Virus record (IMG/VR): IMGVR_UViG_3300023174_000036
Coordinates: 292,313-356,312 of that record
From: a virus
Reading direction: 5' to 3' (one strand)
DNA length: 64,000 bases
The notes below the pieces were generated by a model that did not search any database, was not told where the DNA came from, and saw only the letters and a list, made by a program, of their open reading frames with translations. Shown one piece after another: positions 1 through 64,000 of this stretch. Position 1 is the first letter of the stretch, and each line of letters starts with the position of its first letter. The translations under genes and the position numbers were made by a program.

Positions 1-1089
1 TTTGCGTGGCGCCTTGCCAAACAGTTTCTCAACTGCTTCTTGTACTTTAGGCATACGTGTTTGTCCGCCAACTAGGATAACTTCATCAATGTCAGCGGAA
101 GTCACTTTAGCGTCCTTCATAGCAATCTTACATGGCTCAATTGATCGCTCGATAAGTTGCTCAACCATTGATTCAAACTTAGCACGACTAATAGTTACAT
201 TCATGTGCTTAGGACCGCTTGCATCTGCGGTAATGTACGGCAAGTTAACACTGGTACTTGCTGTGCTAGACAACTCAATCTTGGCTTTCTCAGCTGATTC
301 TTTCAAGCGTTGCAGAGCCAACATGTCTTTCTTCAAATCAATGCCAGAATCTTTCTTAAACTCGTCAACCAAATGATCCATGATAACTTGGTCAAAGTCT
401 TCACCACCTAGGAATGTGTCGCCGTTTGTGCTTAGTACTTCGATTTGTTTATCGCCGTCGATATTCGCGATTTCAATGATCGAGATGTCGAAAGTACCAC
501 CACCAAGGTCGTAAACAGCAATTTTCCTATCTCTTTTATCAGCTTTATCAACGCCATAAGCAAGAGCTGCCGCAGTAGGCTCATTAATAATACGGAGTAC
601 TTCCAAACCGGCAATGCGGCCAGCATCTTTAGTTGCTTGTCTTTGGCTGTCGTTAAAGTACGCAGGAACTGTGATAACTGCTTGGGTAACTTCATGACCT
701 AAATAGTCCTCCGCGGTCTTTTTCATTTTACGCAACACTTCAGCTGACACTTGCTGTGGTGCAAGTTTCTCGCCGTTAGCTTCGATCCACGCATCACCGT
801 TGTCAGCTTTGATGATTGAATAAGGCATTAGATCAATATCTTTTTGCACAGCTGATTCGTCAAACTTGCGGCCAATGAGACGCTTGCTTGCGTAGATTGT
901 GTTTTTGGGGTTTGTGACTGATTGTCGTTTTGCTGTGGCACCTACTAGAATTTCTTTTTCTGTATATGCAACGATTGATGGTGTTGTTCTAGCACCTTCG
1001 CTGTTTGGGATTACTTTAGCAACTCCGCCTTCTAGGATTGCTACACAGCTATTTGTTGTACCTAAATCGATACCGATGATTTTGCTCAT
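1..1089 (-). CDS. dnaK: Hsp70 chaperone DnaK (3' end outside window)
   Basis: ATP-dependent chaperone. The 363 visible residues are almost the whole nucleotide-binding domain: [10 protein letters not shown] at 5-14, DLGGGTFD at 194-201 and VGGQTRMP at 340-347. The substrate-binding domain lies beyond the left edge. ATG at 1089 has a strong AAGGAG site. A late-type box (1148-1155) and a leader hairpin (1120-1142) lie upstream. The N-terminus is of general DnaK type rather than HscA, but the window also encodes IscU with an intact LPPVK chaperone-docking motif, so a role in Fe-S assembly is possible. Phage DnaK could also serve capsid or fibre folding. Confidence 0.95.
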
Positions 1090-1119
1090 AATTTTCTCCT
1101 TTAAATTAAGCAAGAATAT

Positions 1120-1142
1120 GTAAAACCCTTACGGCGTTTTAC
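1120..1142 (-). promoter_or_regulatory. dnaK leader hairpin
   Basis: GTAAAAC (1120-1126) pairs with GTTTTAC (1136-1142). The first base of the expected late transcript falls at about 1142, so the hairpin would sit at the 5' end of the mRNA. Confidence 0.6.
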
Positions 1143-1147
1143 AAATT

Positions 1148-1155
1148 TATTTATC
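1148..1155 (-). promoter_or_regulatory. Late-type box GATAAATA for dnaK
   Basis: One base from the T4 late consensus TATAAATA; 59 nt before the dnaK start. Confidence 0.55.
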
Positions 1156-1440
1156 TCAGATATTCTCTAAATTCTGAATATTTGACCATTTTTTTAGTTT
1201 TTCAATCTTAGCTTCTTGGGCACGTTCAATGTTAGTATAGCTAACAATATCCATGCTTTGTAAGATATCAATCATGGCCAGCATATCGCCCAATTCTTCT
1301 TCAAGATGTTCTCTGTTAGTTTTGGGCTTTCCTGGTTTGAAATTATCTAGTCCAAAGCGGCTGATTTTACTTACCGCTTGTATAACTTCAGCACATTCTT
1401 CTTGGAGAATATCCATTACTTCTTTAGTTTGACTGTCCAT
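1156..1440 (-). CDS. MazG-like nucleotide pyrophosphohydrolase
   Basis: Small all-alpha NTP pyrophosphohydrolase of the MazG type, which hydrolyses (d)NTPs or ppGpp-like nucleotides to monophosphates. The metal-binding signature is visible as E15xxE18 (EECAE at 14-18) and E49xxD52 (EEELGD at 47-52). At 94 residues it is a single-domain form, as usual in phages. ATG at 1440 follows AAAGGT. It lies 4 nt after the exonuclease gene, so the two are probably co-transcribed. The family is certain; the substrate cannot be read from sequence. Confidence 0.85.
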   Translation of the reverse strand: MDSQTKEVMDILQEECAEVIQAVSKISRFGLDNFKPGKPKTNREHLEEELGDMLAMIDILQSMDIVSYTNIERAQEAKIEKLKKWSNIQNLENI

Positions 1441-1443
1441 ATA

Positions 1444-2028
1444 TTACCTTTGATTTGCAAATGGTGCGATATAATCGCCTGCACTGGTTGTGCTAGTGCG
1501 TAGTGTATTGTAGACATTTTGAATACCCACTGCTTGATTCCAAGCATCTTCCAATGCATGGTGGGCAGTAACTGGTGGGCGTTGTGGGTTGATACCTAAA
1601 TCAAATGCTGTACGCACATCACGCACTTCCCAAAATTTCCAAGGAATAGCACGATTAATTTTGCGGTAAACATGCTCGCAAATGATGATATCAAAGCAAC
1701 TGCCATTTGCCCAAACACGTTTAGCACCCCAACAGAATTTATACAAGCGAGCAAATGCTTCTTCTATATCAAGTCTGTCAGTAGGATCAAAAGCCGCATC
1801 CTGGGCTTCTTTGCTTTGGCTAGCCCACCAAGCAATAGTATCATCGTTAGTGGTTAGTCCAATTCGGTCACAGCTATCTGTGTCTACCTTACAATAAAAA
1901 CTATCCATTTTTGGCTCTTGTAATTCTCTGCCGAACGGATCAAATTTTACTGCGCCGATTGTAAGTATGGTTGCATCTGGAGTAGTGTTAAGCGTCTCCA
2001 AATCAATCATAACGTCTGTATTTGCCAT
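1444..2028 (-). CDS. DexA-like 3'-5' exonuclease (DEDD family)
   Basis: Exonuclease of the DnaQ/RNase T fold. The acidic pair D9-x-E11 (MIDLET) is exonuclease motif I, NGSCFD carries the second aspartate near residue 113, and AHHALEDAW near 155-163 is the H-x4-D motif. The segment IAWWASQSKEAQDA resembles phage T4 DexA and the Rv2179c-like exoribonucleases. It may degrade host nucleic acid or process mRNA; DNA versus RNA preference is not decided by sequence. First gene of a short operon with the MazG-like gene. Confidence 0.82.
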   Translation of the reverse strand: MANTDVMIDLETLNTTPDATILTIGAVKFDPFGRELQEPKMDSFYCKVDTDSCDRIGLTTNDDTIAWWASQSKEAQDAAFDPTDRLDIEEAFARLYKFCWGAKRVWANGSCFDIIICEHVYRKINRAIPWKFWEVRDVRTAFDLGINPQRPPVTAHHALEDAWNQAVGIQNVYNTLRTSTTSAGDYIAPFANQR

Positions 2029-2081
2029 TTAAGTTCTTTCTTTATTAGGAACTTAAATTATAGCATAACACAGACGTTATG

Positions 2082-2312
2082 TCAATACATTTTTTTAGGT
2101 AATTGTTGACTTTCGAGTTTCTTGCGCCAACGAGCTTTGGCCGCACCTTTTTTACGTTTGCGTTCTGTCGTTGGTTTTTCATAAAACTCATGCTTTCTAA
2201 GGTCGTCTAGAATACCTGCTTCCTCAATCTTTTTCTTAAATCTTCTCAAAGATTGATTAATATTTTCGTTATCTCTAACAGTAATCCCTGTGCCTTTACT
2301 CTTCTTCAACAT
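2082..2312 (-). CDS. rpsU: Ribosomal protein bS21
   Basis: Small 30S protein that helps mRNA engagement near the anti-Shine-Dalgarno end of 16S rRNA. The core [18 protein letters not shown] and [15 protein letters not shown] are clear bS21 signatures. I chose ATG 2312 (76 residues) rather than the in-frame ATG at 2345, because GAGGA sits 8 nt upstream and bacterial bS21 is about 70 residues. It overlaps the upstream gene by 17 nt. A phage copy could replace host bS21 and bias initiation towards phage mRNA; that role is inference. Confidence 0.92.
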
Positions 2313-2706
2313 CTGTGTCGTCCTCGTCTTGTTTGATTTTTTCAATAATCCAGTCTAAATTATAAATTCTATTTTTACTAATCAACTTATAAGGAATGGT
2401 ATCATCGTTAGTTATATAGTAAGAATTAGGATGAGCCAATAAAAATGTAATAAAGTGACTTGTGATTAAATCACAATTATCAACATCAATAATTATAACT
2501 TCAACTTGTTGTGCAATACTCAGTAACCAACCAATATCGTGATCGTCTTCGTCGTACACAAATACATTTACATCATCTAAAATCTGGCTTAAAATAATTT
2601 GAAACTGCTCTTTAACTTGAGTAGATGGTTTGATTAACAGATAGCTAAGGTTCATATTGAACAACTTATCCGGCGGTGTTATCAGGGTAATTTTTCCTAA
2701 GTTCAT
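2296..2706 (-). CDS. Conserved hypothetical phage protein upstream of rpsU
   Basis: 136 residues with no recognised catalytic motif. The pattern is alternating hydrophobic strands and acidic loops ([26 protein letters not shown]), suggesting a small alpha/beta fold, and the C-terminus is very acidic ([10 protein letters not shown]). ATG 2706 follows AAGGA at 5 nt, so the 41-nt overlap with the upstream gene is probably genuine. It contains the rpsU ribosome-binding site, so the two should be translationally coupled. Confidence 0.75.
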
Positions 2707-2881
2707 ATATCCTTCTTGCGAAATATTCCAGTTTATCTTTTGGATAACTATTAAACCTTGGACCGTCTGTGTTAGTTTTCTCTAAGAAATCTGCCAATTC
2801 AGGTTCCGCGATATTATCTACTGCAACTTGTTCAAATGCACCTTGTGAATAATAAGTGTACAATTCGTCGATGGGTTTCAT
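2666..2881 (-). CDS. Small hypothetical protein
   Basis: 71 residues, soluble, rich in acidic and aromatic residues (KPIDELYTYYSQGAFEQ; a C-terminal [16 protein letters not shown] helix). No family recognised. It overlaps the next gene by 41 nt and heads the rpsU group. About 70 nt separate it from the membrane protein stop at 2950. Confidence 0.65.
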   Translation of the reverse strand: MKPIDELYTYYSQGAFEQVAVDNIAEPELADFLEKTNTDGPRFNSYPKDKLEYFARRIYELRKNYPDNTAG

Positions 2882-2949
2882 CTCGGGTCTTGCTATTATT
2901 CTATTCCAAATTGAGTTTGATTCTTGTTGTTCTTCGTTTTGTATGTAGC

Positions 2950-4200
2950 CTATTCTCGAGCCTTGATCTGTATCGTCCCTGTTTCGTCCTTGATCATGTA
3001 AGTCTTTTTTTTTGACTCTTCTGATGCGGGCTCAATAACTTCTGTCAAATCAGGTTTGATTCTGTCACCTGTTACTTCTATGAAAGTATTGTCAGCAGTT
3101 ATTGTTTCAGGATGATAGCGTTTTGCCTCTTCTTGTTTTATAGCTTCATGTTCCAACTCGCGTTCAGCTTGTTCGATCATCTTGTTCCATTTTTCTAGCT
3201 CTGACTCTTCAGTGAATGGTACTGAAGGTTCCTCCGATGCTGTTATATCACCTCCTAGTGCAGTCAACGGTGTTTCGCTTGGAACTTCTGTGTGTGTGGG
3301 TTCTATGACAGTAGGTTCGATAACTATGCTATTTCCGCTCTCCGTAGTCAGGCTGTCATCCTCTGCTGATTCTTCTTTGGGAATATATTCTTGTGGTTGA
3401 GGTACAATGTCGTTAATACTTACAGGTACTGGTTCGACTTCTTCTTTCTTCCAACCAAAAGTCATCTGTGCGGCCAGCAACATGATAACTGCTAGCGGAT
3501 CAAACACAACAACAATAAGAACAATGATCCATGTTACTGCTTTTTCCAACATGTTTTCATCTGCGCCATGATCGCCGTAGATGAATTTAGCAATATATTT
3601 TATCGGACCAACTTCCGCTTCAACTTTTCGAACTTCGGCCGCAATTGGCGCACGTTCTTCGTTGAGTCCGGCGATTTTCTTTTGAGACTCTGCAATGTCT
3701 TGAGCGATGCGACTACGTTCTTTCTGCTGGGCTTTTCGAATGGCAACGGCTTTTTCTGCGCCCTTTTCATCCGAACTGCGACCCATAACTTGGTCCACCG
3801 ATTCATCAAGCTGTTTGAGCACTTTGCGATTAGCATCTATGTTTTCTTTTTCTGTTTTGATTTTTTCGTCGTATATGGCAATCTTACTTTGAACATCGCC
3901 GCTGACTAAATTTTGATCATTGTGTGCTTTACTTAGGAATCCAAAGATGCCCATCGATGTTATAATCATTAACACAATCACCGCAGTGATCATATAATAT
4001 TTTATAAAACGTGGAGCACGTTCCCAATTGGCTTTTAACCAAGAGGCACACACAAGTTTACCAACTTCCAAAGCTGAACCCATAATGATAATTGGAATTA
4101 CTGCCGCTGAAAATATTGCGGTAAGACCTACTACTGAGTAATAGATCGCTACCGCAGATATTGTTAAGCCAGTAAGAAGTAGTAACCAGGCTAAAATCAT
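2950..4200 (-). CDS. Membrane protein with long periplasmic or cytoplasmic coiled coil
   Basis: 416 residues. Three N-terminal hydrophobic segments (about 3-25, 30-50 and 68-90), then a charged coiled-coil region (about 100-205, rich in K, E and Q), a fourth membrane segment near 220-245 (VTWIIVLIVVVFDPLAVIML), and a long acidic, low-complexity tail. The layout resembles DUF4407-type bacterial and phage membrane proteins, but I do not claim homology. Possible host-membrane remodeller or lysis-related factor. It is encoded with the structural gene at 4210-4785, 9 nt away. Confidence 0.8.
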   Translation of the reverse strand: MILAWLLLLTGLTISAVAIYYSVVGLTAIFSAAVIPIIIMGSALEVGKLVCASWLKANWERAPRFIKYYMITAVIVLMIITSMGIFGFLSKAHNDQNLVSGDVQSKIAIYDEKIKTEKENIDANRKVLKQLDESVDQVMGRSSDEKGAEKAVAIRKAQQKERSRIAQDIAESQKKIAGLNEERAPIAAEVRKVEAEVGPIKYIAKFIYGDHGADENMLEKAVTWIIVLIVVVFDPLAVIMLLAAQMTFGWKKEEVEPVPVSINDIVPQPQEYIPKEESAEDDSLTTESGNSIVIEPTVIEPTHTEVPSETPLTALGGDITASEEPSVPFTEESELEKWNKMIEQAERELEHEAIKQEEAKRYHPETITADNTFIEVTGDRIKPDLTEVIEPASEESKKKTYMIKDETGTIQIKARE

Positions 4201-4209
4201 TCGATAATC

Positions 4210-4785
4210 TTAATCAAAAAGTGTTGCTTCGTCAATAATTGAAACTGCAACAGTTCCAAACTGTTGTGTGGCTGTTGCACCTGTTGTTGTTACTGTAAGA
4301 GACATTTGGGTGTCTTCTGCTGTGGCACCGTTGTATACACGAACGTTGGCAACAGTTACATCTCTAATGCCACGTGTAATTGCATCTCTAATGGCCAATG
4401 CAGTTGTAGTAATTGCGGTAGATCCATCGACTGCTGTTCCGCTAACAGTAATTAAAGCAGGTCTGTCATACGCAACTGTAAATGCCAAACTGGTTGCTTG
4501 AGCATCGCCGTTGGTTTCGGTAATGGTGATATCGCGAATTTGACAATCACCCAATCCTGTCAAACGATTAACTACGTTACGGAAACGCATGTTTCCTCTA
4601 GCACGGGCTTTGCCTTTGGCCAGTGTGGTTGGCAATGTGGCAAAACTGTCCGATGCGCTTGGAGTAACTCCACCGTTATCGTCGCTATCTGCGGTTGGGT
4701 AATATGTGCTATTACTCATTGTAATAGTGGCTCTATACATTTCAGCTTGTAGCTGATTTGCGTCGTTTTGAAATCCTGATGGCAT
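4210..4785 (-). CDS. Putative virion structural protein
   Basis: 191 residues, Thr/Ala/Val-rich beta-type composition with no signal peptide. It begins MPSGFQNDANQLQ, a start I associate with T4-like phage structural proteins. The last two thirds read as repeated beta strands (ATSLAFTVAYDRPALITVSG; VTVANVRVYNGA). A strong AAGGAG site and a late-type box (4809-4816) are upstream. The exact virion location is unknown. Confidence 0.65.
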   Translation of the reverse strand: MPSGFQNDANQLQAEMYRATITMSNSTYYPTADSDDNGGVTPSASDSFATLPTTLAKGKARARGNMRFRNVVNRLTGLGDCQIRDITITETNGDAQATSLAFTVAYDRPALITVSGTAVDGSTAITTTALAIRDAITRGIRDVTVANVRVYNGATAEDTQMSLTVTTTGATATQQFGTVAVSIIDEATLFD

Positions 4786-4808
4786 TTTATGTGCTCCTTA
4801 ATATCTAA

Positions 4809-4816
4809 TATTTATC
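4809..4816 (-). promoter_or_regulatory. Late-type box GATAAATA
   Basis: Lies 24 nt upstream of the structural gene start at 4785. Confidence 0.55.
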
Positions 4817-4817
4817 G

Positions 4818-5153
4818 TTACTTGAACACTATTAGTGCTAAAAGAGCGGCCTGAACAAAGAATCCAAACCCAATTGTAACAATGTTTAATACATCTTTTT
4901 GTATAGTGGCTTTGACAAAAAAGCAAAATAACCCACTCCATGCAAACAGTACCAAATCAACAGGAGGCATTTTCTCAGTTAATCCCGTTAATACTGCCAA
5001 TAAAGTTGGAAGTGTAGCAAGATGCATGAGAACCACAGCAATCCATCCCATGGTTTCTGCTGAAATGTTGGGTGCGTGTTCTTTGATGTTTTTAACTAAC
5101 AAATTTAAATCAAATGCATCGTGCGCAATTTTTTTAATGTGTTCAATATTCAT
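4818..5153 (-). CDS. Small three-span membrane protein
   Basis: 111 residues. An amphipathic N-terminal third is followed by three hydrophobic stretches (about 35-58, 66-84 and 90-110) ending in FVQAALLALIVFK. Size and topology would allow a holin, supported only by its position directly downstream of a cell-wall hydrolase gene (stop 5162, 8 nt away). No holin family recognised. Confidence 0.6.
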   Translation of the reverse strand: MNIEHIKKIAHDAFDLNLLVKNIKEHAPNISAETMGWIAVVLMHLATLPTLLAVLTGLTEKMPPVDLVLFAWSGLFCFFVKATIQKDVLNIVTIGFGFFVQAALLALIVFK

Positions 5154-5161
5154 ACTAGTCC

Positions 5162-5692
5162 TTAATTATAAAAAATGTGACGGCCAATCTTGGCCACAGG
5201 TTGTTTGCCCCATTTTGGGTTAATATAATCGCCATGGAAATAAAGTGCATGTTTTATTGATGGCAATCTAAATCCTTCCAGCAATACTTTTTTGGCTACT
5301 TCCATACTTTCCGTGTACACCGGACCATTCATAGGCTTTTTAGCACTAGGGCCGTCACAATACCAACTGAATTGGCAAAGGACTTTTTCGTACACTACAT
5401 TCTTTTGATATACTACTTGGCAGATGTCCGACGGAAATTGTCCACTTTCTGCTCTATTGATTGTTACTTGAGCAACAGCTACTTTGCCTTCGAAAGACTC
5501 GTAACCTGCTTCATGGTATATGTTACGAGCAAGACAGTCTAGTTGTTTTTGTCTTAATTGTGCTGTAACTGGGCTCGCTTGTTCACGAGCTGATTTCAAG
5601 GTATCGAATTTATAATTAACTGCTCTATACCCTGCAAATACTACTAGCGATATTGCTAGTAAAAATACTACTGCTTTTATGATGCGTATCAT
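5162..5692 (-). CDS. SleB/CwlJ-type cell wall hydrolase with N-terminal anchor
   Basis: Peptidoglycan-cleaving enzyme of the Hydrolase_2 family. A membrane anchor or signal-arrest segment covers residues 5-24 (IKAVVFLLAISLVVFAGYRA). The catalytic domain begins LARNIYHEAGYESFEGKVAV, with conserved E61 in YHEA, and continues through VTINRAESGQFP, QFSWYCDG and ALYFHGDYINPKW, all typical of the family. The anchor suggests export to the periplasm by SAR-endolysin-like or Sec routes. With the neighbouring small membrane protein it could form a lysis pair. Confidence 0.85.
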   Translation of the reverse strand: MIRIIKAVVFLLAISLVVFAGYRAVNYKFDTLKSAREQASPVTAQLRQKQLDCLARNIYHEAGYESFEGKVAVAQVTINRAESGQFPSDICQVVYQKNVVYEKVLCQFSWYCDGPSAKKPMNGPVYTESMEVAKKVLLEGFRLPSIKHALYFHGDYINPKWGKQPVAKIGRHIFYN

Positions 5693-5860
5693 TTTATTTC
5701 TCCTTTACGCTGGATCACGGAATTGCTAGTCCCGCTGTTACAAATGGCTTCGATACATCTCCTTGTGCGTTAAAAGCCTACTGCTTAATTGCCCTAAAAC
5801 CTATTAGGGCAATATATAATTATCATCTGTGTACATGGTACAAAATACTAAGTTTATAGT
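5693..5860. other. Intergenic stretch with a 9-bp hairpin
   Basis: This 168-nt gap has no gene I can support. It holds a perfect inverted repeat, ATTGCCCTA at 5788-5796 and TAGGGCAAT at 5805-5813, with an 8-nt loop. Neither strand has a T-run after the stem, so it is not an ordinary intrinsic terminator. Confidence 0.6.
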
Positions 5861-6247
5861 TTAACGTCTCATACGACTAATGTCAACAGCTTGTTCATCG
5901 CTAAACACCGGTACTGCGTTGCTTTTATGCATGGTTGCAATGCCTTTAACCATTGTGCCTGTATAAACTTTGGATGGAGCAAGTGTAGCATTGCCACCTG
6001 TGTCTCTACTAGGAATATGTGACGTGCCACGACCTTCTGGAATAGACAAACTATAATGACCTTTTAAGGGTTCAGCTGTTAAGCCTCTCTTACGTTTTTT
6101 ATCCTCAGCTTCAATAGCCCAACGTTTTTGTAATTCTTTCCAAGACTCATCCAATTCTCTAGCCTTTCTGGCATGCTCTGCCGAAGCAAATTTCTTTTTA
6201 CCTTTTTTCTTGCCAGTGGTACTTAGCCACGGACCTTCTAAATGCAT
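5861..6247 (-). CDS. Conserved hypothetical phage protein
   Basis: 128 residues, basic and hydrophilic, with a predicted helix (SAEHARKARELDESWKELQKRW). It starts MHLEGPWLSTTGKKKGKKK, a beginning I associate with conserved phage proteins. The upstream in-frame TTG at 6265 is less likely than ATG 6247. No function recognised; the lysine-rich N-terminus could contact nucleic acid. Confidence 0.7.
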   Translation of the reverse strand: MHLEGPWLSTTGKKKGKKKFASAEHARKARELDESWKELQKRWAIEAEDKKRKRGLTAEPLKGHYSLSIPEGRGTSHIPSRDTGGNATLAPSKVYTGTMVKGIATMHKSNAVPVFSDEQAVDISRMRR

Positions 6248-6319
6248 ACTCAAAATAATCTCCAAAAATAATAACGATACTAGTATTATACTAATAAAAT
6301 TCGACTAAGTCAAAGGTTG

Positions 6320-6646
6320 TTATACTCGAAATGATTCACCGCATCCACAACGATCTCGTTCGTTGGGATTGATGAAATCAAAACCTTCATTGAGTCCATT
6401 GCGAACCCAATCCATTGTCAAGCCATTTAGATAAGCTAGACTTTTGGCATCTATTAATACCACAAAGTCTTTTTGAGCAAAGTTGGTTACACCCACTTCG
6501 GCAGTGTACTCGTCCACGTATTCCATAGTGTAGGCCAATCCACTACAACCAGTGGTTCTTACACCTATACGAATACCAACACCCTTGCCGCGTTTGAGTA
6601 AATTTTGTTTTATTTTTTTAGACGCTGTGTCGGTTACGGTAATCAT
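6320..6646 (-). CDS. iscA: A-type iron-sulfur carrier IscA/ErpA
   Basis: Fe-S or iron carrier that takes clusters from the IscU scaffold to apoproteins. The three ligand cysteines are all present: C34 in TTGCSGLAY and C100/C102 in CGCGESF near the C-terminus. 108 residues is the normal family length. It overlaps iscU by 29 nt, so expression is coupled. No IscS desulfurase is in the window, so host IscS must supply sulfur unless one lies elsewhere in the genome. Confidence 0.93.
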   Translation of the reverse strand: MITVTDTASKKIKQNLLKRGKGVGIRIGVRTTGCSGLAYTMEYVDEYTAEVGVTNFAQKDFVVLIDAKSLAYLNGLTMDWVRNGLNEGFDFINPNERDRCGCGESFRV

Positions 6647-7001
6647 TTACAGCCGCTTTGATAGCATCTTCTGCTAGAATAGAACAATGTATTTTAACTG
6701 GAGGCAATGCTAGTTCTTCTGCAATTTGACTGTTCTTGAGATTAATAGCATCATTGATGTGCATACCTTTGACCCACTCCGTAACCAAACTTGAACTGGC
6801 AATTGCTGAACCACAGCCGTATGTTTTGAATTTGGCATCAGTAATGATGCCATCTTCGTCTACTTTTATCTGTAGTTTCATTACATCGCCACATGCCGGA
6901 GCACCAACCATGCCAGTACCCACGGTGGGATCATCTTTTTCAAATGATCCCACATTGCGTGGATTTTCGTAGTGGTCGATTACTTTTTCTGAATATGCCA
7001 T
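6618..7001 (-). CDS. iscU: Fe-S cluster scaffold IscU
   Basis: Scaffold for 2Fe-2S and 4Fe-4S assembly. The ligands C37, D39, C63, H105 and C106 are intact in the motifs PACGDVMKLQI, YGCGSAIASSS and KIHCSILAEDA. LPPVK at 99-103 is the docking site for the Hsp70 HscA. Length (127) and residue numbering match bacterial IscU, so this is a functional copy. It follows the secreted-protein gene by 1 nt and runs into iscA. Confidence 0.95.
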   Translation of the reverse strand: MAYSEKVIDHYENPRNVGSFEKDDPTVGTGMVGAPACGDVMKLQIKVDEDGIITDAKFKTYGCGSAIASSSLVTEWVKGMHINDAINLKNSQIAEELALPPVKIHCSILAEDAIKAAVNDYRNRHSV

Positions 7002-7002
7002 A

Positions 7003-7314
7003 TTATTGTATACAGGTCCTAGTTCTAGTTATTGTGCCATCTGAGTGCTGGGTTTCCGTCCATACTGTACAGCTTGGTTGCGGAGTTACTGAATACACGG
7101 GTTGCGACTGTATGATAACTGGTTGTTGTACAACCACAGGAGGTTCATAGTAACGTGGACGATTTAACTCGTATCCAATTACTCCTCCAATAATCACAGG
7201 TGCAATCCAATTGTTATTATAGCCGCCGCGATAGTGTCCACCATGATGATGCCATTGTGCATTGGCCGTGCCTACCATTGCCAACATTGAGATTGCTAGT
7301 AATATCTGTTTCAT
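7003..7314 (-). CDS. Secreted His/Tyr/Pro-rich protein
   Basis: 103 residues with a clear signal peptide (about 1-19, ending GTANA before QWHHHGGHYRGG). The mature part has a His/Gly cluster (WHHHGGHYRGG), a short glycine-rich hydrophobic stretch (IAPVIIGGVIGYEL) and two cysteines near the end. The histidine cluster could bind metal, and the gene lies 1 nt upstream of iscU, so a metal link is conceivable but unproven. Resembles small periplasmic bacterial proteins. Confidence 0.7.
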   Translation of the reverse strand: MKQILLAISMLAMVGTANAQWHHHGGHYRGGYNNNWIAPVIIGGVIGYELNRPRYYEPPVVVQQPVIIQSQPVYSVTPQPSCTVWTETQHSDGTITRTRTCIQ

Positions 7315-7362
7315 AATAGTCTCCAGGCTATACTAATATAACGCCTTAGGCGCTAGTTTCGT

Positions 7363-7482
7363 TTACTCTGCCTTCTTAAACATACCCATTACTTTTGCTT
7401 GAATATTTTTGGCAAAATTTGGCTGAGGAAAGTTCCAGCCGATAAAAGCACCCAGTGCTAACCAAAATAAAGTTTCTAACAT
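7363..7482 (-). CDS. 39-residue membrane peptide
   Basis: Short open frame with a near-perfect AGGAGG site 6 nt before ATG 7482. One hydrophobic segment (LETLFWLALGAFIGWNF) is followed by a basic amphipathic tail. A late-type box lies at 7510-7517. Function unknown. The strong translation signal is the main evidence that it is real. Confidence 0.65.
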   Translation of the reverse strand: MLETLFWLALGAFIGWNFPQPNFAKNIQAKVMGMFKKAE

Positions 7483-7509
7483 AATACACCTCCTAAAAAG
7501 AGCGTACTA

Positions 7510-7517
7510 TATTTATC
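7510..7517 (-). promoter_or_regulatory. Late-type box GATAAATA
   Basis: Upstream of the 39-residue membrane peptide and the secreted protein/isc group. Confidence 0.5.
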
Positions 7518-7520
7518 AAA

Positions 7521-7724
7521 TTATTTTGCAACTTTTGCTTCAGATCTTGCGTTCTTAACTGCGGTAACATCGTTACGAGTTTCTTTGCACAACTTGGCCA
7601 AATCTTGACAATGTTTACGTACACGGGTGCCGGCAGCGCCAACTTCCTTGTCATAAAACTTTTCGAAGTCTGCTTCCATTGCTTCTACGATCTTTGTAAA
7701 TTCTGCGTGTTTGTTTGTAGCCAT
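7521..7724 (-). CDS. Histone H1-like (Hc1-type) DNA-binding protein
   Basis: 67 residues in two helical parts: an acidic N-terminal helix (IVEAMEADFEKFYDKEVGA) and a basic half containing AGTRVRKHCQDLAKLCKE. That arrangement matches small bacterial histone H1-like proteins, which typically read FDKFYNKGNxAAGTRVRK. Expected to bind DNA non-specifically, either in compaction of the phage genome or as an internal virion protein. The family call rests on motif memory only. Confidence 0.6.
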   Translation of the reverse strand: MATNKHAEFTKIVEAMEADFEKFYDKEVGAAGTRVRKHCQDLAKLCKETRNDVTAVKNARSEAKVAK

Positions 7725-7795
7725 TTTTAATAATCCTTTATATGAAGTACAGAGTACTTATACCTAGTGTACAAGGGTTAAAAATAAATGTCTAG

Positions 7796-8101
7796 TTAAT
7801 TGGCAATAACGTTTGGAGAACCGGCAGTAATGGCACCGGCATCGGTAGAATCGCCCACCCGAGCAACACCAATACCGCCAACAAACACATTACCCGAACC
7901 AGCATTGATAGCCGCGCCATGTGGTACACAATTCCTTCCACTTTTGATTGTGTGAGCGGCTGTGGGGTTACCAATGCATTCAACAGCAATACCATTTGCA
8001 AACACTTTGGCGCCAGCGCCAGTAGGACCAGTCACAGTTGTTGTACCGTCACAACCGTGACCTGTGGTAGTTGGATCTCCGTCTCTGGCTATTGCTGGCA
8101 T
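7796..8101 (-). CDS. PAAR-motif spike-tip protein
   Basis: Small cone that sharpens the tail spike (gp5.4 in T4). It starts MPAIARDGDPTTTGHGCDG and has repeated glycine-rich turns (GNPTAAHTIKSG, CVPHGAAINAGSGNVFVGG, VARVGDSTDAGA). The conserved His and Cys residues are suitable for tip metal binding. At 101 residues this is the full family length. Late-type box at 8107-8114. Marks the window as myovirus-like. Confidence 0.88.
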   Translation of the reverse strand: MPAIARDGDPTTTGHGCDGTTTVTGPTGAGAKVFANGIAVECIGNPTAAHTIKSGRNCVPHGAAINAGSGNVFVGGIGVARVGDSTDAGAITAGSPNVIAN

Positions 8102-8106
8102 AATAC

Positions 8107-8114
8107 TATTTATT
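8107..8114 (-). promoter_or_regulatory. Late-type box AATAAATA
   Basis: 5 nt before the PAAR gene start. Confidence 0.5.
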
Positions 8115-8400
8115 TTAAAGCAATGCCGGTAGTATTTTGAATATACTGATCCGAAGCATCTTTAGCAGTTGGTGCTAGCACCATAATAGTTGAACGCGAA
8201 ATACTAACATTAGTATCCATTTCAACTGTAAACAAAAATGGCACAAGTGCAATACCTTTTTGACCTGCTGTTAACACCAATGGCTTATTCACTGTAACTG
8301 ACATTGGATTCTCGTCAACTAATTTAGCAACGATTTCTTCGCCTGCTGTTGTTTTGATTGTTACTACTTCGCCCGTTGCGATACCTTTATTGATTAGCAT
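8110..8400 (-). CDS. Conserved phage protein, LSm/Sm-like N-terminal half
   Basis: 96 residues. The first half (IATGEVVTIKTTAGEEIVAKLVDE) has the strand-turn-strand pattern of Sm-like barrels: a G-E-V-V opening, then a GEEIVAKL strand. The second half (VALTAGQKGIA-like segment, then ISRSTIMVLAPTAKDASDQYIQ) is typical of a conserved T4-like phage family. RNA binding is possible but not shown. It is 2 nt from glutaredoxin. Confidence 0.65.
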   Translation of the reverse strand: MLINKGIATGEVVTIKTTAGEEIVAKLVDENPMSVTVNKPLVLTAGQKGIALVPFLFTVEMDTNVSISRSTIMVLAPTAKDASDQYIQNTTGIALK

Positions 8401-8402
8401 GT

Positions 8403-8645
8403 TTACCCTTTGAGTGTGTTAAAAAATTCTTCGTCTTTACCTGCAAGGCCTTGAAAGCCGCCAGGAAGGAGAACGCCATCCTTGAAAATTTGTGGAACAC
8501 TACGCAGTCCCTGATCCATCAAGAACTCACGTGCAGTTGGTTCATCTTCCATTTTAATAACTGTGAACGGAACATCTTTACTTTCTAATAATGCTTTGGC
8601 TCTGTCACAAAACGGACAGTTGTTTTTTGAATATACTGTGATCAT
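8403..8645 (-). CDS. Glutaredoxin / NrdH-type redoxin
   Basis: Dithiol electron donor. The active site CPFC is at residues 10-13, the SVPQIF cis-proline segment is present, and GGFQGL forms the glutathione or substrate loop. 80 residues is the standard size. It sits 9 nt after nrdB and 1.8 kb after the end of nrdA, so the natural role is to re-reduce ribonucleotide reductase, as T4 NrdC does. Confidence 0.92.
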   Translation of the reverse strand: MITVYSKNNCPFCDRAKALLESKDVPFTVIKMEDEPTAREFLMDQGLRSVPQIFKDGVLLPGGFQGLAGKDEEFFNTLKG

Positions 8646-8654
8646 TGTTTTCTC

Positions 8655-9755
8655 TTATAATTCTGGTAATGCATCATACTCTAATGTCTCGCTCATTACA
8701 CCTAGTACGTAGTTAGTACTTTCGTTTTCTTGTAATGCAGTTTGTTTCTTGCTGGTATCACTGTGTTTGTTGAACCAAGGAATTGGTGTTGACTTTGGAG
8801 CACTTGATTGATATTTGATCCCAATTTGTTTAAGCGCATCAACTGCTGTGTAGTCCACAAAGTCACGAAGGATGTTTGCATTGAGTCCAATGACTGGCCC
8901 CATCTTGAACAGATAACTGGCCCAATCTTTTTCTTCACGAATCACATCCATGTACAGTGCGTAGACTTCTGCTTCACATTCTGTTTTGGCTTCAACAAAG
9001 CGTGGATCTTCTTTGACTACTTGATTGATCAAATACGCAGTCCAACCTTTGTGCAACAGTTCGTCTTGCAAGATCAAACTGATAATATTACCATTGCCAA
9101 TAAAGATTTTATTCTCAACCATGGCCAAACTAGTGGCAAACGATGTCATAAATCGAAACGCTTCCAAAGCATAGCTGGCATGCAATGCCATCCAAATGGC
9201 TCGAATATGTTCTTTCTCTGTGACTTCCATACCAAGTTCTTTACGACAATTAATTTGATGTAATGCATCGTAGTAATTACCCACACTACTAGCCATGTCA
9301 ATAATTTCTTTAGTGTCGTGGATTGTGTTGAACACATCCTTAGGCACGTTGTAAATGTTACGGATAATATGACTATAACTTTTGCTGTGAATATTGGTTT
9401 CAAAAAATCCCCAGTTGTACATCAATGCCTCAACTTCAGGCAAGCTACACACTGGTGTGAACACTTGTGTTGGCCCACGGCCTTGCAAACTATCCAACGC
9501 TGTTTGACGTAACAAGTTGCTGGTAAAAATATGTTTCACAGCATCACTTGCTTCTTTGAAGTCGTTTGAATCTTTGGTAAGACTTACTTCTTCCGGTTGC
9601 CAAAAGAAGCCACGTGCAGTAGCATCAAAGTCTGCAATCTTTTTGTATTTGACTTCTTCAAAGCGTTGGATAGTCACCGGACCTGCTGGATCCAGAAACA
9701 TCTTACGGCTTAGGTAGTCTGTTTTTGTTGTTAAGTTATATTGTGCGGTGCTCAT
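8655..9755 (-). CDS. nrdB: Ribonucleotide reductase class Ia, beta subunit
   Basis: Holds the diiron-tyrosyl radical cofactor. MYNWGFFETNIHSKSYSHI carries conserved Glu and His ligands and the radical Tyr region, and SLILQDELLHKGWTAYL the second ligand set. ATG 9755 (366 residues) is preferred over an in-frame ATG at 9788 because it forms a TAATG overlap with the upstream aldolase stop. The dNTP supply supports phage replication. Confidence 0.95.
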   Translation of the reverse strand: MSTAQYNLTTKTDYLSRKMFLDPAGPVTIQRFEEVKYKKIADFDATARGFFWQPEEVSLTKDSNDFKEASDAVKHIFTSNLLRQTALDSLQGRGPTQVFTPVCSLPEVEALMYNWGFFETNIHSKSYSHIIRNIYNVPKDVFNTIHDTKEIIDMASSVGNYYDALHQINCRKELGMEVTEKEHIRAIWMALHASYALEAFRFMTSFATSLAMVENKIFIGNGNIISLILQDELLHKGWTAYLINQVVKEDPRFVEAKTECEAEVYALYMDVIREEKDWASYLFKMGPVIGLNANILRDFVDYTAVDALKQIGIKYQSSAPKSTPIPWFNKHSDTSKKQTALQENESTNYVLGVMSETLEYDALPEL

Positions 9756-10411
9756 TAATATTTTCCTGATGCAAGTACTATCTTGCAAATATGTTCTAAT
9801 CTTTCTATGTGCTCATATGCACGCCAAGGACTAGTGTCAATAGCAACAACTCCGTGTCCTTTGATGCCTACAATGTCATAGGCAATGTTTCCCATCTTGT
9901 CTAATTGTAACATCTTATGACACTGATCCGCAAGCTCTTGACTGATAGGAGGTACATCTCCCACATTGGGTGCAACCTTGGTATAACGATTCAATTCTGG
10001 AAACGCATCGCTAATAGTGCTGAGATCGATACCGGCATGCATTGCGGCAATACAGTAAGTAGGATGAACATGTACTACTACTCGAACTTCTCCACTGTGC
10101 TGGCCCATTTCTTTTTGTAAGCCAAAATGTAATGGAATCTCACCGCTGGGTACTAGATTTTTACTGATATCGGTATACGGCAAATCTCTCCAACTATAAC
10201 CAAAGATGCCTGTGCCGTTGCCACTATTGATAGTTCTATCAATTGCAATTTTTTTGAACTGATCAGGTTGTAGAGTTTGTTTACGTACACCGCTTGGTGT
10301 AATGTAAAAGTGATCACGGTCGTGATGACGAATACTCACGTTACCATCACGACTGGTAATCCAGTTACGCTTGTAAGCGTCTACCATTATGTCACATATT
10401 GTTTCTAACAT
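9755..10411 (-). CDS. Class II aldolase/adducin-family protein
   Basis: Zinc-dependent aldolase or dehydratase fold of the FucA/RhaD/MtnB group. Visible features are GNVSIR near residue 25, PSGE (about 101-104) where the catalytic acid lies, HVHPTY (about 115-120) with two zinc histidines, and GIKGHGVVAID with the third. At 218 residues it is a complete domain. It is wedged between nrdA and nrdB with TAATG overlaps at both ends, so it should be made at the same ratio as the reductase. Substrate unknown; a methylthioribulose-phosphate dehydratase or pentose-phosphate aldolase are options. Confidence 0.85.
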   Translation of the reverse strand: MLETICDIMVDAYKRNWITSRDGNVSIRHHDRDHFYITPSGVRKQTLQPDQFKKIAIDRTINSGNGTGIFGYSWRDLPYTDISKNLVPSGEIPLHFGLQKEMGQHSGEVRVVVHVHPTYCIAAMHAGIDLSTISDAFPELNRYTKVAPNVGDVPPISQELADQCHKMLQLDKMGNIAYDIVGIKGHGVVAIDTSPWRAYEHIERLEHICKIVLASGKY

Positions 10412-12732
10412 TACAGTTTACAAGACTCGCAGTCTTCCTCGCTATCAAAATCTATTGGCTCCAGCATTGTAGGAGCTTCTTCTGCTTTCATCTTACTGCC
10501 TGCTTTGTTAATCAAACTATAGTAAAATGTTTTTAAACCCCACATGTGTGCTTGCATCAAATTCTTAGCAATCAATGTGGTTGGCACTTTGCGATCTGCA
10601 AAATGTGCTGGATTATAGAATGTGTTGGTGCTGATACTTTGATCCACATATGCCGCAAGCACTGCACTGGTTTTCAAATAACCGTCACAGTCTTTTTGAT
10701 CCCACATCATTTGATACTTGTTCTTGAGTTTGTGATATTCTGGTACCACTTGCACAAACGATCCTGCTTTGGATTCTTTCACACTGATCAAGCTCATTGG
10801 CATTTCGATACCGTTAGTACTGTTGATAACAACGCTTGAACTTTCTACCGGAGCGATAGCCATCAGTGTAGCATTGCGAACACCGTACTGTTTCATATTG
10901 ACTCGTAGGGTTTCCCAATCTAGTTCTGGGGTAAAGTCAGCTAGTTCATTTACACCGTTGGCTCGTAACTCCCACGGAAACGTACCCTGGCCGTATCGTG
11001 TGTGTGAGCTATGCTGACAAGCACCACGCTCTCGGGCCAACTCAACTGTTGCTTCCGTTAAGTAAAACGCTTGATGTTCCATCCATGCTTTAACGTCTTG
11101 TAATGCATCTTTTTCGCCGTAGCGTAACCCACGCTTGGCATGCCAGTAGGCAAGGTTAGTAACACCAATGCCCAATGGTTGTATTTCATCATTGCTTAAC
11201 TTAGACTGGATAGATAAGAAGTCTTGGTAATCAAGTATGTTGCATAGACTACGCTGTAAAATGCGGCAAGCACGGCGCATGTCTTCTGGATTACGGAATG
11301 CTCCCCAGTTGATCGAGCCGAGTGTGCAAAGAGCAATGCGGCCATCAGCATCATCAAGACGCTTGAAAGATTTAGTAGGTAATAGTATTTCACAGCATAA
11401 GTTACTTTGGTAAATTGTATGATACTCTGGGTCGAATGGTCCTTGTTTCATTACATTGTCAATAAACACAAGATAGATACGTCCTGTATCAGTGCGCTCT
11501 TTCAGTATGCCCGACTTGAACACTTCTTCGGCTGACATTGTTTTCTTGCGAAAACCTTTTTGTTTTTCATATTTTACGTACAATTCTTCAAACAGTTGTG
11601 TATTTGCATAAAAGGCTTCGTACAAGTCAGGTACTTCATTGGGGTCAAAGAATGTTATGTCTTCTTTGTTTTTAAATCGTCTCCAGAAGAAAGCACTAAG
11701 CACAACCCCATAATCCATATGACGGACTCGGGTTTCTTCTGTTCCTTGGTTGTTTTTAAGAACAATAAGATCATCAAACTGATGATGCCAAATAGGATAG
11801 AATACAGTAGCACTTGCATTGCGAATACCTCCTTGTGAACATGATCGCAAATCACCAAACCATTTCTTCAAGAAAGGTATCATACCAGTGTGCATGATTT
11901 CGCCGCCGCGAATCGGGGAGCCCAATGGGCGTAAGCGACCGATTTCCAATCCGATCCCCGCACGTTTACTGGCATACTTGGCCATCATTTCGCCTGACGC
12001 GAAAATACTGTCCAAATCATCATCCGAGCGAATAAGAACGCAACTACTAAATTGCTTAGTAGGCGTACCAAGCCCTGCCAACACTGGCGTGGCCAATGTA
12101 AATAGTCCGTCACTTGCGGCATTGTAATACTCCTTAATGTAACGCATACGAGCTGTATTAGGCTCTTCTTTGTGAAAGATTGTTGCTGATGCAATCATGT
12201 ACCTAATTTGTGGAGTTTCGTAAGTTTGTTTAGTACTGCGGTTTTTAACAAGATACTTTTCAATCAATTGTTCAATGGCCGCATACGAATATGTTTCGTC
12301 CTTTTCGTGATCCAACATATCGTCCATTCGATTCCAATCTTCTTCGGTATACCATTCCAGAAGTTCACTGGTATACAAACCAGTTGCTACATTTTTCTGC
12401 ACAATGGAATATAAACTGGGAACTTCATAATGACCATACACATCTTTGCGTAGCATACTCAGTCGTTGTTTGCCTGCCACATATTGATAATTAGTGTGAC
12501 CAACATCTGGATTATTTTCTACATCAATAAGGTCTACTATAGCACGGAGTGTTATACCATCAATTTCTTCTGTAGTGATTCCATCATAGAAGTGAGGCTG
12601 TGCTTTGATTTCTATCATACTCTGACTGACGTCAGCTATACCTTTACAGACTTTGGCCACCTGCGCTTGCCATTTTTCAATGGTCAACGGTTCTTTTTCA
12701 CCGTTTCTTTTTATTACTGTAATTTTATTCAT
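10411..12732 (-). CDS. nrdA: Ribonucleotide reductase class Ia, alpha subunit
   Basis: Catalytic subunit, 773 residues and uninterrupted (no intron or split). It has an N-terminal ATP-cone (ITVIKRNGEKEPLTIEKW), FSSCVLIRSDD with a redox cysteine, NLCCEILLPT with the N-x-C-x-E catalytic triad, and TFYYSL with the radical-transfer tyrosine pair. The C-terminal redox pair is C768/C771 (CESCKL), which glutaredoxin would reduce. First gene of the nrdA-aldolase-nrdB-glutaredoxin operon, with a late-type box at 12780-12787. Confidence 0.96.
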   Translation of the reverse strand: MNKITVIKRNGEKEPLTIEKWQAQVAKVCKGIADVSQSMIEIKAQPHFYDGITTEEIDGITLRAIVDLIDVENNPDVGHTNYQYVAGKQRLSMLRKDVYGHYEVPSLYSIVQKNVATGLYTSELLEWYTEEDWNRMDDMLDHEKDETYSYAAIEQLIEKYLVKNRSTKQTYETPQIRYMIASATIFHKEEPNTARMRYIKEYYNAASDGLFTLATPVLAGLGTPTKQFSSCVLIRSDDDLDSIFASGEMMAKYASKRAGIGLEIGRLRPLGSPIRGGEIMHTGMIPFLKKWFGDLRSCSQGGIRNASATVFYPIWHHQFDDLIVLKNNQGTEETRVRHMDYGVVLSAFFWRRFKNKEDITFFDPNEVPDLYEAFYANTQLFEELYVKYEKQKGFRKKTMSAEEVFKSGILKERTDTGRIYLVFIDNVMKQGPFDPEYHTIYQSNLCCEILLPTKSFKRLDDADGRIALCTLGSINWGAFRNPEDMRRACRILQRSLCNILDYQDFLSIQSKLSNDEIQPLGIGVTNLAYWHAKRGLRYGEKDALQDVKAWMEHQAFYLTEATVELARERGACQHSSHTRYGQGTFPWELRANGVNELADFTPELDWETLRVNMKQYGVRNATLMAIAPVESSSVVINSTNGIEMPMSLISVKESKAGSFVQVVPEYHKLKNKYQMMWDQKDCDGYLKTSAVLAAYVDQSISTNTFYNPAHFADRKVPTTLIAKNLMQAHMWGLKTFYYSLINKAGSKMKAEEAPTMLEPIDFDSEEDCESCKL

Positions 12733-12949
12733 TATTGTCGAAACCTAACATTCATCTTGTAATTAACCTTACGAGGAAGTATTTAGTGAGAAAATCTTAT
12801 TCGAATATTCTTCTTCGTATACACCGTTTTATGGGTGTTTTAAGGCACTAACAAAATGACATTGGGCTAGAAAAGTCCTTATCATTAGCGTAAACTAAAT
12901 TATATACGCATTTTTTAAACTTGTCTAGCCCAACGGCGGAAATATTTGA
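12733..12949. other. Intergenic region with long inverted repeat upstream of nrdA
   Basis: 217 nt without a gene. A 15-bp inverted repeat pairs 12862-12876 with 12919-12933 (14 of 15 pairs, 42-nt loop), and an inner GCGTA/TACGC pair can form. It lies between the fibre gene end and nrdA, so it could be a terminator, processing site or regulatory RNA for the nrd operon. A T-run immediately after the stem is missing. Confidence 0.6.
12780..12787 (-). promoter_or_regulatory. Late-type box ACTAAATA for nrdA
   Basis: 48 nt before nrdA ATG. Confidence 0.45.
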
Positions 12950-14863
12950 TTATAGGTAGCTGGAATAAGAATAGTTAAAATAACCCTGATCAGTTTGGTT
13001 ACCCCAAGCAAGATTGGTGTAATAAATTCCAATTGATGTTGGTACTTGTCCTGGTGCGCCCGTGAATACAACACCGGCAGCATCAATAAACTGAGCTTTG
13101 AAATCCAATAACATTTGGTTATTACCAGACGGGTCAGTGCCAGCAAAGTTATAGTCATCACTCAACTGTAATTTGGCATTTAGAACATCAGCCACTATTT
13201 GAATAGTGCCTTGTCTAGTGAAATTTTGTGCTGTGCTTTTATAAAAATATTTGATAGTGTGTGTAATACTTTCTGTGGGAACTCCAAATGCATCAGTTGA
13301 ACATGGCAATCTAAAAGCCAAGTCAGCAGTGGTTCGATAACCTAAAATAATTTTATTAAACATTTGAGGAGCGTAACTACCATGTCCAGCAAACTCAGGC
13401 ACATACTGAGTAGTCAGCACCAAAGAAGTTGCCATCTCAATGTGTCTATCAGATATATCATTCACACTGCCGTTGCCATATGTGGCAAAATATATTTGCG
13501 GATATCGGGCGCTGAGACTACTGGTGCCACCGTCATTGCCTACATTTTTGTATATGCAATTTCTAGTGGTATTGTTAGTGCCAAGACCTAGATACACTGC
13601 ATGTCTTTTAATGTTGTTGAATCTGCAATTGGTAATATTGGTGTTGCGCGGTCCGTACTGTTGTCCCACGGTCTGTCCATCGGCACCTTCTCCAAACACA
13701 AAACTTTGATAACCGTTATCAAAGAAACAGTTTTCAAAATCGTTATCAATTATGTCTTGTTTTGCGTATACTGCGTATGTAAAGTTTGTAAATCGAATAT
13801 TTTTAAACAAGTTAGCAGAGCAAGTGACCAAACTGCTAAAACTGTTCAATGCAATACCAACGTTTTTAGTATTGGTTACTCCGCCCCAATCGCCTTGTAA
13901 ATTTAAATCCGTAAACTTACTGTCTTTGACACAGTTCAAAGTCAAACATCCGTTTTTACCAGTAGGTGCATGAATAGTCATGCCTTCTAATTCAATGTTA
14001 CGTGGTTGATTACTGTTGGTGGTTGATGAGATGATGGACGGATTTCCAACTGTTGATGTATCATTAACAAACTCTATGGCAGACTTGGTCAATGTAACAG
14101 TAAATGTTATGGCAGTTTGTGTGACTGTGGCGTTGGCGCTCAGCGTTACACTAACGTTGGGAACAACACTAACAATAGTAGCTCCAGCAGGAATTCCGTT
14201 GCCGGTTATCAATGCACCGACCATACGTGCATTTGCTCCGCTGGTAGTTAATAAAGACTGTCCATTAGTAGTTGCACCTGTAACAGTAGATACTGGATTA
14301 TAATATATGAAAGTCTTATCGGCGCCTGCACCTACTATGCTTGCATATGCCGGAACATATAATGTAGACGATATGTTATATACACCAGGTTGTAGTACCA
14401 ATGTTACTCTAGTTCGTTTGGCAATAACCGATGTACCTGACGATTTGGTAGTGGGATTTAAAAATAACTGATTGATAGCACGTTGTAGTGTAACAGTATC
14501 GTCCGCAACTCCATTGCCAGTTACACCAAAATCGTAAGCTGAAACAACATCATCTAATTTGTCTTGTAGTAATCGTGTAGTGGGATTATTGGCTGTGGGA
14601 CCAGTAGTTATGCTGGAATCGGTAGCATGATAAATGTGTTTGATAGTGTTAAGAATGTTGAATTGTGTTTCAAGATCCTTTTGCGTAAGAATTTTTGTAT
14701 TTCCTACTGCCGGACTGCCTTCGCTGACAGCTCCGTTGCCAATGTACAATTCCTGACTATCAATGGCCCACGCCATTTCGCCCGATGCCAATTGAGGTAG
14801 CCCAGTACCACTATTAATTTTACCGCGTCGAACTTGAATTCGACTAATTTGAACCACAGCCAT
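12950..14863 (-). CDS. Tail fibre/tailspike with pectin-lyase-like beta helix
   Basis: 637 residues. The N-terminus (QISRIQVRRGKINSGTGLPQ ... ELYIGNG) is the baseplate-side module shared by many T4-like fibre proteins. From about residue 108 a pectate-lyase superfamily domain follows: AYDFGVTGNGVADDTVTLQ, then a right-handed beta-helix pattern with repeated N-x-x-F-x-N (NITNCRFNNIKRHAVYL). Such spikes bind and often cleave host polysaccharide; enzymatic residues are not decided here. Late-type box 14885-14892 and SD GAGGAT. Confidence 0.88.
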   Translation of the reverse strand: MAVVQISRIQVRRGKINSGTGLPQLASGEMAWAIDSQELYIGNGAVSEGSPAVGNTKILTQKDLETQFNILNTIKHIYHATDSSITTGPTANNPTTRLLQDKLDDVVSAYDFGVTGNGVADDTVTLQRAINQLFLNPTTKSSGTSVIAKRTRVTLVLQPGVYNISSTLYVPAYASIVGAGADKTFIYYNPVSTVTGATTNGQSLLTTSGANARMVGALITGNGIPAGATIVSVVPNVSVTLSANATVTQTAITFTVTLTKSAIEFVNDTSTVGNPSIISSTTNSNQPRNIELEGMTIHAPTGKNGCLTLNCVKDSKFTDLNLQGDWGGVTNTKNVGIALNSFSSLVTCSANLFKNIRFTNFTYAVYAKQDIIDNDFENCFFDNGYQSFVFGEGADGQTVGQQYGPRNTNITNCRFNNIKRHAVYLGLGTNNTTRNCIYKNVGNDGGTSSLSARYPQIYFATYGNGSVNDISDRHIEMATSLVLTTQYVPEFAGHGSYAPQMFNKIILGYRTTADLAFRLPCSTDAFGVPTESITHTIKYFYKSTAQNFTRQGTIQIVADVLNAKLQLSDDYNFAGTDPSGNNQMLLDFKAQFIDAAGVVFTGAPGQVPTSIGIYYTNLAWGNQTDQGYFNYSYSSYL

Positions 14864-14884
14864 GAGAATATCCTCTATATAGGA

Positions 14885-14892
14885 TATTTATC
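14885..14892 (-). promoter_or_regulatory. Late-type box GATAAATA
   Basis: Upstream of the pectin-lyase-like fibre gene. Confidence 0.55.
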
Positions 14893-15607
14893 AGTTTTCT
14901 CTGTAGTACTGCTCCACCCTATTCCACCACTGCTTTTCCCAGTGAGCAAACATGTCTGGGGTAAGAATAAACTCCTGATAAGCCGGTTCTCCCCAAACCA
15001 TAGGTGTAATTTCGGGAGGTTTTACGCACATGAATACTACACCTTTGCGAATGTTGGTCTTATGTACTTCGTTATGAGCCAGCGCATAAGCCACCATTTG
15101 CAAGTAATAGTCTTCAATCCACTCTTCTTTTTTGGGTTTGTTGGTTTGTTTATGGTCCATGATTGCACCCTCATTCAAATGAAGTCCTACACAATCAGTA
15201 GTTCCCGCATATAAACCTGGATAATACAAACCAACTTCAACACCCCACACTTCGTTAACGTTTTTAAGTCCATGTTCGATAATGTGTTTGGCCATCTTGT
15301 GACTTTGCACACTGTATGGATTTGATCCTGGATCGTTGAGTGTGCCTTGCACAATGTAATCTTCCAAATACTTGTGCATACGTGTACCGCGGCTGGCAGC
15401 TTCGGTAACAATCTCAGTGGCTTTCTTTTCGCCCACAGATCGCCGCCATGCTTGTAAGGCGGCAACTTTTTCTGCTGGTTTGGTTTTGTCTAGTATTGTT
15501 GTAACGGATGGCAGTTTGCCACCGTCTGGCGTGGCGTATAAACGCTTGCCTTCTACACTTTCTCTGTTTAGGGGAGTGTAGTCATATCTTTCAGTTAATA
15601 AGGTCAT
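14891..15607 (-). CDS. PD-(D/E)xK exonuclease (RecB/MGME1-like)
   Basis: 238 residues. Core motifs: YAGTTDCVGLHLNEGAIMDHKQ, where D and the DHK triad form the metal site, preceded by WGVEVGLYYPGLYAG and followed by DYYLQMVAYALAHNEV (the QxxxY helix of RecB-type nucleases). N-terminal PSVTTILDKTKP is typical of MGME1-like phage exonucleases. Likely acts in recombination or DNA-end processing. Confidence 0.85.
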   Translation of the reverse strand: MTLLTERYDYTPLNRESVEGKRLYATPDGGKLPSVTTILDKTKPAEKVAALQAWRRSVGEKKATEIVTEAASRGTRMHKYLEDYIVQGTLNDPGSNPYSVQSHKMAKHIIEHGLKNVNEVWGVEVGLYYPGLYAGTTDCVGLHLNEGAIMDHKQTNKPKKEEWIEDYYLQMVAYALAHNEVHKTNIRKGVVFMCVKPPEITPMVWGEPAYQEFILTPDMFAHWEKQWWNRVEQYYREN

Positions 15608-15644
15608 ACAGTATGTTAAACTATATGACCTTATTTGTCAATGC

Positions 15645-15998
15645 TTATTTGCCTAATTTGGTTGCACGTTTTGCCATTTTCTCAACTTCGCCGGTTTTTT
15701 CTCCGCCTTGTTGTTGTCTGTTTTGTTGATTATTGGTTTTTAACACAATGCCTTGACCATCAAATCGATCAATGAACTTTTTCAGTAATGGGCCTTCTTG
15801 TGGATCATCCCAACGGGCAACAAATGCATCATATGCTTCAGCATCACTGTCACCCAGTGTGGGCATGTCTCTATTGGCCAATTCAGTGTTTAATGTATCC
15901 CATCGAAGATTGCCTTCGATTCCGTTAGGGCCTTGATTGTTTGCGTCTGATTGAAGAACCCAAAGAATACGTTCTAAGGGTTCTATGTTCTCAATTAT
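15645..15998 (-). CDS. Start-less open frame, probable -1 frameshift extension of the upstream gene
   Basis: The frame is open from the A10 run (15998-16007) to the stop at 15645 but has no ATG or GTG, only a TTG at 15881 without a ribosome-binding site. Translated from the A run it reads as good protein (PLERILWVLQSDANNQGP, NLRWDTLNTELANRDMP, FIDRFDGQGIVLK, then a Gln-rich tail). A -1 slip on the A run of the 15995-16990 gene would join the two. A homopolymer sequencing error (A10 instead of A11) would give the same picture. Confidence 0.6.
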   Translation of the reverse strand: MIENIEPLERILWVLQSDANNQGPNGIEGNLRWDTLNTELANRDMPTLGDSDAEAYDAFVARWDDPQEGPLLKKFIDRFDGQGIVLKTNNQQNRQQQGGEKTGEVEKMAKRATKLGK

Positions 15999-16990
15999 TT
16001 TTTTTTTGAAGCTAACAACATGCCCAACTTGCGGCTATAGTCAATGCTTTCACGCTTCTCACGACCCACTTCAGGTGCTGGAGGAGTTTCTTCTGCTGGT
16101 GCGGCGCCTGACATGTCAGCGGCCATGCCTGCCATTGCATCACCTCCCATGGAAGGCAATCCGCCTGTTGGTGCAGGTGCGCCCATTGTTGGTGCTTCAC
16201 CGCCTGATACTAAAGATAAGCCTGTTGATAGACCGGTTCTTGAAGTTTCTAATGCTGTGTATACTGCCTCTAATGCAGGTTTAACTGCATCTTGATATTG
16301 TTGTGCAACATCACTTCCTTGAGTTTCTCTTATAGAGTCCATTAGTTCAAGCAATTGTTCTGCTTTCATTGCGGCCACATCTTCTAGCCAGCCTGTAATA
16401 CGGTCTACCATGTCTTTTGTAGCCATGATGATTTCGGCCTTGTCTTCTTCGCCTTCAGCAAGAATATAACTTGCTTGTGATTCTGTTAAGTCGTAACGAA
16501 TTGATAATTCTGCTTTGAGTTCTGCGTTGTCGCTTTCGCCCAATGTCATTCGTTGAATTGCACTGTTGATCCAATTTGATGGAACTGAAAACCCTTTAGC
16601 ACGTTGTCCAATAATGGTTGCTTTGTATTGGTTAACACTTTCATTTTTCTTTTGTTTTTTCATTGTTTCTTCTTCGTCTTGTGATTCATCAAGATCGCAC
16701 TCACATGGCGCTTTGTGGCAATCACTGCATTTGCCTTCTTCGCGTTCCATGATTTCTTGATTGATAACATCAAGCAAAGCACGAGTCTTTTGATAAGCTG
16801 GACTTCCACTCAATGAGTCAAAACTTTCATTCATTTCGAGTTGGCTCATTTCAGTGCGTAGTTTGTTTTGCACGTCTGAAAGCTGAACATCGTTGAATTG
16901 TTCCAGTTTCAATTTGTATCCAAAGTTCTTAGCTAGACTTTCGTTGAGTCTTTTGCTAGTAACAGGTTTTGATAGTTCTCTAATTTGCAT
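15995..16990 (-). CDS. Prohead core/scaffold-like protein ending at an A10 run
   Basis: 331 residues. Basic N-terminus (MQIRELSKPVTSKRLNESL), long helical charged segments, a Cys-rich insert (CSDCHKAPCECD near 88-99), then a Met/Gly/Pro/Ala-rich region (about 265-300) and a basic end. Such composition suits a scaffold or internal head protein; this is inference from composition and the conserved start. A perfect late box TATAAATA lies at 17018-17025. The last codons are Lys-Lys-Lys inside ten A residues, then TAA; see the -1 extension. Confidence 0.7.
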   Translation of the reverse strand: MQIRELSKPVTSKRLNESLAKNFGYKLKLEQFNDVQLSDVQNKLRTEMSQLEMNESFDSLSGSPAYQKTRALLDVINQEIMEREEGKCSDCHKAPCECDLDESQDEEETMKKQKKNESVNQYKATIIGQRAKGFSVPSNWINSAIQRMTLGESDNAELKAELSIRYDLTESQASYILAEGEEDKAEIIMATKDMVDRITGWLEDVAAMKAEQLLELMDSIRETQGSDVAQQYQDAVKPALEAVYTALETSRTGLSTGLSLVSGGEAPTMGAPAPTGGLPSMGGDAMAGMAADMSGAAPAEETPPAPEVGREKRESIDYSRKLGMLLASKKK

Positions 16991-17017
16991 GATGGCGTCC
17001 TAAGATATCTTATTGTG

Positions 17018-17025
17018 TATTTATA
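17018..17025 (-). promoter_or_regulatory. Perfect late box TATAAATA
   Basis: Exact T4 late consensus on the minus strand, 27 nt before the scaffold-like gene. Confidence 0.7.
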
Positions 17026-17029
17026 CTTT

Positions 17030-17485
17030 TCAGCTGGCGAAAGTCCATTTAAAAGACTGTGATATTTGATTCTTGTAATGATCCGACCTATCCTGACTGT
17101 ATTCCAACTTATTTAACAATATCAAATACCTATCATAATCAATAGACTTCTTGGCAATGTTGTTTTTGAATACTAGTGTATCACAATAATGCGTCCAATA
17201 GTGCCTATCCAACTGCTTGATACTGTTGAATTTATTAAGGTCTAATCGATGATATGCTTTTGCGGCCATAAGAGCACAGGTTTTGAGATAAAACTGTTCT
17301 ATGAATGGCCCGGATTTGTAATGTAGTGCCCAGTTTTTAAATTTGTCTAATTTAATTACAAATTCTTTATAAACAATGTCGCCGTTAGGCTGTATGCTTA
17401 TAGGCAGAGTTTTTGCAAGGTCTACTTCAAACTGTCCAGCAAGTTCTTTGATAAATTTAGGTTTGGGTTTATTTGATTTTTTCAT
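17030..17485 (-). CDS. Hypothetical basic protein
   Basis: 151 residues from ATG 17485 (a TTG at 17491 is less likely). Basic and helical with many aromatics (KNWALHYKSGPFIEQFYLK; HYWTHYCDTLVFKNNIAKK). No family recognised. It overlaps the previous gene by 17 nt. Confidence 0.6.
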   Translation of the reverse strand: MKKSNKPKPKFIKELAGQFEVDLAKTLPISIQPNGDIVYKEFVIKLDKFKNWALHYKSGPFIEQFYLKTCALMAAKAYHRLDLNKFNSIKQLDRHYWTHYCDTLVFKNNIAKKSIDYDRYLILLNKLEYSQDRSDHYKNQISQSFKWTFAS

Positions 17486-17723
17486 TTGCAACTACACTAG
17501 GATCGTTCATTCCTATTTTAGTTATCAAACTCTTGCGTATCATGACCTGAACTTTGAATTGATCTTGCTCACTCAGCTGACTGAGTTTAACTGGTTGTTT
17601 TAAACGTGCTAAGAGTTTAGCTTCTTCACGGGTAGTCCAAATATCAAATCCGTCAAGGATATTGTATATTTTTTCGTTCTTTGGACTGTGTTCGTAGCCG
17701 TCTAAAAGTTCGCTTATTTTCAT
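17469..17723 (-). CDS. Small hypothetical protein
   Basis: 84 residues, mixed charge, helical (TTREEAKLLARLKQPVKLSQ). It starts MKISELLDGYE, distantly like the short tags on other late proteins here but without a clear cleavage site. The ATG overlaps the end of the previous gene by 4 nt. Confidence 0.6.
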   Translation of the reverse strand: MKISELLDGYEHSPKNEKIYNILDGFDIWTTREEAKLLARLKQPVKLSQLSEQDQFKVQVMIRKSLITKIGMNDPSVVANEKIK

Positions 17724-18526
17724 CTTAAGCCTGCGATAGTTCTCATTTTTTCTAGTAACTCATCATCAGCTTGTTTGGCCGCAGTGTCTGCACTTGGCGT
17801 CACCGGCTTAATAGATTGTGGTCTATCCGATGGTTGCTGACTTGTTGGCATATTGTCTGCTTGAGCCGCTAGTGATTTTAAGTCGTCAATCATTTTTAAA
17901 AATTCTGGATCATTAAAAACCTGAGACATTTTTTGCATAGTCAACACTATATCAACATTACCATGCCCGTCTGGAACTATGAATTTCTTTGCAGATTCCA
18001 TATCAGCTGGACTTAGATCCGTATCGTTTTCACGTGCTGTTTGTGCCAACCCTGCCATAAACTCTTCAGGAGTCATACTGAAACTGTCGTCTTGATCTTC
18101 GTAATTATAACTGCCTGTCACATGTGGTTTCACACTGACATCTTTGATAAAGTCATCAGTAGGATCTCCGCCGATATCTTCTGCGGCCGCAAGTTCAACA
18201 TTCGCTCCTATTGCCGGACCCATTGGTTTATTAGGATCTTGATTGGCATCAGCTACTGCATCGGGATTCAAAGTAAACTTGTTAGGGTCAGTGGGATCAG
18301 CCATGACAGACGCTACTTTCTCTGGAGGCAGTATGAGTTGTGTGCCGTCTGGTTTGGCCAAAGTCAAACCAGTGTTGGGGTCGTTTTGTGTAACTTTGTA
18401 TGCTTCACCATCTTCGTTGACATCAGCTTGAGGCATGCCGGGTTTGGTAGTTTGTTGTTGTGGCTTTTTGGTATAGAGCTTGGCTCTGTGGCCTTTTTTA
18501 TGTTCTACAATATCTTTAATCTTCAT
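17720..18526 (-). CDS. Acidic Pro/Asp-rich protein, possible internal head component
   Basis: 268 residues. After a basic start (MKIKDIVEHKKGHRAKLYTK) the chain is acidic, Pro/Asp/Gln-rich and mostly disordered, with one helical section (SMTPEEFMAGLAQTARENDT) and a helical end (DDELLEKMRTIAGLR). It overlaps the nucleotidyltransferase gene by 11 nt. Composition resembles scaffold or core proteins; no direct homology is claimed. Confidence 0.6.
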   Translation of the reverse strand: MKIKDIVEHKKGHRAKLYTKKPQQQTTKPGMPQADVNEDGEAYKVTQNDPNTGLTLAKPDGTQLILPPEKVASVMADPTDPNKFTLNPDAVADANQDPNKPMGPAIGANVELAAAEDIGGDPTDDFIKDVSVKPHVTGSYNYEDQDDSFSMTPEEFMAGLAQTARENDTDLSPADMESAKKFIVPDGHGNVDIVLTMQKMSQVFNDPEFLKMIDDLKSLAAQADNMPTSQQPSDRPQSIKPVTPSADTAAKQADDELLEKMRTIAGLR

Positions 18527-19223
18527 CTTGTTCCCCGAGGCTTAGTTGTTTGCTTTGTAAGTGATCAATGCGTTTGCGCAATTTGTCTATCTGTCCCCTG
18601 GAACGCAATAGCTTAAATGCCAAATTCTCAATGCTGTATTCGCCGCCAGATTCTAATCCAGCTTTGCGTAAACGATAGATGTGATCCATTGTTTCTTCAG
18701 CAGTATTTAAGTCATTTGACCGTAGAGATTGGTTTATCTTTCCTGCGTAGTTGCGGGCTTTCTTTTTGATTTCTTTAGGATCTACATCAGGAGTAAGTTC
18801 TTTAGGCTCACTCAGCCATTTGCTGTCTAATACACTATAAATGCCTGCGCTATGATGTGGCTCTGCGGCATCTTGCACATACACTTCTACAGGTATATCT
18901 TTAAGTGTAATTCGGTATTGGCTGTTGTACTGATTTTTCTTAGCATTGAACAGCTCCTTGAGATCTGGATGATCCTTGGGCATGTTGGCTATCAAGTGTA
19001 GATCTATGTCGCTGTGCTTGCTGTAACCAAAGCTGGCATTGCTGCCGCTGATGGTAATGTCAGTAAGATCCAAATTGGGTATGTTGATGTAGTCTATAAA
19101 GTGCTTGGCAATTTGTAGCAGTTTATAACGGATTTCCAGTTTGAGTTCGGTGCCGTCCCACAGGCTGGGGTTTAGCTTGTTGTGCGTGGGTGCAAATTCT
19201 GATTGAGTTTCTTGAGCATACAT
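18516..19223 (-). CDS. Nucleotidyltransferase (NT-fold) protein
   Basis: 235 residues. GSNASFGYSKHSDIDLH is a full NT motif: G-S helix turn plus D-x-D metal pair. A third acidic residue could be in IPVEVYVQD. The C-terminal third is basic and helical (RSRGQIDKLRKRIDHLQSK). Such phage proteins may add nucleotides to RNA or protein; the target is unknown. A late-type GTTAAATA box at 19231-19238 is only 7 nt upstream, so the mRNA has almost no leader. Confidence 0.78.
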   Translation of the reverse strand: MYAQETQSEFAPTHNKLNPSLWDGTELKLEIRYKLLQIAKHFIDYINIPNLDLTDITISGSNASFGYSKHSDIDLHLIANMPKDHPDLKELFNAKKNQYNSQYRITLKDIPVEVYVQDAAEPHHSAGIYSVLDSKWLSEPKELTPDVDPKEIKKKARNYAGKINQSLRSNDLNTAEETMDHIYRLRKAGLESGGEYSIENLAFKLLRSRGQIDKLRKRIDHLQSKQLSLGEQDED

Positions 19224-19242
19224 GGTACTGTATTTAACAGAA

Positions 19243-19590
19243 TCACAAGCCTAGGAACTTTAATACATGTGGAAAATTAATAGCGTTGATCCAACCAGCA
19301 CCTGCGGCAAATGCCAAACCTACCATGGCATACATGGTGTATTTGTTTTTGATCTTTTCTAAGCTGGTGATTTTGTCAGCTAGTTCTGCATGTTGCGTGT
19401 TACTGGCTGTGGCCATTTCACACAGTTTTGTGTCTAGCAAATCACGAGTGTTGTCTAGACAGTCGTGCATTTCTTTGACGCCTACTTTGAGTTCGTCAAG
19501 TTTTTCTTCTATTTGATGTACTTTGGTTTCAACTACTGCTACACGCTCTGGTAACAGTGCTAACTGTGCTACTGCTTCTTTTGTGGCCAT
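19243..19590 (-). CDS. Coiled-coil protein with C-terminal membrane span
   Basis: 115 residues. A heptad-rich coiled coil covers roughly 15-82 (VETKVHQIEEKLDELKVGVK...), followed by a single hydrophobic span (YTMYAMVGLAFAAGAGWINAI). This layout is that of XhlA-like or other tail-anchored phage lysis accessory proteins. Function inferred from topology only. Confidence 0.65.
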   Translation of the reverse strand: MATKEAVAQLALLPERVAVVETKVHQIEEKLDELKVGVKEMHDCLDNTRDLLDTKLCEMATASNTQHAELADKITSLEKIKNKYTMYAMVGLAFAAGAGWINAINFPHVLKFLGL

Positions 19591-19700
19591 TATTAGGCTT
19601 CTCCAATGTTATAAGTCAGGGACTCGCTCCGAGTCATGTGCCTAGTGTATGATTGAATGCCTAAGTGTTTACGTGGATAAATTGCCTACAATGTTATTTA
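19591..19700. other. Short intergenic region with hairpin
   Basis: 110 nt without a gene. It contains the perfect short hairpin GACTCG-CTC-CGAGTC at 19621-19635. No promoter of either class is clear. Confidence 0.5.
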
Positions 19701-20102
19701 TTACTTTTGATGAAAAACAATGTTTTTGTTTTGGCCTTCGGTGACAAACACAGCAAAACGTTGTTCCATGAGTTCGTCAAGACCTGATATGTAGGGCACA
19801 CCGTTGAAATCGTCTTTGAGATATCCTACTGCGTCATCATCTTTCTGATATAAGAAATCACGCTCTGTACTGAAATCAAAACGCCACACTTTGACAACGT
19901 CTTCCATGTCAAATCCTATTACAGTACCTTTGACTGTGGTTGCTATGGGTTTTTGCACATACGAAATGTTAGCTCGCATGCCAAGTGTTTGTACTACTGA
20001 ACTAAAATTTTGTTCTTTCCAACGTAAGGATTCTTTACCAGCTTCATGACGATATTGTCCTGTGCTGGTTATGTCTATCAATGTGTATAGTTTATATTCC
20101 AT
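19701..20102 (-). CDS. Conserved phage protein, putative tail/neck component
   Basis: 133 residues, beta-rich (EYKLYTLIDITSTGQYRHE; VWRFDFSTERDFLYQ; NGVPYISGLDE). The opening strand is one I associate with T4-like marine phages. A GTTAAATA late box at 20107-20114 lies 4 nt before ATG, which predicts a leaderless message. Function unknown. Confidence 0.65.
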   Translation of the reverse strand: MEYKLYTLIDITSTGQYRHEAGKESLRWKEQNFSSVVQTLGMRANISYVQKPIATTVKGTVIGFDMEDVVKVWRFDFSTERDFLYQKDDDAVGYLKDDFNGVPYISGLDELMEQRFAVFVTEGQNKNIVFHQK

Positions 20103-20120
20103 GCAGTATTTAACAGTCGT

Positions 20121-20147
20121 AAAAAAGCCTACTATAAAAGTAGGCTT
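20121..20147 (-). terminator. Intrinsic terminator
   Basis: Stem AAGCCTACT / AGTAGGCTT (20125-20133 with 20139-20147), 5-nt loop, then T6 when read on the minus strand. It lies directly after the gene at 20178-20585. Confidence 0.88.
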
Positions 20148-20177
20148 AGTCTTCCCATCCCTGAGAATTAAAACAAA

Positions 20178-20585
20178 TTACAGTGTTGTACCAATTGCAA
20201 TTGTTGGAATTGAGATTGTAGTTGCGGCACTTGCATTTAAAGCGGCATTGATTGCGGCTTCTGCTAAACCAAAACCTGTACCTTGTGTATTACCACTGTC
20301 AGCACCGTTTGCTGTATCTGCGGCGATAACAGCAATAAAGCCTGTAGCTACTGGTGCGTATACTGCATAAACTTCTACAAAGTTTTGTAATGTACGAACT
20401 GCTTTGCTGTACAAACTTGCTGGTAGTGTGTAAGACAATGAGCTGGTAGCGCCGTCTTGATAACGCATGTCGTTTGAACCGCCTGTTACTAACACTTTAA
20501 TTACTGTTAGTTCACGAGTACCAAACTGTGTGCTTTCTGTTGTTTTTAGCCAATTGGCTGATGTTGTTGAGTCTACTGATGGCAT
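20178..20585 (-). CDS. Putative virion structural protein
   Basis: 135 residues, Ala/Thr/Ser-rich, low in charge. It begins MPSVDSTTSANWLKT and contains TQFGTRELTVIKVLVTGG, similar in style to the 4210-4785 product. An AGGAGA site, a late-type box (20635-20642) and its own terminator make this a strongly expressed single-gene unit, as expected for an abundant structural protein. Confidence 0.65.
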   Translation of the reverse strand: MPSVDSTTSANWLKTTESTQFGTRELTVIKVLVTGGSNDMRYQDGATSSLSYTLPASLYSKAVRTLQNFVEVYAVYAPVATGFIAVIAADTANGADSGNTQGTGFGLAEAAINAALNASAATTISIPTIAIGTTL

Positions 20586-20634
20586 AATATTTCTCCTCTA
20601 TATGCTTTTTAGAACACCCTCTGTGTCCTTTGTA

Positions 20635-20642
20635 TATTTATT
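20635..20642 (-). promoter_or_regulatory. Late-type box AATAAATA
   Basis: Upstream of the structural gene at 20178-20585. Confidence 0.5.
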
Positions 20643-20666
20643 TACCTATTTTGGTAAAAACCTGCT

Positions 20667-21593
20667 TTAAATGCTAACGATTTGACGAATAGCTTTGAAC
20701 CAATCCACTGACCCTTCTTTGAGGAAACGTTCTGGGTATTTCTTCTGCATATCGCCTTTGAACTGTGCTAAACGTGGGTTGTCTATGCCTTGTGGAATGT
20801 GTTGCAGTATACGTTCCACTGTGGCTAACCAGTCCTGATTGGCAGATGGATCATTGAACAAGCGTTGTGCTATCTTATGTACATCACGCTCCAACACTTC
20901 GCCATTGGCACGACTTTTCAGTGCGCCGCCCATGCCGTAGTACAAGAACGCTTTTTCAAGATGATTGGGAATACTGTTGGCCAAGCTGGACAGCGCCATT
21001 TGCTGGTCTTGTCCGTCATATTGATAGTCTTGTGAGTATTCGTGTTCGTGATGTTTAACTGTGGTGGCCGCATGTTCTGTAGTTGGAAAATCCACTTGAT
21101 AATAAGCCGCAACTTCAGTACCCAGTGCTGGCACGTTAACAGTATAGCCTGCTGGAATTCCAAGGTGTACTTGCTCGCCAGTCTGTGTTACACTGTCAAA
21201 ACTTTGGCTGAGATACTGTGCCAATGCGCTACGGATTGCACCGTCGTCAGCATCTGCTTCTAAACCTAACTTAGGAGCAATTTCTTTACTGCTGATATGA
21301 ATGTCTATATCGCCAGCAGTTGTTTTGACACTGCCCATTTTGTAGTAAGGATGGTTTGGATGCCACGAACCTGCTGATCCGCTGGTCCAGTGTCCTTTGG
21401 TGCCAAGTGCATCCAACACTGGCTGTACTTGTTGTACAATAGCATCGTAAGCCTTGCGTGGAATACGCACAATAACACCTTTGATGTTTTGTGGATCTAT
21501 CTTCTTTTTTGGTTTGGCAGTAGGGCCTAATCGTGCGGCATTGATTTCTTCAACGCCATATAGCCCTGCTGGTTCTAATGCAAATCCGCTCAT
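20667..21593 (-). CDS. NT-fold-like conserved phage protein
   Basis: 308 residues. The N-terminal half has HWTSGSAGSWHPNHPYYKMG and SVKTTAGDIDIHISS, which resembles the G-S / D-x-D metal site of nucleotidyltransferases. A His-rich patch (TTVKHHEHEYSQDY) and a helical C-terminal half follow (VLERDVHKIAQRLFNDPS). Second NT-like gene in this cluster besides 18516-19223. Catalytic activity is not certain. Confidence 0.6.
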   Translation of the reverse strand: MSGFALEPAGLYGVEEINAARLGPTAKPKKKIDPQNIKGVIVRIPRKAYDAIVQQVQPVLDALGTKGHWTSGSAGSWHPNHPYYKMGSVKTTAGDIDIHISSKEIAPKLGLEADADDGAIRSALAQYLSQSFDSVTQTGEQVHLGIPAGYTVNVPALGTEVAAYYQVDFPTTEHAATTVKHHEHEYSQDYQYDGQDQQMALSSLANSIPNHLEKAFLYYGMGGALKSRANGEVLERDVHKIAQRLFNDPSANQDWLATVERILQHIPQGIDNPRLAQFKGDMQKKYPERFLKEGSVDWFKAIRQIVSI

Positions 21594-21841
21594 TCTTTAC
21601 TCTCTTGTATGCGCTTGATGCCACGTTTGAATTTGCTGGCATCAGCTGTTCTAATGCTGTTGATGAATCTGCGCTCTAACTCAGCGGCCGTTTCGATATC
21701 ATAGCTGGCCCTAATCTGCTCCAATAAGTTCACAGCACTTTGGATGATGTTGGAACCGCGGCTTTCGATAACCAAGTCAGTGTCTCGGTTAATGCCTAAA
21801 TCGCTTAATTCCTGTAAAATACTTCTTGTTGTTTTGCGCAT
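21590..21841 (-). CDS. Small conserved hypothetical protein
   Basis: 83 residues, helical and charged (KTTRSILQELSDLGI; GSNIIQSAVNLLEQIR; FKRGIKRIQESKE). A perfect late box TATAAATA (21859-21866) and SD GGAAGA are upstream. It overlaps the next gene by 4 nt. First gene of the leftward block; the plus-strand cluster starts on the other side. Confidence 0.65.
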   Translation of the reverse strand: MRKTTRSILQELSDLGINRDTDLVIESRGSNIIQSAVNLLEQIRASYDIETAAELERRFINSIRTADASKFKRGIKRIQESKE

Positions 21842-21858
21842 ATATGATCTTCCAAGTG

Positions 21859-21866
21859 TATTTATA
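21859..21866 (-). promoter_or_regulatory. Perfect late box TATAAATA
   Basis: Exact consensus, 17 nt before the gene at 21590-21841. Confidence 0.7.
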
Positions 21867-21986
21867 GTATACTATGCTTGATTAATAATATCAAATAACT
21901 TGGTAAATGTTGCAGTGCCATGTATACTTGCTAAATACTCAGTAGAAACCATGAGTAGCTACACACTTAACACACAGGAAAGTAAA

Positions 21987-22163
21987 ATGAAATACCTATC
22001 AGAAAAGATGCAGTCTATACTGGAACGTCTATCCGAAATGTTCCCAGGTAGCAGTTATCAATCAAGTCTAGATGCTTATCTAGCAGACAAAGGCATTACC
22101 GATGCCGCACAGTTGGAAAATTACATCCGACAATTCAACTCCCAAAAGGAACGATTTCTATGA
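21987..22163 (+). CDS. Small helical protein
   Basis: 58 residues from ATG 21987, with AGGAAAG just upstream (open frame extends further 5' but lacks a start signal). Sequence YLSEKMQSILERLSEMFPG then SSLDAYLADKGITDAAQLEN suggests two helices, with vague likeness to short DUF3563-type proteins. Late-type GCTAAATA box at 21930-21937. Leads a chain of tiny overlapping genes. Confidence 0.6.
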   Translation: MKYLSEKMQSILERLSEMFPGSSYQSSLDAYLADKGITDAAQLENYIRQFNSQKERFL

Positions 22164-22264
22164 AAAACACATTAACTAAAATTGGCAATTTTTTTGTTGC
22201 TTGGGCAGAGGCCCTACACGAATACCGTAACCGTAAAGGATACCGTAATGGTGGATATTATTGA
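22160..22264 (+). CDS. 34-residue peptide
   Basis: ATG overlaps the previous stop as ATGA. Amphipathic N-terminal helix (TKIGNFFVAWAEALHEYRNR) and a Gly/Tyr end. No family recognised. Coupling to both neighbours supports expression. Confidence 0.5.
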   Translation: MKNTLTKIGNFFVAWAEALHEYRNRKGYRNGGYY

Positions 22265-22355
22265 ACGATTACAGCATTACGAACACAAATATGGCGAAAA
22301 AACAGCCGCAATAGCTATTGTTGCCATTGTAGTTTATCTAGTTATAGCACAGTAA
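22248..22355 (+). CDS. 35-residue membrane peptide
   Basis: AAGGAT site before ATG 22248. Charged start (VDIIERLQHYEHKYGEK), then one hydrophobic span (TAAIAIVAIVVYLVIAQ) to the end. It overlaps the previous frame by 17 nt. Function unknown. Confidence 0.5.
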   Translation: MVDIIERLQHYEHKYGEKTAAIAIVAIVVYLVIAQ

Positions 22356-22401
22356 TCTTGCACCGTAAGGTGTAAATACATACACACAGGAGGTCTTATA
22401 G

Positions 22402-22830
22402 ATGACTACTAAGTTTTCACACGTTAAAGGTTCTGAGGTAGAATTTAAGGGTGGCGGATTACGCGACTTTTTTCTATACAAAGATCTTGGCGTAGCAGAT
22501 GCAACACACGGGCGTGTGCTTGCTCATATTACCAAAGCTAACTTACCTCCAGAAGGTTCAGGCGGTACTGGCTGGCACATTCACGTGGCTGAGTTCCAAA
22601 TCGTTTACATGTTAAAGGGTTGGGCCAAGTTCATGTATGAGGACAAAATCCATCTAGTTGAAGCAGGCGACTGCGTACAGCAACAGCCAGGTATTGTACA
22701 CTATCTATACGACTACAGTCCAGACATGGAGTATTTGGAAATCATTACTCCAGCTGATTACGGCACAGAGCCAGCTGAAGGCCCTTGCACTATACCAGAT
22801 CCCCAACCTTGGCATAAAATTTTAGACTGA
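22402..22830 (+). CDS. Cupin-domain protein
   Basis: 142 residues, a single beta-barrel cupin. GTGWHIHVAEFQIVYMLKG carries the two-His/Glu-like metal motif, and GDCVQQQPGIVHYL the second motif with the third His. Perfect AGGAGG site and TGTAAATA late-like box (22371-22378). Metal-dependent enzyme or sugar/ligand-binding protein; substrate unknown. It is followed after 1 nt by the hydrolase. Confidence 0.8.
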   Translation: MTTKFSHVKGSEVEFKGGGLRDFFLYKDLGVADATHGRVLAHITKANLPPEGSGGTGWHIHVAEFQIVYMLKGWAKFMYEDKIHLVEAGDCVQQQPGIVHYLYDYSPDMEYLEIITPADYGTEPAEGPCTIPDPQPWHKILD

Positions 22831-22831
22831 T

Positions 22832-23407
22832 ATGACACTTGTTTACATCCATGGCGCCAGTGCCACAAGCGAAAGTTTTAACTATATTAGGGGCAAGTTG
22901 GGAAAAGGCATAGACATTAACTACGATAGTCGAAATGGGTTTGAAAATAACTTAAATGAAATGCAAGCTCAATTAGAAGGCGTTAACGACATTGCATTTA
23001 TAGCACATAGCTTGGGCGGAGTATATGCCATACATCTGGCCAATGCCATACCCACACAGGTATTGGGTGCTGTTACACTGAGTACACCCTATGGAGGTGC
23101 TGAAGTGGCTGAAATGGTCAAATACTTCTTGCCGTTCAGTAGACTGATGCGCGACATTGGACCCAGTTCATGGGCCATGAAACAGGCTGATCGGATCAAG
23201 ATACAGCATCCGTGGACTAACATTGTTACTGTCAAAGGCCAAAGCCCATTCATGCATGAACCCAACGATGGTGTGGTAACCATAGCCAGTCAACGGCATC
23301 ATGAGGACATGGAACTGATAGAAGTGGACTACAACCACTACGAAGTGGTGTTGGCAGAATCAGTGGTCAAGATCATTAAAGAAAGAGTAAAGAAATTTAA
23401 GAAATAA
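22832..23407 (+). CDS. Alpha/beta hydrolase (lipase/esterase-like)
   Basis: 191 residues. The catalytic triad can be read: nucleophile serine in AHSLGG, aspartate in EPNDGVVT, histidine in YNHYEVVL. VYIHGASA near the start is the oxyanion segment. No signal peptide, so cytoplasmic. A basic tail (IKERVKKFKK) ends the protein. Substrate unknown; small-ester, acyl or polyhydroxyalkanoate-type substrates are possible given the phasin-like gene next door, but that is guesswork. Confidence 0.82.
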   Translation: MTLVYIHGASATSESFNYIRGKLGKGIDINYDSRNGFENNLNEMQAQLEGVNDIAFIAHSLGGVYAIHLANAIPTQVLGAVTLSTPYGGAEVAEMVKYFLPFSRLMRDIGPSSWAMKQADRIKIQHPWTNIVTVKGQSPFMHEPNDGVVTIASQRHHEDMELIEVDYNHYEVVLAESVVKIIKERVKKFKK

Positions 23408-23502
23408 CTCATTCAGCTTTACACACAGTTTTGTATACTGTATAATAAATACATGGACAGCAATAGTGCTGTTGAACACAAACATACACACAGGAGATTA
23501 AT

Positions 23503-23745
23503 ATGTTTACATCATTTGACACAATCATCGACACCGTTCAAGGTGCTCAAACTAAGTTCGTAGAAACTTACGTTACAGACAAAAAGATCCAAGCAGAGCT
23601 AGTTAAGCTAACAGAAGCACAAGCCAAGTTTGCAAAAGGATCTTACCAAACTACTCTAAGCATTGCTGAAGCTGTATTTAAAACAACCAACGACGCTGTT
23701 CAAAGCCAAGTTAAGAAAGCAACTGCCAAAAAGGAAACTGCGTAA
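23503..23745 (+). CDS. Phasin-like protein
   Basis: 80 residues, fully helical and amphipathic: FDTIIDTVQGAQTKFVETYV, AELVKLTEAQAKFAKGSYQ, SIAEAVFKTTNDAVQSQVKK. This layout is typical of phasins that coat polyhydroxyalkanoate granules. Strong AGGAGA site and AATAAATA box (23444-23451). A phage copy might act on storage granules or simply be a coiled-coil protein of similar composition. Confidence 0.55.
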   Translation: MFTSFDTIIDTVQGAQTKFVETYVTDKKIQAELVKLTEAQAKFAKGSYQTTLSIAEAVFKTTNDAVQSQVKKATAKKETA

Positions 23746-24014
23746 TGTCTGAATTCAATACACCAAAACTACCAGAAGTTAAATTCAGCAAGAACGGTTA
23801 CGAGATCCGCACAGACGTGTTGGCTATGGCCAAAGACGCTGTTATGGAAGAATACCACTCAAAGTTCCGCGGTTGGGAAATGTCAGTTGCTCGTGATGAA
23901 AAGACTGGACAAGTTGTAACCCGAGTAGGTATGCCAGAGTTTCCAGGTCTAGACAAGATCATGGAAGCCGCTGAAAAGTTCTATGGGTTTGTTAATACAG
24001 GCACAAAGAAGTAA
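23745..24014 (+). CDS. Conserved phage hypothetical protein
   Basis: 89 residues, ATG overlapping the previous stop (TAATG). FSKNGYEIRTDVLAMAKD is a segment I associate with T4-like phage proteins; WEMSVARDEKTGQVVTR follows. Probably a small alpha/beta protein of unknown role. It ends before a terminator at 24059. Confidence 0.65.
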   Translation: MSEFNTPKLPEVKFSKNGYEIRTDVLAMAKDAVMEEYHSKFRGWEMSVARDEKTGQVVTRVGMPEFPGLDKIMEAAEKFYGFVNTGTKK

Positions 24015-24058
24015 TACATTAGCATAGCTAGTTCGCCAGAATAGCGTAACATTCACTA

Positions 24059-24081
24059 GCACCTTCGGGTGCTTTTATTTT
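24059..24081 (+). terminator. Intrinsic terminator
   Basis: GCACC-TTCG-GGTGC hairpin (24059-24072) with a UUCG tetraloop, followed by TTTTATTTT. It ends the phasin-like unit. Confidence 0.88.
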
Positions 24082-24172
24082 GGTTAAATGAATTGTCAAC
24101 TAAGTGTAACTCTAAGGCGTTGTATATATGTAGGGATAGAAATTCCTACACTAACCTAAAGGAAACTTTAAA

Positions 24173-24376
24173 ATGAAAGCTATCGCAACCGTAATCGCAA
24201 CTTTGTTTGCCGCAACTGTATTTGCCGCTGAGCCAGCTAAGGCACCAGCAACTCCTGCTTCAGCACCAGCTAAAGTGGAAGCCAAGAAGGACGAAAAGAA
24301 GCCTGTCAAAAGCGAGCCTGCTAAGAAAGACGCACCTAAAGCAGACGCAAAGCCAACTGCCCCAGCCGCTAAGTAA
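24173..24376 (+). CDS. Secreted Ala/Pro/Lys-rich protein
   Basis: 67 residues. Clear Sec signal peptide (MKAIATVIATLFAATVFA, cleavage before AEPAK), then a low-complexity A/P/K region with no fold. Such tails occur in periplasmic lysine/proline-rich proteins. SD AAAGGAAA. A small GTAGG/CCTAC hairpin lies in its leader. The +1 frame continues past its stop; see the next entry. Confidence 0.7.
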   Translation: MKAIATVIATLFAATVFAAEPAKAPATPASAPAKVEAKKDEKKPVKSEPAKKDAPKADAKPTAPAAK

Positions 24377-24377
24377 T

Positions 24378-24569
24378 CGCAGTTTAGATGACAATGATGA
24401 CCTCATAATAGACGATGAGGTCACATTTGGTCGTAATAGACGAGCTGAACAGTTTGGAAAACTGGTACATGATTACGATGACAAAGCACCGTTAAGTGAT
24501 TATGTGTTAGCCAGACTGGCTCAAGCTAGAGAATTAGCAATGGCCGCATATAGAAAAGCCCACGCATAA
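24378..24569 (+). CDS. Start-less open frame after the secreted protein
   Basis: In +1 frame to the secreted gene and open past its TAA to 24569. The part after 24378 reads as plausible protein (DDEVTFGRNRRAEQFGKLV; PLSDYVLARLAQARELAMAA) and its stop lies in a terminator loop. No ATG, GTG or TTG with a ribosome-binding site was found near the beginning. Either it uses frameshifting near AAG-TAA, or a base is missing in the sequence, or only a late GTG is used. Confidence 0.45.
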   Translation, partial: RSLDDNDDLIIDDEVTFGRNRRAEQFGKLVHDYDDKAPLSDYVLARLAQARELAMAAYRKAHA

Positions 24570-24581
24570 GTGGGCTTTTTT
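24554..24581. terminator. Bidirectional intrinsic terminator
   Basis: Stem AAAAGCCCAC / GTGGGCTTTT (24554-24563 with 24570-24579) and 6-nt loop. T-runs follow on both strands, so it separates the plus-strand cluster from the minus-strand genes that end at 24583. Confidence 0.9.
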
Positions 24582-24582
24582 G

Positions 24583-24993
24583 TTATTCTACTGATTCTTT
24601 ATCAAAGTAGTCTGGATGCTGTTTGCCCCAGTTGCGCATGATTACGGCGGCCTGTGCGTTAGCATCATTTTCTTGTGGTGATCCAGTCGAGCCTGCGTCA
24701 TCGTCAGCCAGCTCATCATTCAAGTCTTGTTTGAAGTGTACCATTTCGTGTGCCAATGTTCTACAGATATCGTTGATGTGACGATTCTTCACAGTAATAG
24801 TGATGTGTTCAGCACCTGGCTGATATCCACCAAATGATTTGCGTTCCACACTTTGCTTTGAATCAAACACAAAGTCAAACTTTGGCAGTGTTTTGAGTTC
24901 CAAGTGTTCAGCGGCAAAGCGCACAAAGTCCAATAGGATTGGATACGTATCCTTTTTACCAAGGCCTTCAGTGAGTATTTCTTTAACTTTCAT
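24583..24993 (-). CDS. HEXXH metallopeptidase with N-terminal capsid-targeting-like tag
   Basis: 136 residues. Zincin motif H82-E83-M-V-H86 (LAHEMVHFKQDL), with a third acidic ligand probably in QENDANAQAAV. It begins MKVKEILTEG, matching a T4-type (L/I)xE cleavage tag, with predicted prohead-protease cut after E9. If packaged and processed, it would enter the host with the DNA. Target unknown. Late-type GCTAAATA box at 24999-25006. Confidence 0.75.
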   Translation of the reverse strand: MKVKEILTEGLGKKDTYPILLDFVRFAAEHLELKTLPKFDFVFDSKQSVERKSFGGYQPGAEHITITVKNRHINDICRTLAHEMVHFKQDLNDELADDDAGSTGSPQENDANAQAAVIMRNWGKQHPDYFDKESVE

Positions 24994-24998
24994 ATGTA

Positions 24999-25006
24999 TA
25001 TTTAGC
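24999..25006 (-). promoter_or_regulatory. Late-type box GCTAAATA
   Basis: 5 nt before the tagged metallopeptidase start. Confidence 0.5.
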
Positions 25007-25007
25007 G

Positions 25008-28000
25008 TTATGCGCCGCGCACCATTACGCCACTGAAATACGAAATTGTGGATCCAGCTGTGGTAGTTTTATTACTGCCACTAGTCTGTTGGATCCGAAT
25101 ATGAAAACTATCTGTAGTACCATTGGCATAGGCTATGTCAGATACCTGCATTGAATACCAATTTGCACCTTGTTCTGTGCCGCCTTCGTTAGTGCCACGA
25201 GCATATTCGTTGGCGTTTTTGTAAAGCACAATCATAATTTCGCCAGTGCTAGCCGGGCCGTCAATACGAACAGTAGCATTGAATTGATAGTAGCCTTCTA
25301 TTGTAGGTGTAAATGTATTACTGGTAAAACAGTTGTCAGTGTCAAAGTTTTCAGCGCCAAATGTTACTGTTAGCTGACTGCCTGATGAAAGAGTTTGCGC
25401 TGTAGATACATACGCTCTAAATGCTGGGCCGTTGACTGCTTTCTTACCGCTTACTTGATAATCTCCGCTAATACTTAAATTACCAGTATTACTTAAAATT
25501 AATAGAGTTGATGAGTAATCACTATTGACAATCTCTACAGCGCCTGTGCTACTCAATCGGAATGTCTTACTACCGTTAGTAACACCGCTGGTAGTATTAG
25601 TAACTTTTAAGAAGTCAAAGTATCCAGTGCCACCCTGTGTGTCTTTACCTGTGGCTAATATTGCTTGTCCAGTTGTTGACGCTGGCGTATAGGTCACATT
25701 TACAGGCGAAGATGAACTGTTGGTAACAGCTAGGCTTGTTAGTGTTCCAACTGATGTTAAACTACTATTTACTACTGTTGAATTTAATGTTACGCCAGTT
25801 AGTGTACCTGCCGCGGCTGTAACTGTAATAGCCGCAGAGCCATCAAAGTTAACACCGTTGATAGCACGAGCTGTTGCTAGTTTAGTTGCTGTTGCGGCAT
25901 TACCAGTGTAGGCAGTTGTCTGTGTCGTAGTGTCTGGAAATGTGATCTTGGTTGTATCAAATGTCCAACTGACAGTTGAACCTAATTCTGGCAAGCCAGT
26001 AGATAATGAAATACTGGCATTGCCACTTGCGGCACTGATTGCTGTTCTAAAAGGATCGCCTGGAGCAGGTGTTGAGTTAATCCAAAGTACACTGCCATTA
26101 ATACTGCCTGCTATTGTATTAGTGACTGTTAAGTTAGTTAATGTGCCAACACTAGTCAAACTACTTGTAACCACAGCTGGGGCAAGTACGGTTCCTGATA
26201 AAGCATTGGCATCAACAAAGCTGGCGGCCGATGAAATTACGCTGGCAAAACTTCTTAAGTCCCATACGGAAACAATAGTAGCTTTGGGAGTATTACTATA
26301 ACTTGTCTTAGTTTGATAAACAACTTTATACAGTGGACGGAATTCTACAACAGGAAAACCTGTTAAGTTCAAGTCATTCCACTCAATGGCTTCGGCATCA
26401 TTTTGATTAGCGTGTTGCGTTTGACTTATAACTCCCATCACTGGATAGTTTATATTGTTGGTGGCAATGATAAATGTAACACCAAACTTGTTGTTGTCAA
26501 TATCAGGAGTTGACCAAGTGCCTGCTGTGTTTAAGTTATATACTGGACGAACTGATCCTCTCTTTAACGGAAAGGTAGTTGGATTATCTCTTACCCAGCC
26601 AGTTGTTCCAGACAGATAGAATATTGGTATTTGACTTGGGCCCGTTAGATCTTGTTCCCAAGTGTTGGCAGTAGGTGTGTTAGTGCTGACAACATCCACT
26701 TGTAAATCTTCATCAAAGAATGTGCCCGAGGCAATGTCTAGTTGTATGTGCGTGTTAAGACTGCCATTGCCACCAAGTATATAATTACTAGCACCAAAGC
26801 CGTTGGCAATGGCCGCGCCACGTGTGCGGTGTAGGTATTCATGTGTTTGCCAATCTAAAACAATGCCGTGTCGTTCGTCAGCCACCATAGGTGCTTTGCC
26901 AGTGCCTGAGTTCCAATAGACATAAGCGGTAGGGGCTTGGTTAGGCCAATCAAAGTATGTTGTTTGATATTGTAATGCGCCTGCGGCATCAAAGTAAATG
27001 TAGTACAAGCCAGTTGTATTAGGAATAGTCACAGTACGAGTTGTGCTGATAACAAACTTAGCACCTTTGACCCAAACATTATAAGAACCGCTTACTGGAC
27101 TAATTGTAAATGTTCTTGTTGAATCATTAAACGAAATGGTTGACTGACTCTTATCAGCGTGTCCCATTGGTTCTGTTGTAGCAGAGAACACTTCCTGGAT
27201 TGGTCCAATGTCTGGTATAGTTGGTTTGTTCTTGATAAAGTCTAAACTGGCATTGTTAGACTGTGTCCAATCACTTTGTATCTGAGCGGCTGGAATAGTG
27301 GGCTTGTTGGTTAAGTCAGTATATGATCCACTGAATGGTGCGGCTACACTGATAACACCTGCGTTGATAGTTATATTGCTACCAATCTTGACACCACCCA
27401 ATATTGTGTCAGTTGCTGTTGGTAAAGTGTAAGCACTGGGTATTGTTGGCTTGTCTGTTAAGTCATTATAGCTACCCGAGAACAATGTGGGCTTGCCAGT
27501 TAGACTGGCGTATGCTCCATCAAACAACGTTGGCTTGTTAGTTAAGTCAGTATAGCTTCCACTGAACAATGCTGGTTTGTTTAGTATCTGTGCTAGTCCA
27601 GAACTGGCATTCCAATCACTATTAACTTGTGCGGCTGGTATTGTAGGCTTGTTAGTTAAGTCAGTATAGCTTCCACTGAACAATGCTGGTTTGTTTAGTA
27701 TCTGTGCTAGTCCAGAACTGGCATTCCAATCACTATTAACTTGTGCGGCTGGTATTGTAGGCTTGTTAGTTAAGTCAGTATAGCTTCCACTGAACAATGC
27801 TGGTTTATTAGATAGGTCAGTATAGCTTCCACTGAATCCGCTGATAACTTGATTGTTGATGGTAATAGTAGTGCCATCAATTTTCACACCACCCTTGACT
27901 GTGGTGCTGGCTGTGGGTAATGTGTAGTCGCCGCCACCTGTGCCGCCACCGCCAATAATAGTGCCGCCGGGGGTATCGTCTAACTGTATACGGAATGTGT

Positions 28001-28103
28001 TGGTTTCTGAATCGTACCAGATACGATTGAGCTGGCCGATGCGAGTATCGCCATCTGTGCGAGTTTTATAACTGGTGAATAGTTTTTGTATGAATTCCGA
28101 CAT
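25008..28103 (-). CDS. Long tail fibre with tandem repeats and C1q-like tip
   Basis: 1031 residues. N-terminal module (RTDGDTRIGQLNRIWYDSE) common in T4-like fibres; then glycine-rich linker, and fibre repeats of the SGSYTDLTNKPTI type with a 38-residue unit (114-nt DNA repeat). The middle contains beta-structured domains, and the last ~140 residues (FRAYVSTAQTLSSGS; IEGYYQFNATVRIDG; NSFHIRIQ-like end) look like a C1q/TNF-type trimeric head that would bind the receptor. Late-type box 28122-28129. Confidence 0.85.
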   Translation of the reverse strand: MSEFIQKLFTSYKTRTDGDTRIGQLNRIWYDSETNTFRIQLDDTPGGTIIGGGGTGGGDYTLPTASTTVKGGVKIDGTTITINNQVISGFSGSYTDLSNKPALFSGSYTDLTNKPTIPAAQVNSDWNASSGLAQILNKPALFSGSYTDLTNKPTIPAAQVNSDWNASSGLAQILNKPALFSGSYTDLTNKPTLFDGAYASLTGKPTLFSGSYNDLTDKPTIPSAYTLPTATDTILGGVKIGSNITINAGVISVAAPFSGSYTDLTNKPTIPAAQIQSDWTQSNNASLDFIKNKPTIPDIGPIQEVFSATTEPMGHADKSQSTISFNDSTRTFTISPVSGSYNVWVKGAKFVISTTRTVTIPNTTGLYYIYFDAAGALQYQTTYFDWPNQAPTAYVYWNSGTGKAPMVADERHGIVLDWQTHEYLHRTRGAAIANGFGASNYILGGNGSLNTHIQLDIASGTFFDEDLQVDVVSTNTPTANTWEQDLTGPSQIPIFYLSGTTGWVRDNPTTFPLKRGSVRPVYNLNTAGTWSTPDIDNNKFGVTFIIATNNINYPVMGVISQTQHANQNDAEAIEWNDLNLTGFPVVEFRPLYKVVYQTKTSYSNTPKATIVSVWDLRSFASVISSAASFVDANALSGTVLAPAVVTSSLTSVGTLTNLTVTNTIAGSINGSVLWINSTPAPGDPFRTAISAASGNASISLSTGLPELGSTVSWTFDTTKITFPDTTTQTTAYTGNAATATKLATARAINGVNFDGSAAITVTAAAGTLTGVTLNSTVVNSSLTSVGTLTSLAVTNSSSSPVNVTYTPASTTGQAILATGKDTQGGTGYFDFLKVTNTTSGVTNGSKTFRLSSTGAVEIVNSDYSSTLLILSNTGNLSISGDYQVSGKKAVNGPAFRAYVSTAQTLSSGSQLTVTFGAENFDTDNCFTSNTFTPTIEGYYQFNATVRIDGPASTGEIMIVLYKNANEYARGTNEGGTEQGANWYSMQVSDIAYANGTTDSFHIRIQQTSGSNKTTTAGSTISYFSGVMVRGA
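27541..27800. repeat. 114-nt tandem repeat in the fibre gene
   Basis: Two nearly identical 114-nt units start at 27541 and 27655, and a partial third at 27769. Each encodes 38 residues of fibre shaft. Near-identity at the DNA level suggests recent duplication, and units could be gained or lost by recombination. Confidence 0.9.
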
Positions 28104-28124
28104 GAAATACCCTAGTTAGAGTAT

Positions 28125-28406
28125 TTATCGGCTAATAAGTTGTTTGATTGCTTGGAGTAAGCTGTCGTCGGCAGATTTAGTTTCACTGCCAATATTATCG
28201 TCCTGCGTCATTTTGTCAATAACAGGGCTTTCTTTACCTAATTCGGCTTTGTGTAACTCTAAATGCTGTTGTAACGGAGGAACCATTACAGGATTTGATT
28301 GAAACTCTGGCTCGTTTTGTTCTTGGCCTGTTGAAATTTCAGGCTCGCCATCACCATTAATCTTAATGTTGATTGGAATATTAATAGTGAATTCTTTTGC
28401 TCTCAT
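28125..28406 (-). CDS. Small tagged protein, possible internal head protein
   Basis: 93 residues, acidic and Gln-rich, without a recognised domain. It begins MRAKEFTINIPINIK, sharing the MRAKEF tag of several late enzymes here but without an obvious nearby (L/I)xE site. AATAAATA box at 28412-28419, 5 nt before ATG, predicts a leaderless message. Confidence 0.65.
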   Translation of the reverse strand: MRAKEFTINIPINIKINGDGEPEISTGQEQNEPEFQSNPVMVPPLQQHLELHKAELGKESPVIDKMTQDDNIGSETKSADDSLLQAIKQLISR

Positions 28407-28411
28407 GCTAG

Positions 28412-28419
28412 TATTTATT
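28412..28419 (-). promoter_or_regulatory. Late-type box AATAAATA
   Basis: 5 nt before the tagged 93-residue gene. Confidence 0.5.
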
Positions 28420-28439
28420 AGAATCCGTTAGTGGCCATA

Positions 28440-29360
28440 TTATACGCCCCACTTACTGCTGAGGTAGTCTTCTAGAGCTATGATCTCATCATCTGTTAAG
28501 GCACGGTTGTAGGCTATCTGTTCAGCAAGGTCGCCGTCGGTTGCACTCATAGTTTCAACATAGGTCGCTGTAGTTGTAAGAGTTCCGCTTGGTGGTGTTC
28601 CACCGTTGGTTACTGTTATGTTTGTCTTAGCCCATCTAAATGTACATCTACTGGCCACAGCCGCTGTGCTGTCATAGCGCATTGTGATAATCTTCCAAGT
28701 GCCATCAGGGTCTATGTTATTAGCTACTGAGGCTGAACCTACAGGGGTATAGAATTGGTAAGCTGAATTAGATAGGTATCTAACTCCAGTTAAACTGCTT
28801 TGTGCAGAGTTGGTTATCATAAACAGGGCAGGATTAAATCCCACTGTGCTAACTGTTTTGGCCAACATAACCACAGTCCATCCGGTGATATTGTCAAAGG
28901 CCTCAGTGGTAAATCTAATATTATCGTATGAGCCAGCTGTGGCAAATCTAATCACAGGATAACCGTTGAGTGTATCGCCCACACCGTTCTGTACAGTTGG
29001 CTCTCGTCCGGCACTACTTCCCGCACCATTTGTGCCGGTCGCTCTGTTAGTTAAGGCTGTAACAGTAGTTCCGTCTGAGAATGTTCCACCGTTGATAGTT
29101 GATGCTAGAGCTGTGTCGTACCATATAGACAATCCTGAGAATAAGTTTGGAGTTTCTGATGATGCCCAAGGACGTCCAACAACTAACCCGCCACTATTAA
29201 TATTATCTACAACATCATTACCTGAATACTTAGTGGGCAGTTCTGATATATCGTAAACTGATCTACGCCCAGTTGCGGCGCGGTCAGTAGCGGCCAAGTC
29301 TAGTTTAGCTTTTTGACGCAACTCTTTAGTTGCTAGTTCTGATATTCCGTTTGCGGCCAT
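28440..29360 (-). CDS. Lectin-like (LamG-type) adhesin
   Basis: 306 residues. N-terminal ~80 residues (ANGISELATKELRQKAKL; LPTKYSGNDVVDNIN; GGLVVGRPW) are shared with the neighbouring 29362-30363 product and form an attachment module. The rest is a concanavalin/LamG-like beta-sandwich (LSIWYDTALASTI; GYPVIRFATAGSYDN; AEQIAYNRALTDDE). Probable fibre tip or decoration protein binding host sugars. Confidence 0.75.
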   Translation of the reverse strand: MAANGISELATKELRQKAKLDLAATDRAATGRRSVYDISELPTKYSGNDVVDNINSGGLVVGRPWASSETPNLFSGLSIWYDTALASTINGGTFSDGTTVTALTNRATGTNGAGSSAGREPTVQNGVGDTLNGYPVIRFATAGSYDNIRFTTEAFDNITGWTVVMLAKTVSTVGFNPALFMITNSAQSSLTGVRYLSNSAYQFYTPVGSASVANNIDPDGTWKIITMRYDSTAAVASRCTFRWAKTNITVTNGGTPPSGTLTTTATYVETMSATDGDLAEQIAYNRALTDDEIIALEDYLSSKWGV

Positions 29361-29361
29361 A

Positions 29362-30363
29362 TTATAATCCGTAGTAGCTCTTGGTTGTATTATAGTTGCT
29401 CAACATTTCTGCATCTGTTAGTGCGCCGTTGTAGATCTGTATAGCACCAATACCACCTTGCATGTTTGGATCTGGAGGATTGCCCCAGTTTGACTTGCCA
29501 ATATAGCATAAGGTTCGTGTGATGTTTACTGGCTTGCCGGTTACACCTGATCCGTACGGTTGTCCATCTATGTAGATTTTAGCAAGCCCTTGACTGAGGT
29601 TGCCTACAGTGTTGAGTGTAAATGTGGCACAGATCTGATGCCAGACGTTTAATAATACTGTACTGGAGCCTGGGTAAGTTGATTGAAACTGTGATCCTTC
29701 AATATAGATGCCGGGCTTGCCTGTACCTCCATACGTGTTGGATAACAAGATGTTGTTAGAGCCAGCGCCATTACCAAAGTCTATGATTCGGTTCCAGTTT
29801 AATACTGCGCTGACATAAACCCAACTCTGTATGGTAAATGAGTTACCATCAAAATAAACGTTAGGCACACATTGAGCGTAATTAGCATCACCGCCTGGGA
29901 ACACAGCACAACTTTGTCCGCCTACTGTTCCATAGGCCACTGAGCCATAGATGGTAGCATCATTGTGATTGCTGGTTAGATCGTACCAAGTACCTGGACT
30001 GGCAGTTCTTGCTAGACTGTTGGTATTTCGACTGTCCAAGTTCAAGATTAAGGTAGCACCACTGGAACTGGTTTCAATAACTGTAATAGCAGTATCTGGA
30101 TTAGTTGTTGACCAAGGACGGCCTTTAACTAGCCCACCTGTGTTGACATTGTTAGTTATGGCATTGACGTTATATTTTGTTGGTAATAATGTTGTATCTA
30201 ACGTATTAGCGGCTCTGTAATAGTTCTTTGTTGCATCTGTACTGCCACTAATTGTGCCATCACGGGCCACAACTTTGCCCTGTCTTTTGGCAGTGGCTTT
30301 GGCCAATTTGGCTTCTTGCTTTAATTGTTTATTTGCTAGCGTTGATATCCCGTTTGCGGCCAT
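29362..30363 (-). CDS. Lectin-like (LamG-type) adhesin, paralogue
   Basis: 333 residues. Same N-terminal module as its neighbour (MAANGISTLANKQLKQEAKL; GGLVKGRPW), followed by a different LamG-like domain: LNLDSRNTNSLART, FTIQSWVYVSAVLNW, GGIGAIQIYNGALTDAE. The pair looks like duplicated mounts with swapped receptor-binding heads. SD GAGGAT and GCTAAATA box (30383-30390). Confidence 0.78.
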   Translation of the reverse strand: MAANGISTLANKQLKQEAKLAKATAKRQGKVVARDGTISGSTDATKNYYRAANTLDTTLLPTKYNVNAITNNVNTGGLVKGRPWSTTNPDTAITVIETSSSGATLILNLDSRNTNSLARTASPGTWYDLTSNHNDATIYGSVAYGTVGGQSCAVFPGGDANYAQCVPNVYFDGNSFTIQSWVYVSAVLNWNRIIDFGNGAGSNNILLSNTYGGTGKPGIYIEGSQFQSTYPGSSTVLLNVWHQICATFTLNTVGNLSQGLAKIYIDGQPYGSGVTGKPVNITRTLCYIGKSNWGNPPDPNMQGGIGAIQIYNGALTDAEMLSNYNTTKSYYGL

Positions 30364-30415
30364 TATTATAATCCTCTAGCAATATTTAGCGTTTATTATG
30401 CTGGATAAATATTGT

Positions 30416-30634
30416 ATGAATCGTATTATAAACATTGCAATAAGCCTAGCACCCATGCCCTTGTTTGTGGCAGGAGCGGTGTATTCTTATCTAAATCCCA
30501 GTATGTGTGGAGCTGCCAATGAAATGCTACTGATGTGGATTGTAATGGCGGCAGCGCATGTTTCGCCTTGGATCATGTATTTGGAACAGCGACGTTATCG
30601 CAAAATCCAACACTTGCCCCATAAACAGCAGTGA
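30416..30634 (+). CDS. Small two-span membrane protein
   Basis: 72 residues from ATG 30416 (an in-frame ATG at 30398 lies in the promoter). Two hydrophobic spans (INIAISLAPMPLFVAGAVYSY; MLLMWIVMAAAHVSPWIMYL) and a basic tail. GATAAATA at 30404-30411 ends 4 nt before ATG, so the message is probably leaderless. Lone plus-strand gene between minus-strand fibres; it converges with 30595-30816. Confidence 0.65.
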   Translation: MNRIINIAISLAPMPLFVAGAVYSYLNPSMCGAANEMLLMWIVMAAAHVSPWIMYLEQRRYRKIQHLPHKQQ

Positions 30635-30816
30635 TAGTGACCCGCCAACACTGCTTGAGCTTCCCAGTACAAATTATCTAACAGATCAAAGCGGCCAGTC
30701 ATCCACACAATTTCATCCACTTGCACAGTGCCTCGGACTCCTTGGATATACACACGCCAATAATTGCCTTGAGGGTCTTGTCGCCACTTGTAAGGCTCAA
30801 CAGTTTCCCATTCCAT
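30595..30816 (-). CDS. Small hypothetical protein after the fibre gene
   Basis: 73 residues, aromatic-rich (EWETVEPYKWRQDPQGNYWR; VDEIVWMTGRFDLLDNLYW). It begins 6 nt after the upstream fibre stop and overlaps the convergent membrane-protein gene by 40 nt. Protein-like composition, but no ribosome-binding site is visible. Confidence 0.5.
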   Translation of the reverse strand: MEWETVEPYKWRQDPQGNYWRVYIQGVRGTVQVDEIVWMTGRFDLLDNLYWEAQAVLAGHYHCCLWGKCWILR

Positions 30817-30822
30817 ATGACG

Positions 30823-32598
30823 TTATGGTAGGCTTGAGATCTGTTTGACGGTGATAACACCTATCATGCCACCATGTAATTGGCAGAGATATCCGTAAGC
30901 ACCTGAGATGTTCTGTGGTATCTGCCAGTACAATGTTCCTGAAGTTTTGCCTTGAGCATTAGTTCCAGTACTCACAGTGCCGTCAGTGGCCACGTGAATC
31001 AAGCCAGTGTCATAATTGGCTCCGCTGAATCTAATCAAGAACGGATGACCACTCACGTTGAGATTGAACGCAATGGTAGTTCCGCTGATAGCATACAAGG
31101 TAGGATTATTACCCGAGTACTGATTGTTGAACAAGTATGCAGTGGAACCACTGTTGGTCACATCCAAACGTGTGATAGCTGGAATTACGCTGGAGGCCGC
31201 TACAGGAGTGAAACCCAATGCAGTGGTAACGGCACTGGAGTTGATGCCAGTTATGTATCCAGCACCATTTGTCAATTGATTGTTATTGGTGGGTATTGCT
31301 GATGTGAGCGCATAACCTGTCAGTGCTGAACTTGTTATGTAACTGTTTGGGTTGGCATTGCTGTAAGGAGTGAAACCCAATGCAGTGGTAACAGCACTGG
31401 AGTTGATGCCAGTTATGTATCCAGCACCATTTGTCAATTGATTGTTATTGGTGGGTATTGCTGATGTGAGCGCATAGCCCGTTAATGCTGAACTTGTTAT
31501 GTAACTGTTTGGGTTGGCATTGCTGTAAGGTGTGAATCCCAATGCAGTGGTAACCTGAGTGCTGGTCAAAGTATTTGCACTGATGCTGGTCACTGTGGCT
31601 GCATTGCCTGACACACTGCCAGTAATGGTATTGGTCACTGTGAGATTAGTCAATGTACCCACACTGGTCAAACTGCTGGACACCACATTCGCGGCCAGTA
31701 CTGTACCAGTCAGTGTGCCGGCCGCGGCAATTCCTCCGGCAGCAATTTGTTGCCAAACTGTGCCACTGTACAACACAAAATCACCTGCAGAAAATGTTAT
31801 ATTACCAGCTCCAAAATTCACTGTGCCGCCCACGCTCACAGCATATTGAAATCCAGCTGTGCCTGTACCGTTGACCAAAGTAGGAGAGTTAGTGCTGGCA
31901 TTCCACGTGCCTTTGTACACAACAGCGCCAGCACCTGTGGCTGCAATTACGCCTGAACCATTTATTGTGATAGTTGACCCATCCACTTTTACACCGCCCA
32001 ACACACTGGTAGTAGCAGTAGGTAATGTGTAAGTGGTGTAGTTTGCCACCAATTGATTACTGCCATTCAATGTTATAGTACTACCATCTATTTTGACACC
32101 ACCCAGCACTGACGTACTTGCAGTGGGTAATGTGTAAGTGGTGTAGTTTGCCACCAATTGATTACTGCCATTCAATGTTATAGTACTACCATCTATTTTG
32201 ACACCACCCAGCACTGATGTACTTGCAGTGGGCAATGAATAGTTAATATAGTTTGCCACCAATTGATTATTGCCATTCAATGTTATAGTGCTACCATCTA
32301 TTTTGACACCACCCAGCACTGATGTGCTAGCAGTGGGCAAGGTATAATTTGAACCGCCGCCTGAAGATACTAACTGCCCGCTACCGTTGATTGTAATGGT
32401 ACTGCCATCAATCTTAACTCCGCCCAACACTGAAGTTGAAGCCGCTGGCAGTGTGTATGATGTAATTTTATTGTTTACATACGTGGCCAATGCGCTTGCA
32501 GACACAGTCTTGTTGGCTCCACTATCTAAAACTGGAATTCTTGTTGCATCTACTGGATTAGCCAGTACAGGTAGTTGTGATATCTTTATATTTGCCAT
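30823..32598 (-). CDS. Repeat-rich tail fibre with cupredoxin-like C-terminal domain
   Basis: 591 residues from ATG 32598 (SD GGGGAC). N-terminal KISQLPVLANPVDATRIPVL is a fibre mount. 35-residue repeats (LPTASTSVLGGVKIDGSTI) and 54-residue repeats (SSAVTTALGFTPYSNANP) form the shaft. The last ~110 residues contain NVSGHPFLIRF and YLCQLHGGMIGVI; the H plus C-x2-H-x2-M spacing is that of a type 1 copper site (amicyanin-like). Copper binding is inference. Late-type box at 32617-32624. Confidence 0.85.
   Translation of the reverse strand: MANIKISQLPVLANPVDATRIPVLDSGANKTVSASALATYVNNKITSYTLPAASTSVLGGVKIDGSTITINGSGQLVSSGGGSNYTLPTASTSVLGGVKIDGSTITLNGNNQLVANYINYSLPTASTSVLGGVKIDGSTITLNGSNQLVANYTTYTLPTASTSVLGGVKIDGSTITLNGSNQLVANYTTYTLPTATTSVLGGVKVDGSTITINGSGVIAATGAGAVVYKGTWNASTNSPTLVNGTGTAGFQYAVSVGGTVNFGAGNITFSAGDFVLYSGTVWQQIAAGGIAAAGTLTGTVLAANVVSSSLTSVGTLTNLTVTNTITGSVSGNAATVTSISANTLTSTQVTTALGFTPYSNANPNSYITSSALTGYALTSAIPTNNNQLTNGAGYITGINSSAVTTALGFTPYSNANPNSYITSSALTGYALTSAIPTNNNQLTNGAGYITGINSSAVTTALGFTPVAASSVIPAITRLDVTNSGSTAYLFNNQYSGNNPTLYAISGTTIAFNLNVSGHPFLIRFSGANYDTGLIHVATDGTVSTGTNAQGKTSGTLYWQIPQNISGAYGYLCQLHGGMIGVITVKQISSLP
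31205..31528. repeat. 162-nt tandem repeat in fibre gene
   Basis: Two 162-nt units start at 31205 and 31367, with a partial third at 31529. Each encodes 54 residues of shaft (ALGFTPYSNANPNSYITSS). Copies are almost identical at the DNA level. Confidence 0.9.
32041..32355. repeat. 105-nt tandem repeat in fibre gene
   Basis: Units at 32041, 32146 and 32251 (35 residues each, GGVKIDGSTITLNGSNQLV type), with more diverged copies on both sides. The gradient from identical centre to diverged edges fits unequal crossing-over. Confidence 0.88.
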
Positions 32599-32616
32599 TA
32601 TATTGTCCCCTACCAA

Positions 32617-32631
32617 TATTTAGCTTAAATA
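32617..32631. promoter_or_regulatory. Back-to-back late-type boxes between fibre and ALAS genes
   Basis: GCTAAATA on the minus strand (32617-32624) for the fibre, and TTAAATA on the plus strand (32625-32631) for ALAS. Confidence 0.5.
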
Positions 32632-32638
32632 GCTTACT

Positions 32639-33838
32639 ATGATTAATCACAAACCCTTTGAAGATCTAATACAAAACCTAAAAGATTCAGGAAAATATCG
32701 TGTTTTTAACGATATCGTACGTGAAAACGGCAAGTTTCCTAATGCCATTTGGTACGGACCATACAACATCAAAAACATAGTGAACTGGTGCTCAAACGAT
32801 TATTTGGGTATGGGCCAGCACAAAGTGGTGCTGGATGCCATGCACACAGCACTGGACCATACTGGTTCGGGTTCTGGCGGTACTCGCAACATTGGCGGTA
32901 CCAGTCACTATCACGTGGCTCTGGAGCATGAGTTGGCAACGCTACACAAGAAAGAAAAGGCAGTGTTGTTTAGTTCAGCTTATGTGGCCAACGAATGGAC
33001 GCTGATTGCACTGGCTAAGATTATCCCCAACATTGAATACATCAGCGATGCCAATAATCACAACAGTATTATCATAGGTATTAGTCATAGTAAGGCAAAG
33101 AAAGTTGTGTTCAAACACAACGACTTAGAAGATCTAGAACAGAAACTCAAGATTAGTTTTGCACAAGGCAATACACCTTGCGTGGTATTTGAATCAGTTT
33201 ACAGCATGGATGGCGATGTGGGACACATCAAAGAAATATGTAGATTAGCTGAAAAGTACAAAGCTATAACATACATTGATGAAGTTCATGCTGTGGGCTT
33301 GTATGGTGCAACCGGTGGTGGCAAAGTAGAAGAGCTTGGACTTGAAAACAAAATTGACATAGTCAATGGTACCTTGGGAAAGGCCTACGGAGTTCAAGGC
33401 GGTTACATTGCCTGTGACCGGATTGTGGCTGATGCTATTCGCAGTGTGGCCGCCGGCTTTATCTTTACAACGTCAATGAGTCCAGTAACATGTGCTGGTG
33501 CAATGGGCGCAATCAAATATTTAAAAGCACATCCTGAGATCCGCGAGCGTCATCAAGAACGTGCCGCCACATTAAAACGCAGATTAAAAGAAGCATGTAT
33601 TCCTGTCATGGAGTCAAGTACTAGTCATATTGTGCCAGTATTTGTTGGCGATGCTAAACGTGCTAAAGCCATGAGCGATGCACTGTTAAATGACTATAAC
33701 ATTTATGTACAGGCTATCAACTATCCCACAGTTGATGTGGGAACGGAGCGGTTGCGATTTGCACCTACTCCGTTTCATGATGATGGAATGATTGAAGACT
33801 TAGTTGAAGCATTAACTAAGTTATTTAATACAAACTGA
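32639..33838 (+). CDS. hemA: 5-aminolevulinate synthase (ALAS)
   Basis: PLP enzyme condensing glycine and succinyl-CoA, the first step of haem synthesis by the C4 route. 399 residues, full length. [17 protein letters not shown] (77-91), [10 protein letters not shown] (111-120), YIDEVHAVG with D214 and H217, and PLP lysine K248 in [27 protein letters not shown] near the C-terminus is characteristic of ALAS rather than the related KBL or BioF. TTAAATA at 32625-32631 lies 7 nt before ATG, with no ribosome-binding site, so a leaderless late message is likely. A stand-alone gene in opposite orientation to its neighbours, suggesting insertion. Confidence 0.9.
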
Positions 33839-34055
33839 TCAGTTGTGTAACACCAAACACTAGAGCCGCGGTAGCTTGTTGATCTGCGGCGCCTTCTTCT
33901 AATTTCTCTGTACTGATCAAATCTTGTAAGATTTCTTTGGCTTCGCTTGGACTCAGTTGTCCAGCACCCACAGCTTCATGTACTTGTAATGCATATTGGG
34001 CACGTTCTGCGGCCCACGGATGACCACTATTCATTAGTTCTGCTAGTACGCTCAT
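33825..34055 (-). CDS. Conserved small phage protein
   Basis: 76 residues, helical ([60 protein letters not shown]). Part of T4-like phage gene sets by my recollection; function unknown. It overlaps the convergent ALAS gene by 14 nt and the upstream lipoprotein by 1 nt. Confidence 0.65.
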
Positions 34056-34438
34056 TAGAATCTCCCTTGTACTGAACCTGTTAAGATTTCAGTTTGTTGT
34101 TTAATAATTTTTACTTTGAGGTCGCAATACAATGGACTTACTGGACCAGTTTTCAAACGATCTTGATACTCTTTAACTGTTGTTGTCAATGTACTTGTTA
34201 ACTTGCTAATATCTCTTGTTGGTTTAGTCTTGGCGTAAATGTCAAACCACTCTACATTTAACGACAATGCATTTAACTGTGCGGCTTGGTCGCCTTTACA
34301 ATCAAAGTGATTAACTTGTACTTGTATGTCTGTAATTACTTTTGCTTGGTTAACGTCCCAACGACTTGGAATCTTTTCCATTATGCCGGCACAGCCTGTT
34401 AAACTTAAAAATGCTATAATTGTTATTAGTTTTTTCAT
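34055..34438 (-). CDS. Putative lipoprotein
   Basis: 127 residues with a lipoprotein signal (MKKLITIIAFLSLTGC, lipidation at C16). Two further cysteines in the mature part could form a disulfide. Helical mature region. It could be an outer-membrane spanin-like or superinfection-exclusion protein; neither is provable from sequence. It overlaps the next gene by 4 nt. Confidence 0.7.
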   Translation of the reverse strand: MKKLITIIAFLSLTGCAGIMEKIPSRWDVNQAKVITDIQVQVNHFDCKGDQAAQLNALSLNVEWFDIYAKTKPTRDISKLTSTLTTTVKEYQDRLKTGPVSPLYCDLKVKIIKQQTEILTGSVQGRF

Positions 34439-34845
34439 TTTGCTTCATCATCCGTAATTGGTCCACCGACTACCCAAGCATCGCATGTGCGTAAGCTGGC
34501 ACATTTGAATTTTAAAAACTGGCAATAGCCTAAATCACCTGCACCTATTGTTGCTTTGGCATCTACATCGCCTATGCCTTTTTCTATACAGTCTAGAACT
34601 TTTGACGTTTGATCAAATGCCGCGCAGTTGCCGCATCTTGATTGTTTAACTGATTCTATATCATCAGTGTTCCATTTGTCAGCAATGCGTTGCCAGTATT
34701 CGTCATTGGGCAGTTGTGGATTCAATGGACCGTAGTTGTTTTCATCAATGGCCTTCTGACGATTCTTTAAATTCAGTTCAATGTCCTGTGTTGCGGGTGG
34801 ACAGCCTTTTTCCAAAGCTTCAATTAGTGTTATAAAGTTTCTCAT
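34435..34845 (-). CDS. Cys-rich protein, possibly Fe-S binding, with tag-like N-terminus
   Basis: 136 residues. Starts MRNFITLIEALEK, where LIE-A fits a prohead-protease site. The C-terminal half has CGNCAAFDQTSKVLDC and DLGYCQFLKFKCASLRTCDA, giving six or seven closely spaced cysteines in a pattern reminiscent of HiPIP-type iron-sulfur or zinc sites. Overlaps both neighbours by 4 nt. Metal binding is inference. Confidence 0.65.
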   Translation of the reverse strand: MRNFITLIEALEKGCPPATQDIELNLKNRQKAIDENNYGPLNPQLPNDEYWQRIADKWNTDDIESVKQSRCGNCAAFDQTSKVLDCIEKGIGDVDAKATIGAGDLGYCQFLKFKCASLRTCDAWVVGGPITDDEAK

Positions 34846-35771
34846 TTGTGTTTAGCTCTTCCTGCTTTCATGTTAGCTAGCCAATGTGCCAGCTGTCCTT
34901 TACGTCCGCCTTGTTTGGCAGTTTTACGTAATGAACTTATACTTGCTTTAGTATTAATGCCGTGGCGTTTGGCATCTCCCTTGTCTTGTGGATTACGTCC
35001 ATCAGCAAAGTTCTCATCTCGTTTGGTATATACTTGCTGTGCTTTTCTATCAATTTCGCCACGTTCTATTTTATCAGGGTCTTTGGCTTTTTCTTTTTCA
35101 AAGTACTTACGCATTTCTTCCGAAGACACTTTGGGTTTCTTAGCTACCTTTGTTGGTGTTGTTAAGAAACCCATTATACCTTCGTTTGTTCTATGATATT
35201 CGCTTGCTTCGCCTTCTAGACTAACGTGCCAAGCATAGAACTTAGTCTGCGGATACTCATCTTTGAGTTCCACAAACGATTCTAAGTTAGGCACAGCATC
35301 ATCATACATGATAGCTTTTGTATAATGTCCTTGGTCCATTAACTTACGAATAATAATCTTTTTCTTTTCTTCTGTTTGCATTTTGCCGGTCATGTTGCCC
35401 GCACGGTACACATGCACTTTGCCCATGTCTACTCCATACTTGCGGAATGTATCAAGAAATAGTTCTTTATCGTCAAAGTCAGCACGGGCAGTTACCATTA
35501 CCACTTTGTTACCTGTGGCAATGTCATGCTTTAACTGATCCATCATTGGTATAATTGGTTTACTGTTATGAAAGAAATCGTGTGCGTTGCGAAAGTTTTC
35601 AAAGTCAAAAGTTTCGCCGGGTTGTAGTTTGTAGTGTGTGAAGTCGTGACTATTGAGTTCTTTAATAACTTGACCATCTTTGATTACATTTACTTTTGTC
35701 TGGGTATGAACAAGAGTGTCATCTATATCAAAGATAACCAATTTCTTTGGCTGAAACTCTTGTGCTCTCAC
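34842..35771 (-). CDS. HAD-family phosphatase with MRAQEF tag and basic tail
   Basis: 309 residues. Haloacid-dehalogenase core: D15-I-D17 in VIFDIDDTLV, MVTARADF (motif II) and IMYDDAVPNL (motif IV). This resembles polynucleotide 3'-phosphatase or acid phosphatase types. The N-terminus MRAQEFQPKK resembles the tag shared by other late enzymes here but lacks a clear cut site. The C-terminal ~60 residues are strongly basic (RKTAKQGGRKGQLAHWLAN), suggesting nucleic-acid or capsid contact. Confidence 0.78.
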   Translation of the reverse strand: MRAQEFQPKKLVIFDIDDTLVHTQTKVNVIKDGQVIKELNSHDFTHYKLQPGETFDFENFRNAHDFFHNSKPIIPMMDQLKHDIATGNKVVMVTARADFDDKELFLDTFRKYGVDMGKVHVYRAGNMTGKMQTEEKKKIIIRKLMDQGHYTKAIMYDDAVPNLESFVELKDEYPQTKFYAWHVSLEGEASEYHRTNEGIMGFLTTPTKVAKKPKVSSEEMRKYFEKEKAKDPDKIERGEIDRKAQQVYTKRDENFADGRNPQDKGDAKRHGINTKASISSLRKTAKQGGRKGQLAHWLANMKAGRAKHK

Positions 35772-36473
35772 TTAGCAATTCCATTTACGCAGTGCTAGAG
35801 CTTTGCGTGTTGGCTTACCGTTGGGTTTTTTCATTGGGCCTTTGACTCCGCCCATTCTAGCACAGAATGATTTACGACGCTTGGCTGCTTTACTGCCTGA
35901 TTTTAGTTTGCTGGGTTTTGTTGTTACGGCCATTTGCAGTTTGCTACCTGGATTCTCTCTGCGATAGCTGGCAACACCTTTGGCATTTAGGCCGCCTTTC
36001 TTACTCTTACCTGCACTCCTACGCCAGGCAGCAGATTCGTCTAGTAATTCGTGATCATCAACTGATTCAAAGTCTTCCCAAATTTGTTCTGTATCAACAC
36101 CATGTGCTTCTGCAAGTGCTTCTACCATTTCTTCAATTATGTCAAACAGTTGGTTAGGATCTATACTTTCATTGGGCACACAGTTGCGTACCTGGCCGCC
36201 ATTCTTGCCTTTCTTAGTGCCAGCGGCATGATGTCCTGGCCAGCATTTGGTTACACCGTTTGAATCTTTGGCACCTTTTTTGATTTCATTCAGTGTGCCG
36301 TGCGATTGGCACATGCCGCAATCTTCACAAACCATCTCCATTTCAACGGATTCCGTGTGCTTCTTTTTGCCAGCACAATGAGCCTTTTGACTAAAGCCTT
36401 TAGGGTGTGAGCAGTTAATACTTTTCTTGTACTTTTGACTCCATCCTTCAGTAATAAATTCAGTTGCTCTCAT
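35772..36473 (-). CDS. Basic Cys-containing internal-head-like protein (DUF6321-like end)
   Basis: 233 residues. It begins MRATEFITEG with a T4-style (I)TE-G cleavage site. The N-terminal part has several Cys/His pairs (CEDCGMCQSHG), the middle is acidic and helical, and the C-terminal ~90 residues are very basic (AWRRSAGKSKKGGLNAKGV; KAAKRRKSFCARMGG; ALALRKWNC), a module I recognise from T4-like marine phages. DNA-binding packaged protein is the best guess. Confidence 0.72.
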   Translation of the reverse strand: MRATEFITEGWSQKYKKSINCSHPKGFSQKAHCAGKKKHTESVEMEMVCEDCGMCQSHGTLNEIKKGAKDSNGVTKCWPGHHAAGTKKGKNGGQVRNCVPNESIDPNQLFDIIEEMVEALAEAHGVDTEQIWEDFESVDDHELLDESAAWRRSAGKSKKGGLNAKGVASYRRENPGSKLQMAVTTKPSKLKSGSKAAKRRKSFCARMGGVKGPMKKPNGKPTRKALALRKWNC

Positions 36474-36579
36474 GATTTGTTAAGTCCTTTATAGTCAGTG
36501 GAATACCCGCCATTCCGCAACCAAACAACGCCAAGCCATTATATAGGGCTATAAGGATTTCTTTTAGAATCGGTTCCAT
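36460..36579 (-). CDS. 39-residue membrane peptide
   Basis: ATG 36579 follows a GATAAATA late box at 36600-36607. One hydrophobic stretch (ILIALYNGLALFGCGMAGIP). The stop overlaps the start region of the DUF6321-like gene by 14 nt. Ribosome-binding site weak; expression plausible but unproven. Confidence 0.5.
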   Translation of the reverse strand: MEPILKEILIALYNGLALFGCGMAGIPLTIKDLTNHESN

Positions 36580-36611
36580 CGTCTTCTGGCCACACTGGAT
36601 ATTTATCGGGT

Positions 36612-37427
36612 TCAGTCAGCTTTGCCACATTTTGCTCTTTTTGCGTTTGTTAATGCTCCAAAATCAACTGGCCATTCTTGCCCTGGCGCTAGTTCAACAG
36701 CACCAGCTGGAAATTTATAGTCAACTCCTGCTAGTTTTTCTATTTCTACAATGGGCTTGCGGAACACAGTAAGGTCATTGCCCAAATTAACGTAAGGTTT
36801 GGTATGTGGAAATACCCATCCAGCAATTTGTCGAGTTTGATTGTTAATTACAATTTTGTAGTAGCCATGCGGAACAATAACTCCGGCGCCAATTGTAGGA
36901 TCACCAGCGCCATATAATGCTCCCACGAATACGGTATAACTCTGGTTGGTTTGAACTGCCCAACCTCGGACGGATGTCTCCAACAATTTCCAAATTCCCC
37001 TGTTTAAAGAGCCGTGTTGAGGGTACATGTTTGTCATTAAAAAACTTTCATATTCCACTTGTTGGCTCCAGCTTAGGTCGCCGTCTGGAGCGGCATGTCC
37101 TTTGTCGTAACCAGTGCCAGCATAGTCATCTGGTCTAGCACCAGTTCCGCCTAGACTTTGATCAGCTACAAATGCATTGGTGCGTGGAAAACAACCCAAT
37201 GCGTTTTGTGGCAACAGTGTGTAAGCCACATAAACTGGAATCTTTACTGGAGCATCATATGCCACTAGATACGCTTCTCTGCAAATAGGTTGTGCTGTGC
37301 GGGCTGTTTGAGCAAAGCCGTAAGGGCTGTGGACAGCGCAGGCTTGTACGGGTAATGGAGCACGTTGCTCCCAGGCTTGGGCCAATCCTGCTGTAAACAG
37401 CAAGATCAAAGCTAATAATCGTTTCAT
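36612..37427 (-). CDS. Exported DNA/RNA non-specific endonuclease (NucA/Serratia type)
   Basis: 271 residues. Signal peptide 1-18 (MKRLLALILLFTAGLAQA). The beta-beta-alpha-metal motif is YDKGHAAPDGDLSW (family DRGH, here DKGH, with catalytic His), followed by NMYPQHGSLNRGIWKLLE with the metal Asn. Mature part has paired cysteines as expected for a periplasmic enzyme. Unusual for a phage: it would cut nucleic acid outside the cytoplasm, for example incoming competitor DNA or debris after lysis. CATAAATA box at 37450-37457 and SD AGAGGT. Confidence 0.85.
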   Translation of the reverse strand: MKRLLALILLFTAGLAQAWEQRAPLPVQACAVHSPYGFAQTARTAQPICREAYLVAYDAPVKIPVYVAYTLLPQNALGCFPRTNAFVADQSLGGTGARPDDYAGTGYDKGHAAPDGDLSWSQQVEYESFLMTNMYPQHGSLNRGIWKLLETSVRGWAVQTNQSYTVFVGALYGAGDPTIGAGVIVPHGYYKIVINNQTRQIAGWVFPHTKPYVNLGNDLTVFRKPIVEIEKLAGVDYKFPAGAVELAPGQEWPVDFGALTNAKRAKCGKAD

Positions 37428-37463
37428 GTAGTACCTCTTTAAGTACTACTATTTATGATTAAA

Positions 37464-38138
37464 TTATTGTATTATTGAGATGATTTCTTTAGCTATTTGT
37501 TGGTGCCACAAGTGTCCTGGATGCTGTCTGTCCAATGCAAAATCTAGGAATTCGCTGTGATTTTTCATAACTCTATGGTCAGTCACTGGCGAGTATTCGA
37601 AGTTCCAAGATTCAGCACCACCAAACACTTTCTTGAGATTTTTACTGTCTAAATAAAGTGCGGCATGATCCATATACAAGCAATTGGTAATTGACAAATG
37701 CCGATCACTGTGTGTTTTGTAAAAATTGTGTGCAATTTCCAATTGTTGATTGATTGATAAATTTGATTTATCTGATTGATACTTCATCAAGTCAGCACCA
37801 ACAGGATGTTTTAATATCTTTAAAGAGTCTTCAGCCATCCAAGGTTGTACGTTGATAAAATCATTATTTTCCAATATTAACGTTGCTGTTCCTAGCGATG
37901 GCCATTGCACCAATACTATATCAGTGGACTCAAATCTAAAATTTAATATTTTTAAAAGTACATCTAATGCGCCAGAGCCTGGACTACTGAGATTAATGCA
38001 CTCACATGTCAATTGTTCTGCCACTAAATTAGGGTAAGCAAACTTGCTTGGTGTTGAGCCTGGAGAATAAGGAGGAGTAAAGCAGTCTTCTAATCCATGC
38101 CCAAACATTTCGCTAGGTCCAAATGCTATTATTCTCAT
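37464..38138 (-). CDS. SGNH-hydrolase-like protein
   Basis: 224 residues. IIAFGPSEMFGHG is at the position of the GDS block (S in GPSE), INLSSPGSGALD of the G block, and DRQHPGHLWHQQIAKE at the C-terminus of the D-x-x-H block. The sequence fits an SGNH esterase fold with a variant first block. Activity on sugar O-acyl groups is possible. Confidence 0.6.
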   Translation of the reverse strand: MRIIAFGPSEMFGHGLEDCFTPPYSPGSTPSKFAYPNLVAEQLTCECINLSSPGSGALDVLLKILNFRFESTDIVLVQWPSLGTATLILENNDFINVQPWMAEDSLKILKHPVGADLMKYQSDKSNLSINQQLEIAHNFYKTHSDRHLSITNCLYMDHAALYLDSKNLKKVFGGAESWNFEYSPVTDHRVMKNHSEFLDFALDRQHPGHLWHQQIAKEIISIIQ

Positions 38139-38140
38139 AA

Positions 38141-38575
38141 TTAAAAACTGTTATTGAACCAGCCTATCTTACGGCCTTCTGCAATACGCTTGTCATGTTC
38201 TTCTACACTGCCTGGAAAACGCCATGCCCATACAGCTACCAACAACATGAATATGCCTGTGTAGACTACACCTTTAACTGGCACAGTAAAGCTCATGATA
38301 ATCAAACTAGTGCTCATCATGGCCAGCATAAAATATTTCATCTTTGTAGGGAACACACGTTTTTCTCCCCAGTTGGTTAGAAACGGGCCAAAGATCTTGT
38401 GGTTATACAACCAGGCATGCATTTTAGGCGATCCTTTGGCAAAGCAATAGGCCGCAAATACTACAAAGCAACTGTAAGGTATGCCTGGTGTGATTAACCC
38501 CACATAGGCCATGCCTAGGCTTAAAAAGCCTAGGACTTTCCATAAAAATTGTTTTACTTTAGATATTGTAACCAT
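38141..38575 (-). CDS. YbaN-like DUF454 membrane protein
   Basis: 144 residues. FLWKVLGFLSLGMAYVGLITP and PYSCFVVFAAYCFAKGSPKM, WLYNHKIFGPFLTNW then KRVFPTKMKYFML match the DUF454 signature. Three to four membrane spans. Function of the family is poorly known. It overlaps the HNH gene by 22 nt. Confidence 0.82.
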   Translation of the reverse strand: MVTISKVKQFLWKVLGFLSLGMAYVGLITPGIPYSCFVVFAAYCFAKGSPKMHAWLYNHKIFGPFLTNWGEKRVFPTKMKYFMLAMMSTSLIIMSFTVPVKGVVYTGIFMLLVAVWAWRFPGSVEEHDKRIAEGRKIGWFNNSF

Positions 38576-39066
38576 TCGGTATGCCTTACGTTGAACTCTT
38601 GCTTCTTGCGCTTATTTACAAGATTGTAGTAGTCTGGCTTGTAAGGTTTGACTCTTGGCTTGATACCCAGTTTGTCGCTCTTGTGGCTGTTGCATGGTCC
38701 ACAGGCAGTTACACAGTTATCCCATGTGGTCTTACCGCCTTTAGATACTGGCAACACATGATCTAATGTAGCAACTTTGCGTTCTATTTCGCAACCGCAA
38801 TACTGGCATTGTCCATCGTCACGCAGGTATACATTGGATCTACTAAATCTAACTGTAGTTTTGATTTTCATGTAGTCGCGCAGAATGATTACGCTGGGCA
38901 CTGGTGTTTCCCAACGTGCTGAACGTACTACCCAATTGTCGTGCCAATGCAATACAACAGCCTTATCCAAGACCATGTATTTGATTGACTCTTGCCAATT
39001 GATTGTGCTTAACGGTAGTACACTAACTGGTAAACCGTCAGCGTTGAGAACTAAACAGTCTGACAT
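38554..39066 (-). CDS. HNH endonuclease
   Basis: 170 residues. The N-terminal ~75 residues form a beta domain (LVLNADGLPVSVLPLSTINW). The HNH/zinc part is CQYCGCEIERK, then ATLDHVLPVSKGGKTTWDN and TACGPCNSHKSD, with H/N/H residues and two CxxC knuckles intact. Matches phage HNH enzymes used in packaging or homing; with no terminase next to it here, its role is open. Confidence 0.88.
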   Translation of the reverse strand: MSDCLVLNADGLPVSVLPLSTINWQESIKYMVLDKAVVLHWHDNWVVRSARWETPVPSVIILRDYMKIKTTVRFSRSNVYLRDDGQCQYCGCEIERKVATLDHVLPVSKGGKTTWDNCVTACGPCNSHKSDKLGIKPRVKPYKPDYYNLVNKRKKQEFNVRHTEWLQYLK

Positions 39067-39135
39067 TTCTTTTCTTCTAAATGGGGTTATTACAGAAACA
39101 ATTATAACTTCACTTTGTATTTAAGTCAAGATCGA

Positions 39136-39684
39136 TTACAATAATATGTTTTGGGCAAATTCTAAACCGCTTTGGTCCAATGCACTGCACCATTGTTCTT
39201 GTTGATCGCTACCAAAAATTAAATTTAAATTTGATTTGGTCAAACACCAACTATTTTCTTTGGTCCACGGTGCTTTGCCTTCGATTTCACTGTCCAACTG
39301 TCCCACAGCCCATCCGCACATACCAAGGAATATTCTATAGTATTCGGGCCTGTCCCCTGATGCTAGTCTGTGTATCATATCACCAGTACTGCTAAGTGAT
39401 AGTTCATTGGATATGCGCAATGTATTTGAAGTACGCCATTCGCTTGAATGAAGCATGGTTAGGCTCTGACTGTTTACTGGGCCACCTACATAGATATAAC
39501 CGGGCAAATCTATGTCACAGTTCATCTGCTGGCCAAACTCAACAATACTCAGAGTGCTACGTTTGTTTAGTACAAACCCTACACTGCCTGCGGCGTGATG
39601 TTCAGTGACAGCAATTACAGTTTTATGCCAGAAATTGTTTTTTACTGCGGGTGGGGCGATTAATAAGGTACCTGCTAGATTCAT
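39136..39684 (-). CDS. YqgE/AlgH family (UPF0301) protein
   Basis: 182 residues. LAGTLLIAPPAVKNNFWHKT, VGFVLNKRSTLSI and GYIYVGGPVNSQSLTMLH are diagnostic of YqgE/AlgH. IFLGMCGWAVGQLDSEI near 120-136 is also conserved. Thought to act in regulation in bacteria; role in phages unknown. AATAAATA box at 39690-39697, 5 nt before ATG. Confidence 0.88.
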   Translation of the reverse strand: MNLAGTLLIAPPAVKNNFWHKTVIAVTEHHAAGSVGFVLNKRSTLSIVEFGQQMNCDIDLPGYIYVGGPVNSQSLTMLHSSEWRTSNTLRISNELSLSSTGDMIHRLASGDRPEYYRIFLGMCGWAVGQLDSEIEGKAPWTKENSWCLTKSNLNLIFGSDQQEQWCSALDQSGLEFAQNILL

Positions 39685-39707
39685 GTAGGTATTTATTTGT
39701 GCTTAAA

Positions 39708-41024
39708 TTAAGCAGATTTTTTATCTGTTCCTGAACCAAATAAACGCATTGCACTTTCAGCAAATCCCAATCTTTCAGGATAACTTTTTGGACTGGCCAC
39801 TTCATATTTGTTCATAATAATCTCAACACATTTTGCAAGATTATTTTTGTTAGCTTCTAATTCAGGCAATACGTGTTTGTATTTTCCAGTCAGCTCATGC
39901 CATGTGAAATCTAATTGCAATTCAAGATCATGCCATTTCTTTTTAAGTTTCTTTGCAAAATTAGCAAGATTTTGTAGCCTATCCATGCGCCATTGCACGA
40001 TACCTCTGGCATTTTCGTTTTTGTTGTGTGCGGCGGTATTAACTCTTGACTCAGTGTAAATATTTCCAACAAATGCCGCACACTGATTATCATTAAGTCC
40101 TTTGCCTTTGAAAAACTCAAATACATCGCTGGCCGAATCAACATTTCTTATTTCATATTTGCCTGAAGATCGTTTCTTGATTGGTGCAGGTGATGGTGCT
40201 GTATCTGGCTTTACATCTGGCTTTACATCTTGTTTGGGAGCTATTGCAGTACTACCACTTGATGGAATTGATATAACATCACCAGGATAAATTCGATCAG
40301 GGTTTTTAATTTGTTTATTGGCGGCAATCAAATCTGCCAATGCAACACCGTGAGCTTTGGCTATCTTAGTAAGATTGTCTCCAGATACCACAGTGTAATC
40401 GCCAGTAGAAACTTTTGGAGATTGATTTGGTTTAACAACATCAGGAGTAATTATGTCGGCTTTTGCAACATTAGAACCAGCCGCTAGCAATTTTTTATAA
40501 CCGCCATATGGGTGAATGCCATCGCCTTTTCCACTATGCATACCCGAGTCGTAGTCTTCTAATGGGCCAAGAAAAGTTGCGCCAAACGATTGTGCCATTG
40601 ATTCCAATCGTTCGTTAACTCCGGTTAAATCAACTCGATATTTTTTGCCGCCGGTCCAACTTGTTCCTGGAAATGCTATTGACTTAGTACTACCTGTTCC
40701 TACCAGTGCTACTGTTGCACCTGCAGCCTTGAGAGCTTTCAATTGGTCTTCAACTGGTTCCAATCCGCCATTACCTGTTTTTTTAATTCCACCTTCTAAT
40801 TCAATAGGAGAACTATTACTTGCTCCACTACTTAAGATAACAGTGGCACCTTTGGCTTTTCCAGATTTAATAAATGCATTAACTCGTTTTAAAACTTCAA
40901 CGGTGGATATGCCACCTTTTGCATAAGGCTCGCTGCCTCCAATACCAACAGCAATGCTATCACCTATGATAACAACAGACTGTTTATTTTCTTTTAAAAC
41001 TAATTTAAATTCTGTAAATCTCAT
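39708..41024 (-). CDS. Tagged three-domain protein: SGNH hydrolase, LysM, phage lysozyme-like
   Basis: 438 residues. Starts MRFTEFKLVLKEN with LKE-N as possible prohead-protease cut. Domain 1 (about 16-195) is a SGNH hydrolase: VVIIGDSIAVGIGG and GDGIHPYGGYKKL. Domain 2 (about 209-252) is LysM, peptidoglycan-binding: YTVVSGDNLTKIAKAHGVAL and IYPGDVISIP. Domain 3 (about 290-435) is like phage tail lysozyme: GLNDNQCAAFVGNIYTESRV and ARGIVQWRMDRL with catalytic Glu. Three wall-active modules in one late protein. Overlaps the GH19 gene by 4 nt. Confidence 0.85.
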   Translation of the reverse strand: MRFTEFKLVLKENKQSVVIIGDSIAVGIGGSEPYAKGGISTVEVLKRVNAFIKSGKAKGATVILSSGASNSSPIELEGGIKKTGNGGLEPVEDQLKALKAAGATVALVGTGSTKSIAFPGTSWTGGKKYRVDLTGVNERLESMAQSFGATFLGPLEDYDSGMHSGKGDGIHPYGGYKKLLAAGSNVAKADIITPDVVKPNQSPKVSTGDYTVVSGDNLTKIAKAHGVALADLIAANKQIKNPDRIYPGDVISIPSSGSTAIAPKQDVKPDVKPDTAPSPAPIKKRSSGKYEIRNVDSASDVFEFFKGKGLNDNQCAAFVGNIYTESRVNTAAHNKNENARGIVQWRMDRLQNLANFAKKLKKKWHDLELQLDFTWHELTGKYKHVLPELEANKNNLAKCVEIIMNKYEVASPKSYPERLGFAESAMRLFGSGTDKKSA

Positions 41025-42007
41025 CGTTGATTCTTCCTTGTGCCGTAGTCGGGCAAAGGCCCACCATACTTACGTCCCTTAATCTTTTTGCCGCCAACAG
41101 TCACACGTACTTTACGTTTACCAGCAGTAATTAAATGACTCTTCTCGCCGTCCCTTGCCCGGAGTCCTTGACTTTTACAACTGGCTAATTGGCTTGCACC
41201 TAACTCGTGATCAGGTTTGCCACCAGTACATAATGCACGACTTGCTTTGCCTTCTTCTGCCAAGTCATCTGGAGTATCAACACTTGCTACATATTGATCA
41301 GCATTGCCTTCAATATCCGCTTCAGCTCTTTTGTTTAGACTGGATGGTATACCTTTCTTTAATTTTTCAATATAGGCCTTAAATGCCGAAATACGTTCTG
41401 TTAATCCATTGGTGCCGCCATTAACTCTAACTGATACACCATGTATGTCGTTGGCGCGATAGTTGGGTCTGATAAATGTATTCCAGAACCACAATGCTGA
41501 ATCAGCGGCAACTTGTTTATTTGTTGCAACTAATTCAGGATTCTTAACAATATTTTTGCAGGAAGGAACTGCGGCCGCACATTTGGTATAATTCTCTCTA
41601 CCAGTCAAGTGCATGAATCCTCTGCCTTTGAATAAAGGTCCGTCGCCTCTGTATTTGTTACCAAGTATTAGTTTGCCTTCGTATGCAGAACCATCTGCCC
41701 ATTCTTCTAAACTAGTGAACCCAGCTGTTTCAACTTTGGACTGTGCCATAAAGTTAGCTAACTGTACGCCTTTGATGCCATCGGCTTTGGCTTTGGATTC
41801 AATGTATGCACCTAAGCCTTTAGGTTCCAATGCAACATGTATTGGCGGAGTTCCAGCAGGACGTTGAGGTTTAGCGTTATTAGGTTTAGGTGCGGGTGTG
41901 GCATTTTTAGACTGCGCCGTTAACCGGTTTGCTAAGTCGCCGATTGGATCCACGGTGTCTCTGGTAGGCCCATCTCTTTCAAATAAAATAAAATCTTTAG
42001 CTCTCAT
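41021..42007 (-). CDS. Tagged GH19-like endolysin
   Basis: 328 residues. Begins MRAKDFILFERDG (LFE-R possible cut). The catalytic domain (about 55-210) has FMAQSKVETAGF with catalytic Glu, FKGRGFMHLTGRENY and ADSALWFWNTF, as in glycoside hydrolase family 19 peptidoglycan or chitin enzymes. The C-terminus (CTGGKPDHELGASQLASCKS, then a very basic VTVGGKKIKGRKYGGPL) is a module I recognise from other T4-like phages. No signal peptide. Confidence 0.85.
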   Translation of the reverse strand: MRAKDFILFERDGPTRDTVDPIGDLANRLTAQSKNATPAPKPNNAKPQRPAGTPPIHVALEPKGLGAYIESKAKADGIKGVQLANFMAQSKVETAGFTSLEEWADGSAYEGKLILGNKYRGDGPLFKGRGFMHLTGRENYTKCAAAVPSCKNIVKNPELVATNKQVAADSALWFWNTFIRPNYRANDIHGVSVRVNGGTNGLTERISAFKAYIEKLKKGIPSSLNKRAEADIEGNADQYVASVDTPDDLAEEGKASRALCTGGKPDHELGASQLASCKSQGLRARDGEKSHLITAGKRKVRVTVGGKKIKGRKYGGPLPDYGTRKNQR

Positions 42008-42391
42008 TTAGACCCCGTATTGATTACGTTTTGGTTTGGATACAGGACTAACTGTATTAACATCTGTTTCTGTACTCTTACTACTGGCAATACGGGTAGC
42101 TTTAACTCCCATTAGTTTATCTGCAAGTCTAATAGTTTCTTCATCGTCGGGAGAAAATGTTATTAATGATAAGTTTTCTGCCCATGCACTTTCCTGATCA
42201 AAATCTATATCATGATCCTTGTTGGCTCTTGCCGCCGCTATTGCCATACCATAACGATATTGCATGTAAGGGTCTGTGTTACGCAAGTCTCGTTGTACAA
42301 ACGCACCAGGCAAACTGTTAGATACTTGTGCATCCACTTTGCCAAATTTACCGTGTAGTTTAGTTTCTGGAAGGAATTCTTTAGCTCGCAT
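42008..42391 (-). CDS. Small tagged protein of unknown function
   Basis: 127 residues. Starts MRAKEFLPETKLHG, with LPE-T as possible cut. The core (GAFVQRDLRNTDPYMQYRYG; AAARANKDHDIDFDQESAW) lacks a recognised domain. It sits between GH19 and M23 enzymes, adjoining each within 1 nt, so it belongs to the same tagged set. Confidence 0.68.
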   Translation of the reverse strand: MRAKEFLPETKLHGKFGKVDAQVSNSLPGAFVQRDLRNTDPYMQYRYGMAIAAARANKDHDIDFDQESAWAENLSLITFSPDDEETIRLADKLMGVKATRIASSKSTETDVNTVSPVSKPKRNQYGV

Positions 42392-43038
42392 TATGCTGTG
42401 TTCCTCATAGGGTCTACTGGTCTACCAGCAACATGTGTTTCCCAATGTAAATGCGGTCCAGTGCTGTGTCCAGTATTGCCTGACAACGCAATCACTTCTC
42501 CAGCAGTAACCTGATCATTGGTTTGAACTAAAATTTTAGAAAGATGGAAGAATTTATGCACAACTCCGTCAGCATCCAGTATTACATAGTTGCCTTCACC
42601 ACTTTTCGAACTGCCAGCGCCGGTAACTACTCCATCCGCTGGCGCAACTACCTTGGTACCTGTAGGTACTGAAAAATCTGTACCGTTATGATTGCGGGCC
42701 GAGCCTACACTAGTTCTGTAACCGAATGGACTAGATACTGGCCCTTCAACTGGTACAATTGATGGTTCTTGTTTGCTTAATATCCTGCGAGCTGGGCGAT
42801 TCTTTTTTTCGTATGATTTAATTGCAAGAGGATCTGGTTTTTGAGTGTCTTTAGGATCTATGCCCTTGGCATAAGCATCTATAGCGGCTTGGGTATAAGG
42901 ACCTACAATGCCGTCTACACCGTCTCCATTGGGTCCGTACGGACCTAGATCATAGCCCAGATCTCGCAACTTTTCCTGAGTTTTTACAACGGCAGGGTCA
43001 CTAGTGGCTTCTAAAATAAGGAATTCTTTTGCTCTCAT
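42391..43038 (-). CDS. Tagged peptidoglycan-binding + M23 endopeptidase
   Basis: 215 residues. Starts MRAKEFLILEATS, close to T4 internal-protein tags, with predicted cut after LILE. Residues ~15-60 resemble a PG_binding_1 repeat (TQEKLRDLGYDLGPYGPNG; DGIVGPYTQAAIDAY). The M23 domain has NHNGTDFSVP (H, D zinc ligands) and TGPHLHWETH (H-x-H). A lysostaphin-type cross-link cleaver. GATAAATA box at 43045-43052. No signal peptide. Confidence 0.87.
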   Translation of the reverse strand: MRAKEFLILEATSDPAVVKTQEKLRDLGYDLGPYGPNGDGVDGIVGPYTQAAIDAYAKGIDPKDTQKPDPLAIKSYEKKNRPARRILSKQEPSIVPVEGPVSSPFGYRTSVGSARNHNGTDFSVPTGTKVVAPADGVVTGAGSSKSGEGNYVILDADGVVHKFFHLSKILVQTNDQVTAGEVIALSGNTGHSTGPHLHWETHVAGRPVDPMRNTA

Positions 43039-43859
43039 AATTTATATTTATCAAGCCATTCCTCCAAAGTGATCCAACGCTGGGTTCCTATGCTGTCTTC
43101 TAACTTAGATGTGTCTGAACAAGTGTATGTTTGATAGCTGGATTTGAGAATTTCAGGCATTTCTATGTATTCTATGGAAGAATCATACTTTCTACTGATT
43201 AAATCTGCAACATGTTGAAAACTAATAGCTTTACCAGTTCCAATGTTCCATACACCAGAATCTTTGACACGTTTGATATATTCTACGTGTACCCTACAGA
43301 TATCCTCAACAGCAATAAAATCACGTAGGTAATTATCACTGTTGTGAAATAGTTTAATCTTACCAGACTCTGCTTGTTTGCTGAATTGGCTTACAGGACT
43401 GCCTTGATTACCTTTGTGTTCTTCTTGGTTGCCGTACACATTAAAATATCGGAAACCTTGTACTATATTGCCGCCTTGGTGTTGCTTGTGATAATATTCA
43501 CACAGGTACTTGCTCCATGCGTATGGCGTACGGGGATCTGGCATTGCTGTTTCTTTAAAGTCTGTGCCAAATCCGTAAACACTTGCACTACTGCTGTATT
43601 GAAAATTAACGCCGTATGTTTTACAAGCATTGAACAACTGTCTAGTAAAGTCTACATTTTGTCGCATTACTTTATCTAAATCGCGTTCTGTTGTACTGCT
43701 GATTGCACCTATATGTATTACCCAATCTTGTTCCATTACACTGGGCATGTTGCTGTCACCCCATTCATATAGATCCACACTCCAGTCTGTGTTGTCGTAG
43801 ATGTACTGCACTAAATTTTGTCCTATGAATCCTTTGTAACCAGTTACCAATACTCTCAT
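43035..43859 (-). CDS. NAD-dependent sugar epimerase, HldD-like
   Basis: 274 residues, extended SDR family. GYKGFIGQNLV (NAD loop), IHIGAISSTTERDLDKVM, YSSSASVYG, then Y-x3-K in YAWSKYL, GFRYFNVYGNQEEHKG and RDFIAVEDICRVH. This combination matches ADP-L-glycero-D-manno-heptose 6-epimerase. Overlaps the kinase and M23 genes by 4 nt each. A second, more distant paralogue is at 45361-46185. Confidence 0.82.
   Translation of the reverse strand: MRVLVTGYKGFIGQNLVQYIYDNTDWSVDLYEWGDSNMPSVMEQDWVIHIGAISSTTERDLDKVMRQNVDFTRQLFNACKTYGVNFQYSSSASVYGFGTDFKETAMPDPRTPYAWSKYLCEYYHKQHQGGNIVQGFRYFNVYGNQEEHKGNQGSPVSQFSKQAESGKIKLFHNSDNYLRDFIAVEDICRVHVEYIKRVKDSGVWNIGTGKAISFQHVADLISRKYDSSIEYIEMPEILKSSYQTYTCSDTSKLEDSIGTQRWITLEEWLDKYKL
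43045..43052 (-). promoter_or_regulatory. Late-type box GATAAATA
   Basis: 6 nt before the tagged M23 gene, inside the end of the epimerase gene. Confidence 0.5.
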
Positions 43860-44617
43860 TGTATTTCCTCTAGTGTAGGAGCATGTACTCCAAAATGTTG
43901 TACAGTAACCGCACTTGCCTTGATGGCAAAGTTAATTGACTGTAGCAAGTTTTTTGTGTTGATATATTGATATGCAAATGCCGCAAGGAATGTATCTCCT
44001 GCACCTGTAACATCACTGACTTCTACATTGGGAGCAGGACATGTAATATCATGATGCAGTACACTTGCACCACTTGCCCCATGTGTAACAATCAATCCAG
44101 AACATTCGCTAGTAATCTTACTGTATTCTAAATCATTAATCTTTACCCATGCGCCTTGCATACGGGCTAAGTCTGTTTTCTTTGTATCAACAAATACAGG
44201 AATTTTAGTTGCAATCAGTTCCTCTATTAGTTCGTAAGTCACTGTGCCTTTATTGTAATCGCTGACTATAATAGCATCATATACATTGGGTATAGCTGTA
44301 GCAAATGTTAATGGATCAGACTTAATGTCATTGTCAATACGAACAATCTGTTGTTTGCTACGTGCATCAATAATTCTAGTCTTGGTACTAGTTTCGCCGT
44401 GCAAATAATTAACATAGCAACCCAATGCTTCCAAATTATTGGCCACATTGCCGGCCATGCCGTCACGGGTTTCTGTGTAAGTAGGAACAAATACCGGAAC
44501 CGGAGCTTCTGGACTTAGTCTGTCTATTGTGCCGTATTGGTAGATGTCTTTACAGTTGTCACCTACTAATAATATTTTGAATTGTGTTTGTTGTTGAGTA
44601 TTCGCCGACTCTGTCAT
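43856..44617 (-). CDS. HldE-type heptose kinase domain (PfkB family)
   Basis: 253 residues. ILLVGDNCKDIYQYGTIDRL, RLSPEAPVPVF and the C-terminal GAGDTFLAAFAYQY catalytic loop are typical of heptose-7-phosphate kinase (RfaE domain I). Shorter than the bacterial ~315-residue domain, so trimmed in the middle. In most bacteria it is fused to the adenylyltransferase; here the two are separate genes overlapping by 59 nt, in reversed order. Confidence 0.85.
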   Translation of the reverse strand: MTESANTQQQTQFKILLVGDNCKDIYQYGTIDRLSPEAPVPVFVPTYTETRDGMAGNVANNLEALGCYVNYLHGETSTKTRIIDARSKQQIVRIDNDIKSDPLTFATAIPNVYDAIIVSDYNKGTVTYELIEELIATKIPVFVDTKKTDLARMQGAWVKINDLEYSKITSECSGLIVTHGASGASVLHHDITCPAPNVEVSDVTGAGDTFLAAFAYQYINTKNLLQSINFAIKASAVTVQHFGVHAPTLEEIQ

Positions 44618-44960
44618 AATAAATTACCTGTTTGCAATATTGTTCTGCGGTGGATTTCTTATCGTGCTTCCAGTCACTGCCTTTAACATAGACATCTGGT
44701 TTGTATAATTCCATTAGTTTAACTAGTTCTTCTGTACTGTCAAAGAACACAACAATATCCACAGCTTTGAGATTACTCAACATTATCTTTCGATCTGTTT
44801 GATTGTTGATTGGACGCTTATCGCCTTTGAGTTCTTTGACTCGTCTATCTGTATCGATAGCTACAACTAACCAATCTCCATAACTACGTGCGGTGTTTAA
44901 CAAGGCAACGTGTCCCGGATGTAACACATCAAATGTACCATTGACCATTACTGTTGTCAT
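44559..44960 (-). CDS. HldE-type heptose adenylyltransferase domain
   Basis: 133 residues, cytidylyltransferase fold. FDVLHPGHVALLNTAR has the HxGH motif, LKGDKRPINNQTDRK the second motif, and YVKGSDWKHDKKSTAEQ the ATP-binding end, as in RfaE domain II. It would attach AMP to heptose 1-phosphate. No GmhA or GmhB was recognised in the window, so the starting heptose phosphate must come from the host. Confidence 0.86.
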   Translation of the reverse strand: MTTVMVNGTFDVLHPGHVALLNTARSYGDWLVVAIDTDRRVKELKGDKRPINNQTDRKIMLSNLKAVDIVVFFDSTEELVKLMELYKPDVYVKGSDWKHDKKSTAEQYCKQVIYYDRVGEYSTTNTIQNIISR

Positions 44961-45371
44961 TTATGACTTTCGTTTACGATTAGTTCGTTTGACAGCTGGC
45001 GCAGTGCTTGCTGGTTTGGCTTGACTATCACCGGGCATCACTCGGTAGTTGTCTTCCACACTGTCAGGAGTACTGACTTCAATTATGATACCTTGTTTGA
45101 TACAGATCAACTGATGCGGCTCCAGTGGAAAGTTTCTCCAAGTATCACCTTCATTAAGTATCTTGCTGTGCATACTTGCATCTTTGGTATCGATATACTT
45201 TACTTCAAACTGGCCTTCTAACACAAACCAAGTTTCGTCTTTCTCATCATGAAAGTGCATACTGAACTTTGCACCTTGTTTGAAGTACATGAGTTTACCG
45301 CAATATAAATCGTTGGTGGCAAATATCAGTTCGCCGCCCCATCCTTTTTCAACTTGTCCTTCAAGTCTCAT
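44961..45371 (-). CDS. Cupin protein, sugar-isomerase-like
   Basis: 136 residues. KGWGGELIFATNDLY and MHFHDEKDETWFVLEG (metal His, His, Glu), then PLEPHQLICI with the last His. Resembles the cupin of mannose-6-phosphate isomerase/sugar-nucleotide enzymes. It overlaps the second epimerase by 11 nt and adjoins the adenylyltransferase, so it should act on the same sugar. Confidence 0.78.
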   Translation of the reverse strand: MRLEGQVEKGWGGELIFATNDLYCGKLMYFKQGAKFSMHFHDEKDETWFVLEGQFEVKYIDTKDASMHSKILNEGDTWRNFPLEPHQLICIKQGIIIEVSTPDSVEDNYRVMPGDSQAKPASTAPAVKRTNRKRKS

Positions 45372-46185
45372 AATGTAACCACTCGAATACGTTTAACCAT
45401 TTTCTTTTTCCTATTGTCTCTTTTAGTTTAGTAAGATCTGCTTGCGTCTTCCAACGCATAGACTTGGCATACTCAGCACTTACAGGTTCAAATTCAATAG
45501 AGACCTTTTCCTGCTCTGCTATTTCTTCCGCAATATCTAAGAAACTGTGTGACAGTCCAGTACCTACATTCCATATGCCCGAACCATTCACTGTTTTTAT
45601 AAAATCTATCTGTAGTCGACACACATCTCCGACCCATGTCCAATCACGTTTTACTGTTTCGGCATTTTCCCAAACTGTGATCTTGCCTTCCTTACGAGCT
45701 TGTTCTCTCCATTTGTGTATAACATTGGACCGCTTGTCACGCAGGTGCATGTACTTGCCGTACACATTGAAGTATCTAAATCCCTGCACCATCACATGTT
45801 GCTCTTGTTGGAACACCCAACGATCAAATAGATATTTGCTCCATGCGTAAGGTGTATCGGGTTTGCACGGAGCATACTCGCTGAAGTCTTTGGTGTCACC
45901 GTACACACTACTTGAACTGGCATATTGCAAGTGTACGCCATGTCTATTACATTCTTCAAACAGCCATTGGCTAAACTCATAATTTTGTATCATGACTGCA
46001 TCAATATCCTTGGCAGTCATATCGGCTACGGCGCCCAAATGTATGACCCAGTCATACTCAATTACATTTGGTTTGCTTTTTGGATCCCAGTCCCATCCTT
46101 CAACTTGCCATCCTTCTTCAGCATGGCACCAGTCCATCATGTTTCGGCCAATGAACCCTTTGTAGCCCGTTATCAAAATCTTCAT
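45361..46185 (-). CDS. Second NAD-dependent epimerase, HldD-like paralogue
   Basis: 274 residues. GYKGFIGRNMM, IHLGAVADMTAKDIDAVM, YASSSSVYGDTKDF, YAWSKYLFDRWV and GFRYFNVYGKYMHLRDK follow the same order as the 43035-43859 product, so the two are duplicates that have diverged. Keeping both suggests different substrates. First gene of the cassette; AATAAATA box at 46206-46213, with an AAAGGG site near ATG. Confidence 0.82.
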   Translation of the reverse strand: MKILITGYKGFIGRNMMDWCHAEEGWQVEGWDWDPKSKPNVIEYDWVIHLGAVADMTAKDIDAVMIQNYEFSQWLFEECNRHGVHLQYASSSSVYGDTKDFSEYAPCKPDTPYAWSKYLFDRWVFQQEQHVMVQGFRYFNVYGKYMHLRDKRSNVIHKWREQARKEGKITVWENAETVKRDWTWVGDVCRLQIDFIKTVNGSGIWNVGTGLSHSFLDIAEEIAEQEKVSIEFEPVSAEYAKSMRWKTQADLTKLKETIGKRKWLNVFEWLHYET

Positions 46186-46205
46186 GTTAACCCTTTAACG
46201 CTAGG

Positions 46206-46213
46206 TATTTATT
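46206..46213 (-). promoter_or_regulatory. Late-type box AATAAATA for the heptose cassette
   Basis: 20 nt before the first epimerase gene. Confidence 0.5.
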
Positions 46214-46382
46214 GAGCGTTGTCTTCTTGGGACTTTTTTGTTTGGTAACGATATTCGCGTTTTAGCCAATATTTGTATTGGTCCCAATAACGCTGTTTGG
46301 TGACAGGACGTTCGTGGTATTCCATGTTCTCGTCACAATTTTGTAACCAAAGCTCGTGTACCCAATGTCTGAAATTTGTCAT
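46209..46382 (-). CDS. Small conserved phage protein
   Basis: 57 residues from ATG 46382 (ATGA overlap with the upstream membrane peptide). NFRHWVHELWLQNCDENMEY and YWLKREYRYQTKKS are typical of a short T4-like phage family. The upstream in-frame extension to 46574 has no start signal and overlaps two other genes, so I rejected it. Function unknown. Confidence 0.65.
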   Translation of the reverse strand: MTNFRHWVHELWLQNCDENMEYHERPVTKQRYWDQYKYWLKREYRYQTKKSQEDNAQ

Positions 46383-46489
46383 ATGCAAATTGTCCTTGTT
46401 TGTATTGTGTACTCGGGGATTTCTATATAACTCAGCCCAACCAAAAAGATAGCTGTGGCCAGTAGAAAGCCCAAGAAAAAGTTTTTCAT
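46379..46489 (-). CDS. 36-residue membrane peptide
   Basis: Linked by ATGA overlaps to both neighbours. Starts MKNFFLGFLLATAIFLVGLSYI, a single membrane helix, and ends in a polar tail. SD GGAATTGG inside the SWIM gene. Function unknown. Confidence 0.6.
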   Translation of the reverse strand: MKNFFLGFLLATAIFLVGLSYIEIPEYTIQTRTICI

Positions 46490-46836
46490 GCCAATTCCAA
46501 TTCCTTAATGTGTTTGCAATTGCCTCGGAATGTATAACCTGGGCAAGTACAAGTATTCTCATCCAAGTCAACAATGTACTTTTGGCCTTTGCTACCTGTT
46601 ACTTCTTTTATGTTGCTAGGAGTAAGCACATTCATACTCATATTAAACATAGTATCACTGACCCGCTCAAACTTTCGGCCACTGCGACTAAAACCTTTGA
46701 TTGGATTTTTAAACCAAAATGGTTCAGTTGTGCCGTAACGAATGTAGGCAACCATTTTGTCGCCGTCCAGTAGATATGTGTGATTGACCGCAGTTTTGCC
46801 ATCTGCCCAAACTGTGATTTCTTTAACTGCTTCCAT
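46486..46836 (-). CDS. SWIM zinc-finger protein
   Basis: 116 residues from ATG 46836 (the longer open frame to 46932 lacks a start signal). N-terminal beta part (ITVWADGKTAVNHTYLLDG; PFWFKNPIKGFSRSGRKF), then SWIM motif CTCPGYTFRGNCKH (C-x-C-xn-C-x-H). Such fingers bind nucleic acid or protein. It has its own near-consensus sigma-70 promoter at 46868-46896, so it is probably early, in contrast to the late genes further left. Confidence 0.8.
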   Translation of the reverse strand: MEAVKEITVWADGKTAVNHTYLLDGDKMVAYIRYGTTEPFWFKNPIKGFSRSGRKFERVSDTMFNMSMNVLTPSNIKEVTGSKGQKYIVDLDENTCTCPGYTFRGNCKHIKELELA

Positions 46837-46867
46837 GAGTAACCCCGGGTGTGTTGTACTTGTAGTT

Positions 46868-46896
46868 ATTATATAACATATCTTCTTGATAGTCAA
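46868..46896 (-). promoter_or_regulatory. Sigma-70 promoter, minus strand
   Basis: TTGACT, 17-nt spacer, TATAAT, read on the minus strand. It drives the SWIM gene chain. Divergent partner of the 46919-46947 promoter. Confidence 0.8.
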
Positions 46897-46918
46897 AAGG
46901 TTTGTTAGCCAAATTAGA

Positions 46919-46947
46919 TTGACTAAGAACAATAGCTAATATATAAT
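46919..46947 (+). promoter_or_regulatory. Sigma-70 promoter, plus strand
   Basis: TTGACT-17-TATAAT upstream of the DGQH gene. The predicted start point (about 46954) falls on the first base of a 9-bp leader hairpin. Confidence 0.82.
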
Positions 46948-46953
46948 AGCGAC

Positions 46954-47014
46954 ATGTACAGCAGTTCCGCTGTGCATATGGTCGTGTAAGACCGAACAAA
47001 TGGGCAAGATGCCC
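46954..47014 (+). promoter_or_regulatory. Leader with three consecutive hairpins
   Basis: Hairpin 1: 46954-46962 with 46969-46977 (9 bp, one G-T, loop AGTTCC). Hairpin 2: GGTC/GACC at 46980-46983 and 46990-46993. Hairpin 3: GGGC/GCCC at 47002-47005 and 47011-47014. A short frame of 11 codons starts at the first base. The AAGGAAA site of the gene follows the last hairpin, so the leader could control stability or translation. Confidence 0.6.
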
Positions 47015-47032
47015 GCAAAAAAGGAAACTAAA

Positions 47033-48196
47033 ATGACAGCACTAACTCACGCTCAAATTGTCAATGGGCGATATCTCAACAGCACCTCTAACTTCATATC
47101 GTTACAGCAACGACTAAATGAAGCATTGAAATTTGCTCCAATGTTTGCTCCAATGTTGGTAGCAGTGGTGGACGAATTCAAACGCAGACATTCTGAATGG
47201 CAACAATTTAAAGATTTGGAACTGTGTAAGGCTATTCAGGTCAATATGGATAAAATCCTTATTGATACTACAATGCAACGTAGTTTGAATATGCGACACA
47301 TTTTGAATATTCTGCAGAACTTCCGTAGTACAATGACTATGGCTATTCAAGTATATGTAGACGAAAACAAACCTGGTTATTATATTGCATGGGATGGACA
47401 GCACACTGCCATTGCACTCTACATTATCCTTACCAAAGTGTTTGGTGAGCAAACAGCAAAGGCAATGATTCCAGTTGTTGTTTATAATGTCAAGCACAAA
47501 TTAGAAATCCGTCGTAACTTTATTTTGTTGAACGGCGAAGCCAAACAAGAATTAGATTTTATTGACATCTATTGCCAGATGGTAAATGGTGCCAAAGTTG
47601 ACGGCGCTACTGATACTGAATGGACAGACACAGCACTCAAGAACGATTACCTTGCGGCCGCAGGCTTGTTTGCCACACACAGCAAATTGGGCGATGACGA
47701 CCAGCCTGGTGCATTTACCTTGCTGGCTGACACACTGATGAGCAAGAGCTTGAAGACTCGCAAGCATCCAGAAGTTACTCGTATGTTTGCACGTTATTGG
47801 AGTTTCTTAAATGAACAGCGTCCTGTAGAACCCAAGGAAGCTAGACAGTTGTATGAGTATTTCAATCTTTGCTATGAACAGGATATTGATGTAGACGACA
47901 CATACCTGTTGGAGTTTGTTAACTTTACCAAACAAAACTTTGCCGCTGACTTTAGTCCGTCTAGTCCGTTTTGGGATAAGGTACAAACAGCATATAAGAA
48001 TTGGTACAGAGCCGCTAACAAGAACAGCACCGATGTTGATTCCAACGGTGATGTAATTGTTAGAGGATTTACAACAGAAATGCGTACAGGCATTCCGTTT
48101 TTGATTGCTCAACTCAAGAAGAGTACCAAACTCAAAGTGCCCAAGTTTATTCCCAACAATGGCTTTACTGTAGTTAACAAAGCGGACTTGTGGTAA
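47033..48196 (+). CDS. DGQH-motif (ParB/DndB-like) protein
   Basis: 387 residues from ATG 47033 (SD AAGGAAA; earlier ATGs lie in leader hairpins). YYIAWDGQHTAIALY is the DGQH(R) signature shared by ParB-like nuclease folds and DndB-type proteins. IQVNMDKILIDTTMQRSLN before it fits a ParB N-terminal strand. The rest is helical with acidic/aromatic parts. Possible DNA-binding regulator or partition-like protein; enzymatic role unclear. Confidence 0.68.
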   Translation: MTALTHAQIVNGRYLNSTSNFISLQQRLNEALKFAPMFAPMLVAVVDEFKRRHSEWQQFKDLELCKAIQVNMDKILIDTTMQRSLNMRHILNILQNFRSTMTMAIQVYVDENKPGYYIAWDGQHTAIALYIILTKVFGEQTAKAMIPVVVYNVKHKLEIRRNFILLNGEAKQELDFIDIYCQMVNGAKVDGATDTEWTDTALKNDYLAAAGLFATHSKLGDDDQPGAFTLLADTLMSKSLKTRKHPEVTRMFARYWSFLNEQRPVEPKEARQLYEYFNLCYEQDIDVDDTYLLEFVNFTKQNFAADFSPSSPFWDKVQTAYKNWYRAANKNSTDVDSNGDVIVRGFTTEMRTGIPFLIAQLKKSTKLKVPKFIPNNGFTVVNKADLW

Positions 48197-48197
48197 T

Positions 48198-48665
48198 ATG
48201 ACTACACTACGTGATCCTAGCAAAGACAAGTTAAAGGGTCAAAGTGTCCTCAAGGAACAGATTCGACACAATCGAATCTGTTGCATGGACGGATGTAAAA
48301 ATCCTCTGTCCATGTTTGAGGGCCCTGGCAGTGACATCTTATGTAGAGAACACAGCCTCAAACTTGTTGAATATGGTGGCCCTGGTAAGATTGATAGACT
48401 GCACACATTACATCGTAAATGGATTTGTGATGATTGCGGTATAGATGTATCTGAACAGGTTAGACTAAAATATCCCACACTGGAAACAACTAGCCCTGTG
48501 CTGTTTAATAGACTGTGTCGTAATCGTATTATCGGCGACCATCAAGTTAGACAAGCAGATGGCGGTGATGACTCTGAAGAGAATATTCGATCCTTGTGTT
48601 TGAATTGTAACTCGGATAAGACTATTATCAATGAAGATTGGCGCAAAGGAACTGAACCAAAATGA
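48198..48665 (+). CDS. HNH-type zinc protein
   Basis: 155 residues. Zinc pairs CCMDGCKNP and CDDCGID are followed by a HNH-like block IIGDHQVRQADGGDDSEEN and SLCLNCNSDK. Putative endonuclease. It starts 1 nt after the DGQH gene and overlaps the next by 4 nt, so it belongs to the same early operon. Confidence 0.78.
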   Translation: MTTLRDPSKDKLKGQSVLKEQIRHNRICCMDGCKNPLSMFEGPGSDILCREHSLKLVEYGGPGKIDRLHTLHRKWICDDCGIDVSEQVRLKYPTLETTSPVLFNRLCRNRIIGDHQVRQADGGDDSEENIRSLCLNCNSDKTIINEDWRKGTEPK

Positions 48666-48937
48666 TATACATTAACTTAACGATACGCAATCCTTGGAGT
48701 GATCGTTTTGAGCACATTCGTGCTTGGTCAGGGCCCTTGTCCAAAAACAAGTATTGGGAAATAGAATGTTATCGCTCAGATACCATAGCTGAAGTAGAAT
48801 GTAAGTTCACAGTTCAAGAAGATCATGCGGGACTTACTGTTGGCTTAGGGCTGTTCAGTTACACCATTCGAGCGCAAGTGTACGATACTCGCCACTGGGA
48901 CTATGACAAACATGCCTACAGTCAATCTAACAGTTAG
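48662..48937 (+). CDS. Conserved phage hypothetical protein
   Basis: 91 residues, beta-rich and aromatic (INLTIRNPWSDRF; SKNKYWEIECYRS; HAGLTVGLGLFSYTI; DTRHWDYDKHAY). A family I associate with T4-like phages, unknown function. ATGA overlap with the HNH gene. Confidence 0.7.
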   Translation: MIYINLTIRNPWSDRFEHIRAWSGPLSKNKYWEIECYRSDTIAEVECKFTVQEDHAGLTVGLGLFSYTIRAQVYDTRHWDYDKHAYSQSNS

Positions 48938-49169
48938 CCAATGGCAACGCATTAGAAAAGAGATGCACAATGAGCATCCAAAAACTGTGTTCATGTTGCG
49001 TGGCAAGATGAAACAAGTATTGGGTTTTACTGTGCGTGAACACAATGAATGGGTTATCAAACCAGATGGCGGATACGTCGAACACTCGATTAGGCTAGAC
49101 TTTTATAATGAAAGAAAGTACACTATGTTTCTATTGAAGTATAGTGAGTTTATCAACAGGGCCGACTAA
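48903..49169 (+). CDS. Small protein of the F-x-L-[RK]-[WY] family
   Basis: 88 residues (alternative ATG 48912). TVNLTVSQWQRIRKEMHNEH then RLDFYNERKYTMFLLKYSEF. The C-terminal segment is a diverged version of the motif shared by 49505, 51390, 52051 and 53136 products. Overlaps the previous gene by 35 nt. Confidence 0.6.
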   Translation: MTNMPTVNLTVSQWQRIRKEMHNEHPKTVFMLRGKMKQVLGFTVREHNEWVIKPDGGYVEHSIRLDFYNERKYTMFLLKYSEFINRAD

Positions 49170-49170
49170 C

Positions 49171-49503
49171 ATGAGAGACATAATCGAAATTAAACTAGAA
49201 AATTTAGGACTAGATCCCAAAGACTACAAACAGCTTGAAGACGAAGATTTGTTGGAGTTCTTTTTGAACACATTTGATCTAAAGAGTCCGGTTAAAAACG
49301 ATTCTGAGTTGATCAAAGAAAACGAACGTATGCGAGAAGAGCTGAGAAAACTGTTTGGCGTTGAGCGTCCGTTTGTCTGTGGTACTGCTGGTGGCACGGG
49401 TGCTGACGGCATGGCTGATTATGTGCTAGTGTGCCCTGCTTATGGTGCAGATGGTGCGGCCATGTACAAAAAGTACAAAGACTACTCAGCACCGGAATAT
49501 TGA
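49171..49503 (+). CDS. Hypothetical protein
   Basis: 110 residues from ATG 49171. The N-terminal half is acidic and helical (LDPKDYKQLEDEDLLEFFLN), then GTAGGTGADGMADYVLVCPA, then YKKYKDYSAPEY. No recognised function. It is 1 nt from each neighbour, fitting an operon. Confidence 0.65.
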   Translation: MRDIIEIKLENLGLDPKDYKQLEDEDLLEFFLNTFDLKSPVKNDSELIKENERMREELRKLFGVERPFVCGTAGGTGADGMADYVLVCPAYGADGAAMYKKYKDYSAPEY

Positions 49504-49504
49504 T

Positions 49505-49723
49505 ATGAAACATGTAGAAGTTGGCATGTGGAGACTTCCAGGCTTGTCTTTTGAGGCAGGTGAACTAACTCCCGAACTAAATGAAGAAATGATTGCTTGG
49601 GCCACAGCCGAAGGTGTGGGTATGAGCATGACTGAGAACTTGTGGAGCTTCAAAAAAGAAGCACATAGAGAATGGTTTATCTTACGTTGGATTGATAGTA
49701 TTCCAAAAATTAAGGAAGATTAA
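49505..49723 (+). CDS. Small protein of the W-x-F ... WF-x-LRW family
   Basis: 72 residues from ATG 49505. VGMWRLPGLSFEAGELTPEL, then NLWSFKKEAHREWFILRWID. The second block recurs in several neighbours. Suggests duplicated small domains of unknown role. Confidence 0.65.
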   Translation: MKHVEVGMWRLPGLSFEAGELTPELNEEMIAWATAEGVGMSMTENLWSFKKEAHREWFILRWIDSIPKIKED

Positions 49724-49945
49724 ATGTACAAGACAATTTATACAGAAGTTGAAGTGGATGTGGACTTGGGCGACTTTGATGCAGAAGACCTAATTGAAGA
49801 ATTAGAAAGCCGTGGTTCGGGTGTTATGGGCTACGGCGACGGCAAGGAAGTGTTGCAAGCAATTTACGAAAAGCGTAGACTAGGCCAAGACTATCAAACA
49901 GAACTACAAACTCTAATCTATCTTGGACTTGGCCGTATTGTATGA
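49724..49945 (+). CDS. Small acidic hypothetical protein
   Basis: 73 residues, acidic (TEVEVDVDLGDFDAEDLIEE), then helical (EVLQAIYEKRRLGQDYQTEL). ATG immediately follows the previous stop. No family recognised. Confidence 0.65.
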   Translation: MYKTIYTEVEVDVDLGDFDAEDLIEELESRGSGVMGYGDGKEVLQAIYEKRRLGQDYQTELQTLIYLGLGRIV

Positions 49946-50310
49946 CTAATGAGATCACTGTGGATATGCTGGACCACACCATTGTGTGGTGTGAGCAAAA
50001 TGCATTTTGGGGCAAAGGTTCTGCCATACAGCGTATGCAGGATTTCTACTTTGAAAAAACTCGTGCCAGTGTAACTGAAGATTGGCCTGAAAGTTTTACA
50101 TTGCAGGAACTAGCTGACACCTTGGGTATAGAACAAGTGCGTTACAGGATTTACTACAGCGAAGACAACCTCACATTAAGACTGTTTGTGTTCCGGCCTC
50201 ATTGTGTTTGGGACGAACAAAAAATCATGTTGGACTTGGGGTTTGTGGTTGCCCAAGAAGGTGATGCGGACAACATACCCAACAAACCTGTAGAGGCAGT
50301 GGAACAATGA
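49942..50310 (+). CDS. Hypothetical protein
   Basis: 122 residues. TIVWCEQNAFWGKGSAIQRM, SFTLQELADTLGIEQVRYRI, LRLFVFRPHCVWDEQKIML. The central part could be a helix-turn-helix but is not convincing. ATGA overlaps at both ends. Confidence 0.65.
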   Translation: MTNEITVDMLDHTIVWCEQNAFWGKGSAIQRMQDFYFEKTRASVTEDWPESFTLQELADTLGIEQVRYRIYYSEDNLTLRLFVFRPHCVWDEQKIMLDLGFVVAQEGDADNIPNKPVEAVEQ

Positions 50311-50546
50311 ACTTAGCTGAGTATTTTGAACAGCATCGTCCTAAACCTCGATACAAGTTTGGCGATAGAGTAGAAGGCAAGTACAAAGGCGTGCCTTATG
50401 TTGGTACTGCATATGGAGATAATATGCGTAATGAAACAGAAGGACCTATGGTGAGTATACATTTGGACTTGCCTATGAAGATTGGTGCAGAGTGGCACAC
50501 TTACATTCGTGTCACATACAAAGACATTAAAGGACTTCGAACATGA
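50307..50546 (+). CDS. SH3-like small protein
   Basis: 79 residues. YKFGDRVEGKYKGVPYVGTA and GPMVSIHLDLPMKIGAEWHT look like a small SH3/KOW-type barrel. The same style recurs at 61663 and 62632. Function unknown. Confidence 0.6.
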   Translation: MNLAEYFEQHRPKPRYKFGDRVEGKYKGVPYVGTAYGDNMRNETEGPMVSIHLDLPMKIGAEWHTYIRVTYKDIKGLRT

Positions 50547-50926
50547 TTAAAAACCTAGTAGGTGGCCCGGGTGTAGTGGTATCTGGTGGTAACACTACAC
50601 CTCAGTATATCAATCAAAACAACAGCAATCCCATGCAGGGCATGATTCGTATATGGGGCAGTGACTTTCAAGTGTTTGATGGCAATGGCTGGCAAATGTT
50701 GGCCACAGGATATCCCAGTGTGAGTTTGGATCCAGAAACACAGGATCTGTTGTTATGGGCACGTACACAACGCACACTTGAACGCAATCGTGCTACATTA
50801 ATTGAAAACAATCCTGTTCTTGAAAAAGCATACAAGGCCGTACTACGTGCAGAACAAAACTTTGACATACTCAGCAAGTTTGTTGAAAACGACTTAGATG
50901 CAGAACTAAGAGAGATAGCACCATGA
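50543..50926 (+). CDS. Hypothetical protein with NP-x-[VL]-x-KAY helix
   Basis: 127 residues. The N-terminal half is Gly/Asn-rich with beta strands (MIRIWGSDFQVFDGNGW), the C-terminal half helical: ENNPVLEKAYKAVLRAEQNF. The NP-x-x-x-KAY helix also occurs at 51656-52054 and 53535-54005. Unknown role. Confidence 0.65.
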   Translation: MIKNLVGGPGVVVSGGNTTPQYINQNNSNPMQGMIRIWGSDFQVFDGNGWQMLATGYPSVSLDPETQDLLLWARTQRTLERNRATLIENNPVLEKAYKAVLRAEQNFDILSKFVENDLDAELREIAP

Positions 50927-51417
50927 TTATATATTTAGACATGGATGATGTAGTAGCCGATTGGCACACTGCCGCACAAGAATTTTTAAAGATGCGTTGG
51001 AACAAAGACAATGAACGTATTCCGCAAGAGGATTGGGACAAGATTAAAATGAACGCTAGATTCTATCGTCATTTGCCATTAAAAGAAAATGCACACGATC
51101 TTGTACAATATTGTCGTGATGCTGTTAGTAAAGGACGAGCAGATGGAATGGCGTTTTTATCTGCACTTCCACGCAACAACGATATGCAGTTTGCGGCACA
51201 GGATAAAGTATGGTGGGCACATGAACACTTTGAAGGCATTCCAGTATTCCTCGGTCCATACAGCTATGACAAGTGGAAACATTGTAAGCCAGGTGATATA
51301 TTAATTGATGACCGTACCAGCAACTGTGAAGAATGGATCGCGGCTGGTGGCCGCTCACACATTTATAAAACTTGGGAGGCTTGCAAGCCATGGCTGGAAC
51401 ACACCCTTGGACAATAG
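50923..51417 (+). CDS. 5'(3')-deoxyribonucleotidase-like HAD enzyme
   Basis: 164 residues. D6-M-D8 in IYLDMDDVVADW is the HAD nucleophile pair; MAFLSALPRN is motif II and DILIDDRTSNCEEW the acidic motif IV. Matches the NT5C-type family that dephosphorylates dNMPs, alongside MazG and NrdAB in nucleotide control. Stop lies inside the next gene (28-nt overlap). Confidence 0.82.
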   Translation: MIIYLDMDDVVADWHTAAQEFLKMRWNKDNERIPQEDWDKIKMNARFYRHLPLKENAHDLVQYCRDAVSKGRADGMAFLSALPRNNDMQFAAQDKVWWAHEHFEGIPVFLGPYSYDKWKHCKPGDILIDDRTSNCEEWIAAGGRSHIYKTWEACKPWLEHTLGQ

Positions 51418-51659
51418 ATTTAACTGAATGGATGCCCAGCCCTAAAATCAAATGGCAACGATTGCCAGGACTTAAACTGCAAGCCTATGTAGATGACATC
51501 CTACCTAGAGGATTTGAGCGAGGCTTGAATGAGTCTGATATGGATCCTGTACAGGCATGGACAGATGAATGTCGCTGTGGAGTACGCATGAGCTTTAATG
51601 TTTGGAAGTTTAAGAGTGAAAAGCAAATCACCATGTTTTTAATTAGGTGGACATCATGA
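51390..51659 (+). CDS. Small protein of the W-x-F ... F-x-[IL]-RW family
   Basis: 89 residues from ATG 51390 (SD GGAGG). KWQRLPGLKLQAYVDDILPR then SFNVWKFKSEKQITMFLIRW. Its first half also resembles 49505 (RLPGL). Paralogous family member. Confidence 0.68.
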   Translation: MAGTHPWTIDLTEWMPSPKIKWQRLPGLKLQAYVDDILPRGFERGLNESDMDPVQAWTDECRCGVRMSFNVWKFKSEKQITMFLIRWTS

Positions 51660-52054
51660 AATATAACTATGGTTATTCTAACAACGTCAAACACAACGAC
51701 AGTGCTGGAGACTTGGAGTATTTTATTTCTAAGTTTGATTGTCGAATTGAAGACAGCCGCGAGTATAATCAGTATCGGAGACAAGCGCCTGCTTACCACC
51801 GCGACTTCTATGACACTGACAGTTTTAAAATGGAAACTGAGATACTGCCTATGAAAGCCATACACTTAACTTCAACCAATCTAGCAAGATTAGTGGCAGA
51901 GCAGGAACACATGCAACAGCTGGGTGCCGATGCCGAGTATGGCAAGAAATGCTGGGCCGATGAACGTAAGGATCGTATGGTGCGTGATGAGAATCCCGCA
52001 GTGGCCAAAGCATATCGTAACTATCAAATGCTGTTGGAGTTAGCACGTAAATGA
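51656..52054 (+). CDS. Hypothetical protein with NP-x-V-x-KAY helix
   Basis: 132 residues from ATG 51656 (ATGA overlap). Tyr/Asp-rich N-terminal part (DLEYFISKFDCRIEDSREYN), long helix (NLARLVAEQEHMQQLGADAE), ending RDENPAVAKAYRNYQMLLEL. Related at the C-terminus to 50543 and 53535 products. Confidence 0.65.
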   Translation: MKYNYGYSNNVKHNDSAGDLEYFISKFDCRIEDSREYNQYRRQAPAYHRDFYDTDSFKMETEILPMKAIHLTSTNLARLVAEQEHMQQLGADAEYGKKCWADERKDRMVRDENPAVAKAYRNYQMLLELARK

Positions 52055-52308
52055 ATAACTTAGAACAAGAAATGCTGGATTCTGCTGGCAGTAGAATGGC
52101 CGCTGAGATAGACTTTCAAATTCTTGCAGACATGCTTTGTCAAATAGGCTGGCGTAAAATTATACTCAAACCCATGACCTGGGAAGATGGCTATGATATC
52201 GATGCATGGACTGCCCAGCACATTAAAGGTCCTTTTGAAACTATGGGACTAGTGTGGGTATTTGAACGAGAAGAAGATGCCAACTGGTTTGCACTGAGGT
52301 GGTTGTAA
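52051..52308 (+). CDS. Small protein of the W-x-F ... WF-x-LRW family
   Basis: 85 residues. RMAAEIDFQILADMLCQIGW, then LVWVFEREEDANWFALRWL at the very end. ATGA overlap with the previous gene. Paralogous family member; function unknown. Confidence 0.65.
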   Translation: MNNLEQEMLDSAGSRMAAEIDFQILADMLCQIGWRKIILKPMTWEDGYDIDAWTAQHIKGPFETMGLVWVFEREEDANWFALRWL

Positions 52309-52323
52309 ACTATTAAATAGTAG

Positions 52324-53136
52324 ATGAAAAAATTATTACTATCGATCCTTATCTGTTACAGCACAGCGGCACACGCAGGTGGTGCTTATGCATTGTATGA
52401 TTACGATCAGCACGAATATCAAGTGTCGTTCAACACTTACGAAGTACGCCCCATTGCCAGTATTACCAAACTGTTCACTGCTGTCACTATATTGCGTAGC
52501 GGTGTGGAACTAACGGAAAAAGTCCGAGTAAAAGGTAAGAGTGGAGGTCGTTTCCCCAACGGTATGATGGTATCTCGCCATGATCTAATGAAGGCCATGA
52601 TGATCAGCAGTGATAATAGAGCAGCCGAAACTTTGGCCAATACTTATCCAGGTGGCTTTGACCAGTTCATCAAAGATGCAAACACCTACATAAAAGGTCG
52701 TGGTTTAATAAACACCAGCATTGAAGAGCCCACGGGTCTAAGTAAGAACAATGTAAGCACAGCAACTGAACTAATCAGTTTTATTGGTGCAATTAAAGAC
52801 AACGAAGCACTGAAATCATATTCAGACGAAAAAACTGCTGACATATTGATACCACGAGGTAAAAAGCAAGTGCATATCAAATTGCACAACACCAACCCCA
52901 GCATCTTTAAGTTTGACAACATATTGATCAGCAAGACCGGTTACACTGATCCAGCAGGCCGTTGTGTGGTCATGCTGGTTGAAAAGGGTAAGAAGTATTA
53001 TGGCATTGTGGTATTGGGACAGAAGAATGTTAATGAACGTAGTGAATTGGCCAACGGGTTGATTACCAAACCACCTTTGCCTTCCAAACCCGTTTCAAAA
53101 GAAGTTGATCCTATTGTGTTTGATTTGGCTATGTAA
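52324..53136 (+). CDS. PBP7-like D-Ala-D-Ala peptidase (S11 family), exported
   Basis: 270 residues with a signal peptide (about 1-18, MKKLLLSILICYSTAAHA). Serine active site intact: S46-x-x-K49 (ASITKL), S96-D-N98 (MISSDNRAA) and KTG (ISKTGYT). No second domain, so closest to PbpG/PBP7-type DD-endopeptidases. It cuts or remodels peptidoglycan cross-links in the periplasm, rarely seen in phages. ATTAAATA at 52312-52319 is 4 nt before ATG. Overlaps the next gene by 1 nt. Confidence 0.87.
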   Translation: MKKLLLSILICYSTAAHAGGAYALYDYDQHEYQVSFNTYEVRPIASITKLFTAVTILRSGVELTEKVRVKGKSGGRFPNGMMVSRHDLMKAMMISSDNRAAETLANTYPGGFDQFIKDANTYIKGRGLINTSIEEPTGLSKNNVSTATELISFIGAIKDNEALKSYSDEKTADILIPRGKKQVHIKLHNTNPSIFKFDNILISKTGYTDPAGRCVVMLVEKGKKYYGIVVLGQKNVNERSELANGLITKPPLPSKPVSKEVDPIVFDLAM

Positions 53137-53492
53137 TGGCGATAATAACCAAAACTAACTCGGGTTTTATGGCAGAACCAAAAGATATCGAAACCCACGA
53201 TGTTATGGTGTTTGGTGACCAGGCCTACAAAATTCACACTGTGGTTGTACACCGTTTTCGAATGGGCGATGTGGAAGATCCAGACTTGTATGCCGCTGAA
53301 CCGTTGTACCAATGGCAACAAAGTGAAATGGGACAATGGGTCATGTCTCGTGCGGTAGACACTCCGGAATGGCATAGACAAATGGATCAAATGCAATACC
53401 ATATGCAATATGCTGTTGTAGCCAAACTCAAAGATATCGATTATACCTTTTGGACTCTCAAATGGGGAAATGACGTTGACAAGCAGGAGTAA
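53136..53492 (+). CDS. Conserved phage hypothetical protein, F-W-x-LKW end
   Basis: 118 residues. HDVMVFGDQAYKIHTVVVHR, RMGDVEDPDLYAAEPLYQWQ, then AKLKDIDYTFWTLKWGN. The last block is again the F-x-L-[RK]-W element. A family I associate with T4-like phages. The next promoter lies inside its 3' end. Confidence 0.7.
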   Translation: MAIITKTNSGFMAEPKDIETHDVMVFGDQAYKIHTVVVHRFRMGDVEDPDLYAAEPLYQWQQSEMGQWVMSRAVDTPEWHRQMDQMQYHMQYAVVAKLKDIDYTFWTLKWGNDVDKQE

Positions 53493-53504
53493 AGCTGTTA
53501 TAAT
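53476..53504 (+). promoter_or_regulatory. Consensus sigma-70 promoter
   Basis: TTGACA-17-TATAAT, perfect in both boxes, starting in the last codons of the preceding gene. Serves 53535 and downstream genes. Confidence 0.85.
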
Positions 53505-53534
53505 TACTGTACGATAAACTAGCAGTAAACAGCA

Positions 53535-54005
53535 ATGAAAAAAATCTACTACGAAAAGATTGGACGCAAATATGTGCCAGTTAGTGAGTACGATAACGAC
53601 TTTCTGGACAGCTTTACCCGAGGCACTCATTTGGTTATGAGCTACCCCGGAGGCTCAAGCCGCCGCTACAACATTGATCCTAACTATGCCGCTATGATAG
53701 CCGCTGGTCGTGTGGCTGAAGATGCTATTTGCAAGGCTATTAGTAAGGCCAGCGAACTACGTCCCAAACAAACTCCCATTACCCCAGGCCAGAAGCGAGC
53801 ATGGGAACGATTAGCCAAAGAGTTTGGTGACGATCTTTGCACACTGAATGGACTCAGTGTTCATGACTGTGCAGAAGCAGGTGTAAAGGCTATGATGTTG
53901 GAAGCAGATAAACTCATGGCCAATCCCATTGTTCGTAAAGCCTACGAACGTTTCCTTTTTGTTGCTGAACTAACGAAAGAACACAATGAGCAAAGCAAAA
54001 CATAA
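53535..54005 (+). CDS. Conserved phage protein with NP-x-V-x-KAY helix
   Basis: 156 residues. YYEKIGRKYVPVSEYDNDFL, VMSYPGGSSRRYNIDPNYAA, QKRAWERLAKEFGDDLCTL, and LMANPIVRKAYERFLFVAEL at the end. I recognise this family from T4-like marine phages, without known role. Has its own consensus promoter. Confidence 0.75.
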   Translation: MKKIYYEKIGRKYVPVSEYDNDFLDSFTRGTHLVMSYPGGSSRRYNIDPNYAAMIAAGRVAEDAICKAISKASELRPKQTPITPGQKRAWERLAKEFGDDLCTLNGLSVHDCAEAGVKAMMLEADKLMANPIVRKAYERFLFVAELTKEHNEQSKT

Positions 54006-54240
54006 ACCATATCAATGGATTGATGGAGAGACTGCTGATCGCATTACCAGTCTTAACCTAAAAGACTATCGTGCATATCTCAAAAAAGAATTAAAACAAT
54101 GGAAGAAGAATCCCAAGAGTGATTCAAACCCTGACGGTTATTGGCTACATCCAGAAGATGTGGGCCTGAATGTACAAACCATTGCGGCATTAGATTTGAT
54201 TATTAGTCATTTTGTAGTAACGGAGGATGAACATGAGTGA
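53986..54240 (+). CDS. Small hypothetical protein
   Basis: 84 residues, basic then acidic (DRITSLNLKDYRAYLKKELK; HPEDVGLNVQTIAALDLIIS). Overlaps the previous gene by 20 nt. No family recognised. Confidence 0.65.
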   Translation: MSKAKHKPYQWIDGETADRITSLNLKDYRAYLKKELKQWKKNPKSDSNPDGYWLHPEDVGLNVQTIAALDLIISHFVVTEDEHE

Positions 54241-54529
54241 ACAAGTATTATGCAAGGATTGCAAGCACAGTTTTAGGAAACTATCAGAGTTTCCGCAATG
54301 GGGCACTGGAATTGAATTGCGGTGTCGTTTAAACTATATTGAAAATGAAGTTGTAGAAAATCGCGTAACAGGCAATACTGTCAGGCCGCCTTACTATGAA
54401 CGATGTTCACTTACTCGAATGGATTATCTGAGCAAGGATCGTAATGAAACCTGCGGTAAAGATGGCAAATGGTGGACTCCTCAAAATAAAAAGGACTTGT
54501 TTAAGTTTATTAAACATGTAAGTGTATGA
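54233..54529 (+). CDS. Cys-rich putative zinc protein
   Basis: 98 residues from ATG 54233 (SD GGAGG, so the ATG at 54227 is not used). CKDCKHSF, later single Cys residues (LRCRLNY, ERCSLT, ETCGKDG) could complete a zinc knuckle. Function unknown. Confidence 0.65.
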   Translation: MSEQVLCKDCKHSFRKLSEFPQWGTGIELRCRLNYIENEVVENRVTGNTVRPPYYERCSLTRMDYLSKDRNETCGKDGKWWTPQNKKDLFKFIKHVSV

Positions 54530-54882
54530 GTGGTTGGAACACAATTCAAAGAATTCGAAATCTTGAAGAGAAAATCGATCTCCTTGGCTTCAAGTTCAGC
54601 AAAAGCAAGCACGGTGATTGGACAGACAGTCACGGTGCCTTAAGCCTTGTGCCAAAAGATGCAGATGCACTACCAATGTACAGCCGCGATGCGGAACTGT
54701 TCGTGGGCAGTATTGAACGATTGGAAGATTGGCTTGCTGGAGTACAGTGGGCACGTGACTACGACCGCATGTGTAAGATCAGCACGGATAAGACTCGTGC
54801 GGCCGCAGAACAAAAGGAACGCAACAGGCAACTGATGCGCACATTAAAAGAAGGTAAGAGAATTGAAGGAGTAGTGGAATGA
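54526..54882 (+). CDS. Conserved phage hypothetical protein
   Basis: 118 residues. WNTIQRIRNLEEKIDLLGFK, LPMYSRDAELFVGSIERLED, and a basic helical end (DKTRAAAEQKERNRQLMRTL). A T4-like phage family of unknown function by recollection. ATGA overlaps at both ends. Confidence 0.72.
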   Translation: MSGWNTIQRIRNLEEKIDLLGFKFSKSKHGDWTDSHGALSLVPKDADALPMYSRDAELFVGSIERLEDWLAGVQWARDYDRMCKISTDKTRAAAEQKERNRQLMRTLKEGKRIEGVVE

Positions 54883-55106
54883 CATTGGATTCAGCAAGTA
54901 ACTTTTTGGCCTGTACTATATTGGTGTGTTTGGGAATTGCCTGTTTGGCAGTACTCGTAGTGTTCTTAAATAACCTGTTTCATAGGTACTGGAACCCAAT
55001 AACTTGGAACCTTTATAGCTTTTTGGGCACAAAACACTATGATTTCCCGCATGATGCATTAAATAATACTACCAATCAAAAGGATCAAAATGGAAAATCT
55101 ATTTGA
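54879..55106 (+). CDS. Small membrane protein
   Basis: 75 residues. One long hydrophobic span (FLACTILVCLGIACLAVLVV), then polar aromatic tail. Overlaps the next gene by 17 nt. Confidence 0.65.
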   Translation: MTLDSASNFLACTILVCLGIACLAVLVVFLNNLFHRYWNPITWNLYSFLGTKHYDFPHDALNNTTNQKDQNGKSI

Positions 55107-55443
55107 ACTACTAATTGCAGGCGCAGTGGGCTATTACATAGGCTCTTGGGTTAAAGAACAGATCATGCTGGTACGCATGGTTCGCAATGCCAAAGACATT
55201 ATCAAGTATTTGGAACATGCCCAAAAGGTACTTGAAGAAGTGGAAGTTGAAGGCCTGCCTGAAGATGCTATCGAAGTTGAAGTTGAGCGGGTCAATGGAT
55301 TTGTCTACGCTTACAACAAAATGACTGGCGAATTTTTGGCACAGGCACAGAGTCTACACCAAGTAATGACCTTGGCGGCCAAACGATATCCTGGCAAGAA
55401 GTTTTGGCATCCTGAACTCACTGAAGATAGCCGAACAGCTTGA
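55090..55443 (+). CDS. Membrane-anchored acidic protein
   Basis: 117 residues. N-terminal anchor (LFELLIAGAVGYYIGSWV), then a charged helix (NAKDIIKYLEHAQKVLEEVE), acidic beta part (DAIEVEVERVNGFVYAYNKM) and YPGKKFWHPEL. Last gene before a new promoter. Unknown role. Confidence 0.65.
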   Translation: MENLFELLIAGAVGYYIGSWVKEQIMLVRMVRNAKDIIKYLEHAQKVLEEVEVEGLPEDAIEVEVERVNGFVYAYNKMTGEFLAQAQSLHQVMTLAAKRYPGKKFWHPELTEDSRTA

Positions 55444-55468
55444 GTTTCATCTTTACCTGTAGTATACT
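55440..55468 (+). promoter_or_regulatory. Sigma-70 promoter
   Basis: TTGAGT-17-TATACT, near consensus. Serves the winged-helix gene at 55514. Confidence 0.65.
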
Positions 55469-55513
55469 AAGTCTAACTAGTGGATACTAGTAAAACTTAA
55501 AAGAGGAAATATT

Positions 55514-55786
55514 ATGAAATTCATTTCAAAAGAAACTAAGACCTACAAATTGTTCAATGCATTGTACAATGGTGAAAAAGTAACTGGTGCTCAAGCTGAA
55601 AAGCGTTTTGGCATCAAGAACATTGCTGCCGAAGCAAGCCGTATTCGTCAATCAGGTTATGCTGTTTACAGCCGTAGCCGTGTGGCTGGTAACGGTGTTA
55701 CTGTTACTGAATACGAAATGGGCAATGCCAGCCGCGAAATTATCGCACTTGGCTACAAAGCCAAAGCAATGGGCATCACACTTTAA
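55514..55786 (+). CDS. Winged-helix DNA-binding protein
   Basis: 90 residues. TYKLFNALYNGEKVTGAQAE, IKNIAAEASRIRQSGYAVYS and RVAGNGVTVTEYEMGNASRE form a helix-turn-helix with beta wing. Typical small phage regulator. AGAGGAAA site. Single-gene unit flanked by promoter and terminator. Confidence 0.8.
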   Translation: MKFISKETKTYKLFNALYNGEKVTGAQAEKRFGIKNIAAEASRIRQSGYAVYSRSRVAGNGVTVTEYEMGNASREIIALGYKAKAMGITL

Positions 55787-55804
55787 TTTTTAAAGTGCAA
55801 TCCG

Positions 55805-55830
55805 AAAGCTCGCTTAGGCGGGCTTTTTTA
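55805..55830 (+). terminator. Intrinsic terminator
   Basis: AAAGCTCGC-TTAG-GCGGGCTTT hairpin (55805-55826, one G-T pair), followed by a T-run. Closes the winged-helix unit. Confidence 0.88.
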
Positions 55831-55861
55831 TTGACTAAATATTTGTCAGGAGGACTCAACC

Positions 55862-56020
55862 ATGAAACAGAAAAAACTTTTAGTTAAACTGTACAGGGCT
55901 TGCGTCGACCATGATACAGAAACGGTTTCCGAACTGCGTAAAAAAGAGTTCGCTAAGATACTGAAACACAAGGCCGAAGGCAAACCATTTACAACAAAAT
56001 GGACGCTGGTGCAAATTTAA
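55862..56020 (+). CDS. Small basic conserved protein
   Basis: 52 residues. CAGGAGG site before ATG 55862; ACTAAATA box at 55834-55841. [17 protein letters not shown] then [18 protein letters not shown]: helical and basic, might contact nucleic acid. Function unknown. Confidence 0.7.
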
Positions 56021-56051
56021 CACAACTGTAACATTACACACCCGATACTAC

Positions 56052-56059
56052 GATAAATA
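56052..56059 (+). promoter_or_regulatory. Late-type box GATAAATA for plcP-agt
   Basis: 5 nt before plcP ATG; predicted start point coincides with ATG. Confidence 0.55.
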
Positions 56060-56064
56060 TTGCT

Positions 56065-56949
56065 ATGCAAAAAACTTATCGTAGTATTTTTGTGAGTGAC
56101 GTCCACTTGGGTACAAGAGACTGCAAGGCGGAACAACTCAATAATTTCCTCAAACACAATTCATGTGATACTCTCTACCTCGTTGGTGATATCATCGATG
56201 CTTGGAAAATACAACAAAACAAATGGCGTTGGAAACAAAGTCATACCAATGTGGTACGCAGAGTACTGGGTCATGCCAAACGCGGAACCCGTGTGGTATT
56301 CATAGCTGGTAATCACGATGAATTTCTGCGTCCCATGATACCATATGGATTCTCGTTTGGGCTTGTTGAAATACACAATCAAATAGAACACATAGGTGCA
56401 GACGGCAAGCATTATCTAGTCACACATGGTGACTTGTTTGACGGCATAACAAGATTGGCGCCTTGGATAAGTTTTTTAGGAGACAAAGCATATGATATCA
56501 TTTTATCGCTTAATAGCAAATTCAATTGGCTACGTCATCGTCTTGGTTTTGGGTACTTTAGTCTTAGTCAATATCTCAAACATAGAGTAAAACGTGCTGT
56601 GGACTTTATGTTCAAGTTTGAGGAAAATCTTGCCAACTACTGTAAAAAGCGTGGCTTTGACGGAGTAATATGTGGACACATACATCACGCAGAGATCAAA
56701 GAGATCAATGGTGTTGTGTACATGAATGATGGTGATTGGGTAGAATCATGCACAGCCCTAGTGGAACATTGGAACGGGCAGTGGGAGATAATTACTTGGA
56801 CACAGGAGAAGGATGATGTGGTTACTGATCCTAATAGCAGTACACGTGAACGATCCAACAGATCAGCCGGGAAGAGTGGAACTACAGTTCGCGGATCAAA
56901 AAACCTGCGAGCAGGCCCTAAGCACACTCAAGTGGCAACTAAAGTTTAA
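56065..56949 (+). CDS. plcP: PlcP-like metallophosphoesterase (phospholipase C type)
   Basis: 294 residues, calcineurin-like. Metal ligands read: D12 and H14 in SDVHLG, D42 in GDIIDAW, N83/H84/D85 in GNHDE, H121 in THGDLFDG, H205/H207 in GHIHH. Annotators often call this LpxH-like, but KAYDIILSLNSKFNWLRHRL and DGDWVESCTALVEH are traits of the PlcP group that hydrolyses membrane phospholipids to diacylglycerol in phosphate-starved bacteria. It is paired with an Agt-like glycosyltransferase, the known partner. GATAAATA at 56052-56059 ends 5 nt before ATG: leaderless late message. The last ~45 residues are a Ser/Arg-rich extension. Confidence 0.8.
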   Translation: MQKTYRSIFVSDVHLGTRDCKAEQLNNFLKHNSCDTLYLVGDIIDAWKIQQNKWRWKQSHTNVVRRVLGHAKRGTRVVFIAGNHDEFLRPMIPYGFSFGLVEIHNQIEHIGADGKHYLVTHGDLFDGITRLAPWISFLGDKAYDIILSLNSKFNWLRHRLGFGYFSLSQYLKHRVKRAVDFMFKFEENLANYCKKRGFDGVICGHIHHAEIKEINGVVYMNDGDWVESCTALVEHWNGQWEIITWTQEKDDVVTDPNSSTRERSNRSAGKSGTTVRGSKNLRAGPKHTQVATKV

Positions 56950-56970
56950 AAGTTTCAAGGTAGAAGGCAA

Positions 56971-57987
56971 ATGTCTAAGACAATCCTCATAATAACAGAC
57001 AATTTAAAGGATCAAATCAATGGCGTGGTTACCACCTACAAAAATATTGAGGCGTGTGCAACTCGTGACGGTTATAACGTTGTGGTGCTGGATCCCGGGT
57101 GGTTCAGCTACATTGATTGCCCTGGCTACAACGAAGTCAAGATTGCCTATCCCAGGAACTTGGGCAAGAAGATTGAGGAGATATCTCCGGATTATATCCA
57201 TATCGCCACAGAGGGTCCTCTTGGTCTGTGGGCTAGAGCATATCTTTCATTGGGTGATATTCGCCACAATACCGCTTATCATACTAAGTTTCCTGAAGGG
57301 TTGAAAAAGCTGTTTGGCATACCTGAAAGCCTAACGTGGCGTTTTGTACGTTGGTTCCACAAGCATTCAGGCAAGGTCTTGACCACAACACCCAGCATGG
57401 TTCGTGAACTCAAGTCGCATGGCTTTGGGGGTGAAGTTATACCCTGGACCCGTGGCGTGGATCGTGATATCTTTAACCCCAGCTATCGAGTCAAGACTGT
57501 GGTAAACGGTCCCGTATTGTTGTGTGTCAGCAGGGTCAGCAAGGAAAAGAATCTAGAAGCCTTCTTTGAATTGGACTACCCAGGTGCCAACAAGATCATG
57601 GTGGGCGATGGCCCCATGTTGGACACTTATCGAAAGGCCTACCCTGACGTCATGTTCACAGGCTTTAGGACTGGAGTGGACCTAGCACGTTACTATGCCA
57701 TGGCAGATGTGTTTGTGTTCCCCAGTCAGTGGGAAACGTTTGGCATTGTTATGATAGAAGCCATGGCCTGTGGCACACCTGTAGCCGCTTACCCATGCCA
57801 GGGTCCAGAGGATGTGATTGATGAGGGTGTAACTGGCTGTTTAAATGACGAGCTCAAGCAGGCTGTGAAAGATGCCTTAATGTTGAGCCGACAGCAGGTT
57901 TGGGAAGGCAGTGCCCGTTGGACTTGGCAAGAAGCGTGGCACATATTCCGTGACAATCTAGTGGAAATGAAATCGGGTACAAGATAA
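56971..57987 (+). CDS. agt: GT4 glycosyltransferase, Agt-like glycolipid synthase
   Basis: 338 residues. N-terminal acceptor domain: ILIITDNLKDQINGVVTTYK and DYIHIATEGPLGLWARAYL, NTAYHTKFPEGLKKLF. C-terminal donor domain: LLCVSRVSKEKNLEAFF, IMVGDGPML and E-x7-E in WETFGIVMIEAMACG. This matches Agt-type enzymes that put a sugar on diacylglycerol. Starts 21 nt after plcP, so the pair should act in series: PlcP makes diacylglycerol, Agt makes the glycolipid. Sugar donor not decidable. Confidence 0.82.
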   Translation: MSKTILIITDNLKDQINGVVTTYKNIEACATRDGYNVVVLDPGWFSYIDCPGYNEVKIAYPRNLGKKIEEISPDYIHIATEGPLGLWARAYLSLGDIRHNTAYHTKFPEGLKKLFGIPESLTWRFVRWFHKHSGKVLTTTPSMVRELKSHGFGGEVIPWTRGVDRDIFNPSYRVKTVVNGPVLLCVSRVSKEKNLEAFFELDYPGANKIMVGDGPMLDTYRKAYPDVMFTGFRTGVDLARYYAMADVFVFPSQWETFGIVMIEAMACGTPVAAYPCQGPEDVIDEGVTGCLNDELKQAVKDALMLSRQQVWEGSARWTWQEAWHIFRDNLVEMKSGTR

Positions 57988-58015
57988 GGTATCGCTGGAA
58001 TTCGTAACCAGCACT

Positions 58016-58037
58016 AAAGGGCCCCGGCTCTTTTTTT
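58016..58037 (+). terminator. Probable intrinsic terminator
   Basis: AAAGGG / CTCTTT stem around a GC-rich loop (58016-58033, one G-T pair), then T7 to 58037. It closes the plcP-agt unit. A GCTGG/CCAGC hairpin precedes it at 57993-58012. Confidence 0.7.
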
Positions 58038-58052
58038 ATGGCTATTCACTTC

Positions 58053-58082
58053 TTGCATACGCCACAAGGCGGCCTGTATAAT
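58053..58082 (+). promoter_or_regulatory. Sigma-70 promoter
   Basis: TTGCAT-18-TATAAT. The predicted start is at or next to ATG 58089, so the message may be leaderless. Confidence 0.6.
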
Positions 58083-58088
58083 TACAGT

Positions 58089-58376
58089 ATGCTTGATAAT
58101 ATATTTAAACCCACCCTGGATTGGATACGCGATGACTACACCAGTAATAGAATACGTTTTTGTCTTGAGAGCCTTGCTTGGGCTATCTCTATTGGTTGTA
58201 GTATCACTATGGCCACAACTGTGCCCACACCTCCCTTACTTGTCTTGTACCCAATTTGGATTACAGGTTGTGCTATATACGCTTGGTGCGCTTTTAGTCG
58301 GCGTTCCTTTGGTATGTTGGCTAATTATGTGCTTCTTACCACAATCGACACTGTGGGATTGATAAGGATGCTATGA
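58089..58376 (+). CDS. Conserved phage membrane protein
   Basis: 95 residues from ATG 58089. FKPTLDWIRDDYTSNRIRF then two or three spans (SLAWAISIGCSITMATTVPT; LLVLYPIWITGCAIYAWCAF; MLANYVLLTTIDTVGLIRML). I recognise the family from T4-like marine phages. Overlaps the next gene by 4 nt. Confidence 0.78.
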   Translation: MLDNIFKPTLDWIRDDYTSNRIRFCLESLAWAISIGCSITMATTVPTPPLLVLYPIWITGCAIYAWCAFSRRSFGMLANYVLLTTIDTVGLIRML

Positions 58377-58588
58377 TAACAGATGCCGAACTAGACACCC
58401 TGATAAACCAATTGGATGCTGTGTTGTTACAGTATAACCATTGCCCAGCCCATGAAGTAGCGGGCGCATTACTCAGCAGAATAACCTTGTTAATGACCAT
58501 GGATCCCTCAGTGGGCAAGCACATGCTGAAGTTTGTGTGGGAGAAACTGGACGAAATTGAACAAGCCAATCCGGGAGGTATGATATGA
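58373..58588 (+). CDS. Conserved small phage protein
   Basis: 71 residues, helical: LINQLDAVLLQYNHCPAHEV, AGALLSRITLLMTMDPSVGK. A family conserved in T4-like phages by recollection, usually beside the membrane protein found here. Function unknown. Overlaps next gene by 4 nt. Confidence 0.75.
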   Translation: MITDAELDTLINQLDAVLLQYNHCPAHEVAGALLSRITLLMTMDPSVGKHMLKFVWEKLDEIEQANPGGMI

Positions 58589-58764
58589 TTGATATGAAAC
58601 TCAGCAAGTACTGGGTGGGCTCAAACCATCATGAATTTGAACTGATGGCAGTGTACACAGAGTCGGATACCAAATGGGCACGTTATAGAGACATCTTGAA
58701 CGACAAAGAGTACAACTGTAGACTTGAAGCGTTTTTGGCGAGATTCAGCCCCAGCGTAGATTAA
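58585..58764 (+). CDS. Small hypothetical protein
   Basis: 59 residues. SD GGAGG in the previous gene. LSKYWVGSNHHEFELMAVYT, then KEYNCRLEAFLARFSPS. ATGA overlap supports translation. Last gene of this set. Confidence 0.65.
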   Translation: MIDMKLSKYWVGSNHHEFELMAVYTESDTKWARYRDILNDKEYNCRLEAFLARFSPSVD

Positions 58765-58908
58765 CACACCGCGAAGCGGCTGCGAAAAAATTTTTGAGCA
58801 CCCTGTAGTCTATAACCATTCACAAGCCAATGCACAGGCCTCGGCTTGTTCTGGGCGTGGATAACCAAACACATTGACTAACCAACTGAAGTCCCGTATA
58901 CTGTGTAC
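58765..58908. other. Intergenic region with promoter and possible antisense gene
   Basis: 144 nt. It holds a CCGC-GAA-GCGG hairpin near 58769, and the 58874-58902 promoter. On the other strand it carries most of the 37-codon frame described separately. Confidence 0.5.
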
Positions 58909-58923
58909 ATGAACTTGACTCAT
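58810..58923 (-). CDS. Possible 37-residue antisense-strand protein
   Basis: ATG 58923 to TAG 58810. The translation looks protein-like (HSIRDFSWLVNVFGYPRPEQ, then AEACALACEWL). It overlaps a plus-strand promoter and start. Ribosome-binding site weak (AAGAAG). No homologue recalled. Confidence 0.35.
   Translation of the reverse strand: MSQVHVHSIRDFSWLVNVFGYPRPEQAEACALACEWL
58874..58902 (+). promoter_or_regulatory. Sigma-70 promoter
   Basis: TTGACT-17-TATACT, with predicted start near 58909, which is the first base of the small membrane-peptide ATG. Confidence 0.68.
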
Positions 58924-58983
58924 GTTGCTTTCTTCTTACTGTTGACTATCATTGTGATAGACATACTAACACGATTAGGCTAA
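58909..58983 (+). CDS. 24-residue membrane peptide
   Basis: MNLTHVAFFLLLTIIVIDIL followed by TRLG. A single hydrophobic helix, likely leaderless given the promoter position. It ends 1 nt before the lipoprotein gene. Expression plausible, function unknown. Confidence 0.45.
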   Translation: MNLTHVAFFLLLTIIVIDILTRLG

Positions 58984-58984
58984 C

Positions 58985-59212
58985 ATGGGTCGACTCATAA
59001 TAGTGTTGATAGCAGTGTGCCAATTGACAGGCTGTGCGGCATACACAGTGGCCAATACTGTCACTTACATAGCAACGGATAAGAGCATGATGGATCATGG
59101 GTCTAGCACACTGGTGAAAGCCGATTGTGATGCAGTTCGCGTGGTACAAAAAGGCACTTATTATTGTGAAGTTCGTGATGTAAGCACTACGTATAATAGG
59201 AACGCATTCTAG
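58985..59212 (+). CDS. Small lipoprotein
   Basis: 75 residues. Lipobox LTGC with lipidation at C17, preceded by a hydrophobic signal (LIIVLIAVCQLTG). Mature part AAYTVANTVTYIATDKSMMD with two more Cys. Resembles short chromosomal lipoproteins of Gram-negative bacteria; may modify the host surface or prevent superinfection (inference). Confidence 0.75.
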   Translation: MGRLIIVLIAVCQLTGCAAYTVANTVTYIATDKSMMDHGSSTLVKADCDAVRVVQKGTYYCEVRDVSTTYNRNAF

Positions 59213-59213
59213 T

Positions 59214-59330
59214 ATGAAAGAGCTGATTCTGCGTATATGTGACAATGAGTTACTGTATACACTAGCATTGATATATGTATGCACTATGGCATTCACTATA
59301 AGCTTCTTGACAGCATACTTGATAGCGTAA
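59214..59330 (+). CDS. 38-residue membrane peptide
   Basis: ATG 1 nt after the lipoprotein stop. KELILRICDNELLYTLALIY then VCTMAFTISFLTAYLIA. One membrane span. No clear ribosome-binding site; coupling to the lipoprotein is likely. Confidence 0.5.
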   Translation: MKELILRICDNELLYTLALIYVCTMAFTISFLTAYLIA

Positions 59331-59335
59331 GCTAT

Positions 59336-59671
59336 AAGACCCCGCTGTGACTGCTAGCACACTAAGCTATCAAGTCTAATTTGGGTCGGGGCACTAATAG
59401 TGTGTCTGCTAACAACGCTAGACTCAGTCGGTCTTCCCGTATGTAGAAGCGTATGCCCACGGCCATTACTGTGTATGAGTAACTACAATAGCCCAGTTGA
59501 TCCATGACATCTGGATCCACCGTATAAGAATCAAAACAGTATAAGCGCATAGTGTATATAGCAAAAGACCCCGCTGTGGGTTCATGGGTTTCCAACATGA
59601 GCGCACTGTGAACGCTTCGCTGTGCCGGAACTATACGCTAGTACACACTCGACTGAAAAGACCCCGCTGTG
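59336..59671. repeat. Three direct copies of AAGACCCCGCTGTG
   Basis: Copies start at 59336, 59565 and 59658. The last two share two more A residues on the left. Spacings 229 and 93 nt are irregular, so not CRISPR or tandem duplication. Could be protein-binding sites. Confidence 0.85.
59362..59598 (-). CDS. Doubtful open frame, 78 residues
   Basis: Only minus-strand frame of this size in a gene-free zone. Composition is protein-like in the middle (RLYCFDSYTVDPDVMDQLG; VGIRFYIREDRLSLALLAD). No ribosome-binding site or promoter seen, and it crosses one of the direct repeats. Kept as a possibility only. Confidence 0.3.
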   Translation of the reverse strand: MLETHEPTAGSFAIYTMRLYCFDSYTVDPDVMDQLGYCSYSYTVMAVGIRFYIREDRLSLALLADTLLVPRPKLDLIA

Positions 59672-60002
59672 AGGTATAGTGATTTGGGGGTTTTTGTGTG
59701 GGAATAGTGAGTAACCATTAAAACTATGCCTCTCTGCCCCACTCGCAACCGATTTTTTCTACCCTATGCCCACGGTTGCCCGAGCAGAATATGACTCATA
59801 ATCCAGAATCTGTTGCACTTTGTCACACAATTCAACACTTTTTGACACTTTTCTAGACCAGCTCCCTCACTGTATAGCTCTATACGCAAGCGGGTGGCAG
59901 TCTACTCACACTATTCCAACAGTTCCTATACACTATATACAGTCTAGCACGGTGAAAGATAGTGTTCACTGTTAAATACTATGTCAAGACCGGAGGTGTA
60001 CA

Positions 60003-60263
60003 ATGGCAAGAGGTATAGCACAAATACGTTTTCCTACTCATCAAGCGTATATAAGTCAAACAGAAGATGGGTTAGTATGCTTTAAACACAATGACCGTAG
60101 CTGTGATATGGAAGTATTCCCATTAGATAATAACATAGCGGCCAGTGACTATCTACTAGAGCCATTAAAAAACTATGAATATCACATAGCATGGAGTGAG
60201 GAATCCGAGATGGCAAAGGAACTGTGGACTCCTATTGTGTGTAGGCGGTCCAATCAGATTTAA
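60003..60263 (+). CDS. Small hypothetical protein
   Basis: 86 residues. SD GGAGG before ATG 60003, GTTAAATA box at 59971-59978. IAQIRFPTHQAYISQTEDGL, VFPLDNNIAASDYLLEPLKN. Unknown role. Single-gene unit with its own terminator. Confidence 0.7.
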   Translation: MARGIAQIRFPTHQAYISQTEDGLVCFKHNDRSCDMEVFPLDNNIAASDYLLEPLKNYEYHIAWSEESEMAKELWTPIVCRRSNQI

Positions 60264-60294
60264 ACAGTCAAAAGAGGCCGGACTCAGTCCAACC

Positions 60295-60327
60295 AAAACC
60301 CGCATTGTCAAGCGGGTTTTCTTTTTT
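60295..60327 (+). terminator. Intrinsic terminator
   Basis: AAAACCCGC / GCGGGTTTT stem (60295-60303 with 60312-60320), 8-nt loop, then CTTTTTT. Confidence 0.9.
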
Positions 60328-60527
60328 GAGTAGCGCAAAAACAACACCAAAAGTCGTCACCGTTCTAGTTAGTTGGCGCACACTAACTTAATACCTTTCG
60401 CCGCAGTCGCCGTCCACCCCCACTATGTTCGAACGATGCTTATATTATACGTCTTTTAAGCCGTGCTGTCAACAGGGTCTTTCCCTAGTGTTGTGAAAAA
60501 GCCACGGGGCGAGTGCGGGGCGTTTGG

Positions 60528-60556
60528 TTGACTGCCTCGAGCTTCTGCGCTATAAT
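60528..60556 (+). promoter_or_regulatory. Sigma-70 promoter
   Basis: TTGACT-17-TATAAT. The 14 bases TATAATTATGGCAT are identical to those at 60921. Predicted start coincides with ATG 60563. Confidence 0.82.
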
Positions 60557-60562
60557 TATGGC

Positions 60563-60889
60563 ATGAAGACAAAAAGAACTGCCCGCAAAGACTCAAACTA
60601 CATCATCTACGAAGCCGTTTCGGAGCGTGGAGAAAACTACATTGGCCTAACCCGCAAGGGAGATGTCACAGTAGCCAAGGCTGTGAAAGAACGCTGGCGC
60701 AAGCATCTAAGCCGTGCCCGTAACGAAAACAGACTGTGGGCACTCTACATCTACTTGAAGTCGGGTGGATTAGACATGGCTTGGGAGCATAAGGTCATCA
60801 CTGTGATTAGGGGTCGTGCTGAGGCTTATGCATACGAGCGTAGCCTAGTCAAAGAGCTTGGCCCTTCACTAAACGATCAATATCAATAA
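60563..60889 (+). CDS. GIY-YIG-type nuclease domain protein
   Basis: 108 residues from ATG 60563. NYIIYEAVSERGENYIGLTR carries the YIY/YIG-like pair 10-12 residues apart, then RWRKHLSRARNENRLWALYI, and catalytic Glu probably in AYAYERSLVKEL. Complete small GIY-YIG module. No Shine-Dalgarno; the -10 box ends 6 nt before ATG, so leaderless. Possible homing or host-DNA-cutting enzyme. Confidence 0.75.
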   Translation: MKTKRTARKDSNYIIYEAVSERGENYIGLTRKGDVTVAKAVKERWRKHLSRARNENRLWALYIYLKSGGLDMAWEHKVITVIRGRAEAYAYERSLVKELGPSLNDQYQ

Positions 60890-60897
60890 CCCAGCGG

Positions 60898-60926
60898 TTG
60901 ACTGGGTCTTTGATTCCTGCTATAAT
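60898..60926 (+). promoter_or_regulatory. Sigma-70 promoter
   Basis: TTGACT-17-TATAAT, upstream of the GP88-like gene. Confidence 0.83.
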
Positions 60927-60958
60927 TATGGCATACACTAACAAACAAGGAGCGAACC

Positions 60959-61663
60959 ATGTTTAAATTGCTTTCAACGGCGAACCCCAAAATCCAAAAA
61001 GGAACGAAACTTGGATACCTATCATTCATCTTACACCTTGCCCCAGCTGATCTCAGCGGACGCGAGACCTGCCCTAAGCGTACTCCAGGCTGTACCGCCG
61101 CTTGCCTTAACACTGCCGGTCGCGGTGGCATGTTCAAGCGTGGGGAATCCACTAACACGATCCAGCGGGCACGTATACGTAAGACCAACGAGTTCTTCAA
61201 TAATCGCGAACAGTTCATGTTCGACTTATACCACGATATAGTCAAAGCCAAGAAGTTCGCTGACAAGCAGGGTTTGATTCCAGTGTTTCGTTTGAATGGC
61301 ACTAGCGATTTGAGCTGGGAGAAGTACACCGTAGGCACTACGGACATGAACTTGTTTCAATTGTTCCCCACTACCCAGTTCTATGACTACACTAAGATCT
61401 TGGGCCGTAAGGTTAGCCAATACCCCAACTACCACTTGACGTTCAGCAAGGCAGACGGCAATGACGCTGATGTTGCAGAAGCATTAATGCAGGGTATGTC
61501 AGTGGTTGCGGTATACGATGCTATCCCAGAGGGTGTTCCGTCAGCTGATGAAACAGACTTGCGCTTCTTAGACCCTAAGGGCATTATGCTTGGTTTGAAG
61601 GCTAAGGGTCGTGCTAAGAAGGACTACAGTGGGTTCGTAATCCGTTTGAAGGAGGTTGCATAA
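60959..61663 (+). CDS. Gp88-like conserved phage protein
   Basis: 234 residues. LLSTANPKIQKGTKLGYLSF, CPKRTPGCTAACLNTAGRGG, RARIRKTNEFFNNREQFMF, PVFRLNGTSDLSWEK and NYHLTFSKADGN are hallmark blocks of the phage Gp88 family. Conserved cysteines (CPKRTPGCTAAC) may bind metal. Function of the family is not known to me. SD AAGGAGCG. Confidence 0.85.
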   Translation: MFKLLSTANPKIQKGTKLGYLSFILHLAPADLSGRETCPKRTPGCTAACLNTAGRGGMFKRGESTNTIQRARIRKTNEFFNNREQFMFDLYHDIVKAKKFADKQGLIPVFRLNGTSDLSWEKYTVGTTDMNLFQLFPTTQFYDYTKILGRKVSQYPNYHLTFSKADGNDADVAEALMQGMSVVAVYDAIPEGVPSADETDLRFLDPKGIMLGLKAKGRAKKDYSGFVIRLKEVA

Positions 61664-61872
61664 TGGCTCAAGTAGACGGCGTCACAGTTCGAATTGGTGA
61701 CTGGGTAGGCTTTAAGAGCGACATTGAGCAGAGTGGCCGTATTGTAGCCATCAAGCAGACCTATGCGGGTACGAGCTTGACACTGGAAAACGAGTGCGGG
61801 TTCAGTGGGGACTACATTGGCGGAGAAACAATAACCACAGAGCTAGCCAGGGATTGTTGGATAGACGGTTGA
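61663..61872 (+). CDS. SH3-like small protein
   Basis: 69 residues. VTVRIGDWVGFKSDIEQSGR then YAGTSLTLENECGF, a likely small beta barrel. TAATG overlap with Gp88-like gene, so co-translated. Role unknown. Confidence 0.7.
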   Translation: MAQVDGVTVRIGDWVGFKSDIEQSGRIVAIKQTYAGTSLTLENECGFSGDYIGGETITTELARDCWIDG

Positions 61873-61897
61873 CGTCAGACCCAAAAGGCAGTATAAT
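61869..61897 (+). promoter_or_regulatory. Sigma-70 promoter
   Basis: TTGACG-17-TATAAT, overlapping the end of the preceding gene. Serves 61929-62958. Confidence 0.8.
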
Positions 61898-61928
61898 TAA
61901 GACATAGACACACAAAGGAGCGATACTT

Positions 61929-62126
61929 ATGTATGACATAGTCAAAAACCCAATTCCCCGTAGCGGATTGTTTGCTACGCCCACCCTGGATCAGATTGCC
62001 AATCAAATTGATGGCTTCCCAGCAGAGACCAAAGCCCAACTGTATTTGGTAATGCAATTGACTCTCAACGCTTGCCACAAGATTGTGGAAGACGAGATCC
62101 TTTCAAAAGAGGTATTTGCACAATGA
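61929..62126 (+). CDS. Small hypothetical protein
   Basis: 65 residues. SD AAGGAGCG. PTLDQIANQIDGFPAETKAQ, LYLVMQLTLNACHKIVEDE. Helical. ATGA overlap with next gene. Function unknown. Confidence 0.7.
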   Translation: MYDIVKNPIPRSGLFATPTLDQIANQIDGFPAETKAQLYLVMQLTLNACHKIVEDEILSKEVFAQ

Positions 62127-62398
62127 TGTTCACACTGGAAATCTACAAGAAGGATGCTCGCAAGAAAACAGGCGAGCGACTGGTTGGCAAGTACGACTAT
62201 GACCGTAAAGATCGTGAGGCCATGTTGCGTGAGAGCAATGAGCTTTATGATGCTTATCCACCCAAGTTGGGCTACAGGTTTGAAATACACGAGACTTATG
62301 TGAAGAAGCATAATTTAATGGGTGGGGGTGAGTTCCAGGAACGTTATGACACTCCTCACTATTGTAGCCCGGCAAGCGAATCTTATTGGAGCATGTGA
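62123..62398 (+). CDS. Small hypothetical protein
   Basis: 91 residues from ATG 62123 (second ATG 62126). FTLEIYKKDARKKTGERLVG, RKDREAMLRESNELYDAYP, then MGGGEFQERYDTPHYC. Basic. No family recognised. Confidence 0.65.
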   Translation: MMFTLEIYKKDARKKTGERLVGKYDYDRKDREAMLRESNELYDAYPPKLGYRFEIHETYVKKHNLMGGGEFQERYDTPHYCSPASESYWSM

Positions 62399-62619
62399 TG
62401 TTGACTACAGTACTTAAATGGGTAGGGACGATCCTTACAGTGGGTGGCGCATTAATGACAGCTATTGATGTGGACCCTTTGAACATCTACTTGTTCAATG
62501 CGGGTGCCCTGGCTTGGCTCGTTGCGGCCGTCCGTATGAAAGAGCTTTCATTGATTGTGGTTAATGGTGCTCTGTTGACAATCTACGTGATTGGCTTTAT
62601 ACTACGTATACCAACTTAA
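62398..62619 (+). CDS. Small membrane protein
   Basis: 73 residues, two or three spans (TTVLKWVGTILTVGGALMTA; NIYLFNAGALAWLVAAVRM; LSLIVVNGALLTIYVIGFIL). Layout resembles PQ-loop-like or CBU_0592-type small membrane proteins. TGATG overlap with the previous stop. Confidence 0.7.
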   Translation: MLTTVLKWVGTILTVGGALMTAIDVDPLNIYLFNAGALAWLVAAVRMKELSLIVVNGALLTIYVIGFILRIPT

Positions 62620-62631
62620 AAAGGAGCGAAG

Positions 62632-62958
62632 ATGTTATCAATCAAAGAAGTGAATCAGGCGATCATGCTACAGACGTGGACGGACATTGAACTCCGTAGC
62701 ATGATTGATGCGGTACAGTGGAACAGGGCCCAGCTGGCCAAACGTGTCAAACGTTCAATCAGTGTAGGCGACAATGTAGAGTTCACGAGTAGCAAGACAG
62801 GCAGACTCACACGTGGGTTCGTAACCAAAGTGGCCATCAAGTATGTCACAGTGGACACTGGCATGGGCCTGTGGAGAGTGCCAGCGAACATGTTGTCAAA
62901 GGTTGAGGATGATCCAATGGATGACTTCAACTATGTGGGATCCAAGCATCACTATTAA
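62632..62958 (+). CDS. KOW/SH3-like small protein
   Basis: 108 residues. Helical N-terminus (EVNQAIMLQTWTDIELRSMI), then ISVGDNVEFTSSKTGRLTRG and FVTKVAIKYVTVDTGMGLWR, a small barrel seen in other phage proteins. SD AAGGAGCG. Unknown role; RNA or ribosome contact possible. Confidence 0.7.
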   Translation: MLSIKEVNQAIMLQTWTDIELRSMIDAVQWNRAQLAKRVKRSISVGDNVEFTSSKTGRLTRGFVTKVAIKYVTVDTGMGLWRVPANMLSKVEDDPMDDFNYVGSKHHY

Positions 62959-62978
62959 CCCGCCAAAGTGAATGGGAA

Positions 62979-63007
62979 TTGACAGGGATCAGTTCATGTG
63001 CTATAAT
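62979..63007 (+). promoter_or_regulatory. Perfect consensus sigma-70 promoter within palindrome A
   Basis: TTGACA-17-TATAAT. The -10 box sits in a palindrome with 11-bp arms: GTTCATGTGCT (62992-63002), ATAATA, AGCACATGAAC (63009-63019). Confidence 0.88.
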
Positions 63008-63019
63008 AAGCACATGAAC
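62992..63019. promoter_or_regulatory. Palindromic operator-like site, copy A
   Basis: Two perfect 11-bp arms around 6 bp that include most of the -10 box. Position suits repression of the promoter by a dimeric protein. A second copy at 63309-63334 keeps the arms (10 bp). Confidence 0.72.
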
Positions 63020-63141
63020 AGTTAGAAAGCAAGGCGATCCTCAAATGCAAGGACCCACGCAGAAATGCAAAAAGGGTCGTAGCCAAGGGATACGAAGAGA
63101 GTTTGGAGACTCTGCCTAAGCAAAACAAAGAAGGAGCGAAT
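63020..63141 (+). other. Leader of the 46-residue gene, with a 24-codon frame
   Basis: A frame at 63045-63119 reads MQGPTQKCKKGRSQGIRREF then GDSA, basic, preceded by AAGG. It might be a leader peptide. Repeats of AAATGCAA and a GAGAGT/ACTCT pair suggest RNA structure. Neither is proven. Confidence 0.4.
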
Positions 63142-63282
63142 ATGTCAAAAGAGATGTATGAGATTCTAGCGCACCTAGACCGTGCCGCAGAGCTGATGTT
63201 TGAGTATGGCCTGAATGGCTATGCCGAAGATGTTGGCATCTTGATGGGCCAGCTAGAAGCAGATGCACTAGAAGTTGAGTAA
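63142..63282 (+). CDS. 46-residue acidic protein
   Basis: SD AAGGAGCG before ATG 63142. MSKEMYEILAHLDRAAELMF then YGLNGYAEDVGILMGQLEAD. Acidic, two helices, dimer-like. Driven by a perfect promoter, so likely abundant early. Small acidic early proteins of phages often inhibit host enzymes; no evidence here which one. Confidence 0.7.
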   Translation: MSKEMYEILAHLDRAAELMFEYGLNGYAEDVGILMGQLEADALEVE

Positions 63283-63294
63283 TCCGTAGGGTTA

Positions 63295-63323
63295 TTGACA
63301 AAATCTGTTTCATGTGCTATAAT
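63295..63323 (+). promoter_or_regulatory. Perfect consensus sigma-70 promoter within palindrome B
   Basis: TTGACA-17-TATAAT. The sequence from TTCATGTGC to GAACAGTTAGAAA is identical to the copy at 62993-63027. Confidence 0.88.
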
Positions 63324-63334
63324 AAGCACATGAA
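63309..63334. promoter_or_regulatory. Palindromic operator-like site, copy B
   Basis: TTCATGTGCT (63309-63318), ATAATA, AGCACATGAA (63325-63334). Same geometry as copy A, placed 316 nt downstream. Confidence 0.72.
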
Positions 63335-63652
63335 CAGTTAGAAAAGAGTTAAAGGTTACCTACACCGTTAGGTACTACGATATCCCTAAGTGGCGGCGAC
63401 GGCTTCCGGGGACCGGAGTACATGAAACAGGAGCAATCCGGAGAAGCGGCGGAGTATGTAGGCAGTAATGACCGTGCAGGCCTATACGAGACGTTCGTAT
63501 AGGTAGACATAGATGTACAATGGTTCCGCTAGTTCTTTTCTAACTGATTAGGGGCGCTCAGGTGCAAGGCCGGTGCTTAAACGAGAGACTTACTTCTCAC
63601 GCCCAGTCGGTTCTACCAAGAATAACCATGTTGTCAACCAGGTTATTTTTTT
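63330..63652 (+). ncRNA. Candidate structured noncoding RNA
   Basis: About 320 nt between a perfect promoter and a good terminator with no gene of usual size. Stems include TACCTA/TAGGTA (63357-63374), a 9-bp hairpin CCTATACGA/TCGTATAGG (63481-63503), and a two-part stem joining 63542-63547 with 63607-63612 and 63552-63556 with 63600-63604. GC-rich central part. A 26-codon frame (63422-63502, GGAG site) inside could be a small peptide instead. Does not match tRNA, tmRNA or RNase P motifs that I know. Confidence 0.6.
63621..63652 (+). terminator. Intrinsic terminator
   Basis: AATAACC / GGTTATT stem (63621-63627 with 63641-63647), followed by T-run. Ends the candidate RNA. Confidence 0.85.
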
Positions 63653-63659
63653 AAGCGAG

Positions 63660-63688
63660 TTGACGTTTTGGTTCTTTTGCGTTATAAT
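63660..63688 (+). promoter_or_regulatory. Sigma-70 promoter
   Basis: TTGACG-17-TATAAT, just after the terminator, upstream of the last gene. Confidence 0.83.
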
Positions 63689-63718
63689 ACATATACACAG
63701 ACACAAAAGGAACCCAAA

Positions 63719-63973
63719 ATGCTTACAAACTGCATAGCAAAAGCAAAGCTCGTTTTTAACAAAAATTTAAAAACATACAAACTCGTCGTAGCCTTTAACG
63801 CACACAAAACAATTAAGCCAAACGGGCAAGTCAAATATGCGTTCCCTACGCAAGCAAAATGCGCTTATGTTAGTGGAGACTTACTTGCAGAAAACTTGCA
63901 AGCAGAGTTAACAAAAGTACTACCTACAGTCTACAGCACACTACGCACAAACAGCGTAGAATTTGTAGAATAA
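63719..63973 (+). CDS. Small basic protein
   Basis: 84 residues from ATG 63719 (SD AAAGGAA). LTNCIAKAKLVFNKNLKTYK, FNAHKTIKPNGQVKYAFPTQ, beta-rich and basic. Single-gene unit between promoter and terminator. No family recognised. Confidence 0.7.
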   Translation: MLTNCIAKAKLVFNKNLKTYKLVVAFNAHKTIKPNGQVKYAFPTQAKCAYVSGDLLAENLQAELTKVLPTVYSTLRTNSVEFVE

Positions 63974-63979
63974 CCCTAC

Positions 63980-63997
63980 AGCCCGTAAGGGCTTTTT
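63980..63997 (+). terminator. Intrinsic terminator
   Basis: AGCCC-GTAA-GGGCT hairpin followed by T5 at the right edge of the window. Confidence 0.88.
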
Positions 63998-64000
63998 ATA

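Follow-up and report, generated by a model that had tools for sequence, protein, structure and literature searches.

A probable host-PhoB-controlled operon for membrane lipid remodelling in a giant freshwater phage

Introduction

Can a phage draw phosphate from the membranes of the cell that it infects? Phage DNA is a heavy phosphate sink, growth in many lakes and seas is limited by the supply of phosphate, and phages are known to carry genes for phosphate uptake. The question is raised here by two adjacent genes on a viral contig, for a metallophosphoesterase and a GT4 glycosyltransferase, which a preliminary description based on the DNA letters alone had read as a PlcP–Agt pair for lipid remodelling.

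In bacteria, PlcP yields diacylglycerol and Agt turns it into glycosyl-diacylglycerol, so that phosphate is spared (PMC4796936, PMC8528852, PMC9239053); both the plcP–agt gene order and the control of such operons by a Pho box have been described (PMC4796936, PMC8528852). Cyanophage genes can be controlled by the PhoBR system of the host (PMC10976474); the same paper cites work on pstS of P-SSM2, another phage gene for phosphate stress. Viral AMG tables list 'lpxH' under LPS biosynthesis (PMC10653327, PMC9611531). We found no paper on a phage plcP or plcP–agt in the open literature (subscription papers were mostly outside the scope of the search).

Here we describe what is probably a phage-borne lipid-remodelling operon, controlled by host PhoB, that frees phosphate. 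Family membership, catalytic residues, gene pairing, Pho boxes and purifying selection are established at the level of sequence, whereas catalysis, binding by PhoB and an advantage for the phage are inferred.

Results

Genomic setting

We analysed the final 64 kb (the window) of a viral record that is 356,312 bp long. Phage hallmark genes surround the pair, with families for ribonucleotide reductase subunits, tail, endolysin and virion proteins in the window, and the T4 major capsid family gp23 is present in the record. On the strength of these families we identify the contig as that of a T4-like jumbo phage; the carrier of plcP–agt is a giant, T4-like freshwater phage. The features of the locus are collected in Table 1. 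Both genes and the box in front of them are where the preliminary description had put them, including the 21 nt between plcP and the glycosyltransferase gene; it had missed the small ORF that overlaps the two and the Pho-box-like repeat upstream.

Table 1. Features of the plcP–agt locus, with positions counted from the first nucleotide of the window.
Feature	Position	Strand	Basis or remark
Pho-box-like direct repeat ATTTAAC-ACAA-CTGTAAC	56015-56032	+	second half-site good, first degenerate
GATAAATA box (previously described as a 'late-type box')	56052-56059	+	5 nt before plcP ATG
plcP, calcineurin-fold phospholipase C-like metallophosphoesterase	56065-56949	+	294 aa; Pfam, identities, tree, AF2 model
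small overlapping ORF, likely third operon gene, function unknown	56813-56992	+ (+1 frame)	59 codons/aa; family in 79/80 relatives
agt, GT4 glycosyltransferase of the Agt/GTcp clade	56971-57987	+	338 aa; identities, tree, GTcp residues, AF2
hairpin element GCTGGAATTCGTAACCAGC	57994-58012	+	between agt and terminator-like site
terminator-like hairpin with T tail	58016-58033	+	consensus scan; likely operon end

The esterase belongs to the PlcP family

The esterase scores 45 bits against Pfam Metallophos (cut-off 21.5). The calcineurin-type metal motifs (DxH, GD, GNHD, HGD and GHxH) are all present, as had been reported, and D12, H14, D42, N83, H84, H121, H205 and H207 are invariant in a 40-row alignment of phage and bacterial PlcP. 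The protein is 54% identical to P. aeruginosa PA3219 over 247 aa and 44% identical to S. meliloti SMc00171, versus 23% over 120 aa for E. coli LpxH. The P. aeruginosa comparison protein sits at the PA3219 position, with a glycosyltransferase directly after it and then a nucleotide cyclase; the S. meliloti protein is encoded next to LuxR-type genes and the gene for the AHL synthase, and we take it to be SMc00171. In a 107-row tree the esterase lies with PA3219 and SMc00171 on the PlcP side, and the LpxH proteins of E. coli and Bordetella stand behind a 100/100 branch; the earlier assignment to PlcP as opposed to LpxH thus holds. Together with the other viral copies the esterase forms one group inside PlcP (support 98/91). 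A single viral origin of this group is less sure than the PlcP/LpxH split because the deepest viral rows have long branches.

The core of the protein spans approximately residues 1-250, while residues ∼ 250-294 are predicted to be disordered (pLDDT ∼ 32). The AF2 model matches structures of the LpxH superfamily, with LpxH as the best match; since no PlcP is among the solved-structure matches, LpxH is simply the nearest structure. Median pN/pS of plcP is 0.18, indicating purifying selection. Judged by its sequence the esterase is a PlcP family member, from which hydrolysis of phospholipids to diacylglycerol is inferred.

The glycosyltransferase belongs to the Agt/GTcp clade

The second protein scores 86.7 bits with Pfam Glycos_transf_1 (cut-off 26.4). 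It is 39% identical over 337 aa to PA3218 (Agt1, encoded directly after PA3219) and 30% identical to PA0842 (Agt2), which we presume to be the P. aeruginosa protein beside plcR. The tree upholds the Agt assignment over other GT4 families: the phage protein falls into a 100/99 clade with PA3218 and the glycosyltransferases adjoining bacterial plcP, and PA0842 and three other GT4 proteins lie outside.

Residues essential in GTcp were taken from PMC8231724 and mapped onto 16 phage rows. G16, G82, G85, H104, R163, R190 and K195 are kept in these rows, as are T257, F258, G259, E264 and W320. Twelve of the 13 essential residues are identical in the phage enzyme; the 13th, the catalytic D256, is replaced by E255. 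At this position 14 of the 16 phage rows have E and two (L055, L072) have D. E is also found in PA0842, which has been reported to make GADG in E. coli (PMC8528852). The AF2 model (pLDDT 91.5) has a GT-B fold whose nearest structures are BshA, MshA and PimA, and a median pN/pS of 0.26 points to purifying selection on agt. The glycosyltransferase is a member of the Agt/GTcp family, and glycosylation of diacylglycerol is inferred from that membership. Matches to it in 'Acinetobacter phage MD-2021a' (H7, H15) were set aside, since the presence of prc, iscX and ndk makes that contig look bacterial.

plcP is paired with a glycosyltransferase gene in many viruses

A scan of viral contigs found at least 600 that encode plcP of the window type and 339 that encode the glycosyltransferase. 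The genes annotated 'lpxH' in Mosig and S-SRM01 are relatives of the window plcP; Mosig-type plcP is found on 109 viral contigs and S-SRM01-type plcP on 176 (the sets may overlap). A gene for a phosphorus-free lipid next to plcP is a common, though not universal, trait of PlcP, and here agt follows directly downstream. Among the 80 closest relatives (the best 80 of at least 600), 78 have a glycosyltransferase directly after plcP, in 27 cases Agt and in 51 an unrelated GT2. Of the remaining two loci, one has plcP and agt separated by an ATP-grasp-like gene and the other lies on a contig that ends there. In L074, for example, the agt slot holds a GT2 of ∼ 238 aa starting 900 nt after the start of the plcP match, and ∼ 50 other loci are arranged likewise. 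On the larger contigs searched, phages of the GT2 type have no Agt, with the exception of one 524-kb contig. That contig (524,565 bp; L063 and L390) carries both plcP–GT2 and plcP–agt and is either a two-copy megaphage or a chimeric assembly.

Of the 80 closest bacterial plcP genes, the majority are closely followed by a gene for an Agt homologue; no homologue of the phage GT2 was found in bacterial plcP loci. In the set retrieved with Mosig, a GT4 or GT2 adjoins plcP in most loci and the neighbours vary; L204, with a plcP 94% identical to the Mosig gene, has a glycosyltransferase neighbour. plcP–GT pairs are also found in unrelated neighbourhoods (e.g. L204, L215, L233, L252, L268). The S-SRM01 set, the cyanophage-type relatives, showed neither a glycosyltransferase nor a Pho box, and these copies may have another role.

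Two observations on the wider loci are added here. A 669-kb contig in a Methylotenera MAG (L104) has a plcP that clusters with viral copies; it was treated as phage-like because its neighbours are small unknown genes, which is not proof, and is probably a huge phage binned with the bacterium. In L011 (2245-2949 nt after the start of the plcP match) and in 20 other loci, about a quarter of the 80, a gene for a DesA-family fatty acid desaturase lies close to the plcP operon and is a further lipid gene of these phages.

A small ORF overlaps both genes

The 59-codon ORF overlaps the 3' end of the esterase gene and the first 22 nt of the glycosyltransferase gene. Its predicted product has a hydrophobic N-terminus and two Cys residues; it has no Pfam match, and a search for homology with Mosig_00121 found none. 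A profile of the ORF matches once per locus in all but one of the best 80 of at least 600 related loci. Within the overlap, pairwise identity is 62% in the frame of the small ORF versus 39% in that of plcP. Given this conservation, we regard the esterase tail (∼ residues 250-294) as mostly an overprinted extension. The ORF is likely the third component of the operon.

The promoter seems to combine a Pho-box-like repeat with a phage-type box

The box in front of plcP had been called 'late-type'. It is present, but the promoter is probably not simply late, as a Pho-box-like repeat (ATTTAACACAACTGTAAC) lies just upstream. TAAATA also precedes other phage genes (∼ 17 of the 218 ORFs in the window, mostly 4-7 nt before the ATG), which suggests a composite promoter in which a host Pho box is linked to a box of phage type. 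In the stretch 56052-56064, only 5 nt separate the end of TAAATA from the start codon of plcP, and no clear ribosome-binding site is seen; if TAAATA acted as a -10 element, transcription would yield a leaderless message.

Taken alone, the Pho box of the window is weak. Against a PWM derived from the boxes of 32 relatives (without the window) it reaches 11.9 bits, a score attained by 0.02% of shuffles and exceeded at four other sites in the 64-kb window. We count it because its position is conserved across the lineage. In 22 loci of the relatives the gap between Pho box and TAAATA is 11 nt, and in 10 others it is 21-22 nt, one helical turn more; the 75 bp upstream of plcP contain a TGTAA(C/T) repeat with an 11-nt period.

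The strict consensus CTGTCATN4CTGTCAT was taken from PMC8528852 and not fitted to the phage upstream sequences. Its mean best site upstream of plcP is 9.4/14, compared with 7.6 in dinucleotide shuffles and 7.7/14 upstream of other ORFs. A degenerate pattern, [CTG]TGT[CA]A[TC]N4[CTG]TGT[CA]A[TC], was written after inspection of the upstream sequences and is matched exactly upstream of plcP in 32 of 56 non-redundant relatives versus 0 of 11,200 shuffles. A second set, fetched with the glycosyltransferase and partly made up of the same contigs, gave 19/52 versus 0/2,600 shuffles. When one mismatch is allowed, 67 of 99 non-redundant loci have a box versus 0.24% of shuffles. The pattern was found in only 3/49 loci of the Mosig set and in 0/30 of the S-SRM01 set. 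The expectation that related phages would carry Pho boxes upstream of the pair is therefore met far above chance. The boxes on plcP and pstS are statistically strong as sequence matches, and binding of PhoB to them is inferred; in a cyanophage, predicted Pho boxes only partly matched PhoB binding, and such predictions need testing (PMC10976474).

Phage pstS shares the box and the neighbourhood

Apart from plcP, the Pho box stands almost only before phage pstS, which accounts for 10 of the 12 other Pho-box ORFs in the plcP loci; the phage PstS scores 393 bits on the PstS equivalog model (cut-off 339). pstS adjoins plcP in 13 loci. It was found in three of 18 records searched, each time beside plcP, and four plcP genes that have no Pho box have a pstS with a box immediately upstream. 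A phage pstS with its own Pho box adjoins plcP in, for example, L042, L073, L065 and L047. In the window's phage a protein search detected no pstS. The best of 250 Burkholderiales, Limnohabitans among them, are ∼ 73-75% identical to the PstS of the relatives. As a pointer to a Burkholderiales host this similarity is suggestive only.

Discussion

The operon lies behind what looks like a copy of the bacterial phosphate-starvation switch, and for this reason the phage can probably mine phosphate from the host membrane when phosphate is scarce. In the mechanism that we propose, PhoB of a starving, infected host would bind the Pho box and, together with the TAAATA element, would activate transcription of plcP, the small ORF and agt. 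Host phospholipids would then be cleaved by PlcP into diacylglycerol and the phosphorylated head group, and Agt would transfer a sugar from a UDP-sugar to the diacylglycerol, leaving the membrane intact; the freed phosphate could enter phage DNA synthesis. In other members of the lineage the unrelated GT2 takes the agt slot, and some have pstS in the cluster for phosphate binding.

The phage operon has the same enzyme families and gene order, and by inference the same Pho-box control, as the bacterial PlcP–Agt systems (S. meliloti SMc00171, P. aeruginosa PA3219-PA3218, Pelagibacter HTCC7211 PlcP-GTcp). It differs from them in that it is phage-encoded with a largely virus-only PlcP group, has a short promoter in which TAAATA almost adjoins the ATG and an extra small overlapping ORF, and often has Agt replaced by GT2. 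Like phage pstS and the phage genes under PhoBR control (PMC10976474), it would be a set of phosphate-stress genes read by host PhoB; however, those known genes serve transport and nucleotide metabolism and have a cyanobacterial Pho box, whereas plcP–agt targets membrane lipids and has a CTGTCAT-type box. We lean, with rather less assurance than for the operon itself, towards the wider view that large aquatic phages have evolved a membrane-phosphate mining operon of their own, comprising a virus-specific PlcP, an interchangeable Agt or GT2, the small overlapping protein, sometimes pstS, and a Pho box plus TAAATA promoter, which would swap phospholipid for glycolipid only under phosphate scarcity.

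Several other explanations have to be set against a phosphate-freeing operon. The usual database annotation would make the pair an LPS-modifying cassette, with a true LpxH-like lipid A enzyme and an LPS glycosyltransferase, and both the database names (such as UDP-2,3-diacylglucosamine diphosphatase) and the top structural match agree with it. The same name is, however, carried by the characterized P. aeruginosa PlcP, and the esterase reaches only 47 bits on the NCBIfam LpxH equivalog (cut-off 134) and 33.8 bits on a second LpxH model (cut-off 190). It also has GNHDE where E. coli LpxH has GNRDF. With the tree (100/100 split), the model scores and the motif all placing the protein outside the LpxH clade and without GNRD, we rejected an LpxH identity and consider such a cassette very improbable. 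Still less weight is due to the idea that plcP–agt is bacterial DNA on a mis-binned or chimeric contig. Homologues of both genes exist in bacteria and the record is of metagenomic origin, but the pair is embedded among phage hallmark genes, the viral PlcP group is separate, hundreds of independent viral contigs encode plcP and the isolate Pelagibacter phage Mosig has it as well; contamination was rejected on the hallmark genes and the viral clade.

If the esterase is correctly identified as PlcP, the glycosyltransferase could still act on phage DNA, a glycan or a protein, its adjacency to plcP being incidental. GT4 families are functionally broad, the identity to Agt1 is only 39% and the alternative GT2 is of unknown specificity, all of which would fit. 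We nevertheless find this unlikely in view of the strict adjacency in 78 of 80 loci (the best 80 of at least 600), the position of the enzyme in the clade of plcP-adjacent bacterial Agts and the retained equivalents of the DAG-binding residues H104, R163 and W320 (residues from PMC8231724). A more serious contender, which we hold possible though not favoured, accepts lipid remodelling under PhoB control and places the selected benefit in an altered envelope, not in phosphate supply. The benefits meant are superinfection exclusion, resistance to grazers or antibiotics, or membrane mechanics during assembly, each to be taken just as tentatively. Lipid-remodelled cells respond differently to antibiotics (PMC8528852) and to predators (PMC9457565), and membrane lipids are reported to affect phage attachment (PMC9938194). 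The swapping of unrelated enzymes in the GT slot could reflect selection on the lipid made. Against this, the Pho box that plcP has in common with pstS, and the presence of pstS in the cluster of some relatives, speak for phosphate economy, and on these grounds we favour phosphate supply. The two benefits are not mutually exclusive, and a change of the envelope may accompany the supply of phosphate. Remodelling of host lipids for phosphate, as proposed for the pair at the outset, is thus supported by both trees and by the Pho boxes upstream in the relatives.

Phages appear, then, to carry machinery that takes phosphate from host membranes under the host's own starvation switch. If true, this adds lipid remodelling to viral metabolism and provides an example, open to direct test, of a virus that reads the nutrient status of its host. 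The AMG entries named 'lpxH' (PMC10653327, PMC9611531) share their metallophosphoesterase family name with the phage esterase. The phage sequences that we tested fall with PlcP and not with LpxH, although the sequences of the AMG tables themselves were outside the comparison; viral lpxH entries may partly be plcP, which suggests that some in the AMG catalogues are mislabelled.

Two elements follow agt. The scan for the terminator consensus gave no clear excess over chance across the whole region, and no RNA families were found in 55400-58400. The hairpin GCTGGAATTCGTAACCAGC occurs once in the window (0.01 expected with ≤ 2 mismatches) and without mismatch in 19 fetched loci. This conserved hairpin (GCTGGANNTCGTAACCAGC), of unknown role, lies after agt in the window and, in several relatives, just upstream of plcP behind pstS. 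Elsewhere in the window, two NAD-dependent epimerase-family proteins (43035-43859 and 45361-46185) and an aminotransferase (32639-33838) are encoded, possibly sugar-nucleotide enzymes.
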